Assembly: GCA_030295235.1 (NCBI GenBank)
Contig: AP026134.1
Span: forward strand, 868,001 to 932,000
DNA from: Fistulifera solaris
Taxonomy: Eukaryota; Bacillariophyta; Bacillariophyceae; Naviculales; Stauroneidaceae
Length of the DNA stretch: 64,000 nucleotides
Direction of reading: 5' to 3'
Part shown: piece by piece, positions 1-64,000 of the stretch
How the letters are laid out: each line of letters opens with the position of its first letter
How positions within the stretch are numbered: position 1 is the stretch's first letter
Translations under genes and position numbers: made by a program
Notes under the pieces: model-generated
Database searches by the model: none
What the model saw: only the letters and a program-made list of their open reading frames with translations
Told to the model about the DNA's origin: nothing

Positions 1-724
1 TGTTTCTTCTGCATCTGCACCGTTTGCTGCAATAAATCTCGTTCCTCCAGAGCTTGTTTCAACTCTTCCTTGAGTTTCTCTTTCTCTTCGTCTTTGAAAA
101 CAACAACGTCTTCTTCCTCTTCCTCGTCGTCGTCATCCTCTTCATCGCCCCAGCCAAGCTCCTCGTTATCATCGCCATCTGATAGGGCAGTGTTCATTAC
201 AAAAGGAGGACGAGAACCCGAGAAGAATGAACTCGATTTATTCCCATCCATTGCTTTGCCTTCGTCATCTTCGGCCAGTGTCTTCGAAACAGCTTTTACC
301 GCGTCTCCTAGGAAGTGACCGATCGCATTCATAGGACCTTCTTCCTCAACGCTCGAATTCTGCCATTCGACCATGATTCTTTCCGGATCACAACGATAAA
401 AGTATCGCTGCCAAAATTCTGCGTAGCCGACATGATCAGGTACCAATTCTTCCAAATAAGTCTTCAGCATATCGTGTTTCTCCAGATTCATGTTGATCTC
501 GTCACTTTTTTCTTCTACATTAAAGGCATTCAAAAGTGCTCCACTTCGGCATCATCCTCGTTCAAAGGCGTTGAGTAGGTCTCTTCCAGTTTCAGACGTC
601 GGAGAGCTTCTGCCTCCTCCTCGGAAAGATCAAAGTTCTCATCTATATTGTTCAAAGCAGCGGCGGCATCTTCAGTGACCGTACTCACGAACTCAGTTAA
701 GTCTCTACGTAAAGCGCTCCACAT
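1..724 (-). CDS. BSD-domain protein (BSDC1/SYAP1-like), cut by left edge
   Basis: The start is ATG at 724, giving MWSALRRDLTEFVSTV, which resembles the N-terminal helix of BSDC1-type proteins (their RDLTEF segment). Further on, at about 460-385, comes a BSD-domain core with LVPDHVGYAEFWQRYFYR, including the family's FW pair. An acidic, Ser/Asp/Glu-rich stretch and a Lys/Glu/Gln-rich coiled coil follow and run off the left edge. The first 64 codons and the rest lie in different frames; one extra G near 533-537 would give VEALLNAFNVEE without a break. No sensible intron explains the shift, so a one-base consensus error is likely. BSD proteins are linked to transcription or membrane traffic, and the role here is unknown. 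Confidence 0.75.
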
Positions 725-1366
725 TGTCGCGGACTTTCTCGTTACAAGAGAAATAATACAAAACGAGTCAGATGGTTCGTTCTAAAACCCCTCAAGGCGA
801 TATGAATAAAACACGGATAACTTTTGTCACGGACAGCGAGACCGAAACACACTATCTGGTTCACTGATTCCTTAAAGAATGAGCTGACGGAAACGCTTCT
901 CGTAGATAGAATTGCTAGTTGTTGACATCAAACGAGGAATAAATAACAAAGGGGGCGGATAGGACCAAGCGTTTATCCGCGACGCCTCGAACTCGAACTG
1001 GAACTTCGAATTCGTTTACGTACGGCCGTCGTACGTCCGCTGTGAGAAGGTCGCTTACTTTTTTGCCTCTTGTACAGTCAGAGGTTGTTGTCTACATAAG
1101 GCCTCATGATTCCGGTGTACTCTACGCTCTAGTGAGTGATTCAAATTAGATGTGGCATCAAAGGTTGTTTTAATTTTATACATCGGGAATACGATTTTCG
1201 ATTTTTCTTGTTAGGATGTTTCTGAAGCCAACGGTCCTGGATAATTCTTCATCCCAGCATTCACTTGATCGAAACAAAAATCCCTCCATGTAATGCTCAC
1301 GACATCACCATAACGTTTATTTAAAAGATCATTGTGCCTTCATCAACCATTTACAACCGTCTCTTA
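725..1366. other. Divergent intergenic spacer
   Basis: This 640-nt spacer separates the BSD gene (leftward) from the membrane-protein gene at 1367 (rightward), so it should hold both promoters. I see no conserved coding frame, RNA gene or repeat in it. A short TACG-rich palindromic patch near 1018-1040 is the only notable feature. Confidence 0.5.
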
Positions 1367-3239
1367 ATGTGTCGGTTAACTAGACGGGGAGTCGTCGCAG
1401 CAATTCTGCTACTATGCGCTGCGCAAACATTTGCCAGAAAATCCTCCACACGGCGGCTACCTAATGTTTATGGTTTCGAGAAGAAAGATCGAGGATCGCG
1501 AAAAGAAACGATTCTCTTGCAATATGACGAAACAGGGGATACATCGTCTTCAGAGCAAGCATTCACACAGACAGAGCTAGGTGTCGACTGCATAAGACGT
1601 CATGGAGGTAACGGAAAGGGTGACGGCAAACGTAATAGCAAGTCGAAGAAAAGCAAAAGCAGCACATATTTGTGCTCAGAGATCGGTGAAATTCAAGGTG
1701 AAGAAAGTGCCCCTGTTACCGTCTCGACTTCATCTCCCGTACTTGCTCCAATATCCGTCCCAAGTTCTGCTATTGCTGACCTTCCAACTGCTGAAATCAG
1801 CCCAACTACCGTGTCGACTGCTCCATCAATAACCGTTCAGGTCGCCTTTACGAATCTACCCACAAATCCACCTTCATCTCTATCTCCAAGTGCAGCGATC
1901 AGTGTCTCACCAAGTAAAGAGAACACATTCACAGAATCGGGGCAAATTGCCGTCGCAATTCCGAGTGCACAGCCTGTGGTGATGATGATTCCATCAGTGG
2001 AAAGCACGTCGCTACCCACCCTCGATCGACCGAGCAATGAGAAAGTCCCTCTTACCCGACCAAGCTCAGTACCTGAATCTACCCCAACTACTTTATCCAG
2101 TCCATCGACAGCGCCGCAAGGACGAACTTTCGTCCCTTCGCCACGACCGTCCCTGTCGATAAGTACTGAAAGTGGAGTTTTCCCTGATGATAACGCTCTG
2201 GTAAGAATGTGCAATTCTTTTCTTGCTGGGGCTGCTCCCACTTTCGGCCCGAAAGTTCTATTCCAAGGGAATCTTGTCCTTCTTTTAGATGGAACAGTCC
2301 CAACACAGCGCATTCTAGTCGATATGTATGACATTCTCAACAACGAGGTCGCCCTAGCTTTGATGGGATGCTCGAGGCTCAACAAGGGGGGATCAGGTCG
2401 ACAACTTCAACTGGTCATCTCTGGTCTACGAAATATTGCCTTTGCCGTTCCAACCGAAGATTCTGCAGGTAAGTGAACATCATTTCAAAATTTCATTCCT
2501 GTATCGACCGAATCTGAAATGCGTGTTTTGCTTTTCAGGTGTAGCGACGATTAGTGGATCTGCTTACTATACTGGAGAATACCCAGAAGGTCTTTTTGAC
2601 GTGTTAAGAAGTGTCATCCTGAACAGCGCTATCACTAGCATTCCAGGATTGTCGGGCGTCGGAATAGATTTTGAATTTGAAGCTACGAATACTGACGTTG
2701 CGTCTGACGAAGCTCCTTCAAGGGTCGCTACAAACAATAACATTTCACGAGAAAGCGAGCGTGAAAGAGGCGAGCAGCGAACAGGGACATTTGTTGGTGT
2801 TGTAATCGCCGGAATGTTCGCCGCATTATCAATGATTCTTGTTGTTCGTGCAAGCAAACGCCGACGGGAAATCGGACAGCAATCGAAGCATCACAAATTG
2901 GAAGACGTCTTGACAGACGACGAATCAAACGGCTATTCAAAGTCAGATCATGATACAGCTCCAGACGCCGGGGAAAACATGTGGTTCGCCAATATAATCG
3001 ACGACAACGATTCGGGCATCATCACTTGGGGCAGTCACACACCTTCAATCGCAAGCCATCGATATACGTCACGCTACTACCCTTTTAGAGGAGCCCAGTT
3101 TGACGAAGGCCACCAATGCACCGATCCGGATTGTATTTTTTGCTGGGAGGAAAGTCAATCTAGATACTCAGTCTCTTCAGTGACGCCGTCCTCAAGATTC
3201 CGCAAAGAATATGCGGTGGAGGACACCGTTGATCTATGA
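1367..3239 (+). CDS. Ser/Thr/Pro-rich type I membrane protein, two exons
   Basis: The first ATG in frame is at 1367 and opens a clear signal peptide (basic MCRLTRRG, hydrophobic core, then AQTFA). The intron is 2469-2538 (70 nt, GTAAGT...TTTTCAG), leaving a 600-residue protein. The ectodomain begins basic and Lys/Ser-rich, then becomes a long Ser/Thr/Pro/Val segment that is probably O-glycosylated, followed by a more globular part. A single membrane segment (TFVGVVIAGMFAALSMILVV) is followed by RASKRRR, as a stop-transfer signal would be. The cytosolic tail is acidic and Ser-rich and contains CTDPDCIFCW, a possible Cys cluster. I recognise no family. It could be a diatom cell-wall or surface receptor-like protein; that is inference from architecture only. 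Confidence 0.7.
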
Positions 3240-3361
3240 GTCCGACTGTCGAGAATTCGCCATCCAACAATTGATTCAAAAATGGTTATTTTAATAGCAT
3301 GCAAGTAGTTGCCTTTTTCAACTGTCCATTTGAGAAATGAGGTTGTTCTGCAATTTGATTG

Positions 3362-4403
3362 TCACCTTGCTTTCATTTCTTGATCCGTTGCTCTTACAGA
3401 AGTGATCAAGGAGCCGTCGATCTCAACTGTCGACACGGCCACGCATTCCTCGGGAAGAGGTTTATTGTCGTAGTTTGGTCTCGAGTAGGTTGCGCGTTTT
3501 TCGAAATTTAAGCCGTGGTAAGTTTCAACGACAACGTAGCTGCTCTCGTCGAGTGTGTCCAAGTGATTTACCACTTGTTTACCATCTTGAACTTCACCCT
3601 CATTAGTATGGACTGAATGTTGCAATCGGACCAGCTCTTCCGTCTCCAACACGCATTCCGACTCACTCGTGGTGGCCCCATTTCTGGCAAACAAGACAAG
3701 GTCTGAACCCCAGATCTACCGGGAGCGCCGACAGAGGGGCTATTGATCCTACCACCCAATTTGAAATAGCAAGGAATGAATATTCATTGTAAAGTAGCGA
3801 TACAACATGGCCGGACGAATCAGTCTCGTGGCCGCGACTAGTATCATGCCTCTGTGAGGTTTATTCCTCTAAGTGTTCAAGCTCTAAGGCAGCATACCTG
3901 GCACGCTGTGGCATTTGCCGGAACAATTTGGGCTCCATCGTTCGAAAGGCTTTGCGGCGTTTGAGATGAAGCGGTATGAACTTTTCTTCTTTTTCGCTCC
4001 TCATCGATATTGATTGTAGTATTAGGTCCAGGTGATCAGACAACGTAAGAGCTCTTTCTTGATAATTCCCACCATTTCGAATCTGGTCACTACGAGCCAA
4101 GAAGTCAATGATGCCATGAAATGAAGTTGCGGAGGCATGATCATGCAGCTGCGACAAAGAATTGTTTCTCGATACTTGTTTCGGTCTCACCGAAGCTCCG
4201 TTGCCGTACTTTTCAAGCTGAGAACAGTCGGTAGTCGAGACACGAAGGCTAAGATCCACACAAGGGCTCTTTCCAGCGTTGGATGAACAAGAATGGCCCC
4301 GGTCATGATGGGAAGACATTCTTGGGCTTGACGGTAGAGCCGCCGGTTTGCGGTCATATCCATCTTCGTCAATATCGCAAGGGACGTTCTCCTCCAACGT
4401 CAT
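3362..4403 (-). CDS. Hypothetical protein, probably two exons
   Basis: ATG at 4403 opens a 180-codon frame (MTLEENVPCDIDEDGYDRK) that is hydrophilic and Ser/His-rich, with a possible helical region around FHGIIDFLARSDQIR. It ends with EHLEE at 3861. A second coding-looking frame at 3694-3362 (SESECVLETEELVRLQHSV... DQEMKAR) has no ATG of its own. A good donor (CAG|GTATGC at 3897) and an AG acceptor at 3685-3684 join the two in phase through a 214-nt intron. Without splicing, the first frame is a complete 180-residue protein. I recognise no domain. The direction and reading frame of the first part are fairly secure, the joining is not. Confidence 0.45.
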
Positions 4404-4787
4404 TAGAGTCTACCAGTACAGCATGCTCTTTTTTACTACGGTCAGATTTTTCAAATCGATTTTTGAATTAGTTGGATGGACAACGTTTTCGGATGTTCAT
4501 GTCGCAGGAATTTCGATGTCGGAAGATAAATTTGAAATAAAGTTGACAAAGTTGTTTCGACTATCTAACTAACATGTAGTCTGAATGTCACTGGGTGTAT
4601 CACCGGTACTCGTACAAAACGAAACACAACGACGCAGCGAAACGAGACACACCATGAGACAATCTATTTCAATCTATTCATTTCGCAACAACACCGTCGG
4701 CTTTGACCATTGAATACTTACTTGCTTGGTTGAAACGGACTGACTACAATTAAGTTTTGGAGCCAGGCATCATCGAATAATCGCCGC

Positions 4788-4825
4788 TGCATTCTTGGAA
4801 AGACCTTGCATTCTTGGAAAGACCT
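4788..4825. repeat. 19-bp direct tandem duplication in a 5' leader
   Basis: The unit TGCATTCTTGGAAAGACCT occurs twice back to back (4788-4806 and 4807-4825), ending 21 nt before the PEX13-like start codon. It therefore probably lies in that gene's 5' UTR or core promoter. It may be a recent slippage duplication or an assembly artefact. Confidence 0.85.
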
Positions 4826-4846
4826 CGTTTTTCATTTCGCTGCAAC

Positions 4847-5655
4847 ATGCCTCCACGATTGCCGTCCACGCACTCACCTGCCAACCTATCATTACTAGAC
4901 CCGCATCACCGTGTCACGACGCCGAAGTCATCCATGAGCATAAGGAGAAAGGAGACTGCGGAGGAAGAGTTGGTAGAAAACGCCGAGCGACAGGATACCG
5001 CCGCTTCATCGAGTACAAATAATAACAATATTGTCGCCACTAACAACCCGTTTCATACCACGAATTCATTCGGCATGTATCCGGGTGGAAACTTTGGAAT
5101 GGGAGGATTGGGGGCTTCGGGTACGGTAGTCCCATGCTCGGTACGCCACTCATGGGCATTGGTGGCCCTTTGAACTCGTTGAATCAATTTCTATTCAGTA
5201 TTCAGAACGTGATTTTCTCTTTGAGTCAAGCCGTCCAAATTGTTGGTATGAACGCACAAGGATTGCAACAACTACTGGAATCGGGAACGGCCATGTTTGA
5301 TCACATTGTAGCGTCATTACACGAACTGGTAGAACCACAACGTGCCGAGAGTCCGGAAGAACGAAAACGGCGGAGAAGGATTCGAGCGTTACGCTGGGCT
5401 GTGATTACTGCTATTACATATGCTGGCTACAGAATACTGCGATCTCTTCGACAACGTCAGCAGCGAAGCTTCATTTCAGCTGGCCCGTCATCGGCGCCGT
5501 ACCAACAACAGCTTCCCTATAGTAATCCTTACGGATATACTGGCTATCCTCAACAACAATACGGTCTTCCTTCTTACGGTGGTGGATACGGAACTGGATA
5601 CGGGTCATGGGGCTCGTATGGAGGGTTCAACGGTTCGGGCGGTCAATATTATTAG
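4847..5655 (+). CDS. PEX13: PEX13-like peroxisomal membrane peroxin
   Basis: PEX13 is a peroxisomal membrane docking factor for PTS receptors. The start is ATG at 4847 (MPPRLPSTHSPANLS). The N-terminal third is polar, then Asn/Gly/Tyr-rich as in plant PEX13. The conserved helical region (NQFLFSIQNVIFSLSQAVQI, then VGMNAQGLQQLLESG) matches the PEX13 core. After a basic RKRRRRIRALR stretch there is a membrane segment (WAVITAITYAGYRIL), and the tail is rich in Gly/Tyr/Gln, with no SH3 domain, as in plants. The frame changes in a G run at about 5110-5114: one extra G restores GLGGFGYGSPMLGTP and gives 269 residues. I see no intron. PEX13 identity is a family inference from the core and the composition, not from catalytic residues. 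Confidence 0.7.
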
Positions 5656-6401
5656 CTGCATTTGGCTTAAAAGGAAGCTTTTCTTTAAAACCAAATAATC
5701 ACATTTATTCCGTTATCTTTTCTCTGAAGCGATTGAAAAGTTCTCGAAAGGAATAAAACTGCTGATTTCGTTTACTAATTTGCGAGACTAGCTAGGTGTA
5801 AGCCTTCAGCCATGAGTCTCTTTTGCTGAGTCCTTCGTCCTTCCAATACTACTTGTCCAATACTAGTCCCTTGTCCTACCCTCTACCAGCTACCAGTACA
5901 GTACCATACCGGTCGACTGACAAGAGCGACCTACACGTCGGCTTACAGTAGCCTACCTTGGTACGGGGTACCGTACCTGCATTTGGAATTTGGAGTTACA
6001 AGTATACTCGGACTTTTCCTAACCCTAACCCTCGGACGTTTCAAATACACTTCCCTTCTTTCCACTTTCTGCCGTATTTTCGCGTTACCTGGTACTGACC
6101 GCACCTCCACCAACCTTCTGCGGGGGACAACAGGACAACAACTCACCGCACAATAAGAGAATTTGATTGAATGTGTCACAAGATTGAAAGGAACATTTGC
6201 TGTTTGTATCATCTTGTGCCTTCCTCCTCATGTTGTTTTTCACTTTTCACTAAGCTAGCTATAAAATTGTTTCGAAAATCGTTGAAGAAAGCAGCGGAAG
6301 CACAGCTATTTCATTGATTTTCCTAACCGTCGTCCGTCAGTAAGGTCTATGCCTCTTTTCTATTAGTAGTGATTGCAATAGAAATAATAAAGGCACGTAC
6401 C
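5656..6401. other. Intergenic spacer with GTACC-rich patch and telomere-like hexamers
   Basis: This 746-nt spacer separates two rightward genes. At 5885-5980 there are repeated GTACC/GGTAC words, and at 6018-6033 there are about two and a half CCCTAA units. The short leftward frame at 5943-6212 has an unconvincing composition. No gene is called. Confidence 0.5.
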
Positions 6402-8218
6402 ATGACTGCGTCAAATTCTGCGAGCAGTGGAGCAAGTCGTACCGTTGCGCGGCCGATAGCAAACCTCGGAAACACATGTTACATTTCAGCAGTTCTTCAA
6501 GCACTAGCTCACGCCCCAGAACTGTGTTTAGCGATGGATTGTGAATCGCACCGTTCACAATGCCCCGTTGCAGCAGGAAGACAAAGTCATTCCCCAGAGC
6601 CTTCTCCCGATTCAGGCGGATCTACACGAAAGTCACAAAGACGCAACAGTCCGGTTCAAATCGATAGTTTCTGCACTCTTTGCGAAATCGAAGATCATAT
6701 TCGACGAGTACACGACGGCACCGATGACAAGCCTGTGGCACCCGCCACGTTCGTGAACGGCTTCATTGAGCATGTCGCTCCTTGGTTTAAGTTAGGCGTA
6801 CAAGAGGATTCGCACGAGTTTTTGCGGCTTCTCATTGATGCAATGCAAAAGTCATGCAAGAGCGCCCGCATCAATGTAAAGGCCAGTTCGTTGCCTTACA
6901 ATGTGGGAGCAGACGAAGACATCACAAAGGATGTAGAGCTGGACCAAGAGTATCCGTTCGCTCTATTCCGCGGAACAGTAGAGTCAAGAGTTACATGTGA
7001 TTCGTGTGGTGCAACGAGTTCCACGAAGGACCCCATCGAAGACATTGGCCTCGAAGTCTCCTTGCCCAACGACATTGCCGCTTCTCGGAGCGCTAGTCGT
7101 GGGAGTCGAAATTCGTCTCCCATCCCACCAGCGCTCACGGATGTACAACAAGCGTTCAAGCGATTTGCGGGAGTCGAAGCGCTGGATTCAGGTTACAAGT
7201 GCGAAAAGTGCAGCAAGGTGGGACGAGCGACCAAGCAAACGCGCTTGGCAAGCATTCCCCCAATACTGACGTTGCAACTCAAGCGTTTCCGTTACGGGAG
7301 CGAAAATCCGAGTTTGCCAGCCCGTCGATCGGGGAGATCCTCGGACCCTGTCCAAGTGACGGCTGGCAAGTCCGGAAGCGCCAAAATTGAAGGTCACATC
7401 AAGTTTGAGTTGTTTTTTGATCTACATCCGTACTTGACGACGGAACTTCAGGAAAAGCACAAGAACATGTTTTGCAGACTCTTTGCAGTTATTGTTCATG
7501 CAGGAAAGAATTCTCATTCGGGCCATTACATTGCGTACGTCCGCAACATTGCCATGAACGAATGGTGGAAGATGGATGACGCACGTGTTACGGCAGCTTC
7601 GGAGAGCGAAGTCCTTCAAGCGGAAGCATACATACTTTTCTACCGTATTGTGCAACATCCAGTGTCAGTCCGTCTCGAACAGTTATATCAGAAGAACCAG
7701 AAACAAGAAGGCGAAGACCAACCGACGATTGACCCGATGGTCGTAAGCGAAAATGTTTCAATTCAAGACATGAAGCAAGAGGAGACAAGTAGGAAAGCTT
7801 CAAGGAAGCGATTGCTAACAATCGACGCAGGTATTGAGTGGGCCCGATCCAAGACAAACATTCCCATTCATTTAATCCGAAAAGTACAAGACCTTGCCTC
7901 AGAAGAAATAACGTGGACTCCCGAGTTTGTAAAGAAGATTACTTCATCCGGGAAAGACGTCCCCAAACGCGCGAGCGGTGAGTCTCAAACAGCAACATCT
8001 TGCAGCTTTGCACCACTCCGCGCTTTCTTATGCTTTCCGTTTGTCTTTTTAAATCCTCAGACGAGGATGTTGTCGGCGGTACCAAGAAGCTCCGATCAAA
8101 GATAATGAATGCTCTTTTCAAACACACAAAGCTGACTTTTGGGTCAGCGAAGCTAGCCAAAATATTGAAAAAGTCGTCGCCGTCGTGGAGGCGGAAGACG
8201 CCGACTTACTCTAATTAA
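6402..8218 (+). CDS. Ubiquitin carboxyl-terminal hydrolase (USP, peptidase C19)
   Basis: This enzyme removes ubiquitin from substrates. The first ATG is 6402. The Cys box IANLGNTCYISAVLQAL begins near residue 19, with nucleophile Cys26. Zinc-binding CxxC pairs are visible (CDSC, CEKC), as is the QEDSHEFLRLLIDAM block. The His box NSHSGHYIAYV has His375, followed by EWWKMDDARV with the downstream Asp. The layout resembles the USP36/42 and plant UBP15-19 groups. Intron 7978-8060 (83 nt, GTGAGT...CCTCAG) joins KRAS to DEDVVGGTKK. The last exon adds a basic Lys/Ser/Arg tail ending KTPTYSN, possibly a nuclear or nucleolar signal. Total length is 577 residues, with no frame problem. If the intron were retained the protein would end about 40 codons later in an unrelated tail. 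Confidence 0.9.
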
Positions 8219-8400
8219 ATACAGATCCTAGATGCAGCAACTTAAGGAACAGTGATGTATCATCTATAGGCCATTAGCGTACTCGTTATCTATGTAGTGA
8301 AGGAATAGTCAATAAACTTGGCAGTTGTAGCAATAAGCGCCTCGATTCTTCTTTAACGTCGGAAATCTTTTGCGGATCGTTGTCCTAAGAATTTTTCTAT
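8219..8400. other. 3' flank of the USP gene
   Basis: Short AT-rich region between the USP stop codon and the tandem repeat. It includes an AATAAAC word near 8310, a candidate polyadenylation signal, and no coding frame of interest. Confidence 0.4.
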
Positions 8401-8922
8401 AGGCCCAAAGTGAAAGCGTCCTTTTACCACGACTGCATTTCAGTCATGAAGCAATTTTTTCCGAGCCAGACTGCTGCCTAACCTCTGTTCGTTTTGCAAG
8501 CTTGTCGGGCTATAATTGTTTTTATTTTAAGCCGTCTACCTTCCATAACATTTACAATGCAAGCATCGATTGTCGAAGTCGAGAAGCTTCGGAATCGATG
8601 CCTTCCTTATGTACTATAGGCCCAAAGTGAAAGCGTCCTTTTACCACGACTGCATTTCAGTCATGAAGCAATTTTTCCGAGCCAGACTGCTGCCTAACCT
8701 CTGTTCGTTTTGCAAGCTTGTCGGGCTATAATTGTTTTTATTTTAAGCCGTCTACCTTCCATAACATTTACAATGCAAGCATCGATTGTCGAAGTCGAGA
8801 AGCTTCGGAATCGATGTCTTCCTTATGTACTTTAGGCCCAAAGTAAAGCGTCCTTTTACCACGACTGCATTTCAGTCATGAAGCAATTTTTCCGAGCCAG
8901 ACTGCTGCCTAACCTCTGTTCG
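8401..8922. repeat. 217-bp tandem repeat, about 2.4 copies
   Basis: Copies begin with AGGCCCAAAGTGAAAGCG at 8401, 8618 and 8834, so the period is 216-217 bp. The first two copies are nearly identical, while the third breaks off after about 88 bp (near 8922). Each copy contains the imperfect inverted repeat CCACGACTGC/CAGTCATG that recurs elsewhere in the window. There is no coding frame across the array. The near identity suggests a recent duplication, and true copy number may differ from the assembled one. Confidence 0.92.
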
Positions 8923-9228
8923 CTCTTTCTCCTCTAGCTTACTGATCCACAACTGTCTCCTTGAACTGTTCAATAAATCTTAACGTTTGAATATGAGTGT
9001 CCACGTCCATAATCCACTCATATCCGCTTACCACATAGCATTGATCTTCGCACTTTTCCGCCCCCCGACCGCCAAGATATCAGCACGACTCATAACCTAA
9101 TGTCCAGACGTCGTCCCGTCTCCCGTCTGCCGTCTCCCATTCATTGTAAGGCAAGGATTCATTCTGTTCCATCGATAATATGAACAAGAGTCGCATTTGA
9201 AACTTGTTCATTGTGGAAGATAGAAGAA

Positions 9229-10866
9229 ATGCCGACATCATTCAATATTCCTTTCGTTACGGCAAACCCCAACTCGTGGGGTCCACCGTCGGAGATTGAT
9301 GAAGCGAACACGGACGCTGGCTCGGTGGCGAAATACGCTGCTTTGCCCTATTCTCCGTTCGGACGCAACGATCGTCTCGGCCGCGTCGCCGACTTTACCT
9401 CGGGCAACAAATTCACGGCCGGGCGTTACAATCGTCGCACGCAGCAAGCTTCGGAAGAGGATGAGGAACAAGCCTTTCAATTGGTCGATACTACCAAAGC
9501 ACAGCAATCGCACAAACGATTTGTCAACCCCGCCAGCAAACGACGCATGCACAGTCAGCGCTTGCGTCAAATCAATGCTCGTCGTCAACAGGCTACGGGT
9601 CATCAGTTGGATAAAATGACACGTGGTGCCCCCGCGGGCCGTTTCGGAGGCCGGGGGGCCGGACGGGGTGGGCGCGGTGCCGGCCGCGGCGCAGGAACCT
9701 TCAACAACCGCAATGTCGATCGACAGCCATCGGTGGCAGTGCAGAGTGACTGGGTCAAGGTCGAGGAGTTGGACTTGCAAAAGATCAACAAACACTTGGT
9801 CATTCCTTCCTCAATTCCGACTCCAGAAGATGTCTTGTGGTGCGGTTTCGTCGATACATACAACGATAGTTACGACAAGGTATCGGCGAGACAGCCTATT
9901 AACTTGAAACGAATGGAAAACAAGCTGTTCTATCCTGTTACAACAACTGATGACCCTGTACTCGAGAAATTTGCCATCGATGAGGCGGCACAAGTCTTTG
10001 TGACGGACACGATCATGTCTCATCTCATGTGCTCTACGCGATCGGTCTATCCATGGGACATTGTAGTGCAGAAGCTTCCCAATGGGACACTCTTTCTCGA
10101 CAAGCGCGACAACTCCCAGTTCGATTACCTTACTGTCCACGAAACTGCCTACGCCACGCCGTCACCGTCGGAAGACGAAGGCATTAATTCGTCCGGTCGC
10201 TTGTCGTTGGAAAGCACAATGGTGTGCCAGAACTTTAGTCAGCAGATTCTCAAGAAATCAGGTCGCAAACAAATGGATCTTCCCAACCCATTCTACGACG
10301 AAGAGGACTCCGAAGAGGTGATGGAGCCGGCCAGTGTGGCGTACCGCTACCGAAAGTGGCAGTTGGACGATGGCACCCGCGTCATGTGCCGTACCGAATT
10401 GCATGGTTTGGTCAAGAATACGCAATACATGACCGCCTTCGCTTTGAACGAGTACCCGGCAGGTGGCTGGCGTGACAAGATTGATTCGCAGCGTGGTGCT
10501 GTTTTGGCCACGGAGCTCAAGAACAATTCCTTCAAGCTGGCCAAGTGGACGACACAGTCACTCTTGGCCGGTGCCGATCAAATGAAGATTGGGTTTGTGG
10601 CTCGCGCAGCACCGAAGAATCCGTACGAACACCAAATTTTGGCGACGCAATTCTACCGGCCGAAGGACTTTGCTCAGCAAATCACCCTGAATGAAGGAAA
10701 CATGTGGGCCATGTTCCGCTTGTTTATCAACATGTTCCAGAAGCTTGAAACAGGCAAATATGTGCTAATGCGCGATCCCAATAAGCCCATCCTTCATCTT
10801 TACAGAGTCCCACCCAACACGTTTGAAGATGACGACGAGGATGAAGAAGAGGAGAAGGAAGAATAA
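9229..10866 (+). CDS. EIF3D: Eukaryotic translation initiation factor 3 subunit D
   Basis: eIF3d belongs to the eIF3 complex and contacts mRNA and cap at the 40S entry side. The first ATG is 9229 ([20 protein letters not shown]), matching the conserved eIF3d N-terminus with its NPNSWGP block and the following [18 protein letters not shown] Gly/Arg-rich RGG-like stretch occurs around 9640-9705. The conserved middle follows ([15 protein letters not shown], then [17 protein letters not shown]), and later [20 protein letters not shown] and the [12 protein letters not shown] helix. The C-terminus is acidic, ending [12 protein letters not shown], as in other eIF3d. It is a single exon of 545 residues without a break. 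A long complementary-strand frame here is a shadow of this gene. Confidence 0.95.
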
Positions 10867-11142
10867 TGAAGTCAACATGGTAAGCCGAAGAAAAGGTTTT
10901 CGTTAGGATGTGCTTCAACTTGATTGTGGAAGTAGTTTTAATTCCATTTAGATAAATCATGGATATGAATCGCTTTATTCTCGTCGTTGTAGAGATACAA
11001 AACATTTTTATGAAGCGGTACGATTTCTACAAGAAATGTGTGATGATAAGAAACGATGCTCTAGCAAGGTTTATCATTTAATTTGTGGATCGACACAGTT
11101 TCTAACACCATTATTTCATCTTCAAAATACTGAAGAATCCTT

Positions 11143-11669
11143 TTACTCGTCAGCCAAGGGAGGAGAGAGGTAAAGGATGAGGGCACCAACAAGGTAAGTC
11201 CGGCCACTGGGTAGAAAGCACCACCAAAGTCACCCGAGCTGGTAGCGATCACGTTGGCGTTCTGTGCGAATGTGCTGATCATATCGACATCCATGACAAC
11301 CTCGGTCATCTTGGGGGCGGAAGTTCGGGCAAAAGCCGGAGAAGAGACTGCAATAATGAAGAGAAACGACACAACAAAAAATCCTGTGAGAAAAGGTACC
11401 TTCACGGAAAGTACGAGGCACCGGCTAAATGATGAAATCATCTTAGACGAGGATCGACAGACGTCGATCTCTCATTTCTCTAAAGGTATATTGCAGTTTG
11501 ATGCTAGGAAGATGCCGTTCTGATTGCCCAAAAGACATTTCTCAAAGAGTGCAACTCTCCGACAAAAAGTGCACGATGGCACAATCAACTCACCAGCGTT
11601 GCTAGCCGGGGCAACGAAGGCCGATGCGGCGGCAATGATAAGAGCAATGAAGAAAAGAACGCGAGCCAT
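11143..11669 (-). CDS. Small plastid-targeted single-pass membrane protein
   Basis: ATG at 11669 opens a signal peptide MARVLFFIALIIAAASA followed directly by FVAP, the diatom ASAFAP-type plastid targeting junction. Intron 11348-11593 (246 nt, GTGAGT...TTGCAG) joins ASNA to VSSPAFARTSAPK. The mature part is about 70 residues with a C-terminal membrane segment preceded by SGDFGGAFYPVAGL. One extra C near 11183-11187 changes the ending to TLVGALILYLSPPLADE and a stop at 11143; without it the frame runs on into a polar tail. The size, targeting and C-terminal helix suggest a small thylakoid or photosystem-associated protein. I do not recognise the family, so the function is inference. Confidence 0.65.
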
Positions 11670-12056
11670 GTTTACAATTATAGAGGATGTGATGCAACAA
11701 TCGACTTCTCGAAGATGATGCGGTGATCGTCTCGTTTGCGGACCAGGGCGATCTTCATCTTCACCTTCGAAAGTTGCGAAACGCTGACGTTGGTAGGTTT
11801 TCAACGAGACTTCCTACGGCAACAGTACGTAAGACGTACGTACGCGGTTGGCGATCTTTCGGGTTCAACTGTCATTCATTCGCGATTCAGTCACGTATGG
11901 TTCGTGATTCAAATGTGTGTCTGTCGTACACCCGGACAAGCTTGGCCAATCAAATGAAATCCGCGCGACAAAAACCATCGGTTTTCTTTTCATTTGATTA
12001 TTACCTTCGGCTCTCATGTTTGTCACCTTAATTGATGTCGAGTCCCTCGAGCGATC
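11670..12056. other. Divergent promoter region
   Basis: This 387-nt spacer separates the leftward plastid-protein gene from the rightward methyltransferase-like gene. A TACG-rich stretch (repeated GTACGTA words near 11826-11845) lies in it. No reading frame here looks coding. Confidence 0.45.
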
Positions 12057-13190
12057 ATGGGTAAAAACAAGCGTTTAAAAAAAGAAAAAGAGAGAACGGG
12101 AAAGACAAGGTCATGATGCGGCTGCGGCGACGACTGACGGAAGCAATAACAAAGACTCCGCGACATTTGAAAGAACAGGAGAAAAGAGAAAGTATAATGT
12201 TGTCACAGAATCGTGCGACGCGTCGTCATCGGCTGACAAACGACGCAGACAAGGTACGTTTAGAAGCTGCATCTTCTTTCGCACGCTTCGAAGCCGAACT
12301 CGTTGTTTTCTCGCTAACGTGTCACGGTCAATATGATGTGCCAGATTGAAGCATTTCGAAAGGCAAAATGCTATTCAGAAGTGCTCTGAATTGCGGGTGT
12401 GATATCTGTATTATTTACAATCCCAACTTCGATGTTCTCAATAGCAATTTGGATAACTTTGTACTCCTTTCTAACGATTCATTGCTCGCCAATCGTTTAA
12501 AGCAGAAATGGAAGGTCAGAGCCAGAGTGTAAAAGAAGGACCCAGTTTCCCTTATCCTACTGATGCAGATGATCACTGCGAATCGCCAATCGATTCTTAT
12601 CAAGATGTACTTCCACTGCTTCGTTTGCTTCGAGGTAACCGACAGCCTGACGCTTTTGCAATCTACGATCCTTACTTTTGTGACGGTGCTGTAAAGGAAA
12701 ACTTTGCCAAATTGGGCTTTCCCAACGTGTACAACCAGAAAGAAGATTGCTACAGCATATGGTCAGATGTAGGCAAGTATCCTATGTTTGATGTCTTCGT
12801 GACAAATCCTCCGTACAGCGGCGATCACATCGAAAAGCTTATGAAGCATGTCACATCAAAAGAGTTTGGCAATCGGCCTTGGTTTCTTTTGATGCCCAAC
12901 TGGGTCCACAAAAGGACTATTTTTTAAATCTGACAAAGTCACTCAATGTGTTCTATATAGTTCCAAAAAAGCGATATGTGTATATACCTCCCCAAAACTT
13001 TCGAGAGTCCAAGAGAAGCGATGTTCACAAGAAATCATCGCCGTTCGTGAGCATGTGGTATATTTATGGAGGAAACGAAGCCGTGAACAACAAACTGATT
13101 CAGCATTTCATTCGCTCCGAATCGGCCGCTTCTTGTGACTTGGCACGGAGCAAGAGTGCTCTGCGCGATCTGCGGCGCAAGAATCGATAA
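12057..13190 (+). CDS. Methyltransferase-like protein with NPPY motif
   Basis: The start ATG at 12057 opens a very basic N-terminus (MGKNKRLKK) with Ser/Asp-rich sequence after it. Intron 12254-12505 (252 nt, GTACGT...AAGCAG) leads into the conserved part. Visible blocks are FAIYDPYFCDGAVKENFAKL, GFPNVYNQKEDCYSIW, DVFVTNPPYSGDHIEKLM and RPWFLLMPNWVH. NPPY is the catalytic motif IV of N6-adenine and N5-glutamine class methyltransferases, and DPYFCDGAV sits where the AdoMet loop would be. Two frame changes are needed: one A too many in the A run near 12083 and one too few near 12905 (giving HKKDYFLNL). Together they yield 293 residues. The substrate is unknown; RNA, DNA or protein are all possible. 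Confidence 0.65.
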
Positions 13191-14057
13191 TGCCGTGTTT
13201 TTGGCAACACTCTGAATACATTTCTGATGATCCGCTCTTATCTACGACCTATGTCTACATTCATGGCATCTTTAGCTTACGTGCATTTCATCTATTTGTG
13301 ACGTCAAATTACAGCCTTTGAAGGCTTCGAAGAATCCGTAGTTCTCAATTTGCGCCATTGTTGTTAAAGTTTGCCTACTCCATGTGCATTCGAAATTGTT
13401 TTATTTAAGCCTATCTCTTCGTCCTGCCTAAAGTAATTCTTGCGAGTCGGAAATCAAATTATAAGCCAGTCGTAATCGTAAGCGACTTCATCATTTGCCT
13501 TAGCATTTTCTTATTTAGAATTTAGTATACCAGTACGAGTGCGACTTATGTGAAATGGGCAAGACCTTAGGGCTTAGGGCAAGACTTCCTGCGTTCTTTT
13601 TTTCTCTACAGAGATTTAATTAGTTAAAGGTTGGACAACCTGTTTCCCCGAAAATGACGATTACCTTACTGTGAGCCTCGCAGAAGCGTTGACAACCTGT
13701 GAAGCTGAAATAGTACAGCCCGACGCGCGCCGCGTTGTTTGACATTTGACTCGATGGCTCGATGCTCGATGCTCGATGGATGGATGATGCACGGCGCACT
13801 TTCTTTGCACGAGATACTTTTAACTTGTACCAGTTATTTGACCGGGTACAAGTACCTTACCGGTTGTAAGATGACCCCAAGTGCATCATCCATCTTCAAA
13901 TAATAATCTGCAAACGACTTTCCGGTTTAATCGAAAGTCCGTATAAGAGATCATAGATAGATCATTCTTCTTGGTTGCAAACATTTCGAAGAAAATTTTC
14001 GAAGAAAAGAAAGAATATTCAGTTTCTTTTTTATTCGTAAGAGATCCCCTTTTTTCA
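13191..14057. other. Intergenic spacer with small GCTCGAT repeat
   Basis: This 867-nt spacer lies upstream of the hybrid kinase. A degenerate GCTCGAT/GGAT microsatellite lies at about 13750-13790. GTACC words (TTGTACCAG, GGGTACAAGTACC) cluster at 13825-13865, where a promoter is expected. No coding frame or RNA gene was seen. Confidence 0.5.
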
Positions 14058-17000
14058 ATGTCTCATTCGTTCTCGACAAACTGGCGAATGAAACATCCCT
14101 CGCTTCCGAAAACATTACTTGATGACGAATCAGACGAGCAATTACAACACGTGAACAATCTGTTTAAAAGGGATCTTTGATAGGCGCTGCTATTTGGGTG
14201 TTTTTGCTCGTTCTAGTTCTCCGCTACTCGCCTGCTGCGAGCTATGAAGAACCATGGGGATTAGAACAAACAACACATCTTATTGTCTACTTGGTTCTTT
14301 GCGCATCAAACGGATCAAGGATCGTACCATTATGTCTACGAGAGCTGAATTTTAGCTTTATGAAAAGTGGATTTCTCGCAAGCGCCCTTTCTGTGCAAGC
14401 GATTGCTATCGTTTCAAATTTCATCATGTGGTACTTTCCGAGTCCAGTGTTGATTGATGAATACAGTGGTTTGCGGTTTCACATGGTGCGCTGGGCAGAG
14501 TGGACCGCCTTAGCATTTATCATGACGTTCTTGACGTGTAATCTGGACGCAGCTGTCCAGCAAGGAGAGGGGAAAGTTAATTTCGTGTATCCCACAATGC
14601 TAGCACTGAGTACGTTTTGCGGGATGCTTTTTCCACTTTGTCGTGATGGTATTTCATGGTGGATTGTTATGACATTCGCGTGGCTCTGTTTCAATGCGAT
14701 CTTCGTCCTCGTGTATCGACGAAGGAAATCGTACTCTTTCCACAAGAAGACTCTCGAAGACTCAACAGCTTCATTACCACACGAAGCAACCCTCGACCTT
14801 TCTAGATCTGCATATAATCTGGCGCTAGCTTGCGCGTCAACGTGGACGATGCTCTCCATTGTTTTTACGTTCATGTGCTTTACAAACAAGCTTGCTCCGA
14901 CCGACAGCTGGTTGAATCATCCTGCGAATCCAGTTGTTTTCACCGCATGCTTTGAGGTCGCATCGAAAGTCATTTACCTTGGCTGTGTTTTTGATACATA
15001 CGACAAGGTATTTGACGAGAAAGCTATCGCACTTCGCCGTTTAGAAGAAATGAGAAACTTCATGTGTGCGGTTTGGGCGTCGTCGTCAGATGCCATTGTT
15101 TACGTGCTGGATGGATACGATCACATAAGCGCCAGGATCAGCCCTGCGTTTCTTAAGTTGATTGGTGTTGCCAGCGGAAGAGCTTGTTCGCTTCTGGGAC
15201 GGGGGGATGTTTCGCTGATTATCGATATATCACCCAGCAAGGGTTCTTTTACCGTCTTCGCCATGGATCTGACAAAAGAAGTAACTCGGGAAGACGTTGC
15301 GAATGCACTTAATGCGAAGAAAATCTTCTTTGAGCAAAAGAAGACCTGACAGTTGACGAAGCAAACATTGTGGCAGTTGCCGAACTGATTTTGAATGAGA
15401 CCAAGATACCTGGTCAGACCATGAAAGTCTTTCATAAAATCGAAAATGACCTAAAAGTGAGCATCCCGTGCGAGGCGACAGTGGCGGATCTTGAAGGGAA
15501 CAGCAGGGTGGTAGTTCTTCGTGATATCTCTGATAGGCTGCAGCGCTTTGAAGCCGAAAAGCGATTGATTCAAGAAGTGACATCGCGAAAGAAAGACACC
15601 GAAGCGAATAACTTCACGCGGCATGAAGTAAAGAATGGCATCTTGGCCTCCATAGGCATTCTGGATCATATCAAAGAGCTGATGGCCCATCGGGCGAGTG
15701 TACCGAAGTGTGCAATTGCACCATCTGTGGAAGGTTCTAGCCAAAAAGATCAAGTAATCGATGCACTCACCGAGCTCGACAGCACCCTCCGTGACATACT
15801 AGACACAATTCATGATGAAGCAATGGCAAAAGAAATCATTTACGGTGAATACGCCCCCAGAAAAGATATTTTAAGAGTCCGTGACGTTTTGGATTCTATA
15901 CGACAATGTGGAGCTTCAAACAGGTTTCCTTTGCACATCAAGCCAGACTTTCCTCGCGTGTTCCTCGACCGTCAGCTTCTTCGGTACATCTACCGCAACG
16001 CCTTATCCAATGCATGCAGATATGGACAACACAACGGGACGGTGGAAAGTTTTGTGTACTACGACCGAGGCACCCGTGTTTTTACCTTGAAAGTAACGAA
16101 CCTACCCGGGGAAGGTCATGATGAGCTTTTGGAGTTGGATGATGACCAAGTACGCAGCATATTCGAACCCGGCGTGCGACTTGCTCAGAACCATCACCCT
16201 TCTGCCAAGAATGCACAGGCTATCAACAAAGAATCATCGGGCAATGGAGCATGGATCATGCAGAAATGCGCCGAATGTCTTGGCGGATCGTGCAGTATGC
16301 AATTCGACGAAAACGGTGCAACATTCTCCTTCGTATGCACAATCGATGCCGAGGAGCGCCCGTCGCTGACATTGGACACCACGTTCTGTCTTCCAGCAGG
16401 CACATGGGGTATTTCCATTGATGACTCAAGAATCCAACGGAAGCTTATGGATCGATTTCTTGCTCAAGCAGGAATTGAGCAGTCGCGAAGGGTTGTCCTG
16501 GGTGCCAATGCCAACGAAGTTTATAGCTTCGTCGACACTGTAATCAAGCTTGTGAGCGAAAACCCGGATGACAAGTTTCTACTGATCGCCGACGAGAATC
16601 TAGACATCGAGTTTGATGGCCAGAGGAACGCTACTGTTTCCGGTTCCCTATGTGTTGAACAAATTATAGGGAAGCTCGACACGGATTCGGAGAAGCGATT
16701 GCTTGCGCTTATTCGGAGCGCTAACGACTCACTGTCGGATCTGAACCTGTACAGAAATCGGTCTCATGGTGTTCTAATGAAGGAACCAATCAAAAGTGGT
16801 GGTGTTCTCGGCATAATCAAACCGTTCTGGAACGACCGCTTTTCATTAAAAGAAGTCACAGAGGCCCCGGAGTCTGCTACTGATCAAGGAATCGACGCAT
16901 TTCAACTACAGGGACCCTCTGAAGAGGATCTTCGCGAATCTTTCCGGGTGATCAGGGCACTGTCGTCGGTTGAAAATAACGAGAAGCTGCGGCGAAGGTG

Positions 17001-17190
17001 GCACCCTCTCCGTGATCGTTTACACGCTTTGAAAGGGGATCTAATGAGCATGATGGCAAAAGATAAACTTGCTGATGTGATGAAACTCATTGATGAATTC
17101 CTCGCAAGCTCTGTATTTCCTGAGAGCTTTTTGAGCGATTGGGAAGCAGTCGAGCAGATTGTGGAATACGAGCTCTCCAAAAGTCCCTGA
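14058..17190 (+). CDS. Hybrid histidine kinase with microbial-rhodopsin-like membrane domain, REC and HPt
   Basis: ATG at 14058; two one-base shifts (T run near 14170, A run near 15333) join three frames into 1,044 residues. One N-terminal membrane helix is followed by seven more. In the third of the seven, VRWAEW (residues 144-149) matches the Arg-Tyr-x-Asp/Glu-Trp of type I rhodopsins. The fifth begins SWWIV (bacteriorhodopsin WW), the sixth has Trp263, and the last has FEVASKVIY with Lys304 four residues after Glu300, as in the retinal-lysine helix. A PAS-like segment and coiled coil follow. Then come the H-box FTRHEVKNG (His523), N-box YRNALSNACRYG (Asn647), G-box SGNGAWIMQK, a receiver (DD 788-789, Asp845 or 849, Lys908) and an HPt (LHALKGD, His989). 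This is the set for a membrane photo- or chemosensory phosphorelay. Light sensing is inferred; the kinase relay is clear. Confidence 0.85.
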
Positions 17191-17428
17191 GACCTTTATT
17201 ATAAGATAATGCAGCATAAATTAGACAACTTTTTGTAAACAAACGCCAATTGTTTCAGCCGACTTTCTCTCTTATCTTCTCACACCATTTGCGCCCAGGG
17301 GTAGGAACAACAATTTTTTTATATAGACCGTCCGTCGAGGTCATGTGGTCCGGTTTGTGACTTGGTGATGGGAATGGTCGAGGTGCAGATGCAAATTATC
17401 ATAATTGCCAAGGCAGTGCCAACAATCA

Positions 17429-17701
17429 ATGCGGGTAATCAGAGCACTTTCGTTGATTGATAGTGATGAAAAAATGAGACGGGGATGGCATATCCGGAAT
17501 CGCCTCCATGCCTTGAAAGCAGACCTTATGAGCATGATTGCAAAAGACAAATTTGTGGATGTTTTGAAATATATTGACAACTTCCCCCTGCATCCCACTT
17601 TTCTAGAAAGCTTTTTGCATGAATGGGAATTCATGGAGCAGCTTGTAGCGCGAACGCTCACAGAAAACTTACAGGTACTTCATAGAGCGAGCTTCGCATA
17701 A
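17429..17701 (+). pseudogene. Orphan HPt-domain copy downstream of the hybrid kinase
   Basis: ATG at 17429 gives MRVIRALSLIDSDEKMRRGW, then NRLHALKADLMSMIAKDKF and a C-terminal helical part to 17701. It aligns along its whole length with the last ~85 residues of the kinase just upstream (RVIRALSSVENNEKLRRRW, RLHALKGDLMSMMAKDKL). The phospho-acceptor His of HxLK is kept, but the next Gly is Ala. No kinase or receiver part precedes it within the 240-nt gap. The simplest reading is the 3' remnant of a tandemly duplicated kinase. It could instead be a stand-alone 90-residue HPt shuttle protein, since the frame is intact. Confidence 0.7.
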
Positions 17702-17889
17702 GTATACGCTGTAGACAAACCCGCCATTCGTACCACCCTTTCTCGGGATTGCCGCTTAGATTGCTTCAAAGTTATAGTTACTACTTGTTCAGACGCAGAA
17801 ACAAAAACGATGAGTAACTGTTTAGCTTGATTGATTTTTCGTTGCTGCGATAATTTACCGCGTGATTGCTGTTTTTAAGGCGTGCCCTT

Positions 17890-19571
17890 TCATTGCTCGG
17901 ATTCTTCTTCTTGGTTGCCTCTTATTGTTTTGCTGTCCCAGTCTTTTCCTGATTCAAGGGATTGTAAAGCGCGGTCAAGTACTGGAGATGGAAACTTAGT
18001 GACGGCAAGGGGAAATCCATAAATTTGACCCTTTCGAAAAAGAATGAAAGACGGAACCGCATCAACACCGAGATAGCGACCAAGTTCTTTTCCTATCTCT
18101 CCGGTCGCATCTGCTTGACAGAAAACGATATCCCTTTTTCCTTTCTGCAGTCGTGAAAGCCGCTGATATTGAGGCCGCAGATACCTGCATGTGCGACAAA
18201 ATGGGGCTGATAAGAACACACATCCAGTCAGTTCTCCATCAACAATATAATCTTGAAGACCCCTTACACCTTGAAACTGCAAAATGTTGTGGGGATTTTG
18301 TTCTTGGCGCTCTTTGGCTGCAGCGGCAGCTTCACTAACAGGCTTCTTACTGCGTGGCGTTTTGTCTCTAATGGGTGAATTCTTCTGTTCCCGAAGCATG
18401 TTCAGGAGCGGGCTAGTGTTTCTCACGACCATTAACCCCTCCTCCTCTTCATCTTCTGTTTCTTCCATCCAAAGGGAAAATGATGTGGTCGGAAAGCCAA
18501 ACCGCGCATTCGATTCAATATCTCGAGGCCACGTGGAGCTTTCCCAATAGTCCCCCATCGTCCATCCTCGAACTGTGGCTGTAAAATCATCTTGTTGAAC
18601 TGTGCTGGTTGGTGTTTTGTTGGCTGGCCACGTGAAACCGGCCTCGAAAAGGGACTGAATGGTTGTCCCTAATTGTTTCGGGGCTGGTGGCTGAGGGAGT
18701 TGCGCACCGGCCAGTTTTTCTACGTGCGCCTTGGCCCGACCTGGACCTGATAGCATACCCGCTTCGCTAAATAGTTGCTGCTGACGCGTAACAGTCGATA
18801 CGTATTGTTGGCAGTTGTGTCGTGACTTGAGCAAGTCTATCACTGTTTCCTCGGAAAAGACGCCATCGACGACGGTGATTCGTCGCCCAGTGTATCCAGC
18901 AAGGCGTCGAACTTACCCAATTTAGCAGCAAATCCCATCTCATTCTCGGATGGAGATGTAACGCTTATATTTCTTTCGCTAAATTTGAGTGATTTCGTCG
19001 TGATAACATGCACTTGACATTTCAAAGCAGCCAGCGCCCGAGCTGCCATTTGCGCATAATCATTGCTTCCAATTATTGCGACAGTAATTGACTCTGTAGA
19101 TATCATACTGCTTTGCAAACTTCCTCCGATATCGGCAATAGTAGGCAGAAGACAATGTACCGCAGCCCACGCAAACTGCATCGTTTGCGCGGCGAGCTGA
19201 TCCGAAACTTTGGGAGGAATGCGTGCCACCGAGGATGGGTACAATTGCCTTGACGCGTTATTGCGGAGACCTACAACGCGATCACCTTCTTCAGTAGTAC
19301 CTGTAGCGAAGCATAACGCCGCAGCGAAGGACTGTGTGTTGATTAATCCTTCTTCCTTCAAATGGCGTTCCATTGAACGCCATTCTGAGCCGTCGACGAT
19401 AGCCCAGTATTCCTTATAGTTTTTGTCCGTTAGAAGAACAGGAACATCAGCGTCTGTAGACGAAGACAACTGTCTCGAAGCTTTACTTGTTGACTGAGAC
19501 GACGGTGAAAGAGAAAACGCCAGAAGACAAGATGGTAGTAACGCAAACACAACCAGTGCGCTTGATCTCAT
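17890..19571 (-). CDS. Plastid-targeted protein: Rossmann-like domain fused to thioredoxin fold (CRTC)
   Basis: ATG at 19571 begins a signal peptide (MRSSALVVFALLPSCLLA) followed by FSLSP, a diatom plastid-type junction. The N-terminal half contains SITVAIIGSNDYAQMAARAL, resembling the nucleotide-binding turn of quinone-oxidoreductase-like proteins. One missing A near 18883-18886 separates this from the second frame; restoring it reads GDEITVVDGVFSEETVIDLL. A low-complexity, acidic linker follows. The C-terminal thioredoxin fold has CVFLSAPFCRTCRYLRPQY, so the CxxC is CRTC not CGPC, and later the cis-Pro region VDAVPSFILFRKGQ. Total length is 560 residues. A redox role in the plastid is plausible. 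The partner of the Rossmann-like half is unknown. Confidence 0.7.
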
Positions 19572-19984
19572 ATTAGGAGGTCGCAAGGCAGAAAACAATT
19601 TCAATCTAAGACCTTCGTAAAATATGGAATAAGAGAGAGAGTGAAGGAAATCCTTTTGAATGGTGAGAAACCTTCTTTCAATGGTGAGAAGCACCCCCTG
19701 TAACGCCTCCCTTTATAATGAGAAAGGAGATGGTTACAGAAAGTCCGGAACAAATCTTTTCAATTATTTTCCCTTTCATCTCGCAAAGGACGGAGCAGCT
19801 GCACCGTTTCTTGCACCGCGGTCGTCAAAACCGAACTGGATCTCCAACGGACAAAAAAAGGTGTCAACTGTGTCACTTTGAAGCTAAATGTACAGGGTAC
19901 ACTTTACGAGAGATTCTGAACGCTCCACGTTGGTCATGTTAACGCTTTGTTCACGTCGAGAGGTTTGAATCTAGATTCTATAGG
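19572..19984. other. Spacer upstream of the thioredoxin-fold gene
   Basis: This 413-nt spacer holds the likely promoter of the leftward gene at 17890-19571. A short duplication of the words TGGTGAGAA and TTCTTTCAATGGTGAGAA occurs near 19658-19690. No coding frame is convincing. Confidence 0.4.
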
Positions 19985-20160
19985 TTATACGTTCTTGGAT
20001 GGTTGTTCAGTTGCTGATTGAAAATGACGTTTGATGAATTCTTGTAATTGCTCTCTAGTCGGAGATTTTGAAGTTTCACCAAGATGCTTCAAAGCATCAA
20101 GACTGCGATGTATTGCTTTCCGTCGGAATTAACATCTTGCTTTCGCAGTTCCAGCCGGCG
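19985..20160 (-). CDS. Possible 3' exon of an unidentified gene
   Basis: On the minus strand a coding-looking stretch reads ATRRLELRKQDVNSDGK and, after one missing A near 20125, AIHRSLDALKHLGETSKSPT and EQLQEFIKRHFQSATEQ to a stop at 19985. It is charged and helical with diatom-like codon use. There is no start codon, and an upstream stop near 20170 requires an acceptor in between (an AG at 20159-20158 is possible). Upstream exons would have to lie within 20170-20465, where I cannot find a convincing partner. It could be a small gene with a poorly resolved 5' end, or a remnant. Confidence 0.3.
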
Positions 20161-20465
20161 TGTAGCCTCAGTTTAACTTCGATCTTGATTGTCTACAGTG
20201 TGAGACGAGTTCTTGTGTAAAAGTAAAGATGATTATATATTTTGCAATCTCGAGCTTTTTCTCTGAAATTGGCCTCTTCGAATATCTAGAAAGTAGATTT
20301 CGGTTTCGGTTTCGGTTGCGGACCGGTGCTCGGGGATGCACAGAAATTTGATTTGACAAGAAAAAAGTCGCATCTCTCCCAGAGAGATCAAAAAGCTCTG
20401 ACCGCGATTGAATTTCAAGCACCGTAGAAAACCAAATACTAGCCGTAAGTCAACATCTATGGCGA

Positions 20466-21182
20466 CTATCTTTTTTTGCTTGCTAACGATATCCCAACAC
20501 GATCGTTTGAGCCCGTCACATGAAAATTCCATCCTTCGATACCGTATTTCTCTGCCACTTCTTGGATATACGATTGTGTCGACGAAGGAAGACGGTAACT
20601 AACGAGCACGTACGTCCCGTTCAACAACATACTAGACTGTTTCATCAATCGCAGAATTGTATTATCCCAGTCATCACCACAGAGAAATGCATCCATCAAG
20701 CCTTTATCAATGATTGAAGCATAGTAGCCTTGTCGATGCGACAGAAGCGACCCTATCTCTAGCACATCACCACAAATGAAATCGAAATGTTCTTCATGTG
20801 CATACCGTTTGCGCAGTATATTTATACAAGTCGAGGACGAATCCAACAATGTTACTTGTCGATTACTGAAGTAGTCCGGTAATCGAGAGTTGCCGCATCC
20901 GATCATCAAGATGGGGCCGTCCGGAATGTATTGCAGGACAGCGGTAGTTGGTATCGATGAATGCCACTCATATACTTGTTCCGTTTGATTTGCTATTTGG
21001 TAAAAGGCTTCCCATTCTCGAGAAGAAGAGAAATCAAAGTTCTCTATAGCAGGTTGTGGAGTTGTTGAAAAGAATGGCCCATGTGTGTGAATGACAAAAT
21101 GAGTCTTGCTTGTAGCAATCCAAGCGACCGCGTACGTCGTCCAGTGGATGAGTTGAATGGCAGAAAGATAATGCTTATGCAT
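20466..21182 (-). CDS. METTL12/13-type class I methyltransferase
   Basis: ATG at 21182, 238 residues, one exon, no break. The N-terminus is hydrophobic. The fold's motif I is clear: ILMIGCGNSRLPDYF, followed by the acidic end of strand 2 (VTLLDSSSTCINIL), the family's D-x-S. DFICGDVLEI is motif II and YYASIIDKGLMDAFL is the post-II 'DKG' block typical of METTL12/13/EEF1A-lysine methyltransferase relatives. The upstream EVYEWHSSIP resembles the family's 'YEW' preamble. Such enzymes methylate lysines of elongation factor 1A or citrate synthase; the target here is not deducible. Confidence 0.8.
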   Translation of the reverse strand: MHKHYLSAIQLIHWTTYAVAWIATSKTHFVIHTHGPFFSTTPQPAIENFDFSSSREWEAFYQIANQTEQVYEWHSSIPTTAVLQYIPDGPILMIGCGNSRLPDYFSNRQVTLLDSSSTCINILRKRYAHEEHFDFICGDVLEIGSLLSHRQGYYASIIDKGLMDAFLCGDDWDNTILRLMKQSSMLLNGTYVLVSYRLPSSTQSYIQEVAEKYGIEGWNFHVTGSNDRVGISLASKKR

Positions 21183-21534
21183 ATCCCCGGTTTTAACGTT
21201 GAAGAAACATGAACTTTAAGGACAACAGGCGATGCTCTAGAGTAACTTTTCTTGTTACATTTTGAGCAAGACAAGCAGTAATCATCGACACTGCGTGATG
21301 GTGTGTTGGGTATTGGCGGGTGCGCGCATCAAGTGCGAAGAACTCATGATTAACGACTGAAAAGCAGTCGTGGTCGATGAGAACCAATAGAGAAGCAGTT
21401 TCTTTTCATCGTCGCAATACAAGGAAAATAATAATGAGTCAACATTCAACAATTCAACATTATTGTGACTGATAATCTTATCTTGACAACTTTGCATTGA
21501 AAATAGAACACAAAACACATCGAATTAAAGGGTC

Positions 21535-22029
21535 ATGAACGAATCTCATAGCAGCAACATGTCGTCAAGACCAGGTTTAAATTCACAGCCCCCGCGTGGT
21601 GGATTGTTCGGTGCTATTCACGAATTTCATCGTCGCCATGAAAGGTTAAAGAAATTTGTGCACGAAGGGATGAGATATCCATTGCCTCCCGCTGGACGAG
21701 CATTCATGGGATTCGTTTACTTTTGTATCCCGGTTATTGGAGGATGTGCTATCATGGCTTGGACGGCAGAAAAGTCAAAACAATCGATCGGCGAACACGG
21801 TGAGCGTCTTCCTGTTCCTGCTGGACAGAATATGGGAAATAAACGTGTATTAGACGATGGAGAACTTCAAAAAGTAGGTGCGGGAGGTTGGGGTGGCGGG
21901 GTGCATTTAGTCGCGTCGGATGAAGAAACACAGAAAAAGATACAGCGGCAGATTCGAAAGTTTCTCCGAATGCAAAAGAAGAAGATGCAAGAACAAGTAG
22001 ACGACACCAACTCGGATGAAACGTCTTGA
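21535..22029 (+). CDS. Small single-pass membrane protein, unknown
   Basis: ATG at 21535, 164 residues, one exon. The N-terminus is polar and basic (HEFHRRHERLKKFVHEGMR), followed by PLPPAGRAFMGF and one membrane segment (FVYFCIPVIGGCAIMAW). A Gly-rich linker and a highly charged C-terminal helix (QKKIQRQIRKFLRMQKKK) follow. The layout, with basic residues before the helix, would suit an inner mitochondrial or ER membrane protein. I do not recognise a family. Confidence 0.6.
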   Translation: MNESHSSNMSSRPGLNSQPPRGGLFGAIHEFHRRHERLKKFVHEGMRYPLPPAGRAFMGFVYFCIPVIGGCAIMAWTAEKSKQSIGEHGERLPVPAGQNMGNKRVLDDGELQKVGAGGWGGGVHLVASDEETQKKIQRQIRKFLRMQKKKMQEQVDDTNSDETS

Positions 22030-22223
22030 TGAATGAGAAAGGATTAGGGTGTCGATAATGTCCTCATCATTGAATGGAACTAGAGTATTGCTAATCATCG
22101 CTGATGGCGGCACCAAGTGCTAGGATGAAACCCAATAAATGATACTGTACAGATAACATAAGGTCCAGCTGCAATCAAATTTGCAATCTATAGCAACCTT
22201 TATTTCACCGTAGGCTACTTCAT

Positions 22224-23460
22224 TTAGATGCCCTCGGGGAGGAAGTATCCGGCCTTGGCGTAGTAGTCAGGAGTTACAAACGCCGCCGATAGCTGGTCAA
22301 CAACACTGACACCAGAGGCGTTAGCCTGGAAGATCAATCCAAGAAGGCCGATCATAGCAAGGCGAGCATGCTTGACTTCTTGAAGCTGCTTCTCGGCGTA
22401 TTCCTCGGGAGTGTAGTTGAAGTTGAAGGGGTTCCAGCTGCCCTCGGTCTGTCCCCACTTCTGGGAGGCACCAGCAACGTAATTGGATCCTTCAGCAAAG
22501 ATGATACGGATGCGGCGGAATTCAAGAATGGACATGAAGGCGAAGATCTGGAAAAGAGCGGCACCCGGGGCGGCACTGATGGCAGCAAGAGGGTTGGTCT
22601 CCGAGTAAGCGTCAACTCCGGTCCATTCGTTTCCGCCGAAAGTTCCGAATCCAGGGGCAATAAATCCGAGAACGGCAATCATGCAGATACGTCCGTGCAT
22701 GAGTTCGGCCTCGCGGTACCAGGTCAAGCCATCAATGTTGGCCTGTCCTGCAAAAAGATTGTTGAAGTAAGGGGCCATCAAGTCAGCCTTGGTGGAGAGG
22801 AAGCACGGGTCGAAACCAACATCTCCGGGCAAACTTCCGTCAAGCAAAGCAGGGGCGGATTCTCCAGGGATAGCAGTGGATGGAACAGTTCCAGCCTATT
22901 ATAGTTATATCGCAAGTGAGCAAAAAAGAAAGGAGGTTAGAGACATTCGCTTATTAGGAAGGTATTTCAGTGGTCATCAAGGGGATGCTACGGCTCAATC
23001 TAGCCGTAATTCCTGTTGTTGATTTTTTTTGCTTCTCGCACAGATCTACTTACCACAGACGCCTTTACAGGAGCAGGGGCCTTCTTGACCGGGGCGGCCT
23101 TTACGGGAGCAGCCTTCTTGACAGGCTTAGCAGCGACAGCCTTAACCGGGGCAGCCTTCTTGACAGGCTTAGCAGCGACAGCCTTCACCGGGGCAGCCTT
23201 CTTGACAGGAGCGGGCTTAGCGGCAACGGCTTTTACGGGGGCTGCCTTCTTAGCAGGAGCAGCCTTAGTGGCAGCAGCGGCCACAGGGGCAGCCTTCTTG
23301 GCAAAAGGGGACGAGATCTTAATCGGCGCTTTGGTCTCAACCTTTTTGTGGCGGCGGCCTTCTTGGGGGCGCTCTTCTTTCCCACGGCAAAGGTCATCGT
23401 GGGGCTGGTGAAGGCCGAAGCCATACCGACAAGAGATGTTGCGACGTAAAGGAACTTCAT
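22224..23460 (-). CDS. Fucoxanthin chlorophyll a/c light-harvesting protein with Ala/Lys/Pro-repeat N-terminus
   Basis: This is a plastid antenna protein. ATG at 23460 gives MKFLYVATSLVGMASA|FTSP, a signal peptide plus diatom plastid transit junction. The mature N-terminus is built of AAPVKAVAAKP-type units, roughly 85 residues, rich in Ala, Lys and Pro. One missing A near 23338-23341 joins its two frames (ATKKVETKAPIK). Intron 22896-23053 (158 nt, GTAAGT...AATAG) leads to AGTVPSTAIPGESAPALLDG and the LHC domain. Helix 1 has YREAELMHGRICMIAVLG (chlorophyll-ligand E and H), and helix 3 has QEVKHARLAMIGLLGLIFQ. The middle helix contains ILEFRRIRI. It looks like an Lhcr/Lhcf-family protein; the repeat extension is unusual. 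Total length is about 359 residues. Confidence 0.9.
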
Positions 23461-24723
23461 GGTTGGTTTACGGTTGCTAGAGATGAAATGCAATGTGAAT
23501 GATTACAACGCTTCTTCTTCATCAAGGTCGGAGTACGTACAGCGTACAACAGACGCGTTGTAGCGAAAATCATTTGGATCGTTCAAGTTGAATTTCGAGG
23601 ATCGAGGATCGCGAATTAGATTTCTGTGCGGAAGATGAGTATACAGTGATGTGTAGGCTGGCCTGCAAAGACGGTTGACGGACGACCTTACGGCGGCAAT
23701 ACCGGCACTTTCTGAAAAATCACCTACGTCATAACCTCCGGGTACTGTTTTGGGTATCGGCCACTTTTGGATGTTGCTCATGTTGATGGCATTCATTTCT
23801 TGGTTAGGCCGTGATATTAGAAAAGTCTCAACCAAAGATGAAACACCGTTGTTGTGATATGCGATGATGGATTGAATGATTCTTCCGATGGCCGACCTAG
23901 CGACTGTGGTGGAGGCCGGTATTTGAAAGTGTGAAGCGATGGTGACGTTTTATAAATAACAAAATGGAGGTGGGTGATGGGCACTGTAACTCGGAAACGT
24001 TTAAATACGAACGACTAAGGAACTAAGGAACTGTTTGGTGTCGTGGATTGTAATTCAAAATGAACGCAACTATCTTTTTTAGTAAAGGTATTGTGTATTG
24101 ACTGAAAGGCCATAAAATTGTGTCGGATTGGTCAGCATGTCTCTTCCTATTTGTTTTTCAGATAATGGCAAGGCCCTGTTGACAAACTGTTAGTTTGTCT
24201 CGCAACCATTGACTGTATCGCTTGAGACTGGTTATCAATTAATGTTCCTCGGCATCTTCGTCTCCTGCCCATTCAAGCACTTATTCGCATGGCACTGTGA
24301 AGCCTGCTTCCAAGGAGACGAACATACGCAAGCTTGCTATCCAGCTTCACGCTAGGAGGCAGAATGCACGCCTTGTTACTGCATCGTGGGCTCTTTTGCT
24401 TACTTAGAATGCACGTTGTACTGTCCTTGAAGTGCTATTCATGTCGTTTGCCGTAGTGCGCTGACCTACTCCGTGAGAATCAACCAGGATCCCTATTTGC
24501 CATTCAAACAATTTTTGCAAACTAATACTCTCGTAATGTTTGGAAAGCTTGAATATATCGTCATTGTAGACGCGCTGATGAGAGTATAACTTGTTGGATG
24601 CATGCTTTTTTTCATTTGCAACGAGGGTCCATCAACGAAAGCGAGAACGTTTAACTTCACTTACGAATTGTGCAGGTCCAATCTATAGCTTATTGATAAA
24701 CGCTTAGTTCCTGCATAGTTGTC
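23461..24723. other. 1.26-kb spacer upstream of the LHC gene
   Basis: Likely promoter of the leftward LHC gene at its left end. A 110-codon minus-strand frame at 23503-23835 has no ATG at its start and no recognisable features, so it is not called. The remainder (23840-24700) contains no coding frame or repeat I can support. Confidence 0.45.
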
Positions 24724-25566
24724 TCAAATAATTCTTCTTGTCTTGAAGAAATGAACGATGTGAGATGCCTGGGTGTACCCAGTGACGAGAAGAACGCAAA
24801 GCTGAACAATTGGCCAGTACATCGTAGTGCTGTGCATCTGCAAAAATTGTTGATGCATGGCGGCATCTTTATCTTTGGCAAAGTCTGCTTGTCTCGTAAT
24901 TGTCTTCATGGTCCGGTCGATTCGATCCATTTCTCTCTCCATGTAACTCAAATGGTCGTTTATGTCGGCATCCTTTAACAGAAACGAGGGAATTTCATCC
25001 AGCAGTTGCACTCTCAAGCTGAATAAATGCATCTTAAATGCTTTCTCGCCCCTTTTTTCAAAGGTCCTCGTATGCAGATGCTTGAAGAGTAACAGTGTGT
25101 CAGTAATGACCGATATAATCTTTTTATTGCTGCATTTACTTACTTTGCTTCTCCCCCTAGCTCCATTTTATGATAAACTGTACCATTGTGTGCGTCGATA
25201 ATGACCTTTGTTGGTTTCAAACGCTCCGTCACGGGTGATTCGTGCAATTTCGTTCCAGTGACACGATTGGCTGGTAGAACATCTATTGTGATTTGCGCCG
25301 CTTGACCAGACACATCGGATTCGTCTATTTCAAGGTCTTTAGAGAAAAGATGACATTAGCTGTAATCCGCGCGAAAAACACCACAAGCGCACAATGCACC
25401 CACCTGGAGCTTCGTAGTCAACCATAAGAACAACATCCATCCCCGCTTCCACGACAACGCATTTCGTCCCTGATGTCTTCACCAGCAACGAAGACATGGC
25501 TGATATGCAGACTGGTGATAGCAAAGCCCATGAGGCCGCTAGTAAGTAAGCAAATGATCTCATCAT
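24724..25566 (-). CDS. p24/EMP24-GP25L (TMED) family cargo receptor
   Basis: p24 proteins cycle between ER and Golgi and sort cargo into COPII/COPI vesicles. ATG at 25566 begins a signal peptide (MMRSFAYLLAASWALLSPV). Intron 25337-25403 (67 nt) joins YEAP to DLEIDESDVSG, and intron 25067-25143 (77 nt) joins GGEAK to TFEKRGEKAFKMHLFS. The total is 232 residues with no frame correction. The C-terminal half is diagnostic: a coiled coil (HLSYMEREMDRIDRTMKTI), then one membrane helix (YWPIVQLCVLLVTGYTQ) and the short cytosolic tail FFKTRRII. The second acceptor is a weak ACGAG; if the intron instead ended at TTCAAG (about 25083) a frame correction would be needed. Confidence 0.8.
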
Positions 25567-25943
25567 TTCTTATTGGAAATAGTCTACAAAATGTTATTGA
25601 ATGTCAAAACATTTGCCGTTCTGTTGACATTAACGACAATAAGACTATTTCCGGGACTGGATTTCAGTTGAGTCGGGGTCGAGTACCGGTAGCCTAAAAC
25701 TCACGCGGTAGTACCAGGTAATCATGGGGTACTCCCCGCCACCCGTACCTGGTAGACTTGGATTTCCTCCATCACGAATAGCGCTCACAAATCATCAACA
25801 AAAATGCATCCGATGGTTCTAAATAACTGCGCTTCCCTAATTATGTTTAGATTGGGCTCCAGTGTCCTCTAAATAACGAGATATAGTTGATAGATAGCTC
25901 ATTGTACAACGCTCAACTACCACTGTCATCCCACGACACCAAC
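25567..25943. other. Intergenic spacer with GTACC-rich patch
   Basis: Spacer of 377 nt between the p24 start and the CUL3 stop. At 25680-25755 words such as GAGTACCGGTA, GTACCAGGTA and GTACCTGGTAG form overlapping palindromes near the presumed p24 promoter. No coding frame. Confidence 0.5.
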
Positions 25944-28341
25944 CTAAGCCATGTAGTTGTAAACACGGTGCTCGTTTTCCGCGCGCTCTAAATACTCACG
26001 ATCGATCAAGCTCTCGATCCGCTTCTTGATAAACTGCGGCGAAGGATTGAAACGCACTTGTAGTTGTTTCGTCACTTCTGCAACAAGCCCATTGTGGTCA
26101 AGCCGACGTCTTGCCTTCATGATCCTGACAATCGCAGCTTCGACCAAATGTCGACGATCCTCTTCAACTGCGACAGGAACAGCACCACTCGCGCCCTCGA
26201 TCGTATTCCCTGCAGTAGCACCACTGCTTATTTCGGTGCCATCAACTCCTGCTTGGTTTTCCTGCAACGACGATTCCTTGACCAGTGGAATGCGAATACG
26301 TTTCAGCTTGCTAGTATAGTCAGAATTGAAAGCAAAGCTATCCATGTCGGATGTTATGCCGCGTCCCTTGCTCAACTTCTTCAAGATGCGATTCTTGGGA
26401 GTGGTCAAAGAAATCAAATGACGTCGAAGCTCGGAATCTGGTATCTGCGTTTGCATTCGAATTTGCCCCAACGTAAGCGTATCTAGATCGTTGAACAACA
26501 GTAAGATACACATCTGATACGTTGAGACACAAAGTTCATGATGGCGATTTCCACCAAAGGTTGCTCGAATTTCGGCGGCACCAGCTGATGTTTGCCAAGA
26601 GAGCTTTCGTCCAGTATGCTCGTTAAGGTAAAACGAGGCGAAATGATTGATTGAATTCTGAATGGAAAGAGGCAATGTGCAAGGAGGGACATTTTGTGAC
26701 GGCCAGTAACCAGTAGTTAGAACGTCAACCTCAATCTCCACTCGACTTGCTCTGTCGTCGCCACCTTGATCGCGCCGCGCGAACGCCTTATACTTATCTC
26801 GTGTTTCACGTGAAATTCGCATGTCATTGAACATGCCTTCCAGCTTTGTTGTGAACTGATATCCGCACTCCGCTTTGAGTAAACTAACCATGCTTCGTTC
26901 CGCATCGTCGCTCACGCTGCGTCCACCGAGAAGGCGCTTCGCCAAATGCTGCTTATAAAAACTCTCGAACACATCTTTGTCGCTCAAATAACGAAAGATT
27001 GTAATAGCTTTCTCCAGTTCTGCCGTGACTTGCTCGTCAGTAGCTCCACGTAAACTTACTCGTAGCAACTCATCGACGTAAATTGCCAAACAGGACGCCG
27101 CTCGGGCGTCAGCATTCAAAAAGCTCTCAAACGATTCGCGAAGACGCTTCTGGGCCTTCTTTTCATTACGGAACGAATGTTCGACAATATTCATGTACTT
27201 AATGCGCATTGCTAGCACTTTGCGACAGAACATAGGCGGATCGGCTTGGCCAGTCTCTTGGTCCTTCAAAAGTTGCTTTCCGTCTGCTTTGATGCGATCT
27301 GCCAATGCGTCACGTAGGTAGTCAACAGAAGAAGGCACTCGCACAAACAAATCATACATTTCTAGCATTTCTTCCTGCTTCATGTCATCCCTCAGTAATG
27401 CGGCAAAACCGGTCAACTCCATCTCTACCAGTGTTTTCGCGTGCCTCTCAATCCACTCGGTGTGCAATATGGTTATCATTGGTCCCTCTGTGGTCATGGG
27501 TAGTTGTAAAGAATGAGCTCGCTCCTTCTCTTCTTCCAAACGCAATGTCGCCTTCCGCACGTAATCGGACGCAGTAGCAGATGACAAATATTGCAAGGAC
27601 TCCGTTTGATAATATTCCTGTGTTGTCGCAAGAAACAAGCTTTCAAAGTCATTGTGATACACAGCCGCTGTATGCGACGATGAATTTCCGATTTCCAGCA
27701 ACATGTTGAGAATACTTTTGAACATGTTTCGATCGTCTGTCAAGAAACCAGCGCGTTCTCGCTCAATGGCTTGCAACAGTAACTGCACAACTCTGTTTTT
27801 GACAGCAGGATGTTCCCATACAGTTATACGGAACAAATGTAAGCCCAGTTCATAGACAGGTCGTCGCTTGGACTGTGGAATGTAGATGCGATCCATGTAC
27901 ATGAGAATGTCTCGTATCATCGTCATGGTGATGACATGGTCCTGCCACACGGTCGACGTCGCGGCCAGCAACGCTTCGTCGGTCGTTTCTTCCGCAAGTA
28001 AATGCACTGTCTTGGATAAATGCTGCGTAATCTTTTCTGAGACTCCGTCGTACAACAAATCCCCATGCTTGTGCAGAACTAAATTGTACGAGCTCCGGTA
28101 GAGTTCTTCAAAACTCAATTGACTCGCATTGCGGTTGTAGAATTTCATCCAATGCCGCCGACAAAGTCTCCCACGTCCGATTCGCATCTTGACGATCCAT
28201 CGGTTGATGAGTACGAAATGGCTGCATTGTTTGATACGGAATGAAGTAGAACGTTGAGGTAACGCAGCATAGACAGCAAATTTCAATTGAGATGACTAGT
28301 TCGCTTACCTTGATATTGAAACGACGCTTCGAGTCCGCCAT
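25944..28341 (-). CDS. CUL3: Cullin-3-like ubiquitin ligase scaffold
   Basis: CUL3 binds BTB-domain adaptors at its N-terminus and the RING protein RBX1 at its C-terminus. Exon 1 (28341-28309) encodes MADSKRRFNIK; intron 28222-28308 (87 nt) joins it to PFRTHQPMDRQDANRTWETL. One extra base near 28150-28156 shifts the frame; without it the text reads IYNRNASQLSFEELYRSSYN, the standard CUL3 opening. The cullin homology region shows SDKDVFESFYKQHLAKRLL and later GYWPSQNVPPCTLP. The neddylation site lies in AAIVRIMKARRRLDHNGLV (Lys in MKAR), and the winged-helix end is IKKRIESLIDREYLER to YNYMA. The corrected length of about 769 residues equals typical CUL3. Confidence 0.93.
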
Positions 28342-28829
28342 GCTTGCTACACTATTCTCGTTGTAAAGAGCTTAGAGACGATCGTTGGATGTGCTTTACA
28401 CAATGAAAGAAGAATGAAGAGGAGTTACAATAACAGTAAGTAACACGGTTGTTATTCTTTTCTTTGCGCTTCATCTTCATCGTCGTTGTTGCTGCGACCT
28501 GCGACTGCAATGGAAGCGGTCGAATTTCAGGACACTATGAATGGCAGTACTTTAATTTGCACGCGAGGAATTCTGGATCAGAGCTTATTCTGGACCGAAT
28601 TGATTTGTCAAAGACATCCATCATCCGCGAATAAAGCTGTCTTGTTTCGAATGCTGAAGAACTACGTACGAAAAAGATCGCATCACAGAATTTCCAGCCA
28701 ACGTGAACCGTCGAAATTTTCGTTGTCATTCTCATTTCAGTGGATGCAAAATCATTCTTTGGTATAATATCAAAAGATTCATCATTCTTTGAAAAGCCAA
28801 GACGCTAGTCAATCGGTAGTTACTTGAAA
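28342..28829. other. Divergent promoter between CUL3 and PARN
   Basis: This 488-nt spacer separates CUL3 (leftward) from PARN (rightward). Short overlapping frames on both strands at 28450-28767 have no recognisable protein features. No repeat or RNA gene was seen. Confidence 0.4.
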
Positions 28830-30782
28830 ATGGTCAACGTTACTCGCAGCAACTTCATCGAGGTATGTAATCTTTGACCTGCGTCAAATTGTGCGGCGTT
28901 TCTGAATCCTTCGTCCTCATATTTCGTCTATTTGTAGCAAAGCAATGATCTTTTAGATCACCTTCCAACTGCAGCTTTTATTGCAATAGATGAAGAAATG
29001 ACTGGGATTTCAATTCAAAATCGGCGCAGTCCGAAGGATAAAACTCCATCGGAACAATACCCAGAACTCAAGCTGGCTGCCGAGCGCTACGCTATCATTC
29101 AACTGGGAGTTAGTTTGTTCCACAATTTAAACGGTTCGTGGCTAGCCAGGTGCTACAACTTTTATCTCTTCCCTTCGGACCGTGAAGTGGTTTTGAATCC
29201 AAGTACGGTCCAGTTCCTCAAGCAACATAATATGAACTTCGATATGTGGATGAAGGAAGGGATACCGTATCAAACGGGCCAACAAGCCGCGATTTCGCTT
29301 CAAAAGTTCGTGGACCACCAGAAGCGTCTACAGAAAGAATCGGAACAAGCACAGGTACCAGCGACGATACAGAATAGTGTGAAACGTACGATTGAGTTGC
29401 GTCGGATCGAAGACATTGAGTTCTTTGCTCGAGCCATGGCGGCATTGCGAGAGTGGTTGGATGGTGTTCATGAAGATGGAGGAACATCGTTTTGCTACCT
29501 CCTTGTAACTCATATTTACGACGGGCACTCTATGAGAATATTGAGAAAGAATATCCGTCTCTGGAGTTAGAGAGCGCTGGACCGACTCATCCGAATCAAA
29601 TTCGTGCGTGGCGACTGACCCCAGAAGAAAAAATTGCTCGAAAGCAACAACTCCAGCACCAAGCCTGGGAAAACTTGGTATGCGACCAGGTTGGTCTGTG
29701 GAGGGTCTTTGAAGCAATCACTCGGGTCTGTAGGGGAGAAGAATTAGACCGGTCCAGCGTTTTGTTCGCTAACTCGTTCAACGAGATTGATTGGGACAAC
29801 ACGGGCAGTGTATTCGCAAGCGATTTCGTTGTGCGCGGAAAGATACCTCTCGTAGTTCACAACGGATTTATGGACTTATGCTTCCTTTTGTCGCATTTCC
29901 ATTCGTTGAAGCTGCCCGATGAGCTGTCAGGTTGTAAGGAGCTAATTCGCAGCTACTTTCCGATGGTTTATGATACTAAGGTAATGGCAACAGAGTGTCT
30001 TTCGATGTGGAGTAATGACAGCACTACTCTGAGCGGTCTTTTTGAAAATCGGGGTGAAGAGCAAGCCAACGTAGTTCGAATCGCACGGGATATTTCGGAC
30101 CAAGCGCACGAAGCTGCCTATGATGCGTACATGACAGGGACCGTTTATTTATGCCTTTGCGACGAAATCAAGGACGCAAATCCAGATGGTCTGAAATCCG
30201 AGAGTCAATTTGGCATTTTGACGCATCTGCAAGACACCGGCGCATCGCATGACAATCAGGTTCGCACTCTTTACGCACGCAACAAACTTTATCAAATGTC
30301 ACTCTATACAATGGACTTGGAAGATGCAGCGTACGACCCGTTGAGTAGGGGGGATGTTACCGGAGTTCACATATCGAGTTTCCCGTATTGATCCTCTTGT
30401 ATCTACTCGTGATATTATTCGATGCCTCTCCGATCTGTTTGACAGTCAAAGCCGACGTGTCAATTTCGAGATAATCTGGATTGACGACACTACTTTCCTT
30501 GTGGCGGCAAGCTATCGACCTCCCCCGCCTTCTCCGGCAGAAGATGGTGAGGTAATAGCTCACGTGGATCCTGACGAAACGACACGAGTATTGCAAGAAC
30601 ACGGTCCGATTATCTTTGAAGTCTTGCGTAATCGTTTCAAACACGAAACGATTTTGACTTTGGCTGAGCATCTCGACTCTTTGAAGAATGCAGACGAAGA
30701 ATTAGCTGAATCCCAAAGCATTTGGTCAAAGATCTGGGACTTGTTTGCAGGAAAACCGGCAAAGCGAAGGCGATTGAACTAA
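28830..30782 (+). CDS. PARN: Poly(A)-specific ribonuclease PARN (DEDD, CAF1 superfamily)
   Basis: A 3'-5' exonuclease that trims poly(A) tails and maturing small RNAs. Exon 1 is 33 nt (MVNVTRSNFIE); intron 28863-28937 (75 nt, GTATGT...TTGTAG). Exo I AFIAIDEEMTGI supplies the first Asp-Glu pair. Then come RYAIIQLGVSLF and CYNFYLFPSDREVV, and Exo II LVVHNGFMDLCFLLSHFH. Exo III is HEAAYDAYMTGTVYLCLCDE with the His and Asp. An RRM-like C-terminal part includes RVNFEIIWIDDTTFLVAASY, and the end is basic (KPAKRRRLN). Two frame changes are present: a T run near 29490 (reads SFLLPPCNSYLRRALYENI) and a G run near 30347-30352. They cancel, giving about 625 residues, close to other PARN proteins. Confidence 0.92.
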
Positions 30783-30868
30783 TTGATGACAAAAGGGTTT
30801 ACAAATTAAGTCACATTAAGAAAACATAACGGTAATGATAATGATACACTTTGAAGGGCGTTGGGCAG

Positions 30869-32975
30869 TCAAATGATATGATAGTGTTTAGGTCGCAGCT
30901 GCAGCATCTGGGGTCGTTCGAATTGGACCTTGAACAGAGTGTTGCTTTCTGCAAGGATTGCTTTTGCTACTGATGAAGCAGTCTGGTCCATGTAGGTACG
31001 ATGGTCTGTAGGTATAGTGACTTTCGACGACGGACGAAGACCCCGTTTCGCTCTTAGTTCTTCCAACCTTGATTGCACCGAAACCAAAGCCGTACGGCGC
31101 TCTGAAGCAGTAAGCCGAGGCTGTACGCTGAAACGCTTCGGCTCATCGATATTCGCCTTCAGAGACACTGTCTTATCGGTTTCTTGCCCTGCATCACAGC
31201 TGATGAGTGCGCTGGCATCTTCTGAGTGTACGTGATCTCGCTCGAACGCATTTGTATCATCCGAATCGCTCGTGATCGAAAGTGTTGTTCCGAGTTCTTC
31301 CGCATCGGAAGGTCTCACTGTCTTCACAAAAATGTGCAATGAAGCGGTACCATCCTTTTCACTCTCTATACCTTCAAAAGGTTCGCTATGAGCTTGTTCT
31401 TTTCTTTTGAGAAGTTTGTTGCCTACCTCTTGGGTTTCCGGCGAGTCTTTATCATCTATGGAAGCGGAGGTCTTCGCTTGAACCTCTTGCTGAAGAATTA
31501 GCTTGTGGTGTTCAACCTCTTTTCCCTCTTCGCCAAGCAACTGATCAAGAGAAGGAGAATTAGCCGTTTGAAGATCGTCAATCTCTTCGTTGTTTTGTAA
31601 TTTCTCATCAAAGTCGGGATTGCTGCAAACCTTTGAATCTTTAAAAGCAGAAAACGTCTTAACATTTACCGTTTCCGCTGCTTCTTCCTCTTGCTGTTGT
31701 GCCATCGCTCTCATTTCCCTAATCATCCGGGTCCTGTCTCTGAGCATATCGATAGCCATTTGACGCTCGACGAGGTCAAAATATTTCATATCCTCGTCTA
31801 ATTCTTGTTGTAATTCTTTTAGATCGACCATGAAAACAGCCTCCTCTCGCATTTCCTCTCGTGACGCGAGCCTAAACTCGTTGTCTTCATCTAAATCCAA
31901 CTCCGGCTGCTCCCCTGTCTCCAATCGTGCTACCTGCTCCATCAGCCGGACAACCTTTGGATCTTGAGCCCCAAGCTCGTTCCAACGAAGTGCCAAAGCT
32001 TTTCGGTAATTTAACAACGCTCCTTCTTTATCCCCCATGGCAACTTGAACGTCAGCGATGTTACATACAACAGTAATGGCATCCAAATGATCGTCTCCCA
32101 GGTGTTTCTTTAGTATCCTGAATGCATCCTTGTACGCCGTTAGAGCTGCTTCAAACTCCCGGCTCATGTAAAAGACACTACCAATGTTGTTTAATGTCTT
32201 CCCCACAGATAAATGATCCGGTCCCAAAATCTCTCTTTTGATTTGCAAGGATTTCAGATACGATGACATTGTTTCAGCTGTACTAGCTTTTCCACTCCGT
32301 TGCTTCCAAATAGGTCATATTATTGATCGATGTTGCAACAGCAGCCATTACACTTTTGTCTTGCTCTGAGTGCTTTTTTTGAAGAAATTTCGTCTTCTAC
32401 GGTCTTTTGCTTCAACCATAAGGAACGCTCATAACGTAGAAAAGCAGCATCATAATCTCCTTGTTCGAAAAGCGCGTTCCCTGCCCGGTCTAATGCTTTC
32501 ACCGCCAAACTAATTTGTATTCTGGCTTCCGAACTGATTGACGACGGTTTTTGCGTCAAGGCCAACTGCACTAATGGATCTGTTTCTTCCACTACAAACG
32601 GCTGAGACATAGCTACCGACACCTGCGTTACAGCTGTTTTTGGTACGGTCGCCGCTGACGACTTTGGCGGCAAAGATGATGGAACGCTTGTCGCGCGTGC
32701 ATTATGAAAAGAGCGCTGGTGTCGCGTCCGGGTAGTTGACTTCTTTCTTTTTCAGCTTCACGTGTCTTTTTATGCTCGCTTCGATGAAATAAGTGCAAAG
32801 GTCCTCGTCTATGAGGAGGCGCCTCTGATGCTGAAGAAGAAGATAGATGTTGCTCTTGTGAATCTTTTGGTTTCACAATCTGACTTTTCTTCTGTTTCTT
32901 CTCATCCGCCGGTTTGTTTCGTTCATTGTTGACCGAGGGCCCCTTTTTCCTCAAGTTGCGAAAAAGGTTGTTCAT
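30869..32975 (-). CDS. TPR repeat / coiled-coil protein (kinesin-light-chain-like repeats)
   Basis: ATG at 32975 (MNNLFRNLRKKGPSVNN). The N-terminus is Lys/Ser/Gln-rich and low complexity. Tetratricopeptide units follow: ALDRAGNALFEQGDYDAAFL, SINNMTYLE, SVGKTLNNIGSVFYMSREFE and ADVQVAMGDKEGALLNYRKA, with the spacing and G-Y-x-A pattern of kinesin-light-chain type TPRs. Beyond them is a long acidic coiled coil (DLKELQQELDEDMKYF, REMRAMAQQQEEEAAE) and a disordered tail to QLRPKHYHII. Three one-base corrections (T run near 32718, A runs near 32370 and 32305) yield 701 residues. A scaffold role is likely; the partner is unknown. Confidence 0.75.
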
Positions 32976-33822
32976 GGTAAAGGATCAAACTGAAGCGAAC
33001 TCCCTAAGGTTTTTGAGAGGACCGGACACAATACAATTATCGCTTTGACGATTTACCAATTAGCCCAACTCGTAAGAGCGACCTCAAAAGCGCAACTGAC
33101 TCGATGTGAAGTTTGCACTTTTAGTGAATCACTTCTTCACTCGAAAGCGAAAGGCATTCTTATTGGCGAAGTTTACTACGCCTTCATTGCAGCGTGATGC
33201 TCGAGTCTTTCGTTGAAAAGAACGCGGTGGGGAGGGAGAAGTTCACGCTTTTGGCGGACTGCCGCGTGACGGCTCAGTACTTCCAAATGGAGAGTCTTGT
33301 TGTGACTTTCTGGCCAGCCCGGCGCATCGATACACTTATCTGGATAGTCGTATACGCACCAGTCATGCGGCATGGTTTCATGAGTCAGTCATGAATCACG
33401 AGTCACGCTAGAGTGTCGTTTCAAGCAAACTGTTACAGAGTAGATGTTTGTTGAATCAACCCCAACAACAAAACACAAATAACTGATAGAATTTGTGGTA
33501 CGTCGAAATTGCCAACACGATAGTTACAGTTACAACTTTTGATTTCGTTTCCCCTCAATTAAAAGCTGACGCGCACCACAGGCTGATTCTTTAAACCATA
33601 AACAATTTCGTAGCTCCAATCATTCCTCTTTCACGAATAGGATTGCCCAACTTTACTTTTTGAAAGGAAAAGCGCGTGCACTTAACGAAGCCAGAATACC
33701 AGAGCCCAGTAAGAACCGCCTCGTCGGTGATGGATTCTTAGAGTGGCTTGTAGACTGAGCACGAGACATCGTGCGGCACGCCTTTCGTTCCTCCTAGATT
33801 AGTTTAAGGGGAAGTTACCCCT
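32976..33822. other. 847-nt intergenic spacer
   Basis: Between the TPR gene (leftward, start 32975) and the 3' end of the tRNase Z-like gene. Near 33375-33405 TCATGAGTCAGTCATGAA and a following CACGAGTCACG form short inverted words. No coding frame is convincing. Confidence 0.4.
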
Positions 33823-34945
33823 CTAGTTGGGTGCACTACGCACGAAGGAGAGATTGTTTGCACCTTCGCCTGTGCGACGGACAAAGATATCGACGACCTG
33901 TCCATCGTCGAAATAATCGCCCCCGCTATACAAATAAGGTTCCTGTTTACAATTGGCCTGGCTCGCAGCACATGAAACAGTTGCAACATGGCGCATCACC
34001 CTTCTCTCCAGATTTTTTCCACTCCATTTCAACTTCCTCATTGATCAGCATCGGGTGCACATTTCGGTGAGTGGATTGATTTAAGAAAAATTGCCGGAAA
34101 TCAAGACTTTTCTGTTTCAAGGTGAAGTGGATCAGCATAAACAGGACTCCAGGATGGGCGTCGACGAATGGTTTTAAATTTTTCCAGTGCATGTGCTTTG
34201 TCGTGTCTGCACGTTCGAGATCGCTCTCATCGATGAAACTGCATTCTACAACAACGACTCTCTGCTCTTTCAAAAGATCCTCATGCATTTCAAAAACTTT
34301 GTGTGTCGTATCTCCGAGGTACAAGATAAGAGGTTCACGATGCCCACTAGTGACCTCCACGCCTTCCTTTCGAAGTCTACCAATTTCCGGTCCAGGAAGT
34401 CCGACATATTCCTCTTTGAGCTTGAACTTCTGCTTGTAAATGCTGTAACCCAAACAAGGTATCCGATGATCGCATTCAATCGTTTGCATTATGAACTCAG
34501 CTCCGCCCTGACGAAACCTGAACTCTTCACCCGCCTGAGTGGCTGTCAGAATAAGATCTTGTTTGCATTGAACAGCCTCTTGGCTCTTTGTTTCTGTTGA
34601 GCAATCTACCATTTCCTGATGCGCTTTTAAATACGCCTTGACCAAGGGGGCAGCTTTCACGGGTAAATGAACCAAGGGTGGCGATTTTTCGTCCTTGAAA
34701 TGAGTGAGAAAATGCACATGGTCGCAATGAGTGTGCGTCAAAAATATCCGCACAGGTTTCCATCCCTGAACCAACGCCCCGCATTCAAAGACCCATTTAA
34801 GTTCCGGAATCGTAAAACTAGTCCCCTCACCTGCTCGACTTCTTCCGACTAAAGTAAAAGGAGACCAAGTACAAGGAGCCTCCTGATCGAATGAGTTCGG
34901 CAAGCGGTCGGGTCGAATCAGAATCGAAGTCGTTTTCGCGAGCAT
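33823..34945 (-). CDS. Metallo-beta-lactamase-fold hydrolase, ribonuclease Z-like
   Basis: tRNase Z removes 3' trailers from pre-tRNA; this protein has its metal-binding set. The first ATG in frame is 34945 (MLAKTTSILIRPDR), although an upstream exon cannot be excluded. Motifs in order: FLTHTHCDHVHFLTHF (HxHxDH), a histidine in TIECDHRIPCLGYS, LILYLGDTTHKVFE (GDT), VVVVECSFIDESD, and FMLIHFTLKQ, corresponding to the HFS/T block. The C-terminus carries PCCNCFMCCEPG, a Cys-rich patch, then SGGDYFDDGQVVDIF and a stop at 33823. One extra C near 33952-33956 must be removed to reach that end. The length is 373 residues, close to short-form tRNase Z. It could be an organellar or distinct subfamily enzyme. 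Confidence 0.75.
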
Positions 34946-35100
34946 TGCCGTCACGCACAAGCTAGCGAAAACGGAATTTAAAATGGAAAGCAGGATGATG
35001 TTTATCTCGTTTCCTCTTTATTAGCGGGAAGTATTTCAATATTATGGAATATCAAGCAGAATTGGTGAAACATGACAAAAAAATTACGAAGGCGCTGCGT

Positions 35101-35385
35101 GTCTTCACGTGCCCAAAAAATCTGGAAAGAGGTTAATTTCACGTTCGCAGAAGATCTGGGAGTGTGGTATTTTCACGTCCCCAGAAAATCTGGGCAATGG
35201 ATATTTTCAAGTTTCCAGAAAATCTGGGAATGTGGTATTTTCACGCTCCCAGAAAATCTGGGTGAGGGGTGTTGTCAGATTTCCAGAAAATCTGGCTATG
35301 TAATATTTTTTCACGCTTCCAGCAAATCTGGGAGAGGGGTGTTGTCACTGTGCACAGAAAATCCGGGCGAGTGGTGTTTTCACAT
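35101..35385. repeat. 34-bp minisatellite with palindromic core, 8 copies
   Basis: The word ATCTGG (or a one-base variant) recurs at 35121, 35155, 35189, 35223, 35258, 35291, 35328 and 35362, that is every 33-37 bp, mostly 34. The best units read CCAGAAAATCTGG, a near-palindrome capable of a hairpin, followed by GGGG/TGTGGTATTTTCACG. Since 34 is not a multiple of three, translated copies rotate frame and the open frames across it are not protein repeats. It lies 150 nt upstream of the tRNase Z-like gene. No protein or transposon features were found. Confidence 0.9.
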
Positions 35386-35759
35386 GCAGTCGTGGTGGAT
35401 GTGGAGTACCTCTATGCTCTATGTACACGCTTTTATTCCATCGACGACGAGATCTGGGAGTACATCCAAATTGCAAATGTGAACCGACTCAAACAAAATC
35501 ATGTGTTTTGACACAGTAGACGACCAAACAAAAGCAAGCGCTAACAAAGTGTCACACACATGACTAAAACCAGTATCGTTGCTAATTCTATCACGTAGGC
35601 CATGGGCAAGCACACTTGGGGACTACGCAAAATGTAACACGATATAAGCGGTCCCTGGCATACATCTAGGGATGCCTTGCGATTTTTACTCTCTTATGCA
35701 CTATGAGGTTAAAACGGAATGCATTCCATGATTAAAAACGGTTTGATACGCCTTCTATT

Positions 35760-36978
35760 CTAGGATGACAAGCTCAAAGGAACAGGTTGCAAAGCACCTT
35801 CAACAAGATCCACGACGGCCGCTGGAAGTTCTGAAAGGCTGAAAAAGAATGAGAACAGTCTTGAATAAAAGGACAAACACAAGCTCGCAACATTCGAAAA
35901 CGAATATGCCATACCATGAAATTCTCACAGCAATCTTTTCTCTTCCATCATCTTCTTTCAATTGTCGGGTATATTGCTCACTGGTGGTTGCAGTAGACCA
36001 CTTTGGATCGACTGCATCTGCTTCACCTGACAACCAAACGGCATAAGCTCCCACGTTTGCACTTGCTCCGACATCGTTGACTAAGCAATCACCAACATGG
36101 ATCCAGATGCGAGAATCGTGGTCGTGATGAGGATATAGGTCTTTGTATTTACTTAAGCTCGCCTTATAAATACCCGGCGCTGGTTTTCGTTCGGGAAATA
36201 CGCCATGATCTTCACCGCTGACACAAAAATCAAAAAAGTTCGCTAGTGCAGGCATGTAAAGTGGGTTTCCTCGACCGTTCGTAATTGCGGCAAAACACAC
36301 ATCGGGGTACATTTCCTTCAATATTGATAGGCAGTTGAGGGTCTGGGGGAACAAATGTCGTTCGGCTGCGCGGTGTCGTTCGTGGAGCCATATATCAAAG
36401 CATTCGTCGACGAGTGCGTCGCATTTTTCTTTTGAAAAGGCAGCAGTCATCAAAATGAACTGTGCAATGGTCATTTTTCTCAAAGAAGTATAAGTGATCG
36501 GCCCATCCAGACTCCTTCGAATCTGTCGCGTAGCGTCCAAAAACTCTTCCTCCTGAACATCTACACCATGCCGTCGCAACTTTTCGAGCATCGCTTGATT
36601 TGCGTCCTTGATCACCGCGTTTGTAGAGAATAGCGTATCATCGAGATCAAACGAGAGTATACCCAGCGATAACGCTTTCTCCGATTTGCTGGTCATACGC
36701 AACCTACTGAATAATCGAGGGGCACCAGCGTACTTCCCAATAAACGCCGATACGGGCAGACTCAATAGAAGAAATATCCAAAGTTCAACCAAAAACGACT
36801 TCTTGTTTGCTTCCAAACGCCTTTCACGCTCACCGGCGCGACAAGCTTTGTAGGCTTCGAAGAAAGGTTGACAGGCGACATCCTTGTTGTCGTAATTGTC
36901 TTGAATGCAGTTCAATGACGCGGTGTGTTCTTTCTTACAGTCCGTCGCAAATTTACTGGACGGTCCTTTCTCTCCCAT
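35760..36978 (-). CDS. HAD-like hydrolase with an in-frame CHCH (twin CX9C) N-terminus
   Basis: ATG at 36978. Residues ~14-60 form a twin CX9C unit (CKKEHTASLNC and CQPFFEAYKAC), the disulfide hairpin of mitochondrial intermembrane-space proteins such as COX23. In the same frame follows a hydrophobic segment (ELWIFLLLSLPVSA) with FIGKY after it, like a plastid-type signal and transit peptide. Next is a HAD hydrolase: LSFDLDDTLFSTNAVI (nucleophile DxD), FAAITNGRGNPLY (motif II) and WIHVGDCLVNDVGASANVG (GDxxxND). Intron 35839-35914 (76 nt) gives the ending SCLSELPAAVVDLVEGALQ; total 380 residues. Two overlapping genes, a COX23-like one and a plastid HAD phosphatase, are an alternative, since GTGAGC after CRAG could be a donor. 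Confidence 0.7.
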
Positions 36979-37389
36979 TGGATGCTTTGTAAGTCTTGTG
37001 CAGTCGAGATGGGGTAGAAGAGCGTTACTTGTTGAGTAAAATAAGAGATGATAGGCAATTTGAAATCAATAAAAAGGACGGTGAGGCGTCGCTTATTTAT
37101 TTTGTCTTTCATCGTTTTCGCTTCGAAAAAATTACTCCGTACCTGTAACCTTACTAAAAAAATACTCCTATAACAATACCTGGTAAACCACGTCACTTCC
37201 AGGGGGGGGCGGTTGAGAGACAGACGAGTACCACTTGGGATGAACGCGTCAGTCCACTTTTTCGCAAACCATTTTAGACGGCACACGGCGCGCACCTTGT
37301 TGATGTATATCAAAAGCCGATCAGTTGAAGACGATCATCTCCTGCGTGCTTTACTTACATAACCATTCATCTCGCTTGTGATCGATGCA
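36979..37389. other. Divergent promoter region
   Basis: This 411-nt spacer lies between the CHCH-HAD gene (leftward) and the DUF1499 gene (rightward). GTACCTG and TACCTGGTAAACC words lie at 37139-37192, and a G8 run lies near 37203. No coding frame. Confidence 0.45.
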
Positions 37390-38006
37390 ATGAGACAACG
37401 AATCGGTTCTTTTGTGGCCCAGGTTTTACTTTGCGCACTATCCCCAGTGGCATTCTCATTTCAGCACAACTACCCCAAGGGCATTTCCCGAAAGCAAGTA
37501 CTCTCCACAGTGCCGTGGATACTACTGGCTCCCCCCTTCGATTGTATCAGCTTCCATTCCCCCCTTGCAGTCCGTCAAGTAATAGCTGTCTTTCTACCGC
37601 GTCGGTACGCGCACTCGACAAGTTCATTGCCCCTTGGAGTTACCCCTCCAATTTATCTTCCTCCGATGTGATCGATCGGCTGGCCAACAGTCTGACGCAG
37701 TGCGAAATTCTAGAACGCAGTGACACTTCGTTAAAAGCAAAATCAACGAGAAACTTTGGAGCCGTCGATGAGATATCGTTCGAAGTCAACGACGCCGACC
37801 GAGTTATCGCTATCACGTCGCAACAAGTCGATGGGCCCGAATTGAATGGACTGGCAGGTCAAAAGAACCGTTTGCGAGAGATTCAACTCAAAGCAGGATT
37901 TTTAGGTGGTGAAGAAGTGCCGCGTGAAGGGGCGTTGGGTCAATTAAAGGCCTTTTATGGATTGCAATCGGGGAGTGGCTTTGAAGACGTATTTCTAGAA
38001 GAATAA
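37390..38006 (+). CDS. DUF1499-family protein with signal peptide, probably plastid
   Basis: ATG at 37390 starts MRQRIGSFVAQVLLCALSPV followed by AFSFQ, a signal peptide with an A-F plastid-type junction. One missing C in the C run near 37560 joins the two frames. The second contains the DUF1499 pattern: NSCLSTASVRALDKFIAPW (the family's 'N-C-V-S' block), SSSDVIDRLANSLTQ, then RNFGAVDEISFEVNDADRVI and QKNRLREIQLKAG (the family's 'N-R-x-R-I' end). The length is 205 residues. DUF1499 proteins occur in plants and bacteria, often in thylakoid or envelope fractions, without known chemistry. Confidence 0.75.
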
Positions 38007-38116
38007 CGACGAGGCAAATAGAAGTAGTATCGGTATCATGCTTTCTTGCGAGTAAATTTCGTCGTAACCACGTCTTGTAAGTTCAAAAATGGTCATTTTG
38101 ATTATTAATACAGTGT

Positions 38117-39488
38117 TTATGATACATCCGATTGCTTCGTCGAATTGACTTTCACGTCAAAATCTTGCGGTTCATCCACCACTCCTCCTGACGACAATTC
38201 ACTTGTCGCGTTCATTTTCTTATCTTTCCATTCCTGTGCCCACGCAACATGTCGTTTGTTCCAGATATAAGCGTGCAGCTCTCGATCACGGTCCCATTGA
38301 TGAACCACTGGAGATATTGTACCATCCCATTGGTACACATCCTTTGACAGGGGATCGAGGATCCCCCATTCACTGAGTGTTTGTGTTCGGAGTGCCCCCA
38401 AATTGTTGATTATACCGCGTCCTTGCTCCCAAACCACTAACCGCCGAATTGCATTGGCATTCCGTAACTTACTACTGTAATACAAGTAGTTGTGGAATCC
38501 TTGATCACTTCCCTGTCATGCGTATGTTACATTCGTCGTGTTCATTCACCATAGCTCGTAAGTATGCTTCCACAGCGACCTGTTCGCCCATTGTGCTACC
38601 ACTGCATATTGTGGGCTTCTCTGCAAGCAAGTCGATGGCTCTTTGGCCGTATCCCTTCTGAATCCATTTGAGATTCTTTCTCGAACGTCCCAGGCGTGTT
38701 GCGTCGCTGTTTTCACCAAAGAAATAAAGCAAGCCGTCTTCTTGGTCCTTCCTGCTTCGTGGTAAATCTTCAAAGGGATTCAATTGAAAATAGCTATCCC
38801 TCGCATCAATGAGCATAAGCCACGAGTGTCGATTGTACCGCTGTGACCAGATCCAGTAGTACTCGTAACGAATGGTCGCGACGACGCGACCTTCTCTTGG
38901 GTCACTGGCGGCTCTCAAAACATGACCGTCGCTATCGACCCATCCGTATACATGGGGGAGCTGACACATTTGAAACGAGTCTGTATCTCCGGTTTTGACA
39001 ACATTCCTTCGTGTATTCGTTGGGTCGCCGTCGTTTGATTCACATAATAGTGTTTCTTGATAGATTACAAGGTTGGGCTTCTCTCCCGCGTCCTGGTCGA
39101 TAAATGTTTTCAAATAATCCAGCACATCTTCGCGAATGGTATATTCATCTGCCACCGCAAGAACGACGTCTCCCCGAAACCCGGTCGCCGTGAGTGTTTC
39201 CATAAACATCATGTAATACGATAATCGGTATCCTTCCGCATAAGCGAAAATCGCGTCCTGCTCGGGACGATGGTGCCCAAAGGTCGGTTCGACAATTACA
39301 GTGACATTCTCTCCCAACATGTGTGTGGGTTTGGGGAAAACCGATGGCGCAAGTACGGTAATGTTCTCGCAGGGAGAGAATAAATCGGCCTGTGATTCTA
39401 AATTCACTCGGGGCTTCCAGTCTTCGGCGAATGCTGCTCGGAAACTCCAGCTTAATAATATTGTCGATAGTAGATTTATCATCATCAT
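38117..39488 (-). CDS. Secretory-pathway glycosyltransferase-like protein
   Basis: ATG at 39488 (MMMINLLSTILLSWSFRAAF) opens a signal peptide or signal anchor. The body resembles nucleotide-diphospho-sugar transferase families common in diatoms and plants: ETLTATGFRGDVVLAVADEY, NRHSWLMLIDARDSYFQLNP (a D-x-D-like acidic cluster), LLYFFGENSDATRLGRSRK, TICSGSTMGEQVAVEAYL and MTGSDQGFHNYLYY, where the last resembles the 'DQ' acceptor-loop block. One extra G near 38508-38510 must be removed to join the frames. Corrected length is 456 residues. The donor and acceptor are unknown; cell-wall or glycoprotein synthesis is an inference. Confidence 0.65.
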
Positions 39489-40247
39489 TTTATTCAAATG
39501 TACACGTATTACGAATCAAATGATGCAATAACGGAGAGGTGCCTGTTATTTTTCATTCCGACGGTCATTTCTTTGAAAGTCTTAACCTTAAACGAGTAAA
39601 ACGTGTGTTATGGCTCGGGAGGAGGAGGAGTCGTCGTGGTGAAAGGCCGCCTTCACTTCAGGGTCTCTATACAAAGTAATGAAATACGGAATAGGACAAT
39701 ACCAAAAGAGTTTCGACACTATGATTCGAGGCGTGTATTGATAAGGCTGCTAATGGTTATTGCACAGTGATCACGACGATAGTAGCTCAAGAAGCTTGCA
39801 AAGATACCAGGGATCATTGCTTTAGGTAGTAGGTAGCAGTACCAGGTACAAGTACTGTACATGGTATGGCTCAGCAGATATTTTGATGCATGATTCATGA
39901 CTGAATGCAGTCGTGGTAATGTAGATACAACACTTTTGAGTTAAAGTAAATACGGCCACACCAGTATTTTGACTATGAATCGAGGCCCTCAATAACCGAG
40001 ACCTCATGATTTTATTTAGGAGAACACTTCATCCTTGTACGAATGTGACAAAATAAAATCTAATACAAGGAGAGTGTTCATCATCTGTACCAGTACGCAA
40101 TCTATAACCATGTATAAATAAAACTATCGAAGATCGTCGATTGTCTTCCAACAGTAGATCAAAGAATCCACTTGACAGTGTGCCGAAAAAGTTCCAGACC
40201 AAAAACAAAAATAAGTTGTGACCTCCGATCAAGTCCACGCGATGGGA
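39489..40247. other. 759-nt spacer with a dispersed palindrome and GTACC words
   Basis: Between the glycosyltransferase-like start and the kinase stop (both leftward). GTACCAGGTACAAGTAC lies at 39838-39855 and the dispersed inverted repeat at 39894-39919. No coding frame is convincing. Confidence 0.5.
39894..39919. repeat. Dispersed short inverted repeat (copy)
   Basis: TTCATGACTGAATGCAGTCG followed by TGGTAA is the reverse complement of the motif carried in each unit of the 8.4-8.9 kb tandem repeat, with one base deleted at the centre. It is intergenic. Confidence 0.8.
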
Positions 40248-41576
40248 CTACATCGATTTCTTGTTCGGGGTCACCCTTTCGTCGTAGACGGTAGGCATGG
40301 AATCTTGTTCTCCAGGACTGTGTCTGACGCGCAACGGAAGATGTTCACACGAGTCACCTAAGCAAGGTAGATACAGATACGTATCTAGCCCATAACCCTC
40401 GCAACTTTTCAAAGTCAGCTCTCCTCCAAGATATCGAGCATAGATTCGTGCGAGCGGCAAGCCAAATCCACGTATAGACGCACCCGAGACTCCATCGGCA
40501 CCAAATTCCGTTTCAAGTTCGTTATCGTTTCGGGTCGAGTGCGCGAATTTCCAGATCGTTGACATGCGGCTGCGAGGGATTCCACCACCGCGATCAGCGA
40601 TTTTGATCGTGACATCCTCGGCTCCCTTGGCAATGACCACTTTGATGGGCTCGTTCAAGCCGTGACGCAAGGTCGCGCGAATAGAATTTTTTAACAACTC
40701 CGATACAATGTAGTGCAGGTGATGCGGCACGAACGTGAAGGGCTCACTTTCTCTGTTGCAGTCCACGATAATGATCTCGGGGCATTGCTTGTCGAGCTGC
40801 GCCAGCTCCAAATACATCATGGTCTGTTCTCTGACAAGCTCAGCAACGCGTTTGACCTCATAGACGACATCCAGATCACTTTTGATGCATCCAAGATCGG
40901 TCTTTTCGTCCTTAAAGAGTTGCATGCAATTCAAGACGGCCGCTTTTCGTTCTGGATTCCCTTTGCAAGAAAGAACGTGATGCTCGGTGAGCAAACGCAG
41001 ACCGACACGGGCCGTGAAGAAACGGTACAGTGCTTCTTCCATTTCCTGTTCGACTTCGGCGGGCACTTTTTTGTTGTCGAGACTCTTCCGCCACAGAGCA
41101 ACTCCGCGTGCAATGCTCACTGGAATGGTTTTCCGATCCCAAACAAAGCCACCAATCAATTTCGTGAATGCTTCGTCATCCTCGTATGTTGTTGGAGCTG
41201 GGAATTTCTGCAATTCCACCATGTACTCGAGATACATGGATGCTACTCTTCGTATGGGTTCCGCCGTAGATAGGCCGTGCGGTAACGTCAAGAGGTCCAC
41301 GGCGCGTTGGGCGATGCGTATGGGCAATTCCTTGTGTAAGAACTGAGCGTTTCGTAAACGCTGTTTCGGGTCTTCGCCGCGGCCGTATTTGTACATATCC
41401 GCAAGTCGTAGAGGAGTTGGACGTTGTGCGGCCAAGGCATGAATTTGTTCGAGTGAAATATCTTGAAACAATCGATCGGGGTCGTCAAAAGAAGAAGAAT
41501 CAAACGCGGGGACAGCGGCTGCTGCCGACAGATGACGCTGCGCAGCCGAAACTGTCGTATAGTAAGCTCGCGGCAT
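40248..41576 (-). CDS. Mitochondrial pyruvate/branched-chain dehydrogenase kinase (PDK/BCKDK)
   Basis: It phosphorylates the E1 alpha subunit of pyruvate or branched-chain 2-oxoacid dehydrogenase, inactivating it. ATG at 41576; the first ~30 residues are Ala/Ser/Arg-rich, as in a mitochondrial presequence. The N-terminal four-helix part has RNAQFLHKELPIRIAQRAVD. The GHKL ATPase part shows the N-box HYIVSELLKNSIRATLRHG, G1 IKIADRGGGIPRSRM and G2 GFGLPLARIYARYLGGEL. The segment RFFTARVGLRLLTEHHVL matches the 'R-I-S/G-x-R-x-L-x-x-x-H' block. The single exon is 442 residues without a break. PDK versus BCKDK cannot be settled by eye. Confidence 0.92.
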   Translation of the reverse strand: MPRAYYTTVSAAQRHLSAAAAVPAFDSSSFDDPDRLFQDISLEQIHALAAQRPTPLRLADMYKYGRGEDPKQRLRNAQFLHKELPIRIAQRAVDLLTLPHGLSTAEPIRRVASMYLEYMVELQKFPAPTTYEDDEAFTKLIGGFVWDRKTIPVSIARGVALWRKSLDNKKVPAEVEQEMEEALYRFFTARVGLRLLTEHHVLSCKGNPERKAAVLNCMQLFKDEKTDLGCIKSDLDVVYEVKRVAELVREQTMMYLELAQLDKQCPEIIIVDCNRESEPFTFVPHHLHYIVSELLKNSIRATLRHGLNEPIKVVIAKGAEDVTIKIADRGGGIPRSRMSTIWKFAHSTRNDNELETEFGADGVSGASIRGFGLPLARIYARYLGGELTLKSCEGYGLDTYLYLPCLGDSCEHLPLRVRHSPGEQDSMPTVYDERVTPNKKSM

Positions 41577-42197
41577 TGTAGGTAGCTTTTTGCACGACTC
41601 CTCGTCATCTGTATCTTTGTTCTTTCGAGCCCAGCACGGAGAGGAACGCGAATGGATGATATCATGTTTGCGCTATTTTCTAAAAAGGAGATAGTCAAAA
41701 ATGAACGATCATTCAATTTAAACATTCAAGCTGAACGTTTTGCATAGATCGGACGTCCACAAGGGATCAACTACTCTTATATTTGTTTTCACAGAATTTT
41801 GTTGTATGGTGATAGAGTCTTTGAATGCGTTGATCCGTTGTCAACAGAAAAAGTTATACCTGGTAAATGTCGATGGTGTGGTTGTGGTTGGCAATTTCCG
41901 ACGTCGTTTGTCACCTGAAACGACTCTCCAATAGAATGTACGCCGTCTTCGGAGATGACTGTTTGTTACCGTTCCGACGGAAATTGAGACGACGTCAGTG
42001 CAACGCTCAACGTCATTTTGGAAGTGGAGGGAGAGGTGGCTGAACTTTATCCCTACGCAGTTGCGTGTGACGCAAACTCAAACAACTCAATCATGTCAAA
42101 GATCAAAGATTCACTTGTATCTTTTGGCCGAAACAAACAACTTGTTGCTTGATCAATTATCTCGTTCTTTTTAGCTTTCTTGCTGACTTGCACAAAA
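41577..42197. other. Divergent promoter region
   Basis: This 621-nt spacer lies between the leftward kinase and the rightward PDZ-like gene. It contains an ATACCTGGTAAATG word near 41857. I see no gene, repeat or RNA in it. Confidence 0.45.
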
Positions 42198-42851
42198 ATG
42201 GGCACTGCGTATGGGACATTCGTTCAATTTGCGACGGTGCTTCTACTTTGGAGACCGACTTCCGCCTTTCAAACACTTGCTTCCAGGACTTTGGGTAGCC
42301 ATCAGACTCAATCTCGTCTCTACAGTACGAATATAAATACATCCTTCATGTGGAATGCGGGTTTAGCGTACGGCAAGGGATCGTTTGCATTCTATCGCAA
42401 TTTTAACGACATGATGAAAGTCTTTCCGGACGAAGATCGTCAAGCTTATCCGGAAATTTTCAATTTCCCGAAAGGCGTCTACGAAGTTCGACTGAGCAAG
42501 CCATTAGGGATTGTGTTTGAAGAGATTGAAACGGGTCGCGGCTTGTACGTTCAAGATTTGGTGGAAGGTGGTAACGCGGAAAGGGAAGGAACGATCCGAC
42601 CCGGCGACGTCCTGGTGGGTATGTCAGCTGTCAAAATTGTGGGTGCAAAATACGAACGCCGCATGATTCCGGCTCGCAACTTCGACTTTGATACCATGGT
42701 TGGAGCTGTCAATTCGAACGACCCCAAGTGGAGTTGTGATGATGTCATGATCATGGTAGAGCGACCAGGAGAAGCGGACAGTATTAAAGTGGACCAATTC
42801 ATGTCGTTCTTTGAGCCTCCCATTGATAATCCTTGGAAGCAGCCTCAATAA
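42198..42851 (+). CDS. Plastid-targeted PDZ-like protein
   Basis: The first ATG is 42198: MGTAYGTFVQFATVLLLWRP, then TSAFQ, a signal peptide plus diatom plastid junction. The mature protein has KGVYEVRLSKPLGIVFEEIE, a carboxylate-binding-loop-like PLGIVF, and RGLYVQDLVEGGNAEREGTI with RPGDVLVGMSAVKIVG. These are the strands and helix of a PDZ fold (LGIxF, V..GGNAxREG, GDVLxxxS). The length is 217 residues, one exon, no break. The ending is PIDNPWKQPQ. PDZ proteins of this kind occur in plastids of diatoms and plants; the ligand is unknown. Confidence 0.75.
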   Translation: MGTAYGTFVQFATVLLLWRPTSAFQTLASRTLGSHQTQSRLYSTNINTSFMWNAGLAYGKGSFAFYRNFNDMMKVFPDEDRQAYPEIFNFPKGVYEVRLSKPLGIVFEEIETGRGLYVQDLVEGGNAEREGTIRPGDVLVGMSAVKIVGAKYERRMIPARNFDFDTMVGAVNSNDPKWSCDDVMIMVERPGEADSIKVDQFMSFFEPPIDNPWKQPQ

Positions 42852-43768
42852 TAGGGTGTATAACGAGTTCCAAGCGCCGCTAGACGTGCAGATTTCCATT
42901 CCATCAGTCTTCGGCGTTAGCAAAGTAACGATCGATCATACTACAATCAAATACTCCTTCGTTCATGCATTAGTTGTTTCCTGTATATTATATGATCTGG
43001 GGCTATCGGCCGGGATTGTCTTGAGCTAGAGATTTCATTGTGAACAACAAACAAAAGAATGAGGTGGTAGTGATCGTCCTATTACAACCGGTACGATAGG
43101 TTACCTACATCACCAGTTATACTTGCAGTTACATTGATGTTTTGTAGATATATATATAAATATGAAAAGGGTACGATTGTAAACTATTCTGAAAAGTAGA
43201 TTGTCAAATCGGATCCAATCGGGAATCGGGAAATGACTCCCACCAGTGGGAGTTCATCAGGATGGGACTCCCACGGAGGATTATTCCCAATTCCCACGCG
43301 AGTTCATGATACCAACTGGAAACCTTAGTGATGAGGTAGCCCGAAAGGGATAGGGGGATAAGATTCAGTTGCGTAAGGCTCAGGCTAAATACCTGGGTAT
43401 TGCAACAAATGTCTTTCGGCGAACACTTTTCTTTGATCCGTTATAGTAAAGAAAGTCCGCAGGTTATTATTTAGAGGGTAACAAGTACTTTTTCGGGACG
43501 ACGTACGTTTGCCGCCCTTTTGTTACCCTAGACGAAAGAATTCTTGCGAGGCGCGGCTTGATCCAATTATTCGCAAATGCGAGTGCGTGCCTTGCAATTA
43601 TCATTGACGGCTATACCCTACTTGACATTAAAGAATAACATCAGCAACGTATAACCCCTCCTTCGCAGGCTCCTCTGCTTTTTACTGTAAGAATTAGGCT
43701 GCTGTGTAATTTGGCATCATTAATTTTGTCGCATCATTTTTAGCCGAAAGAATTTACCTTTATTCACC
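42852..43768. other. 917-nt spacer with two foldback structures
   Basis: No coding frame. A short perfect foldback (ACTCCCAC, 2-nt loop, GTGGGAGT) lies at 43233-43257 within a patch of repeated GGGAAT/ATTCCC words (43210-43310). A second hairpin has GGGTAACAA at 43476-43484 and TTGTTACCC at 43520-43528. A TA microsatellite lies at 43147-43160. Confidence 0.6.
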
Positions 43769-44458
43769 ATGGCGAATGCAACTAATTCCTTCTCGCCACA
43801 AGACTATCACTGCAGCGAGAGACCGCTGACTCCGACCGATGGTCGTCGTGCACGGGTTACCCTGCGTAGATCATTCGAGATCAACCGGTCGAGCACGCCG
43901 ACACAATTTACCTCGGAGGAGCAGCCAGTCACTCAAGCCGTTCACCAACAACACGATTCTTTGAGAATAGAGACACGCAGCCCGACAACGTCACTTCTAT
44001 ATGGCCTGTTTGCTCCTTTCAACGAAGTCTTTCAAGATTGCATAAATATTCTCGCCGAGTCTCATTTGTCGCTCGACAAAGTGCATCATATCTCGATCGC
44101 AGCAATTATCCTACATCTTTCCCTTTACGAAATCGCACAAGTTTTACCTCATGTACCACCAGGTTTCATATTTCATTGGCTTTTGCCAATTTTTGCGGCA
44201 GTGGCGTGTATGTCCGGGGTCATCATTTTGCTGATAAAATGTTACCCAAGTCAACTAGTGGTTGTGTGTGCCATCACGACTCTGTTCGCTGTCGAATGCT
44301 TGTTGCCTTTAGCTATCGCGGGGTGCACTATCATGTGTATTGGAAACGTGGTGTCCCTATCTGACTTGATTCTTCTCAGCGGCTGTTTGTTGGGATTCTG
44401 CTCCTTTACGTCTTGGGGCATTCGACAAGTTTTGTATCCTAGTTTGGGTCTGGGGTAA
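43769..44458 (+). CDS. Hypothetical four-helix membrane protein
   Basis: ATG at 43769 with CACC immediately upstream; 229 residues, one exon. The N-terminal ~75 residues are polar and Ser/Thr/Arg-rich (RRARVTLRRSFEINRSS), likely cytosolic. The C-terminal half has about four hydrophobic helices: ISIAAIILHLSLYEIAQVL, FIFHWLLPIFAAVACMSGVI, LVVVCAITTLFAVECLLPLA and LILLSGCLLGFCSFTSWGI. No family is recognised. Nothing in the neighbours suggests a role. Confidence 0.6.
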   Translation: MANATNSFSPQDYHCSERPLTPTDGRRARVTLRRSFEINRSSTPTQFTSEEQPVTQAVHQQHDSLRIETRSPTTSLLYGLFAPFNEVFQDCINILAESHLSLDKVHHISIAAIILHLSLYEIAQVLPHVPPGFIFHWLLPIFAAVACMSGVIILLIKCYPSQLVVVCAITTLFAVECLLPLAIAGCTIMCIGNVVSLSDLILLSGCLLGFCSFTSWGIRQVLYPSLGLG

Positions 44459-44901
44459 TTTCATAAAGAACAGTTTGATTTTGTGCACTTCCAGTCGGCA
44501 CTGCTCCCGATGTGCTCTTTGCTCCAGCTCATGATATGCGATTGATGTAATGATTTCATGGTGGCGGTCCCACCAACGCTATGTGTACCAACGTTTTTGT
44601 CTAGTTTGAAATCTCACTTCAATGACGGATTACCTACCCGACACTGTACAAGTTCGACTTTCTTGTTAAAAGCTTATGATGTGTACTGCCAACCTAGTGA
44701 TATTCCTCGTAAAAAAGTCTACATAAGCCGTAGTGGTATTATTTTAGGCGAAACGACTGCTTCACAGCCAGCTCGTAGACGAACTATAAAGTCGTGCGCA
44801 CCGTTTCTTGCCGTAAATCTCCTTGCTTTGAAACGGAAATGCTGCAAGAGATGACACAGAGTGTCACAAACTAAAATATTTATTCCTAGAGATGACTGCA
44901 T

Positions 44902-44986
44902 CTGGGAAGGACGTTAAAACTCTGCCTACCAGTAGAAGATTTTACGTAGCGTCCACGACGAGGCAGAATTTTAACGCCGTTCCCAG
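44902..44986. repeat. Foldback element: 26-bp arms, 33-nt loop
   Basis: The left arm 44902-44927 (CTGGGAAGGACGTTAAAACT...) and right arm 44961-44986 are inverted copies with 23 of 26 positions complementary. The loop is 33 nt. It could be a solo hairpin transposon remnant, a small-RNA precursor, or a regulatory foldback. No direct repeats of the flanks are evident. Confidence 0.88.
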
Positions 44987-45028
44987 AGTGGTGTGGATTA
45001 TCCAAATTTGCAAGACGGATGGAAGGAC

Positions 45029-45052
45029 TCATGACTGAAATAGAGTCGTGGC
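45029..45052. repeat. Dispersed short inverted repeat (diverged copy)
   Basis: TCATGACTGAAATAGAGTCG followed by TGG matches the dispersed motif with two substitutions in one arm. It lies 43 nt after the 26-bp-arm foldback. Confidence 0.65.
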
Positions 45053-45224
45053 GAAAAACGGACAACACATTGGAGCTATAGTAACTGTCCGCAATTCAAA
45101 AGAGGGCATTTTGCAGCGGCGCATCGATACCGCGCTCTTTCTTGTTCCATGTCTCGTCGCTCTACCTGCTATTTTGTCACCTTAGTATGTCACTCATAAT
45201 ATTGCCATAACTATCCTTTACATC

Positions 45225-45917
45225 ATGATTCGGTTAGCTTTACCGCAAAGCCGTTTGCTCTTCGTATTGACGCTTGCGTGTATGGCCGTTCTTTGTATGT
45301 TGGATGCTGTAATTGCAGATGTAAGTTCAATGATCTATCGGTAATGATCAGTGCTATTGTTCGTTTGCTACATGTTACATAGTCACCGCTGTTACTCACT
45401 GTCTTCCTACTTCGACAGCAGGGGTCTTCTTCTGCTACTGGGGCTACCAAAAAGTATTTCGTAAAAGTTTTGTACTGCACCAGCTGAGGCATGCAGAGGA
45501 ACTTCAGGGAAGTCGCGAAGTTCCTCGAAGAAAAATTTCCAGACTTACGTGGGAAGATTTACGGCCAGCACTACCCCACCCCTCCCCCTCGTAGAGCTTT
45601 TGCAACGCATTCTAAGCTATATTCAACTAATTGGAGTGGCGTGGATGATTCTAGGAGGACAAGTTTTATTTCGCATGCTGGGATATCAGCAGGAGATGCC
45701 GCAATTTTACTGGGCAATTCAAAACAACGGAATGCATATTGGCACCGTTGTCTTTTTCATTTTGCCTCAGATTTTAAATTCATTTGCTGTAAATGGAGCA
45801 TTCGAGATTTATTTGAATGATGAAGAGATATTCAGCAAATTGAAGCAGGGTGGCTTTCCTAGACAAGCTGATCTGCTCGATCCACTTCAAGCGGCTGGGC
45901 TGAAAATGGCTTATTAA
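45225..45917 (+). CDS. SELENOT: Selenoprotein T (CxxU redox motif, in-frame UGA)
   Basis: A thioredoxin-fold ER selenoprotein. ATG at 45225 gives a signal peptide (LLFVLTLACMAVLCMLDAV). Intron 45321-45421 (101 nt, GTAAGT...ACAGCAG) joins VIAD to GSSSATGATKKYFVKVLYC. The redox motif is C-T-S-TGA-G: the TGA at 45485-45487 sits in the selenocysteine position of SELENOT's CVSU, and homology resumes at once (MQRNFREVAKFLEEKFPDL, RGKIYGQHYP). Later come LIGVAWMILGGQVLFRMLG, QNNGMHIGTVVFFILPQ and NGAFEIYLNDEEIFSKLKQG, the family's 'TGAFEI' block. One extra C in the C run near 45587-45591 must be dropped (YPTPPLVELLQRIL). The total is about 197 residues. A SECIS-like hairpin lies 40 nt past the stop. 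Confidence 0.93.
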
Positions 45918-45954
45918 AGAGCAAAATACATAAAGCAGCATGCAATCTCTGTTT

Positions 45955-46016
45955 TGTGTGAGAATGACGACCGCAAAACATCGTAGAATCAACGATACGC
46001 GGTCTGAGGTCACGAG
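45955..46016 (+). promoter_or_regulatory. SECIS element candidate (3' UTR of SELENOT)
   Basis: The 5' side has ATGA (45964-45967) and the 3' side TGAG (46005-46008), which could form the non-Watson-Crick quartet. Between them GACCGC pairs exactly with GCGGTC. A second helix ATCGT/ACGAT closes an apical loop AGAATCA that contains the unpaired AA; an alternative AA is the AAAAC internal loop. Outer GTGA/TCAC pairing supports the base. Position and features fit a SECIS, but exact class and helix length need folding. Confidence 0.6.
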
Positions 46017-46164
46017 CCAGAGAACCTGCAACCGTTTGTTTTTAGCTTTCATTGTAATTGTTGTTTCTCAATGTTTGTCTGGAGAACATTATACTGGATT
46101 TTTCAAAAAAAGATATACCACTGCATGTTGGATATACTCCAATTATCTCTGTTATGGTTAATGT

Positions 46165-46923
46165 TTACAACGTCACCTCTGCATCCGCTTCGGACATTAA
46201 AGCCGTGAATAGAGCTGGAATCATGGCACATACCATGCGATTGTAATTGTAGTAGCTCCATTCAAGAAAATCCACCGCACAATCCCTTTTGGCGCTATGT
46301 GCGCGAGCGCCACTTCCTCCATGCCAAAAAGCAACCCAGAATGCTGTGAATAAATTCAGCACGAAGAATAATAGTTCGAAGAACAAAACCGGAATTATCA
46401 GAGGGGTGACGAAGATAAGCCTACATGCATTCTCTCCGCAAATGTTGTGAAAAATATGAAAGATACTCGTCGCCATGTATTGCGACGATTCAACAGCAGA
46501 GCGAAAACCCGCCACTTCTACCGCTTCATCGTAATCTCCAGAAATGTGCTCAACTTCTCATTGACAGACAGTGCGGCATCTTGAACGCTTATTCTTTCGG
46601 ATTCCAACGCAACTCGTAGTTCCTGCATTTCGACAATCATGAAATGTTATTTCCAGGGCAGCTTTTCGCTGCTCCAGTCGTGCAAACCATCAAAGCTGAC
46701 ATCGTCGGTCAATCTTACGGCCTCCTTGACTATCTCCAAACTGGTATCCTAATTAATGACAAAGCTAAACATTGCGTCCCACCGTTCGATCGGCAGTCGG
46801 GAGTTTGTTTTCGACATGAAGCCTTTCTATTTTCACAAGATTTCGACTCTAATACGAACAACTCACGATGATTAGACGCTATCACGGAGATCACCAAGGA
46901 TGTAAAGTAAAAATGGCTTTCAT
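46165..46923 (-). CDS. Coiled-coil membrane protein, unresolved exon structure
   Basis: The C-terminal part is clear: DYDEAVEVAGFRSAVESSQY, then a hydrophobic helix (LIIPVLFFELLFFVLNLF) and a tail WSYYNYNRMVCAMIPALFTA to a stop at 46165. Upstream, frames change by single bases near 46527, 46641 and 46672; joining them gives DTSLEIVKEAVRLTDDV, ARLEQRKAALEI, MQELRVALESERISVQDAAL and SVNEKLSTFLE, a coherent coiled coil. The proposed start ATG at 46923 would give a signal-peptide-like MKAIFYFTSLVISVIAS after one more T, with a short intron ending at TTAG (about 46754). The family is unknown. The 3' half is well supported, the 5' end is tentative. Confidence 0.5.
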
Positions 46924-47477
46924 AGTGATGTCGAACTGAGAGCAAGTGGAGAAACTTTTGAGACAAGGTCGTGAAGGTGATTAAGACTTTTCGCGTCGGA
47001 GCCCTCTCGCTGAGCACCAAAAACAAAAATAATTCTTAACTTTTACGGCTAGAATACTGCTCTATCCTAAAGCCTGGGTTGTAATGCGCGGTAATGGCTT
47101 TTTTGTAAGGATGCAATGATTGCTCCGTTTGAGAAAGGGAGAAAAGAGAGATAAAGTGACGACAGAAACAAAAGTGAAGAAAAAAATACGCCGGGGTAAT
47201 TCAAGAGTAGTCGTGACGTCGTTGCACAACAATCGCTCCCGTTCCTTTATGTAACGAACTCCTCCGTGTCGCTCCAGTTTTTCTACATAAGAATTTAAGC
47301 GACAACATCGTCCTGAACGGAAAATTACTTTATGACTGAAATTCAGTCATAGTAAAATTAAAGTTGAAACAATAAACAATAATCTACTTCGTAATTTTTA
47401 TCATTGCCACGGTAAAATGTAAAAGAATGTATACTGTTGTAGTTCTAAAGCTTTGATGCGATAATTCACAGAAAAGA
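46924..47477. other. 554-nt divergent spacer with a perfect palindrome
   Basis: Between the coiled-coil gene (leftward) and the anoctamin (rightward). The best copy of the dispersed palindrome lies at 47331-47351. A GA-rich tract lies at 47130-47190. No coding frame. Confidence 0.5.
47331..47351. repeat. Perfect short palindrome, best copy of the dispersed motif
   Basis: TATGACTGAA, a single A, then TTCAGTCATA: 10-bp arms perfectly complementary, flanked by TTACTT and GTAAA. It corresponds to the motif in the 8.4-8.9 kb array. Confidence 0.85.
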
Positions 47478-49735
47478 ATGATAGAGCACCGACCATTGTC
47501 GGATGTGGAGAAAAACCCCCTTCTTGCTTTGCGTTTCACTGCATCGACGACAACTCGTCTGCAAGATCTCGTGGAGCAGCGGTTGCATCACGGGGGCTTT
47601 GATATACTTAATCGCATTGTTGAGAAAAACCAAACGATTCTCATTTTAACGTTCACGCAGAAAATTTTGGAGCAGCAGGCGGAACGTTCTCACGTTATGA
47701 AAAGGACCAACGATACAAAAGTCATGGATGCCTTCACATGCTATGAACGAGCGCGATTTTGTGACTTGGATGAGCCTCATCGGGACAAATACGGCCTGTT
47801 CTCAGCGAGTGAGAGATCTATGATCGCTTTACACATGATTAGCGATATAACTGTTTTACCTGAAGGTAAAACGAAAACAGAGCTGTCGCAACTCCTAGAG
47901 TCAAGGTATCATGCCGTCACGCATTTTCACAATCTTGTCGGTGACGAAGCCACAAGATCACAAAAAGTCCGGTTACGGAAACATGGGGAGAAAAGTGAAA
48001 ATTTAAAGCACGTACTGCAGACGTGCAAGATTGTGGATAGTGTCATGCTGATTCATTTATCACGTGCCGTAAAGAACGAGATCGTTCGACAAACGTTTTG
48101 GCCCTTATATCAACTGGAGTCCGCCAGTCCATTTGATTCAAAGCTATTACGGCTGTGAAGTAGCATTTTACTTTGCATGGATGGGTTTCCTCATGAGATG
48201 GTACACACTTCCTGGGATTCTTGGATTTATCGTGTTTCTTCTGCAAAAGGCTCGCGGCGACACCGTTGATGAAGATGAGTACATTCCGATCTACGGAGTG
48301 TTTGGGTTTGTAGCGTTCATTCTATACTTGCGGTTTTGGGATCGATATGAGCATCGATTAGCATATCAGTGGGGAACATATTCGCTATCGCCATACGAGC
48401 GACTGAAGGTTTTTGCATTACGACCAGAATTCCGTGGGTATTTGCGTTATTCTCCGATCACGGATGAAATTGAAACGTTCTATCCAGCATTCTACAGGCG
48501 ATTGAAGTACGTGCTTGGAACAGTCATAACAGCGAGCATGCTGTTTGTGGCCTTTGTGATCATGATTCTGTCGCTCAATTTACAAGGATACATTCGGCCT
48601 TCTGCTAATCCTCGTCGATGGAACGATAGCAATCCGCATCCTTTTATTCTCCCGGTTTTGCTGTGCTAGCCGAAGAGGGTCGCTTATTTGATGCTACATC
48701 TTCTTGGCGGTTTCTCATACCTGTAGCGATCCATGTACTGGGTATCAACGTACTCAATAGTTTGTACCGAAAGGTTTCTGTTGCTTTGACGGACTGGGAG
48801 AATCACGAGACCGAACAAAACTACCAAAACTCATTGATCTTGAAACGGTTTTTGTTCGAAGCTTTCGACTGCTATGTAGTTCTATTTTATCTGGCGTTCT
48901 ACGAGCGCGACGTGGAACGACTTCGAATGGAACTAGTTTCCGTATTTCAAATTGATACAGTAAGGCGTCTTTGTATGGAGTGCATTATTCCGTTTGGCCT
49001 TTTTCGCTTGCGAATGCGTGGCAAACAGCATGTTCAGACTGATAATGATACGTCCAGCATACCGACAGCGAACGAGATATTGGAAGACTTGGAAAAGACG
49101 AGTACGAGCAGTTTGACGATTACATGGAAATTGTCATTCAGTTCGGCTATGTGACACTATTTGCCAGTGCCTATCCCCTTGCGTCCCTAGTTAGCATTGC
49201 TGCAAATTTGATTGAAATGCGGGCAGATTGCTATCGAATGGCATTTTTGTGTCAGCGGCCTCCTTCTAATAGAAGCCAAGGGATGGGAATGTGGCGTGAT
49301 CTTATATCGGCAATCGTCTGGATGAGTGCGCTAACCAATTGCTTACTCATGGGTTTCTCTTCTGATCAGCTCATGCATTACCTGCCCCAACTGTATGAGC
49401 GCGACGAAGTATCCGGGTATACCGATATGGGACACGAGCGATCTTGGATTGTCATTTTTATAATATTTGGTCTAGAACGGCTTCTGCTATTCGTCGGAAT
49501 CACTCTGCATGCAATCATTCCTGCGGTACCAGAAGATATATCGGACCTTGTTGAACGGGATCATTTCATTCGCATGCAACAGGACGCTCTTAGTTTGGCA
49601 AGAGATGGTGGGAAAATCCATACCTTGTCGAAAAGAATTACAATGGAGAAATCTAAACCATGGAGATCCTCTTCAACAAACTCCAGAGGAAGGGACATTC
49701 GTAAAAGGTCCATTCGGAGCAAGAAACTCTCTTGA
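47478..49735 (+). CDS. Anoctamin / TMEM16-family membrane protein (ANO8/10-like)
   Basis: TMEM16 proteins are calcium-activated ion channels or lipid scramblases. ATG at 47478 (MIEHRPLSDVEKNP). A cytosolic N-terminal domain leads to the first helices: QSYYGCEVAFYFAWMGFLMR, then WYTLPGILGFIVFLLQ. Also visible are VALTDWENHETEQNYQNSLI, LKRFLFEAFDCYVVLFYLAF and FDDYMEIVIQFGYVTLFASA, followed by ASLVSIAANLIEMRADCYR; these are the hallmark anoctamin blocks. Later helices (SWIVIFIIFGLERLLLFVGI) and a basic tail follow. Three one-base corrections (extra T near 48131, missing C near 48650, missing A near 49094) give 752 residues. I see no intron. Channel versus scramblase cannot be told. Confidence 0.92.
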
Positions 49736-50062
49736 TTTTGGAGTACGACACTTTTGCGTGCTTTCTTTTGTGCTCCGTCAAAAGCGTTGTCCATAGCACG
49801 TAAGAAACTAAAGACTATGAATTGGGATTTGGCATCGACATAGCACGCATGGGACGCGGTTCTTCGAAATTCGATGTCATGCCGTAGTACTATACGATTT
49901 AGAGTACATTGACTCACGAAACGGCGCAATAGCGTTTCGTGGCGATAACGCACGCATCTACGCATTGCTCGCAGCACATCATCCCTTTCATCAATCGTTT
50001 TATCCGCAAGCAGCATCTCTTGCAAAGGACTCTTGTAGTAAATTTATAACACGCCGCTAAAT
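49736..50062. other. Spacer between anoctamin and RING gene
   Basis: Short 327-nt region serving as 3' flank of the anoctamin and 5' flank of the E3. A minus-strand frame at 49561-50016 overlaps the anoctamin end and lacks recognisable features. Confidence 0.4.
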
Positions 50063-51247
50063 ATGGAAAATAACGACGCCGTTGTGGAGATGGTCAGGTG
50101 CCAGGATTGCGGGCATGTTGTTCCGGCATCAAACATTACAATTCATCAACTGCGCGGTTGTCGTGAAGCGAGGAGACGTTCGACGGAACGTGAACCAAGT
50201 AATTCAACGACTGACAATGTAGAGTCTATGGATGTCGATAACCTTAGTGACGACGAGGATGATAGAAAAATGGAAGCGGAGGTGAACACAGAGCAAAGTG
50301 CTGCCTCGAATCCTCTCATTCGTCCCTCTATCCCTTCTCCCGTCATGGAAAACAACCCCTTTGCTTCTGTGGCTGGAAGAAACTCTGCAGATCCGATTTC
50401 TATTCTCGAGTCACCCTCGCCCCGCAATAGGGAAGTCGTTGATCTTGTGGATGGAGACGACGATGAAGTTCAGGAAATTTGGCCCTGTCCAGGATGTACC
50501 TTTCACAATTCCTTGTCAAACACGATTTGCGAAATTTGTTCCGCGATGCGTCCTAATACGAATCGTATGCAAGAACCGACGCGTCGTGATCGTGGTAATG
50601 GGGATTCACCGATTCGCTTAATGTCAGGTGGTGCCTTGTTGGGCTCTTTGGTTGGCGGGGCCGCTGCATACATGCGGGGTCGTCCTATGAGTTCTGGAAT
50701 GATACAGGGGGCGCTGTCTGGCGCGGTAGGAGGTGCTTTTGCCAATGAATTGTTTCGAAGCGATATTCTAGAAGCGCCGGACATAGCTGCTGCCCCTCGC
50801 GTCGTTCGTACGGTTCGTCGCCGGGGACCAAACGGCACGACTACGGTAACAACCTACATGTCTCATGGGGCACCAGCGACAGGACGACGACGTAGAGGAG
50901 ATCCTGTGATGGATCATTTGTTGCAAATGATTCTAGCGGGTAACGCAAATAGACAAATGAACATAGATGGCATGAACTATGAGCAGTTACTTGAAGCATT
51001 TGGGGATGGCACGGAGAATCGTGGAGCGGATGAAGGTGACATTCGGTCTTTGCCCGTTTCGACTGTTACGGATACATCAACGATTCCCAATGACCATTCA
51101 GATTGCATGATCTGCTTAGAAACTTTTAAGGTTGGCGATGAGAGGAAAACATTACCCTGTTTGCACGGATTTCATAGCACTTGCGTCGATAAGTGGTTGC
51201 GGACGAGCGCCAGTTGTCCGGTCTGCAAGTACTCCATTCGATCATAA
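50063..51247 (+). CDS. RING-H2 E3 ubiquitin ligase with RanBP2-type zinc finger
   Basis: ATG at 50063, 394 residues, one exon, no break. The N-terminus has CQDCGHVVPASNITIHQLRG, a C2HC-like mini-finger. An acidic, Ser-rich region follows. The RanBP2 finger is WPCPGCTFHNSLSNTICEIC (W-x-C-x2-C...C-x2-C), which often binds ubiquitin or RNA. A Gly/Ala-rich hydrophobic stretch (GGALLGSLVGGAAAYMRG, then GALSGAVGGAFANELF) could insert into or touch a membrane. The C-terminal RING-H2 is CMICLETFKVGDERKTLPC, LHGFHSTCVDKWL and CPVCKYSIRS, with all eight ligands. It is an E3; the substrate is unknown. Confidence 0.9.
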   Translation: MENNDAVVEMVRCQDCGHVVPASNITIHQLRGCREARRRSTEREPSNSTTDNVESMDVDNLSDDEDDRKMEAEVNTEQSAASNPLIRPSIPSPVMENNPFASVAGRNSADPISILESPSPRNREVVDLVDGDDDEVQEIWPCPGCTFHNSLSNTICEICSAMRPNTNRMQEPTRRDRGNGDSPIRLMSGGALLGSLVGGAAAYMRGRPMSSGMIQGALSGAVGGAFANELFRSDILEAPDIAAAPRVVRTVRRRGPNGTTTVTTYMSHGAPATGRRRRGDPVMDHLLQMILAGNANRQMNIDGMNYEQLLEAFGDGTENRGADEGDIRSLPVSTVTDTSTIPNDHSDCMICLETFKVGDERKTLPCLHGFHSTCVDKWLRTSASCPVCKYSIRS

Positions 51248-51587
51248 CTTACGACATCTTATTGGCTTAAATTGATGCAAACCTACCATCAGTGGGTAGA
51301 TGTATGTATTTTTTAGCGATACAACGCGTATTTGTGTGTGTGTGTTGTCAAAAGGGTCCAACGAAAGACGCCATACTTTCCGAAGCTCCGAAAAGAATTC
51401 GACTCATCTAGAGCTAGCTGCTTCTCTAGTAAACAATAACTAGTCGACATTAACAAATCGCTAATTCGCTTCTTCTGGCGCAAAATTGTTGAGAAATGAA
51501 AAAGCCTATCCACTGCTGTGAATGGGAGATGCCGTTGAAGACGAATTTCGTCCAAGAGAAAAAAAACATCGATCGTAAATCCATAAG

Positions 51588-52165
51588 CTAGCCAAGCCTA
51601 GAAATGTTGGTGTTGATAAGCCTGAGCGAATTCGAAAGTGTGTAATGTCGCGTAGACTTATTCCGTTTCCCTGGAGGTAGCAACATTGTGTTTTCGCAAA
51701 TAAAAATACACTCTGCAACTTCCAGACCAAATTTGTAGCCGAAATTCTAATTCCCTCTTGGCCATAGCAGACGGTACCGACCAAGTTCCGTCCGGAAGCC
51801 GAGCAATGACGAGTCCAGTGTCAGCGTGCAGTGAAAAGTGAAACGCCCCCGAACCATTTCCGCCTCAACCTCGCTACCAGCACCAGTCTTTACCGACTCT
51901 GCACATTGCGAATGAAGGCTAGCAAGTTTGCGCCTCATTCTTTTTAAAGTCTCCAGCGAAATGAGATCCTTGACATTGTGTTCACTTAGTAGTGTTTCAG
52001 TCATTTGTTGCGAAGAATTCTCTTTCGATTTTGGGGCCAATGGTTTTCACGTTCAATCAGCCAGTCGGTGCCATAGCGAATCAGCTCTTCGAACATACTT
52101 GAGAAGAAGCCGGTAGATACCGGTCTTTGAACCAATGCCGTATATAGCAAAATCACAGTCGTCAT
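51588..52165 (-). CDS. SYLF-domain (Ysc84/SH3YL1-like) protein, frames disrupted
   Basis: The SYLF core is visible on the minus strand: GAFHFSLHADTGLVIARLPD then GTWSVPSA (family G-x-V-x-A-R-L-x-D-G-x-W-S-x-P-S-A), followed in another frame by FGYKFGLEVAECIFICENT. Upstream is helical sequence (LISLETLKRMRRKLASLHSQ) and an N-terminal part with STGFFSSMFEELIRYGTDWL. At least four one-base shifts are needed (near 52027, 51845, 51770 and 51734). After CENTM I cannot follow the domain, so the 3' boundary at 51588 is uncertain, as is the start (ATG at 52165 is the first in frame). SYLF domains bind phosphoinositides. Given the general error pattern this is probably a live gene, but decay is possible. 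Confidence 0.5.
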
Positions 52166-52342
52166 GTAATCGTAACAGAGAAGCTGTGTTCGATGTTTAG
52201 ATGCTTGCAAAGATCACCTCTGACGCGTTCCTCGGAAAAAAATAACACAGGTCTTGGCATTTCATGAGAAAAAGGAGAATCAAAAGGACGATTCGGATTT
52301 CAGGATCATCTCCATAATTTTCTTGCTAAGCAGGTGTGTGCA

Positions 52343-52783
52343 TTAGGGTTGCCAATTTGTAGATGGCAACCAACGATTGCCTTCCCGTAATTGCACTTGT
52401 GTTGTCCCTGTGTAGTCTGCTGACACTGCCGTGGACTGAAACATGTTTTTCGGACTCAATTGTTGTGTGCAGACGTAGCAAATGCACTGATCTACATTGG
52501 CCAGGACCCGTCCCACAGATGTAGCATCCTGTCTATCCAACGGTATGAGATTCAATGATCTGATATCACAAGCAAGTACTATCCTTTGGAATGTAGTCTT
52601 GACACGACTGACTTGCAATGCAGTCCCGGAATTTATCGATTTGCAGTTGAACGTTGAACGGCAATATGCGTCTGCTATCCATCCGCTCCACCGTTGATGT
52701 CGATAGGAAAGAATCATTCATCACAAAATTTGCTGCGATAAAGCTAATCAAGAGGAGCAATTGCCGCGGTTTACCAGCCTCAT
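52343..52783 (-). CDS. Small secreted Cys-containing protein
   Basis: ATG at 52783 gives MRLVKPRQLLLLISFIAANF once one missing A near 52773 is restored: a textbook signal peptide. The mature part includes RILPFNVQLQIDKFRDCIAS, DSTCCDIRSLNLIPLDRQDA and VDQCICYVCTQQL, with about seven cysteines. It ends in NRWLPSTNWQP at 52343. A second shift (extra T near 52590) joins the frames, giving 146 residues in total. I recognise no family. Its start lies only 20 nt from the start of the divergent SKI2 gene. Confidence 0.5.
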
Positions 52784-52803
52784 ATCGTCATTGAATTACG
52801 TTC

Positions 52804-55800
52804 ATGTCACAGCTAACTTTTGAAAGGCTACAAGAGGTTCTGCTTCGAAAAAAGCAGCAGGAAGAGGAGCGATGTTCCGATCAAGAATCAGAAGGAAACC
52901 TTCCCCTTGATTTTGATTCTCTCTGGAAAATCCCAGCGTTGTTTCAACAAACGACCCACGTTGATGCCACGCTTTATAAATGCTCCGTGTCAACTCCTCT
53001 GTGGACGAATCTTCCCTGGAAATCCATTCCATTACCAGTGCAACAACAGTTACCGGATCTGAAACCTGAATCGGAAGATACCGTCGTTTCGGTGCCCAGC
53101 CACTATTTGGCGAACAGCGAAAATGCGAATATCACTGCGAACTTGACAAGTAAACTGACAGAATATACTCGTGGTCTAGCTGGAAGAGCGCGACCCTTCC
53201 TTCCCGGTGGGATGGATTCTGACAGTGCGAACAAATCACGTTCCGTCGATTCTAACACAGAACATGATGCTTTGCAAAAGTCACTTCGTGTTCTTCACCA
53301 ATCGACCAAGGAGAGCTGGAAAGAAGGAATTCTCCTCACTGCACCACGCAATGTTGATTTCGAAGTGGGATTGACATGGAACGATATCTATGGAAATGAC
53401 GAAGACAGTGACAACGAAGTTGGTGACGAGAAGAAACAAATTACTCCAGAGACTTCCGCTGAGAAAAAGGACTTCGCTGCAATTCATAAACAATCAGTAC
53501 AGGCCCCGACACTCTTCTCGACTGGATTTTTGGACGGAATTGCCGATGATGACTCTTTGTTTAACGACAGCACTAGCAGTGACGAGGATGACGAAGAGGA
53601 TGACGAGAAAGACCAAGAAAACGACATATTGTCAACAGAGACGAAGAATCACAAAGCGGACGATTCTTACAAACCGTTGCTACCAGTTCTTAAAGACCAA
53701 GGTGACGAAAACACAATCCGAGCGACTTCAACCAAAAATCGAACAAAACATTGATGACCTTTTACTGGAATTGGCCGACGAACCAATCCCTCCGCATAAT
53801 AAACGAAAAGAGATCAATCCGCTAGAGCTGGCGGAAAGGCAGGCTGCTTTACGCACCAATACAACGCGAAAGTCTTGGGCTACCACTGACTTGTTAAATA
53901 TTCCAGACTGGGATACATATCTGCCGCAGCCGGCTCTAAAATATCCATTTGTTTTGGACACTTTTCAACAGCAAGCGATTGCCCGCTTGGAACGAAATGA
54001 GGCGGTTTTTGTGGCTGCTCATACCAGTGCGGGAAAAACTGTTGTTGCGGAATATGCTGTAGCCCTTGCCATGCAGCGTGCAACAAGGTGTGTGTATACT
54101 TCGCCCATCAAGGCGTTGAGTAATCAGAAATTTCGAGATTTTGCACAAAAGTTCGGTGCGGAACGGGTGGGTTTGGTGACAGGTGATCTGCAAGTAAACG
54201 GTACGAACAATAATGATGCCTTGCGTTTTTGCAGCGTGCTGCCATCGTCTAACCTTTTTTACGCGACAGTTGACGATTCGACTGTGCTGATAATGACCAC
54301 GGAGATATTGCGGAGTATGCTCTACCGAGGGGCAGACCTCATTCGCGACATTGAATTTGTGGTCTTTGATGAGGTCCACTATGTTAATGACAGTGAGCGT
54401 GGGGTTGTTTGGGAAGAAGTGATAATCATGTTACCTGCTCAAGTAAATCTGATTTTTTTGAGTGCAACAACACCCAATACCTTTGAATTCAGTGATTGGA
54501 TTGGTCGCACCAAAAGACGTATGGTTCATGTTGTCAAGACCGACTATCGTCCCGTTCCGTTGTCGCACTTCCTGTGGGCTGGAAACAAATTACATTTAAT
54601 TTTGCACGGAAAAGGTGGTTTCCTCGATGGTGGATACTCGGACGCAGCAAACGCTCTGCAGCCCAAGAAATTGAAAGCAGATGGCAAGGTAAAACCACAA
54701 CCACCCAAAACAGGATCCAATCTTTTGGCTTGGCAAGCCCAAGGAACAAAGCAGCATTGGATATCGTTGATTCGATTTCTTGATCGAGATTTATTAACTC
54801 CGACCGTCATATTTTCGTTCTCGAAAAGAAATGCGAAGAAATTGCTGATATGTTGCGATCGTTAGATTTAAATACTGAAGCTGAACGGGGCTCTGTCCAG
54901 GGATTTACGTTGCAAGCTATTGCACGACTTAGCAGCGCCGACGCAAAGCTTCCGCAAGTGCTTGCGATTAGCGAGATGGCTACAAGAGGAATTGGTGTCC
55001 ATCATGGAGGACTTCTGCCAATTTTGAAAGAGTACGTATCATCTCGGAAAACAGACATGTTAACGAAACAATGCCGGTTCTCGCTCATGTTTTTTTCATT
55101 GTTGGTATCCTACTTTCTCGTCACAGGTTGGTGGAGATATTGTTTTCAAGAAATCTTATTAAAGTTCTGCTGGCGACAGAAACGTTTGCTATGGGTGTAA
55201 ACATGCCAGCCAAGAGTGTGGTTTTTAACAGGTAAGGATTAAATGGGAAAAGAATGTGCTTATGGTTGAACCTCCAGTTTTCTCAATTCTACTCTCGGGT
55301 TTAAAAGCGTACGGAAACACGATGGCACGCAATTTCGTCAGCTAGAGCCCGGTGAATACACGCAAATGGCAGGACGAGCTGGTCGACGTGGACTGGACGA
55401 GATCGGCACCGTTATTATCTGTTGCTTTGGTGAGACGCCCCCTCCACAACCCATGCTTCGCTCCATGCTGACAGGAAAATCGACCTTGCTCAAAAGCCAA
55501 TTTCGATTGACCTACAACATGATTCTGAATTTGCTTCGTGTAGAAGATATGAGTGTAGAATCGATGATCAAACGTTCTTTTTCCGAATTTGCCACACAAC
55601 GCGCGTTAACAACGAAAGAATATCCGCAGCTCTTGGAGCGAGGTACTAAAGCACTAGCCAAGCTTGAATCACAGCTGAGTCAAGAGTTGCGACTGGGCGC
55701 CGAGGATCTTGAAGATTACTTTTCGGTGTGTCGAACTGTCTTGAGTACCAGCAAGGAAGTTTTAACTTTTCTGCTTGGGTCAGACCCTGCCTCATTTGAT

Positions 55801-57171
55801 GAATTATTGCAACCCGGTCGTGTCATTCTTGTGTCAGCTGCTCGTCAATATGATGTCGTGCGTGCACCGGCTGTTGTATTGAAATTACCGACGAAAGCAA
55901 ATGCGTCATCGCTTACTGGTCCGAAAACGAACTCGACATGCCTCGTTTGCTTGATTCTTTTACCTTCCAGTTACGTTGAACCACATAATAAGGATGAGGG
56001 CGGGAAGATAGCCCCTGCTCATCTTGGTTATATTGGTTCTCACAGACAACGCAACTATTCGATTCAAGAAATCGATCTAGGACAAATTCTGGCTATATCT
56101 ACGACCAAATCAAAAGTTGATGCTAAGTTATTATACAAAGAAGACTCATCGTCGGTCTCGCGCCCACTTCCAAATGATACTTTCTTTTCCTCAATGACAC
56201 GTGACGACCCTTTTTCGGGAATGAAAGCCTTGGGAAAGAATACTGGTGGAGTTGTCAAAGTAACAAAGGAAGATGAAATGATGGATCAGGTGATAAATTA
56301 TCTACTGGCAGCAGAAGATGCGGAGTCAGGTCCATCGGGTGTCCCTACCATCGACATGCAATCATTCGTTAAACGAGGAACTGACGTGATTTATTTTCGA
56401 GAGGCCTGCGATCGGATTCGTGATTTGCATGCAATGATGCGGACATTCCAGTCTCACCGACATCCTACTGTTGAAAAGTGGTACAAAGAAATTGAGCGCC
56501 GCGAGACACTCAGGGAGAGAGTTCAACTACTAGAGCACACCTTGTCAAACGAGTCGCTATCTCTCTTTCCCGATTTTATGCAACGCAAAGCAGTTCTACG
56601 CGAGCTTGGTTATATCAATGAAAACGAGACGGTGACGGTAAAAGGGCGCGTCGCTTGCGAAGTGAACACTTGTGAAGAACTTATTGTTTCGGAAATGATT
56701 TTTGACGGTGTATTGAATAACATGGCACCGGAAGAAATTGTTGCTTGTCTTAGTGCCTTGATATTTCAAGAAAAGAAAGACGAAGATTACAGTGACAATA
56801 CGACATTACCCGCCCGTTTGATAGAATGCTGCGAGAAAATGAAAGAAATCGCTGTACAACTAGGTCAAGTCCAAAAGGACAATGGACTTGCCATTGATCC
56901 GGCAGATTATTGCGACCGAGTTTTGAAATTTGGTTTGGTGCACGTCGTTTACGAATGGGCCTGCGGTGTTTCCTTTGCCAGTATCTGCATGCTGACGGAA
57001 GTGCAAGAAGGCAGCATTGTTCGAGCGATGACCCGACTGGATGAATTGTGCCGTGAAGTGCGCAATTGTGCGCGTGTAATTGGCAACCCTACACTGTACC
57101 GTAAAATGGAAGCAGCGAGTGAAACGATCAAGCGTGATATTGTCTTCGCTTCTAGTTTATACGTAAGCTAA
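52804..57171 (+). CDS. SKI2: SKI2-like DExH RNA helicase (exosome cofactor)
   Basis: SKI2 feeds mRNA to the cytoplasmic exosome within the SKI complex. ATG at 52804; three exons with introns 55032-55126 and 55232-55307. The N-terminal region is acidic and includes the SKI2 signature around GLTWNDIYG. Helicase motifs: [20 protein letters not shown] (I), [16 protein letters not shown] (Ia), [23 protein letters not shown] (DEVH), LSATTPN (III), [31 protein letters not shown] and [20 protein letters not shown] (VI). An insertion (arch/KOW-like) follows, then a helical C-terminal DSHCT domain with [16 protein letters not shown]. Two shifts (extra A near 53710, missing A near 54833) cancel. Length is 1,398 residues. 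MTR4 is less likely given the N-terminus. Confidence 0.93.
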
Positions 57172-57211
57172 GCATAATCGAATACAGTTTTTTAACCAGA
57201 ATCTATGATTT

Positions 57212-58171
57212 TTATTCTCGGTTCTTGGGTTGTAAAAGACCGGTCCGTGGATCTCGCACAAATCTCGAAGGTCTAAACAGCGTTTGCAACAAATTATCAG
57301 AAGGACGACGGATCATATCAAAGTACCGATGCAACATGTCGTGCATGACAGCGACTGGTATGTACCTTCCTTTCTCTAGCAATCGCTTGATATTGCGTGT
57401 CATGAGTTCTTCCAGACAGAATTGCCAGTCGTCGGGATGGTATTCGATGCGCGTCGGATTGATGACACAGATTTGTGTCGTCGCATCAAACACGACAAAA
57501 TGAACCGGTCGCTTTTGCACATAGGCCATTTCTAACGCGCGCGAGTAATCGGAATCAATCCGTAAATTGGTATTACCCCACGCCACAGGCTGTGTCGTCG
57601 GCACTGATTCGAGTGCCTGGTACGCCCGTTCAATGGCACCGGTTCTTGAGAAGAGAGCATCGACACAAAACAAATCGACCGTGGAAGGGAACGACGTACG
57701 TGAATGGCGCAATACATCGGCCACAGCGGAAGCTATAACGGCAGCTAATGGTATTTTGTTGTCATGACTATTTCTTCGTTGCTGTCGGCGCTGTTGTTCC
57801 CTCGCAAATTGCTGTTCCAATTCAAATTGCAAGCGGTGGGTATTCATCTTTCCCGACAAACATGCACACACGGTCCGCAATTCCGCTTGCTCCGGACTAT
57901 ACAGTCGTTCTCGGATTGTTTTTCCTATGAGATGTTGATTGAGTAATTGCTCTTTGTCAATAACATGATCGAGGGCAAAATACATCCAAGGCAATGGGTG
58001 ATAAACATCCGGTTGATCATCAATGGCAATGTCGACAATTTGTTGTTCGCGCAACCAGGTCGTTTTTCCCGAACAAGGAGGTCCGACTGTTATGTACAAG
58101 GGACTTGATGAAGATGAATCAGTAGAAGTAGAAGTGACCATGAGAAGAAAATAGTTGTGTAATAGATTCAT
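57212..58171 (-). CDS. P-loop ATPase/kinase-like protein
   Basis: ATG at 58171 (a second in-frame ATG follows 10 codons later, before VTSTSTDSSSSS, and may be the real start). The Walker A is PLYITVGPPCSGKTTWLREQ near the N-terminus, as in AAA_33/polynucleotide-kinase and zeta-type small-molecule kinases. IVDIAIDDQPDVYHPL is a likely substrate or metal region; RPVHFVVFDATTQICVINPT is a later hydrophobic strand. A Gln/Arg-rich coiled coil (FEQQFAREQQRRQQRR-like) lies in the middle. The end is RPSRFVRDPRTGLLQPKNRE. 319 residues, one exon, no break. No precise function can be given. Confidence 0.7.
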   Translation of the reverse strand: MNLLHNYFLLMVTSTSTDSSSSSPLYITVGPPCSGKTTWLREQQIVDIAIDDQPDVYHPLPWMYFALDHVIDKEQLLNQHLIGKTIRERLYSPEQAELRTVCACLSGKMNTHRLQFELEQQFAREQQRRQQRRNSHDNKIPLAAVIASAVADVLRHSRTSFPSTVDLFCVDALFSRTGAIERAYQALESVPTTQPVAWGNTNLRIDSDYSRALEMAYVQKRPVHFVVFDATTQICVINPTRIEYHPDDWQFCLEELMTRNIKRLLEKGRYIPVAVMHDMLHRYFDMIRRPSDNLLQTLFRPSRFVRDPRTGLLQPKNRE

Positions 58172-58677
58172 GAGAATGCAATGTTGTGAGTTTGTACTAT
58201 GTATAGGCAGTCCGCAGACGTGAAAAAATTGTTGCCGGCTTATTCTTCAGTTAGAAGCGCAGGCCAGACTAGCATAGCCCGCGAACACACCCACGACTGC
58301 ATTCCAATCGTCAATAAATCAATAGAAATTTATTCAAGTCAAAACGCAAGTCCAAGCTCACTAATTTCCATCTTTTCATCTAGCCTTACTATCAATGTAG
58401 GTACAATCATTGCATCATTTTTCTTCGGCTAGAATTCGAAATGAAGCTTACGAATGTGTAAAATTTTAATTGAAGGTAAGAGTCACGGGCGATATGTCAG
58501 CAAAAGGGCATCAAGCCTTAACTCTAACGCCACTCGACTCCTGCTCTTGCAAAGCCACATTTTTTTACGCTCATCGTCACTGTACTGGTACCAACTAACC
58601 TTACCGGTATTATTATTGTTGCATTGCTGCATTGCTGTCCTTGAGCATTTCCTTTAATAAAATAACTTGCTAACATC
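58172..58677. other. Divergent spacer
   Basis: This 506-nt spacer lies between the P-loop gene and the CS-domain gene. CCACGACTGCATTCCAATCG at 58291-58310 is a possible decayed half of the dispersed palindrome. CTGGTACCA lies near 58588. No gene. Confidence 0.45.
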
Positions 58678-59578
58678 ATGATTCAAGATTCGTTTCATTT
58701 CGTTTACGCTGGAATCGCCACTATGTTTCTTGCCGTCGTCGCTATCGTTGCGTTTCTGTTTCGAAACAGTAGCAAAACAAGCCGACAACAATCGAGTCCG
58801 CCGTTTTCAGGGAAAGTAAAACCAAAACAGTCCGTCCCTTCGAACTTAGATACTTCAATAGCACACAAACACAACAATCCCTGGCAAGAACGGCTGGAGC
58901 GGGGCGTCATAAGCACAGCAGTGAAACGAACCCAGAATGATGCGTCGTCCAGTAAGGAAAAACCGTTTCAATCCAGTTATTATTACGCACACAACAATCC
59001 TTCAGCAAAAGGAGGCTACAAAGATGGTTTGAGGATGGAAGATTATACAATGAATCAACCAAGATTGCTCCGTCGAAATGGCTCGCGCGTCAGTAGTAGC
59101 GAGGACCTTCAGCAGAACGAAACAGCGCCATCTTCGATCGAGTCTTCCTCCTCAAAACAACAACTAAACAACCCCGTGTTCTTCCCAAGTTACCGCCTAC
59201 AAAATACATTTCACGTTATCTATGGGATGATCCCGGAAACCAAATGGCGTTGCCTCGATTCGGATTGAACAATTACCCGACAAGAATGGGTCCATGATGG
59301 CATGGAAGGATTGGCTCGAACAACAATACTCAACCACGACGACAACCAACAAGCCGCAAATCGACACTCTGTTATCTTCCGACTGCACATCATTGCGTGT
59401 CATTATCCACAGCCAGAATGGTTGCCTTTACGAATTGAAATTAGATCCCTTGTATGGAAGAGTCAAAACAGTCACCACGAAAGTCTCGACCAAGCGATTG
59501 ACCATTCAATTGCACAAAAATGAAAACAAACAAACGGCGTGGCCGCACCCGTATCAATCCAAGACGAAATCAAATTAA
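58678..59578 (+). CDS. Membrane-anchored CS-domain (p23/NudC-like) protein
   Basis: ATG at 58678. An N-terminal hydrophobic helix (YAGIATMFLAVVAIVAFLF) anchors or targets the protein. A Ser/Gln/Asn-rich linker follows. The C-terminal part has KYISRYLWDDPGNQMA, then RIEQLPDKNGSMMAWKDWLE and strands CTSLRVIIHSQNGCLYELKL and LDPLYGRVKTVTTKVSTKRL, a beta-sandwich pattern like CS/p23 domains, although W-x-Q is not obvious. Two missing bases (A near 59202, G near 59245) join three frames and give 300 residues. A co-chaperone role is inference; the CS assignment is moderate. Confidence 0.6.
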
Positions 59579-59853
59579 TTGGTTTGTTAGTCTTGACTAT
59601 GTGCTAAAGAAACAGAAGAAGGGCGAACGATGATCAAATATGTTTTGTCACGAGACCGGGTCCACTTTCGATCTCGGTAAGATCAAAACGATCTTAGAGG
59701 TTCCACCTCACCAAAAGAATGATTTGCTTGTAAATACACTGATATAAACAAGAAAGATCGTGGGCGAAAGTTTTCTCTAGAGGACGGGGAGAAAGATACG
59801 CCATTGAGGAAAAATACAAACTTCAATAAAATATAGTTTAGAGAACATTGCGC
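59579..59853. other. 3' flanking region
   Basis: Convergent 3' region between the CS-domain gene and the PS-repeat gene. It has a GATC-rich patch (GATCTCGGTAAGATCAAAACGATCTTAG) near 59670-59697 that can pair with itself. No coding frame. Confidence 0.4.
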
Positions 59854-60782
59854 CTACATGGAACCCCGTTCGGTAGGAATCATCGACGGTGGGTCACTGA
59901 AGTCAGACCAGGAAGGTGAACTACTGGGGATTAAGGACGGCCGATCGCTAGGTACACCCGACGCACCATCATAACCCGAAGGAGCCGATGATGGTACCAT
60001 GGAAGGGAAGTCGCTGGGCATGGCGGAATTTGCTTCATCTCCTTCGACTCCTATTTCACACAAATTCGGACAAACTATACTGTTGACGCTCTCGGCGATG
60101 GAGAATTGGCATTTGGCGGGGGCCAGTCCTTTAGCGACAGTCACGATGCCCTTTGGTCTAAGCGCGGATTGTACATCCCACTTGATTTCACCATCCCATA
60201 GACCAGAATCCATGGCGACTGTGTAGCACTGGTCAACTTTTAAGCATACATAGGAGTAGCCGTCATAGCCCTGGCCCATGGAATCTTCGAAGATTACAAC
60301 TGGGGAGGAAGCGCTGGATTGTCGGAGGTTGGCCGACTTTTTCACTGCAGTTTCTGCAGAGAATATGTGCGTTGCATTGTGCTCACCCGTAAACTCTTTA
60401 AGTACTGCGCCGCCCGAGGTCGCGTGGGGCATTTCAAAAGTCGAATGGGAACATTTTCCCAACCATCGCCCCAGCGATCGTGCAAGCGAACGCGATACAG
60501 AAACTGATCCATGGGGCATCCACCATTCTCGAGCAACATTTCGTCACGTCTCGTGGGGGCCATTGTCGGTGCTGTATGGACTAGTTCCTCCGATGTTTCC
60601 GAGTCATCATAATCGAATGGGTTCTTCTCTAGGATAAGTTCGGCGCGGTATGCATCGCGAAGTGCAGCTGCATAGACACTAGGGTCCACCACATCCACCC
60701 AAGTTCGTGCTGAACATAAAGGAAGAATGGTCGCGGCAATCGCAAGTAGGTTTTGTTTTCCAAGTTGTCGTGTGTTCGTCAT
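59854..60782 (-). CDS. Secreted protein with Pro-Ser repeats
   Basis: ATG at 60782 begins MTNTRQLGKQNLLAIAATIL and PLCSA, a signal peptide. The mature part contains RVRLHDRWGDGWEKCSHSTF-type sequence (the 'DxWGDGW' block seen in many diatom and algal secreted proteins), SMGQGYDGYSYVCLKVDQCY and several Cys. The C-terminal ~60 residues are PSxxPS repeats (MPSDFPSMVPSSAPSG, VPSDRPSLIPSSSPSW), common in diatom surface proteins. One missing A near 60448 joins the frames; length is 309. A cell-wall or secreted role is likely by architecture. Confidence 0.7.
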
Positions 60783-61166
60783 GGTGAAAGCCTTTTGTTC
60801 GGGAGTAATGGTAGGAAGGGCGAGTATTTTGTGAGAATTGTGTTGCGCGGTGCCTGAAATTTTGAAGGGCAACGGCTCGACGGTTCACCCGGCGCGATAA
60901 TCCGTGTTCCCTCATATCTAATGTAGCGTACCGGTACTGAAGTGATATCATAATGTTGCCTAAAACTGTGTGCTAGGAAATTGAAACCTCTCGCTCCAAC
61001 GCTTTTAAATATCAATTTTACCTGGTAGCTTACCACCAGCCATCAACAATCATCGGAAAAGGAATCGTAATGATAAGTCTGGGCAAAAACAAAGTGTCCT
61101 CAGACAGGACCTGGGATTCCCAGGGGTACTACGTAAACAATTCATATTTTAATATTTTTTACTCAA
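60783..61166. other. Spacer upstream of the PS-repeat gene
   Basis: Promoter-side spacer of 384 nt containing GTACCGGTACTG near 60931 and TACCTGGTAGCTTACCACC near 61020. No coding frame. Confidence 0.45.
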
Positions 61167-62561
61167 CTATTCTTTGGTTTCTTCCATTGTTACATCTTCC
61201 CAGGATTCAATGACATCACGCATTTCCTCATCCTCACATCGTCGTAAATGAAGCACTTCTCTCAAAAAGTTACCACAGGCATGCGGCGGTACCTTGGTAC
61301 AGGAGCTGCACCAGTTGGTCTTGGTGCAGATTTGCTTCCCCGTATGTACCGACGGTAGCAAAAATCCGCAGCGCACACACGACTCTCCCGGTTCGGCGTC
61401 CCGGAACGGTCCAAACCGCTCACTGTTGCGACTGTTGCTGCTGCCCGAATCCAAGACACTCTGTGCAGCTAACACACCGACGGCTGCGGGCATATCCCAC
61501 AGTTTAGCTGTGTTACCCAACAGATAATCGGGGATAGTGCGGAGACGGTCCAATCGTATTTCTTTGCCAAAGTCATCGACACTTTGACAAATGCGCAAAC
61601 GGTGCTCGTCTTCTCGCTCGTACTGTCGTCGAATGTTATGAAATCGATTCTTGATACCATTATCGGTTCGTCCCGGAATGATTTTACTCATTTTTGCCCA
61701 GTGACTACCGATCTTTTCGTACAAATAGAATACAGTGGCGTCTTCGGGAATTCCCCAATCGGTCACTTTAAGACGCGGATTCAAGTGATTAACGTAGCGC
61801 TCTCGACATTGTTTTCCCGTGCGTTCGGGTAGACTTTGAGCGACAACTGTCCATTTCATTGGCCACTGCATCGAGTGAACAATGTTGAGAAGTAACTCAT
61901 CCTCTTGTTTCGACCATGCCTTGGGACCTGTCTTGCGCTTGTCCTTGCCATTGCTGTTATCCGTCTCACTTGGCGGTGCGGCCGGTCCACCGAAATATCC
62001 CATGTGAGGCGGATACGGGTACATCATTCCATACGGCGGATAACCGTAGGGATGCGGTGGATAAGGAGGATACTGACCCGGTGGCGGCATAGAAGGAGGA
62101 GGAGGAGGACCTACTTCGGGTGGCGGAGGAGCATTTCTTCTTGCGAGATCTGCCGCATCGGGCTTTTCCGTCGTATCCGGAGGCCCCGCTCCGCCAGAAG
62201 TAGTATTTGATTCTCCGATGCGTACCCATTCGTTGTCTCCGTCTTGATATTCGAGCAAGTGTTCTCCTGTACTAGCATCAAACTGACGCACAGTGCCAGT
62301 ATACCAACTCGAATCAATCGGCCAGAAGACGCGCACTTTCTTTCCAATCATGCAATTGTTGCAGAATCTAAGAGGATAGAATGTAAGATTATTTAATTGA
62401 TCGAAGGAGCATTCAAAGATGATTACAGCGATGTATCAAACGCACCTTAACTTGGTTGCCGTTGGCTTGCCGAGACCGTCAGGGTCATCACAAGCGAGCA
62501 GCGGTACTCCGGTTGCTCGACATTGCGCGCAACTTCCATCGTTATCTTCTATAGAGGGCAT
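61167..62561 (-). CDS. Zinc-finger/Tudor/Myb (R2R3-like) regulatory protein
   Basis: ATG at 62561 (MPSIEDNDGSCAQCRATGVP); intron 62368-62445 (78 nt, GTGCGT...CTCTTAG) joins ATKLR to FCNNCMIGKKVRVFWPID. The two CxxC pairs (CAQC, CNNC) bracket ~30 residues and look like a zinc ribbon. A Tudor-like module follows (VFWPIDSSWYTGTVRQF, HLLEYQDGDNEWVRIG). A Pro/Tyr-rich linker precedes two Myb repeats (KAWSKQEDELLLNIVHSMQW, GKQCRERYVNHLNPRL; then GSHWAKMSKIIPGRTDNGIK and NRFHNIRRQ). The C-terminus has more Cys (CVRCGFLLP, CTKTNWCSSC). 438 residues, in frame throughout. A DNA-binding, chromatin-reading transcription factor is likely. Confidence 0.88.
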
Positions 62562-63034
62562 TTGCTTTGTGTCGTTATGAGACGAAGATGTGGTCGGAAG
62601 CGGGTTGAGAAAGAGTAATCGGCAATCGATCAAAGTATTTCAAATCAAACACACGAAAACGGACCGTTCAAATGGACGATGCTTTCCGTTGCAACAGCCA
62701 GCACATGCGGAGCCAACAAACCAACGGACCCAACGTCGCAACGCGGACGAAGTTGAGCGGTACTTGCTGTACGTCTTTCTGTACAACGAAGGACTGACGA
62801 GGTGCGCAACTCGGATTGTACACTATATGTAATATATTTCGCCTGCGACGTTCAACGTCTACTCAACCAACAACGTTAACTTTAGCCTTAATGTGTTTTG
62901 AAATTCCATTTCTCAAAAACGATGACGCGATGATCCTTCAATTATTTAAAAATAAATGCGACGAGAACGACACAGGTTGATGTGATCATCAAATACGTAG
63001 CAATCACCTACAATACGGAGGACAATAAAAAACA
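62562..63034. other. Divergent promoter region
   Basis: This 473-nt spacer lies between the Myb gene (leftward) and the GGCT-like gene (rightward). No coding frame, repeat or RNA could be supported. Confidence 0.4.
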
Positions 63035-63868
63035 ATGGTCTGTGGTCGTAATTTTGTTCAGAAGCGGGCGGTTTTACTCTTTTTTCCACCGGTAATTCTT
63101 CATTGTCAGGCCTGGACCGCCGCCCATTCTCACCGCTCGTCTTCTTCATCTCACAAGAAGGAAGAATTGAAAAAAATATCCAACAAAATCACCATACTAG
63201 GATTCGGGTCGCTGTTATCAGAAAACAGTTCACGATTGACATTCCCCGACTTGCACAACTTTCGGCTCGTACGTGTGCCTCATTACCGTCGTGTTTTCGG
63301 ACACGTCGCGTCCATTTTCTTTCAAAGGAATATTGCTCGAAAAGAAACTCTGGAAATGGCCAGTCTTTCGGTCGAATATGTCGATCACGATTATCCCGGC
63401 TTTTTGGCCGCTGCTTTTGAAGTAGCGGCAGATGAACTCATGGCGGACGGGATTCCTTCACAAGCCTTTTTAGAACGAGAAGAAGAGTTTGATATTATTA
63501 CCGTGCCGTATTTCCCTGTTGATCCTGTTTCACAACAAGAAATTGCGGGAACATCCCAGGAAGGAGTTATTTGTCAGCGAGGGTCTGACGAACTTTATTT
63601 ACAACGATGGGGTGGACAACGATTTCAGGAATACTATGGACAATATGGTATTCAGACTATTTGGAACTGGACAGAAGGATTGCGACCATGCGCAGTCTAT
63701 TTGCGCCATTGCTATTTGGCGGCGGAGAAATTGGGTTGCTTGGACTCTTTCTTGGATGAAACATATCTAGTGGACCGAACAACGAAGTTACGCGATTACA
63801 TGGAAGAGAATCCACAAATATTAGAGGAACTCCCTCCGCCCGAACTTGCTAGTCGTTATAGCGGATAA
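63035..63868 (+). CDS. Gamma-glutamylcyclotransferase-fold protein with signal peptide
   Basis: ATG at 63035; MVCGRNFVQKRAVLLFFPPV and ILHCQAW form a signal peptide. The fold's opening loop is ITILGFGSLLSENSSRLTFP (GGCT/ChaC families have Y/F-G-S-L). NFRLVRVPHYRRVFGHVASI is the next conserved strand pair. LAAAFEVAADELMADG includes an acidic stretch where GGCT enzymes keep a catalytic Glu; EREEEFDIITVPYF follows. It ends ELASRYSG. 277 residues, one exon, no break. Whether it acts on glutathione or gamma-glutamyl peptides is unknown. Confidence 0.75.
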   Translation: MVCGRNFVQKRAVLLFFPPVILHCQAWTAAHSHRSSSSSHKKEELKKISNKITILGFGSLLSENSSRLTFPDLHNFRLVRVPHYRRVFGHVASIFFQRNIARKETLEMASLSVEYVDHDYPGFLAAAFEVAADELMADGIPSQAFLEREEEFDIITVPYFPVDPVSQQEIAGTSQEGVICQRGSDELYLQRWGGQRFQEYYGQYGIQTIWNWTEGLRPCAVYLRHCYLAAEKLGCLDSFLDETYLVDRTTKLRDYMEENPQILEELPPPELASRYSG

Positions 63869-64000
63869 AAATCACGTTTGCTATCATTTGAAATAGAATA
63901 GAAGTTGCATCAAATGGACGTGCTTCAATCATACGCAGTGTGTAGTTATTTCTGTTATTTAAGTACGGCATTGCGAAGCAATTTGTGCTAGATCATCATT
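63869..64000. other. 3' flank at right edge
   Basis: Short AT-rich region after the GGCT-like gene. No feature seen before the window ends. Confidence 0.4.

Follow-up and report, generated by a model that had tools for sequence, protein, structure and literature searches.

A predicted eight-helix rhodopsin joined to a hybrid histidine kinase in the diatom Fistulifera solaris

According to a 2025 review, enzyme rhodopsins are held by fungi, green algae and choanoflagellates (PMC12558739). Rh-PDE from Salpingoeca rosetta (PDB 7cj3, 7d7q) contains eight helices, including the N-terminal helix TM0 (residues 50-73), and ends in a phosphodiesterase effector; its helix-G Asp acts as the counter-ion, while the helix-C Glu is protonated (PMC7644710). 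In the green algal HKRs, or 2c-Cyclops proteins, such as Cop5/HKR1 and Cop6 of Chlamydomonas and the rhodopsin kinase Rhod-HK of Ostreococcus, an opsin and a histidine kinase are combined in one chain (PMC6284317, PMC4343026). Eight helices are described for 2c-Cyclops, and in Cop5-7 the kinase is followed by a response regulator and a predicted cyclase end (PMC6284317). The activity of green algal HKRs is inhibited by light (PMC12558739). Diatoms are also known to possess a microbial rhodopsin, FcR1, which is a proton pump of the xanthorhodopsin family (PMC10627834), and in a 2018 paper putative type I rhodopsins, apparently without a fused kinase, were reported to be the first from a stramenopile. 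A search of open-licence PubMed Central titles and starts of abstracts, with preprints outside its scope, returned no diatom or stramenopile rhodopsin kinase among the matches listed. Within the literature searched, a rhodopsin with a complete phosphate relay, as described in green algae, thus appears to be new for diatoms.

Here, we analysed a stretch of 64,000 nucleotides from F. solaris, referred to as the window, which contains a gene whose predicted product can be compared with both of these systems. The host contig is C14 of a genome of 51.7 Mb in 61 contigs. In our judgement, the gene probably encodes a microbial rhodopsin of type Ib, with eight helices, to which a hybrid histidine kinase is fused; the predicted fold, the conserved residues, the domain order and purifying selection form the firm part of this explanation. 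The diatom protein shares with Rh-PDE the eight helices including TM0, a C-terminal effector, a similar helix-C motif (RYAEW in Rh-PDE, RWAEW in the diatom protein) and an acid that precedes the helix-G Lys by four residues, but differs in the type of effector and in the helix-G acid, which is Glu instead of Asp; the two are 11-13% identical in structural alignments. Like Cop5-7, it combines opsin, histidine kinase and response regulator in one chain, but it ends in an HPt-like bundle rather than a cyclase and comes from a diatom host, the comparison with the green algal HKRs being based on published descriptions. By analogy, the diatom protein would work like an HKR and fold like Rh-PDE. The parts of the predicted protein are listed in Table 1.

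Table 1. Predicted features of the rhodopsin kinase gene and the adjacent remnant (positions in the window)
Feature	Position	Strand	Remarks
N-terminal stretch, presumed cytosolic (MSHSFSTNWRMKHPSLPKTLL...)	14058..14180	+	ends at break 1; unbroken in C13 copy A and P0004
TM0, extra N-terminal membrane helix	14168..14227	+	model helix 2-20; aligned to Rh-PDE from residue 54
Rhodopsin core, helices A-G	14258..15013	+	
Beta-hairpin between helices B and C of rhodopsin core	14441-14482	+	
RWAEW, helix C	14489-14503	+	
Glu of RWAEW, helix C (bacteriorhodopsin Asp85 position)	14498..14500	+	32/35 family proteins; register by HMMER, hhalign
WW, helix E, first W	14657-14659	+	
Trp of helix F	14843-14845	+	
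Glu of helix G, in FEVASK (bacteriorhodopsin Asp212 / Rh-PDE Asp292 position)	14954..14956	+	35/35
Helix-G Lys, presumed to form the Schiff base with retinal	14966..14968	+	35/35; structural-alignment range ends
Helical linker, rhodopsin core to PAS	15017..15082	+	model helix 284-305
PAS-like domain, break 2 inside (15334-15349)	15095..15540	+	model strands/helices; full-length model matches PAS/LOV histidine kinases
DHp (HisKA-like), RHEVKN, phospho-acceptor His 15622-15624	15541..15850	+	His 31/32; model; fold matches
HATPase (CA), N and G boxes	15880..16350	+	Pfam HATPase_c; N box 24/24, G box 23/23
Receiver (REC), acceptor Asp 16591-16593	16402..16851	+	conserved residues; alpha/beta fold in P0004 model
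C-terminal HPt-like helical bundle and stop, His 17023-17025	16921..17190	+	His 21/22, Gly 22/22; P0004 model
Remnant of HPt tail of second tandem copy	17405..17701	+	57% identical to P0004 tail; DNA matches C13 copy B end

At least 36 proteins of this family (P proteins) were identified by protein searches, and F. solaris itself accounts for at least two; among the matches listed, the F. solaris proteins carry the database names 'hypothetical protein' or 'Histidine kinase domain-containi...'. The kinase part of the window gene is identical to that of the published F. solaris protein FisN_23Lh217 (P0007) in all 617 residues and the membrane part in 305 of 306. P0007 represents the window in the conservation alignment (A7), which contains 35 of the 36 P proteins; P0027, whose reading is lost partway through the membrane domain, was kept in alignment A2 and left out of A4 and A7. 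No relative was confirmed among 55 pattern matches in viral contigs or among 143 pattern matches in prokaryote genomes. A tree of kinase parts (24 in all, from 22 P proteins and the copies on contigs C38 and C39) separates the C38/C39 pair from the others by a branch of 2.39 changes per column, with the midpoint root as drawn. This very distant pair (C39, L010 2357-5251; C38, L011 2564-5477) has the same architecture and lies in the same genome; its matches to the metagenome protein P0004 end at residues 922-924 and no HPt was seen, frames under 100 aa being unlisted. P0035 and P0036 contain repeated SSVGSDAPT-like motifs ahead of the membrane domain and both end without the ATPase part, and P0035 has a Cys at the position of the phospho-acceptor His.

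The preliminary description had proposed a rhodopsin-like sensor with one extra N-terminal helix, to be checked by structure prediction and superposition. Both structure models contain eight membrane helices, TM0 and A to G, and their predicted fold is clearly that of a rhodopsin, with the eight-helix enzyme rhodopsin Rh-PDE (7cj3, 7d7q) as the closest fold in the structural search. Rh-PDE is aligned through TM0, with 7cj3 starting from residue 54 in one model and residue 47 in the other. Given eight helices and a cytosolic kinase, the N-terminus would lie in the cytosol, as in type-Ib enzyme rhodopsins. The seven-helix rhodopsin fold, the helix-G Lys and the acidic positions in helices C and G are all present. 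Judged by the ends of the aligned ranges, the helix-G Lys corresponds in both models to residue 296 of 7cj3, the retinal Lys, and in six of eight SRII rows to residue 205, which is named as the SRII retinal lysine (PMC6798134). The range ends are two and one residues off for 7d7q and two to four off for two of the eight SRII rows and 1xio, and bacteriorhodopsin rows such as 1qhj, 3cod and 4hyx place the Lys at 215, one off Lys216.

A match to the Bac_rhodopsin profile, which had also been expected, did not appear: Pfam PF01036 gave none at E<=10, neither for the window ORF nor for the 19 family members searched, and none over the cut-off for P0004. As a sequence profile the family is outside PF01036, though the fold is shared. 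The family profile reached two Rh-PDE sequences in the PDB at non-significant E values of 0.39 and 0.57, and a phmmer search of the PDB with the window ORF returned an unrelated antibody (E 1.3) and nothing else. Comparison with six type-1 rhodopsins by hhalign was weak (prob 1.1, P 0.049), with 199 of 200 decoys scoring lower. On the membrane domain of the 19 members, weak matches to 17 non-rhodopsin Pfam families in all, among them CrtO (4/19 members, best E 0.0084) and TMEM107 (1/19 members, E 0.001), were taken as chance matches. Alignment A4 holds 19 of 28 rows and leaves out P0006, P0007, P0011-P0014, P0020, P0026 and P0027, of which P0014 belongs to the members lacking the helix-C Glu. 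A Bac_rhodopsin family search of the F. solaris genome itself gave no match and is uninformative, as the controls were equally silent; with a typed bacterial xanthorhodopsin as query, no match in this genome was better than E 0.32, in a search run without a positive control.

For the signalling half, the proposed order of PAS-like, HisKA, HATPase, REC and HPt parts is borne out by conserved residues and by a full-length model of P0004 (1033 residues; pLDDT 74.8, pTM 0.42), which was built from an alignment (A3) of 18 of 27 P proteins. In the model, PAS, DHp and CA domains are followed by a receiver of alpha/beta fold that carries an inserted hairpin, and by a bundle of helices at the C-terminus. 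The best Foldseek rows were PAS/LOV histidine kinases, the hybrid kinase ShkA and phytochromes; their whole-model TM-scores are low (TMq 0.13-0.19) because the domain arrangements differ, and VIA-align of the same model returned only rhodopsins, the kinase part being picked up by Foldseek. The PAS-DHp-CA fold of the model is that of WalK (9a5d), the LOV kinases (8a6x, 4gcz) and ShkA (6qrj), but the diatom protein has in addition a membrane input of rhodopsin fold and an HPt-like end domain. HATPase_c matched the window with 1.2e-5 and 26.2 bits, just below the Pfam cut-off of 26.4, and P0004 with 28.4 bits. The features of a hybrid histidine kinase, namely the DHp His (31/32; residues were counted where a row covers the site, hence the differing totals), the ATP-binding boxes (N box 24/24, G box 23/23) and the receiver Asp, are present. 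In the receiver, the Asp-Asp acid pair is found in 21/21, the acceptor Asp in 22/22, a Ser in 23/23 and a Lys in 22/22 proteins, and the His-x-x-Lys-Gly motif of the HPt-like part, which forms a helical bundle in the model, has its His and Lys each in 21/22 and its Gly in 22/22. Receiver and HPt slices were taken from 11 of 35 rows. Pfam Response_reg matched two of nine members (best E 0.0087), Pfam Hpt one of the five HPt slices searched (E 0.098), and a receiver profile from nine of the 11 slices (A8) gave nothing significant in the PDB, with proteasome subunits at E 0.02 and CheY and SLN1 chains at 0.024-0.14. The putative REC and HPt domains are thus assigned from motifs and the model, with weak profile support. 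That the chain probably ends in an HPt-like bundle and not in a cyclase, as had been suspected, agrees with the lack of any cyclase family in the Pfam results for the window ORF and P0004. Nup188_SH3-like scored 21.3 bits in P0004 (cut-off 21.4) at the border of CA and REC.

All type I rhodopsin marks named earlier, i.e. RWAEW, WW, the helix-F Trp and FEVASK with Lys four residues after an acid, are present in the sequence, and their conservation among the 35 family proteins shows that they are not chance matches. Five residues are present in 35/35 proteins: in helix G the Lys and, four residues earlier, the Glu, in helix C the Arg, in helix E the first Trp and in helix F the Trp. The second Trp of WW is found in only 14/35. 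The helix-C Glu is kept in 32/35, the exceptions being P0033 (Thr), P0003 (Val) and P0014 (Ala). The replacement of the helix-F 'YP' pair, noted before for the window, extends to all 35 family proteins: the Tyr185 position is Leu in 34 proteins and Ile in one, and the Pro186 position is never Pro (Ala 19, Val 10, Ser 4, Thr 1, Gly 1). In the distant copies on C38 and C39, RWCEW is retained and the acid preceding the Lys is Asp (FDVLAK). That the helix-G Glu is the more strongly conserved of the two acids would fit an Rh-PDE-like arrangement of the counter-ion. P0003, P0014 and P0033 retain the helix-G Glu and Lys, and members such as these, in which the helix-C Glu is missing, are candidates for a different absorption.

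One could argue that this is a receptor kinase with an opsin fold that no longer senses light and is driven by some other cue acting on its membrane bundle, as the domain is highly divergent, matches no rhodopsin profile and has both helix-F positions replaced in all 35 family proteins. However, the Lys should disappear from an opsin that no longer binds retinal, and here the Lys and the preceding Glu are invariant in the 35 proteins, with Asp for Glu in C38/C39, as are the Arg and the two Trp residues that align with retinal-pocket positions; we therefore consider a loss of light sensing unlikely. Very improbable, in our view, is a rhodopsin whose main task is ion transport, as a pump or a channel, and whose kinase is a secondary output. 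Its fold is common to pumps and channels, and channelrhodopsin-2, like the diatom protein, has a Glu in helix C. On the other hand, the closest fold is that of an eight-helix enzyme rhodopsin and a full kinase is attached; moreover, the Thr-Thr-Pro stretch of bacteriorhodopsin is absent after the helix-C acid, and the residue 11 positions after this acid, where bacteriorhodopsin has its proton donor Asp96, is a Leu.

The light-sensing kinase proposed here had been described as a single chain, but the window copy does not read as one: the open frame over 14058-17190 is split into three pieces in three different frames (14058-14180, 14168-15349 and 15334-17190), with break 1 near 14168-14180 and break 2 at 15334-15349, and the C-terminal effector, which lies in the same chain in P0004 and other long relatives, is reached only across both. 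The window copy could thus be a pseudogene that makes no full protein, and breaks are indeed found in all five copies of the assembly (C14, two on C13, C38, C39), while the second tandem copy is missing on the window chromosome. The allopolyploid F. solaris has 42 pairs of homoeologous chromosomes (PMC5935921); the matching locus on C13 consists of two tandem copies, A and B, and the distant gene pair lies on C38 and C39. P0004 is uninterrupted across both break sites and P0007 at break 2, the gene model of the latter beginning at MWYFPSP near the end of helix B. In C13 copy A, the window-type N-terminus continues unbroken past break 1; copy A and P0004 read through without an intron, and one at 14168 was therefore dropped as an explanation. 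Copy A itself, broken in this assembly, matches P0004 residues 610-1033 at 100%. Between copies, 8/12, 9/14 and 9/14 of the gaps (flanks included) are of one base, as is typical of noisy long-read assemblies. The dN/dS values are 0.154 for window-A (921 codon pairs), 0.141 for window-B (830), 0.142 for A-B (727) and 0.149 for C38-C39 (926), sums that take in a few misframed ends, which push them up. The gene is under purifying selection, and given the one-base gaps, the open frames of P0007 and P0004 and the low dN/dS, assembly noise is the likelier cause of the two breaks than decay. A pseudogene is accordingly quite doubtful.

For the light-sensing kinase that we prefer, retinal bound to the helix-G Lys would, by analogy with Rh-PDE and the HKRs, absorb light and isomerise. 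A shift of the helix bundle would then be relayed, by way of the linker helix and PAS, to the DHp/CA kinase, and phosphate could move from the DHp His to the REC Asp and on to the HPt His, from where it might be handed to a separate response regulator. Retinal binding, light control of either sign, phosphotransfer and a downstream target are what we infer here from residues and domains. We lean towards the broader view that these proteins form an undescribed diatom family of eight-helix rhodopsin kinases, invisible to standard rhodopsin profiles, in which light would feed a complete His-Asp-His relay within one protein, with the helix-G Glu as the main counter-ion, a helix F without Tyr-Pro and maybe unusual photochemistry. 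Where the helix-C Glu is missing, for example, the pigment may be slow, bistable or UV-absorbing. Such a family would extend enzyme rhodopsins to stramenopiles and, if the reading is true, would give diatom two-component signalling a retinal-based light input beside aureochromes, cryptochromes and phytochromes. As profile searches miss the membrane domain, further members could sit unannotated in other algal genomes. Anyone looking for a light-driven kinase that brings its own HPt would find a natural candidate in this protein, and genome editing is available in F. solaris (PMC13276009).

With regard to retinal supply, 13 matches to carotenoid-oxygenase (RPE65-type) genes were found on eight contigs (C11, C12, C13, C14, C19, C20, C25 and C26), apparently as four pairs on neighbouring contig numbers; the encoded enzymes may or may not make retinal.

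Downstream of the gene, window positions 17426-18000 match the end of C13 copy B, and by this match the second tandem copy on C14 seems to have been lost by deletion. The window gene is nearer to copy B at 14348-14647, 14796-14944 and 16591-16740, and over most other stretches nearer to copy A or about equally close to both; this patchwise closeness suggests gene conversion between the tandem copies. The neighbouring genes are ordinary eukaryotic ones, coding for a ubiquitin hydrolase, eIF3 zeta, a thioredoxin-like protein, a cullin and an MTR4-type helicase, with neighbour frames at 6327-8102, 9184-10863, 17890-18912 (-), 25944-28295 (-), 53375-54862 and 55270-57168. The MTR4-type helicase is split over two separate open frames.
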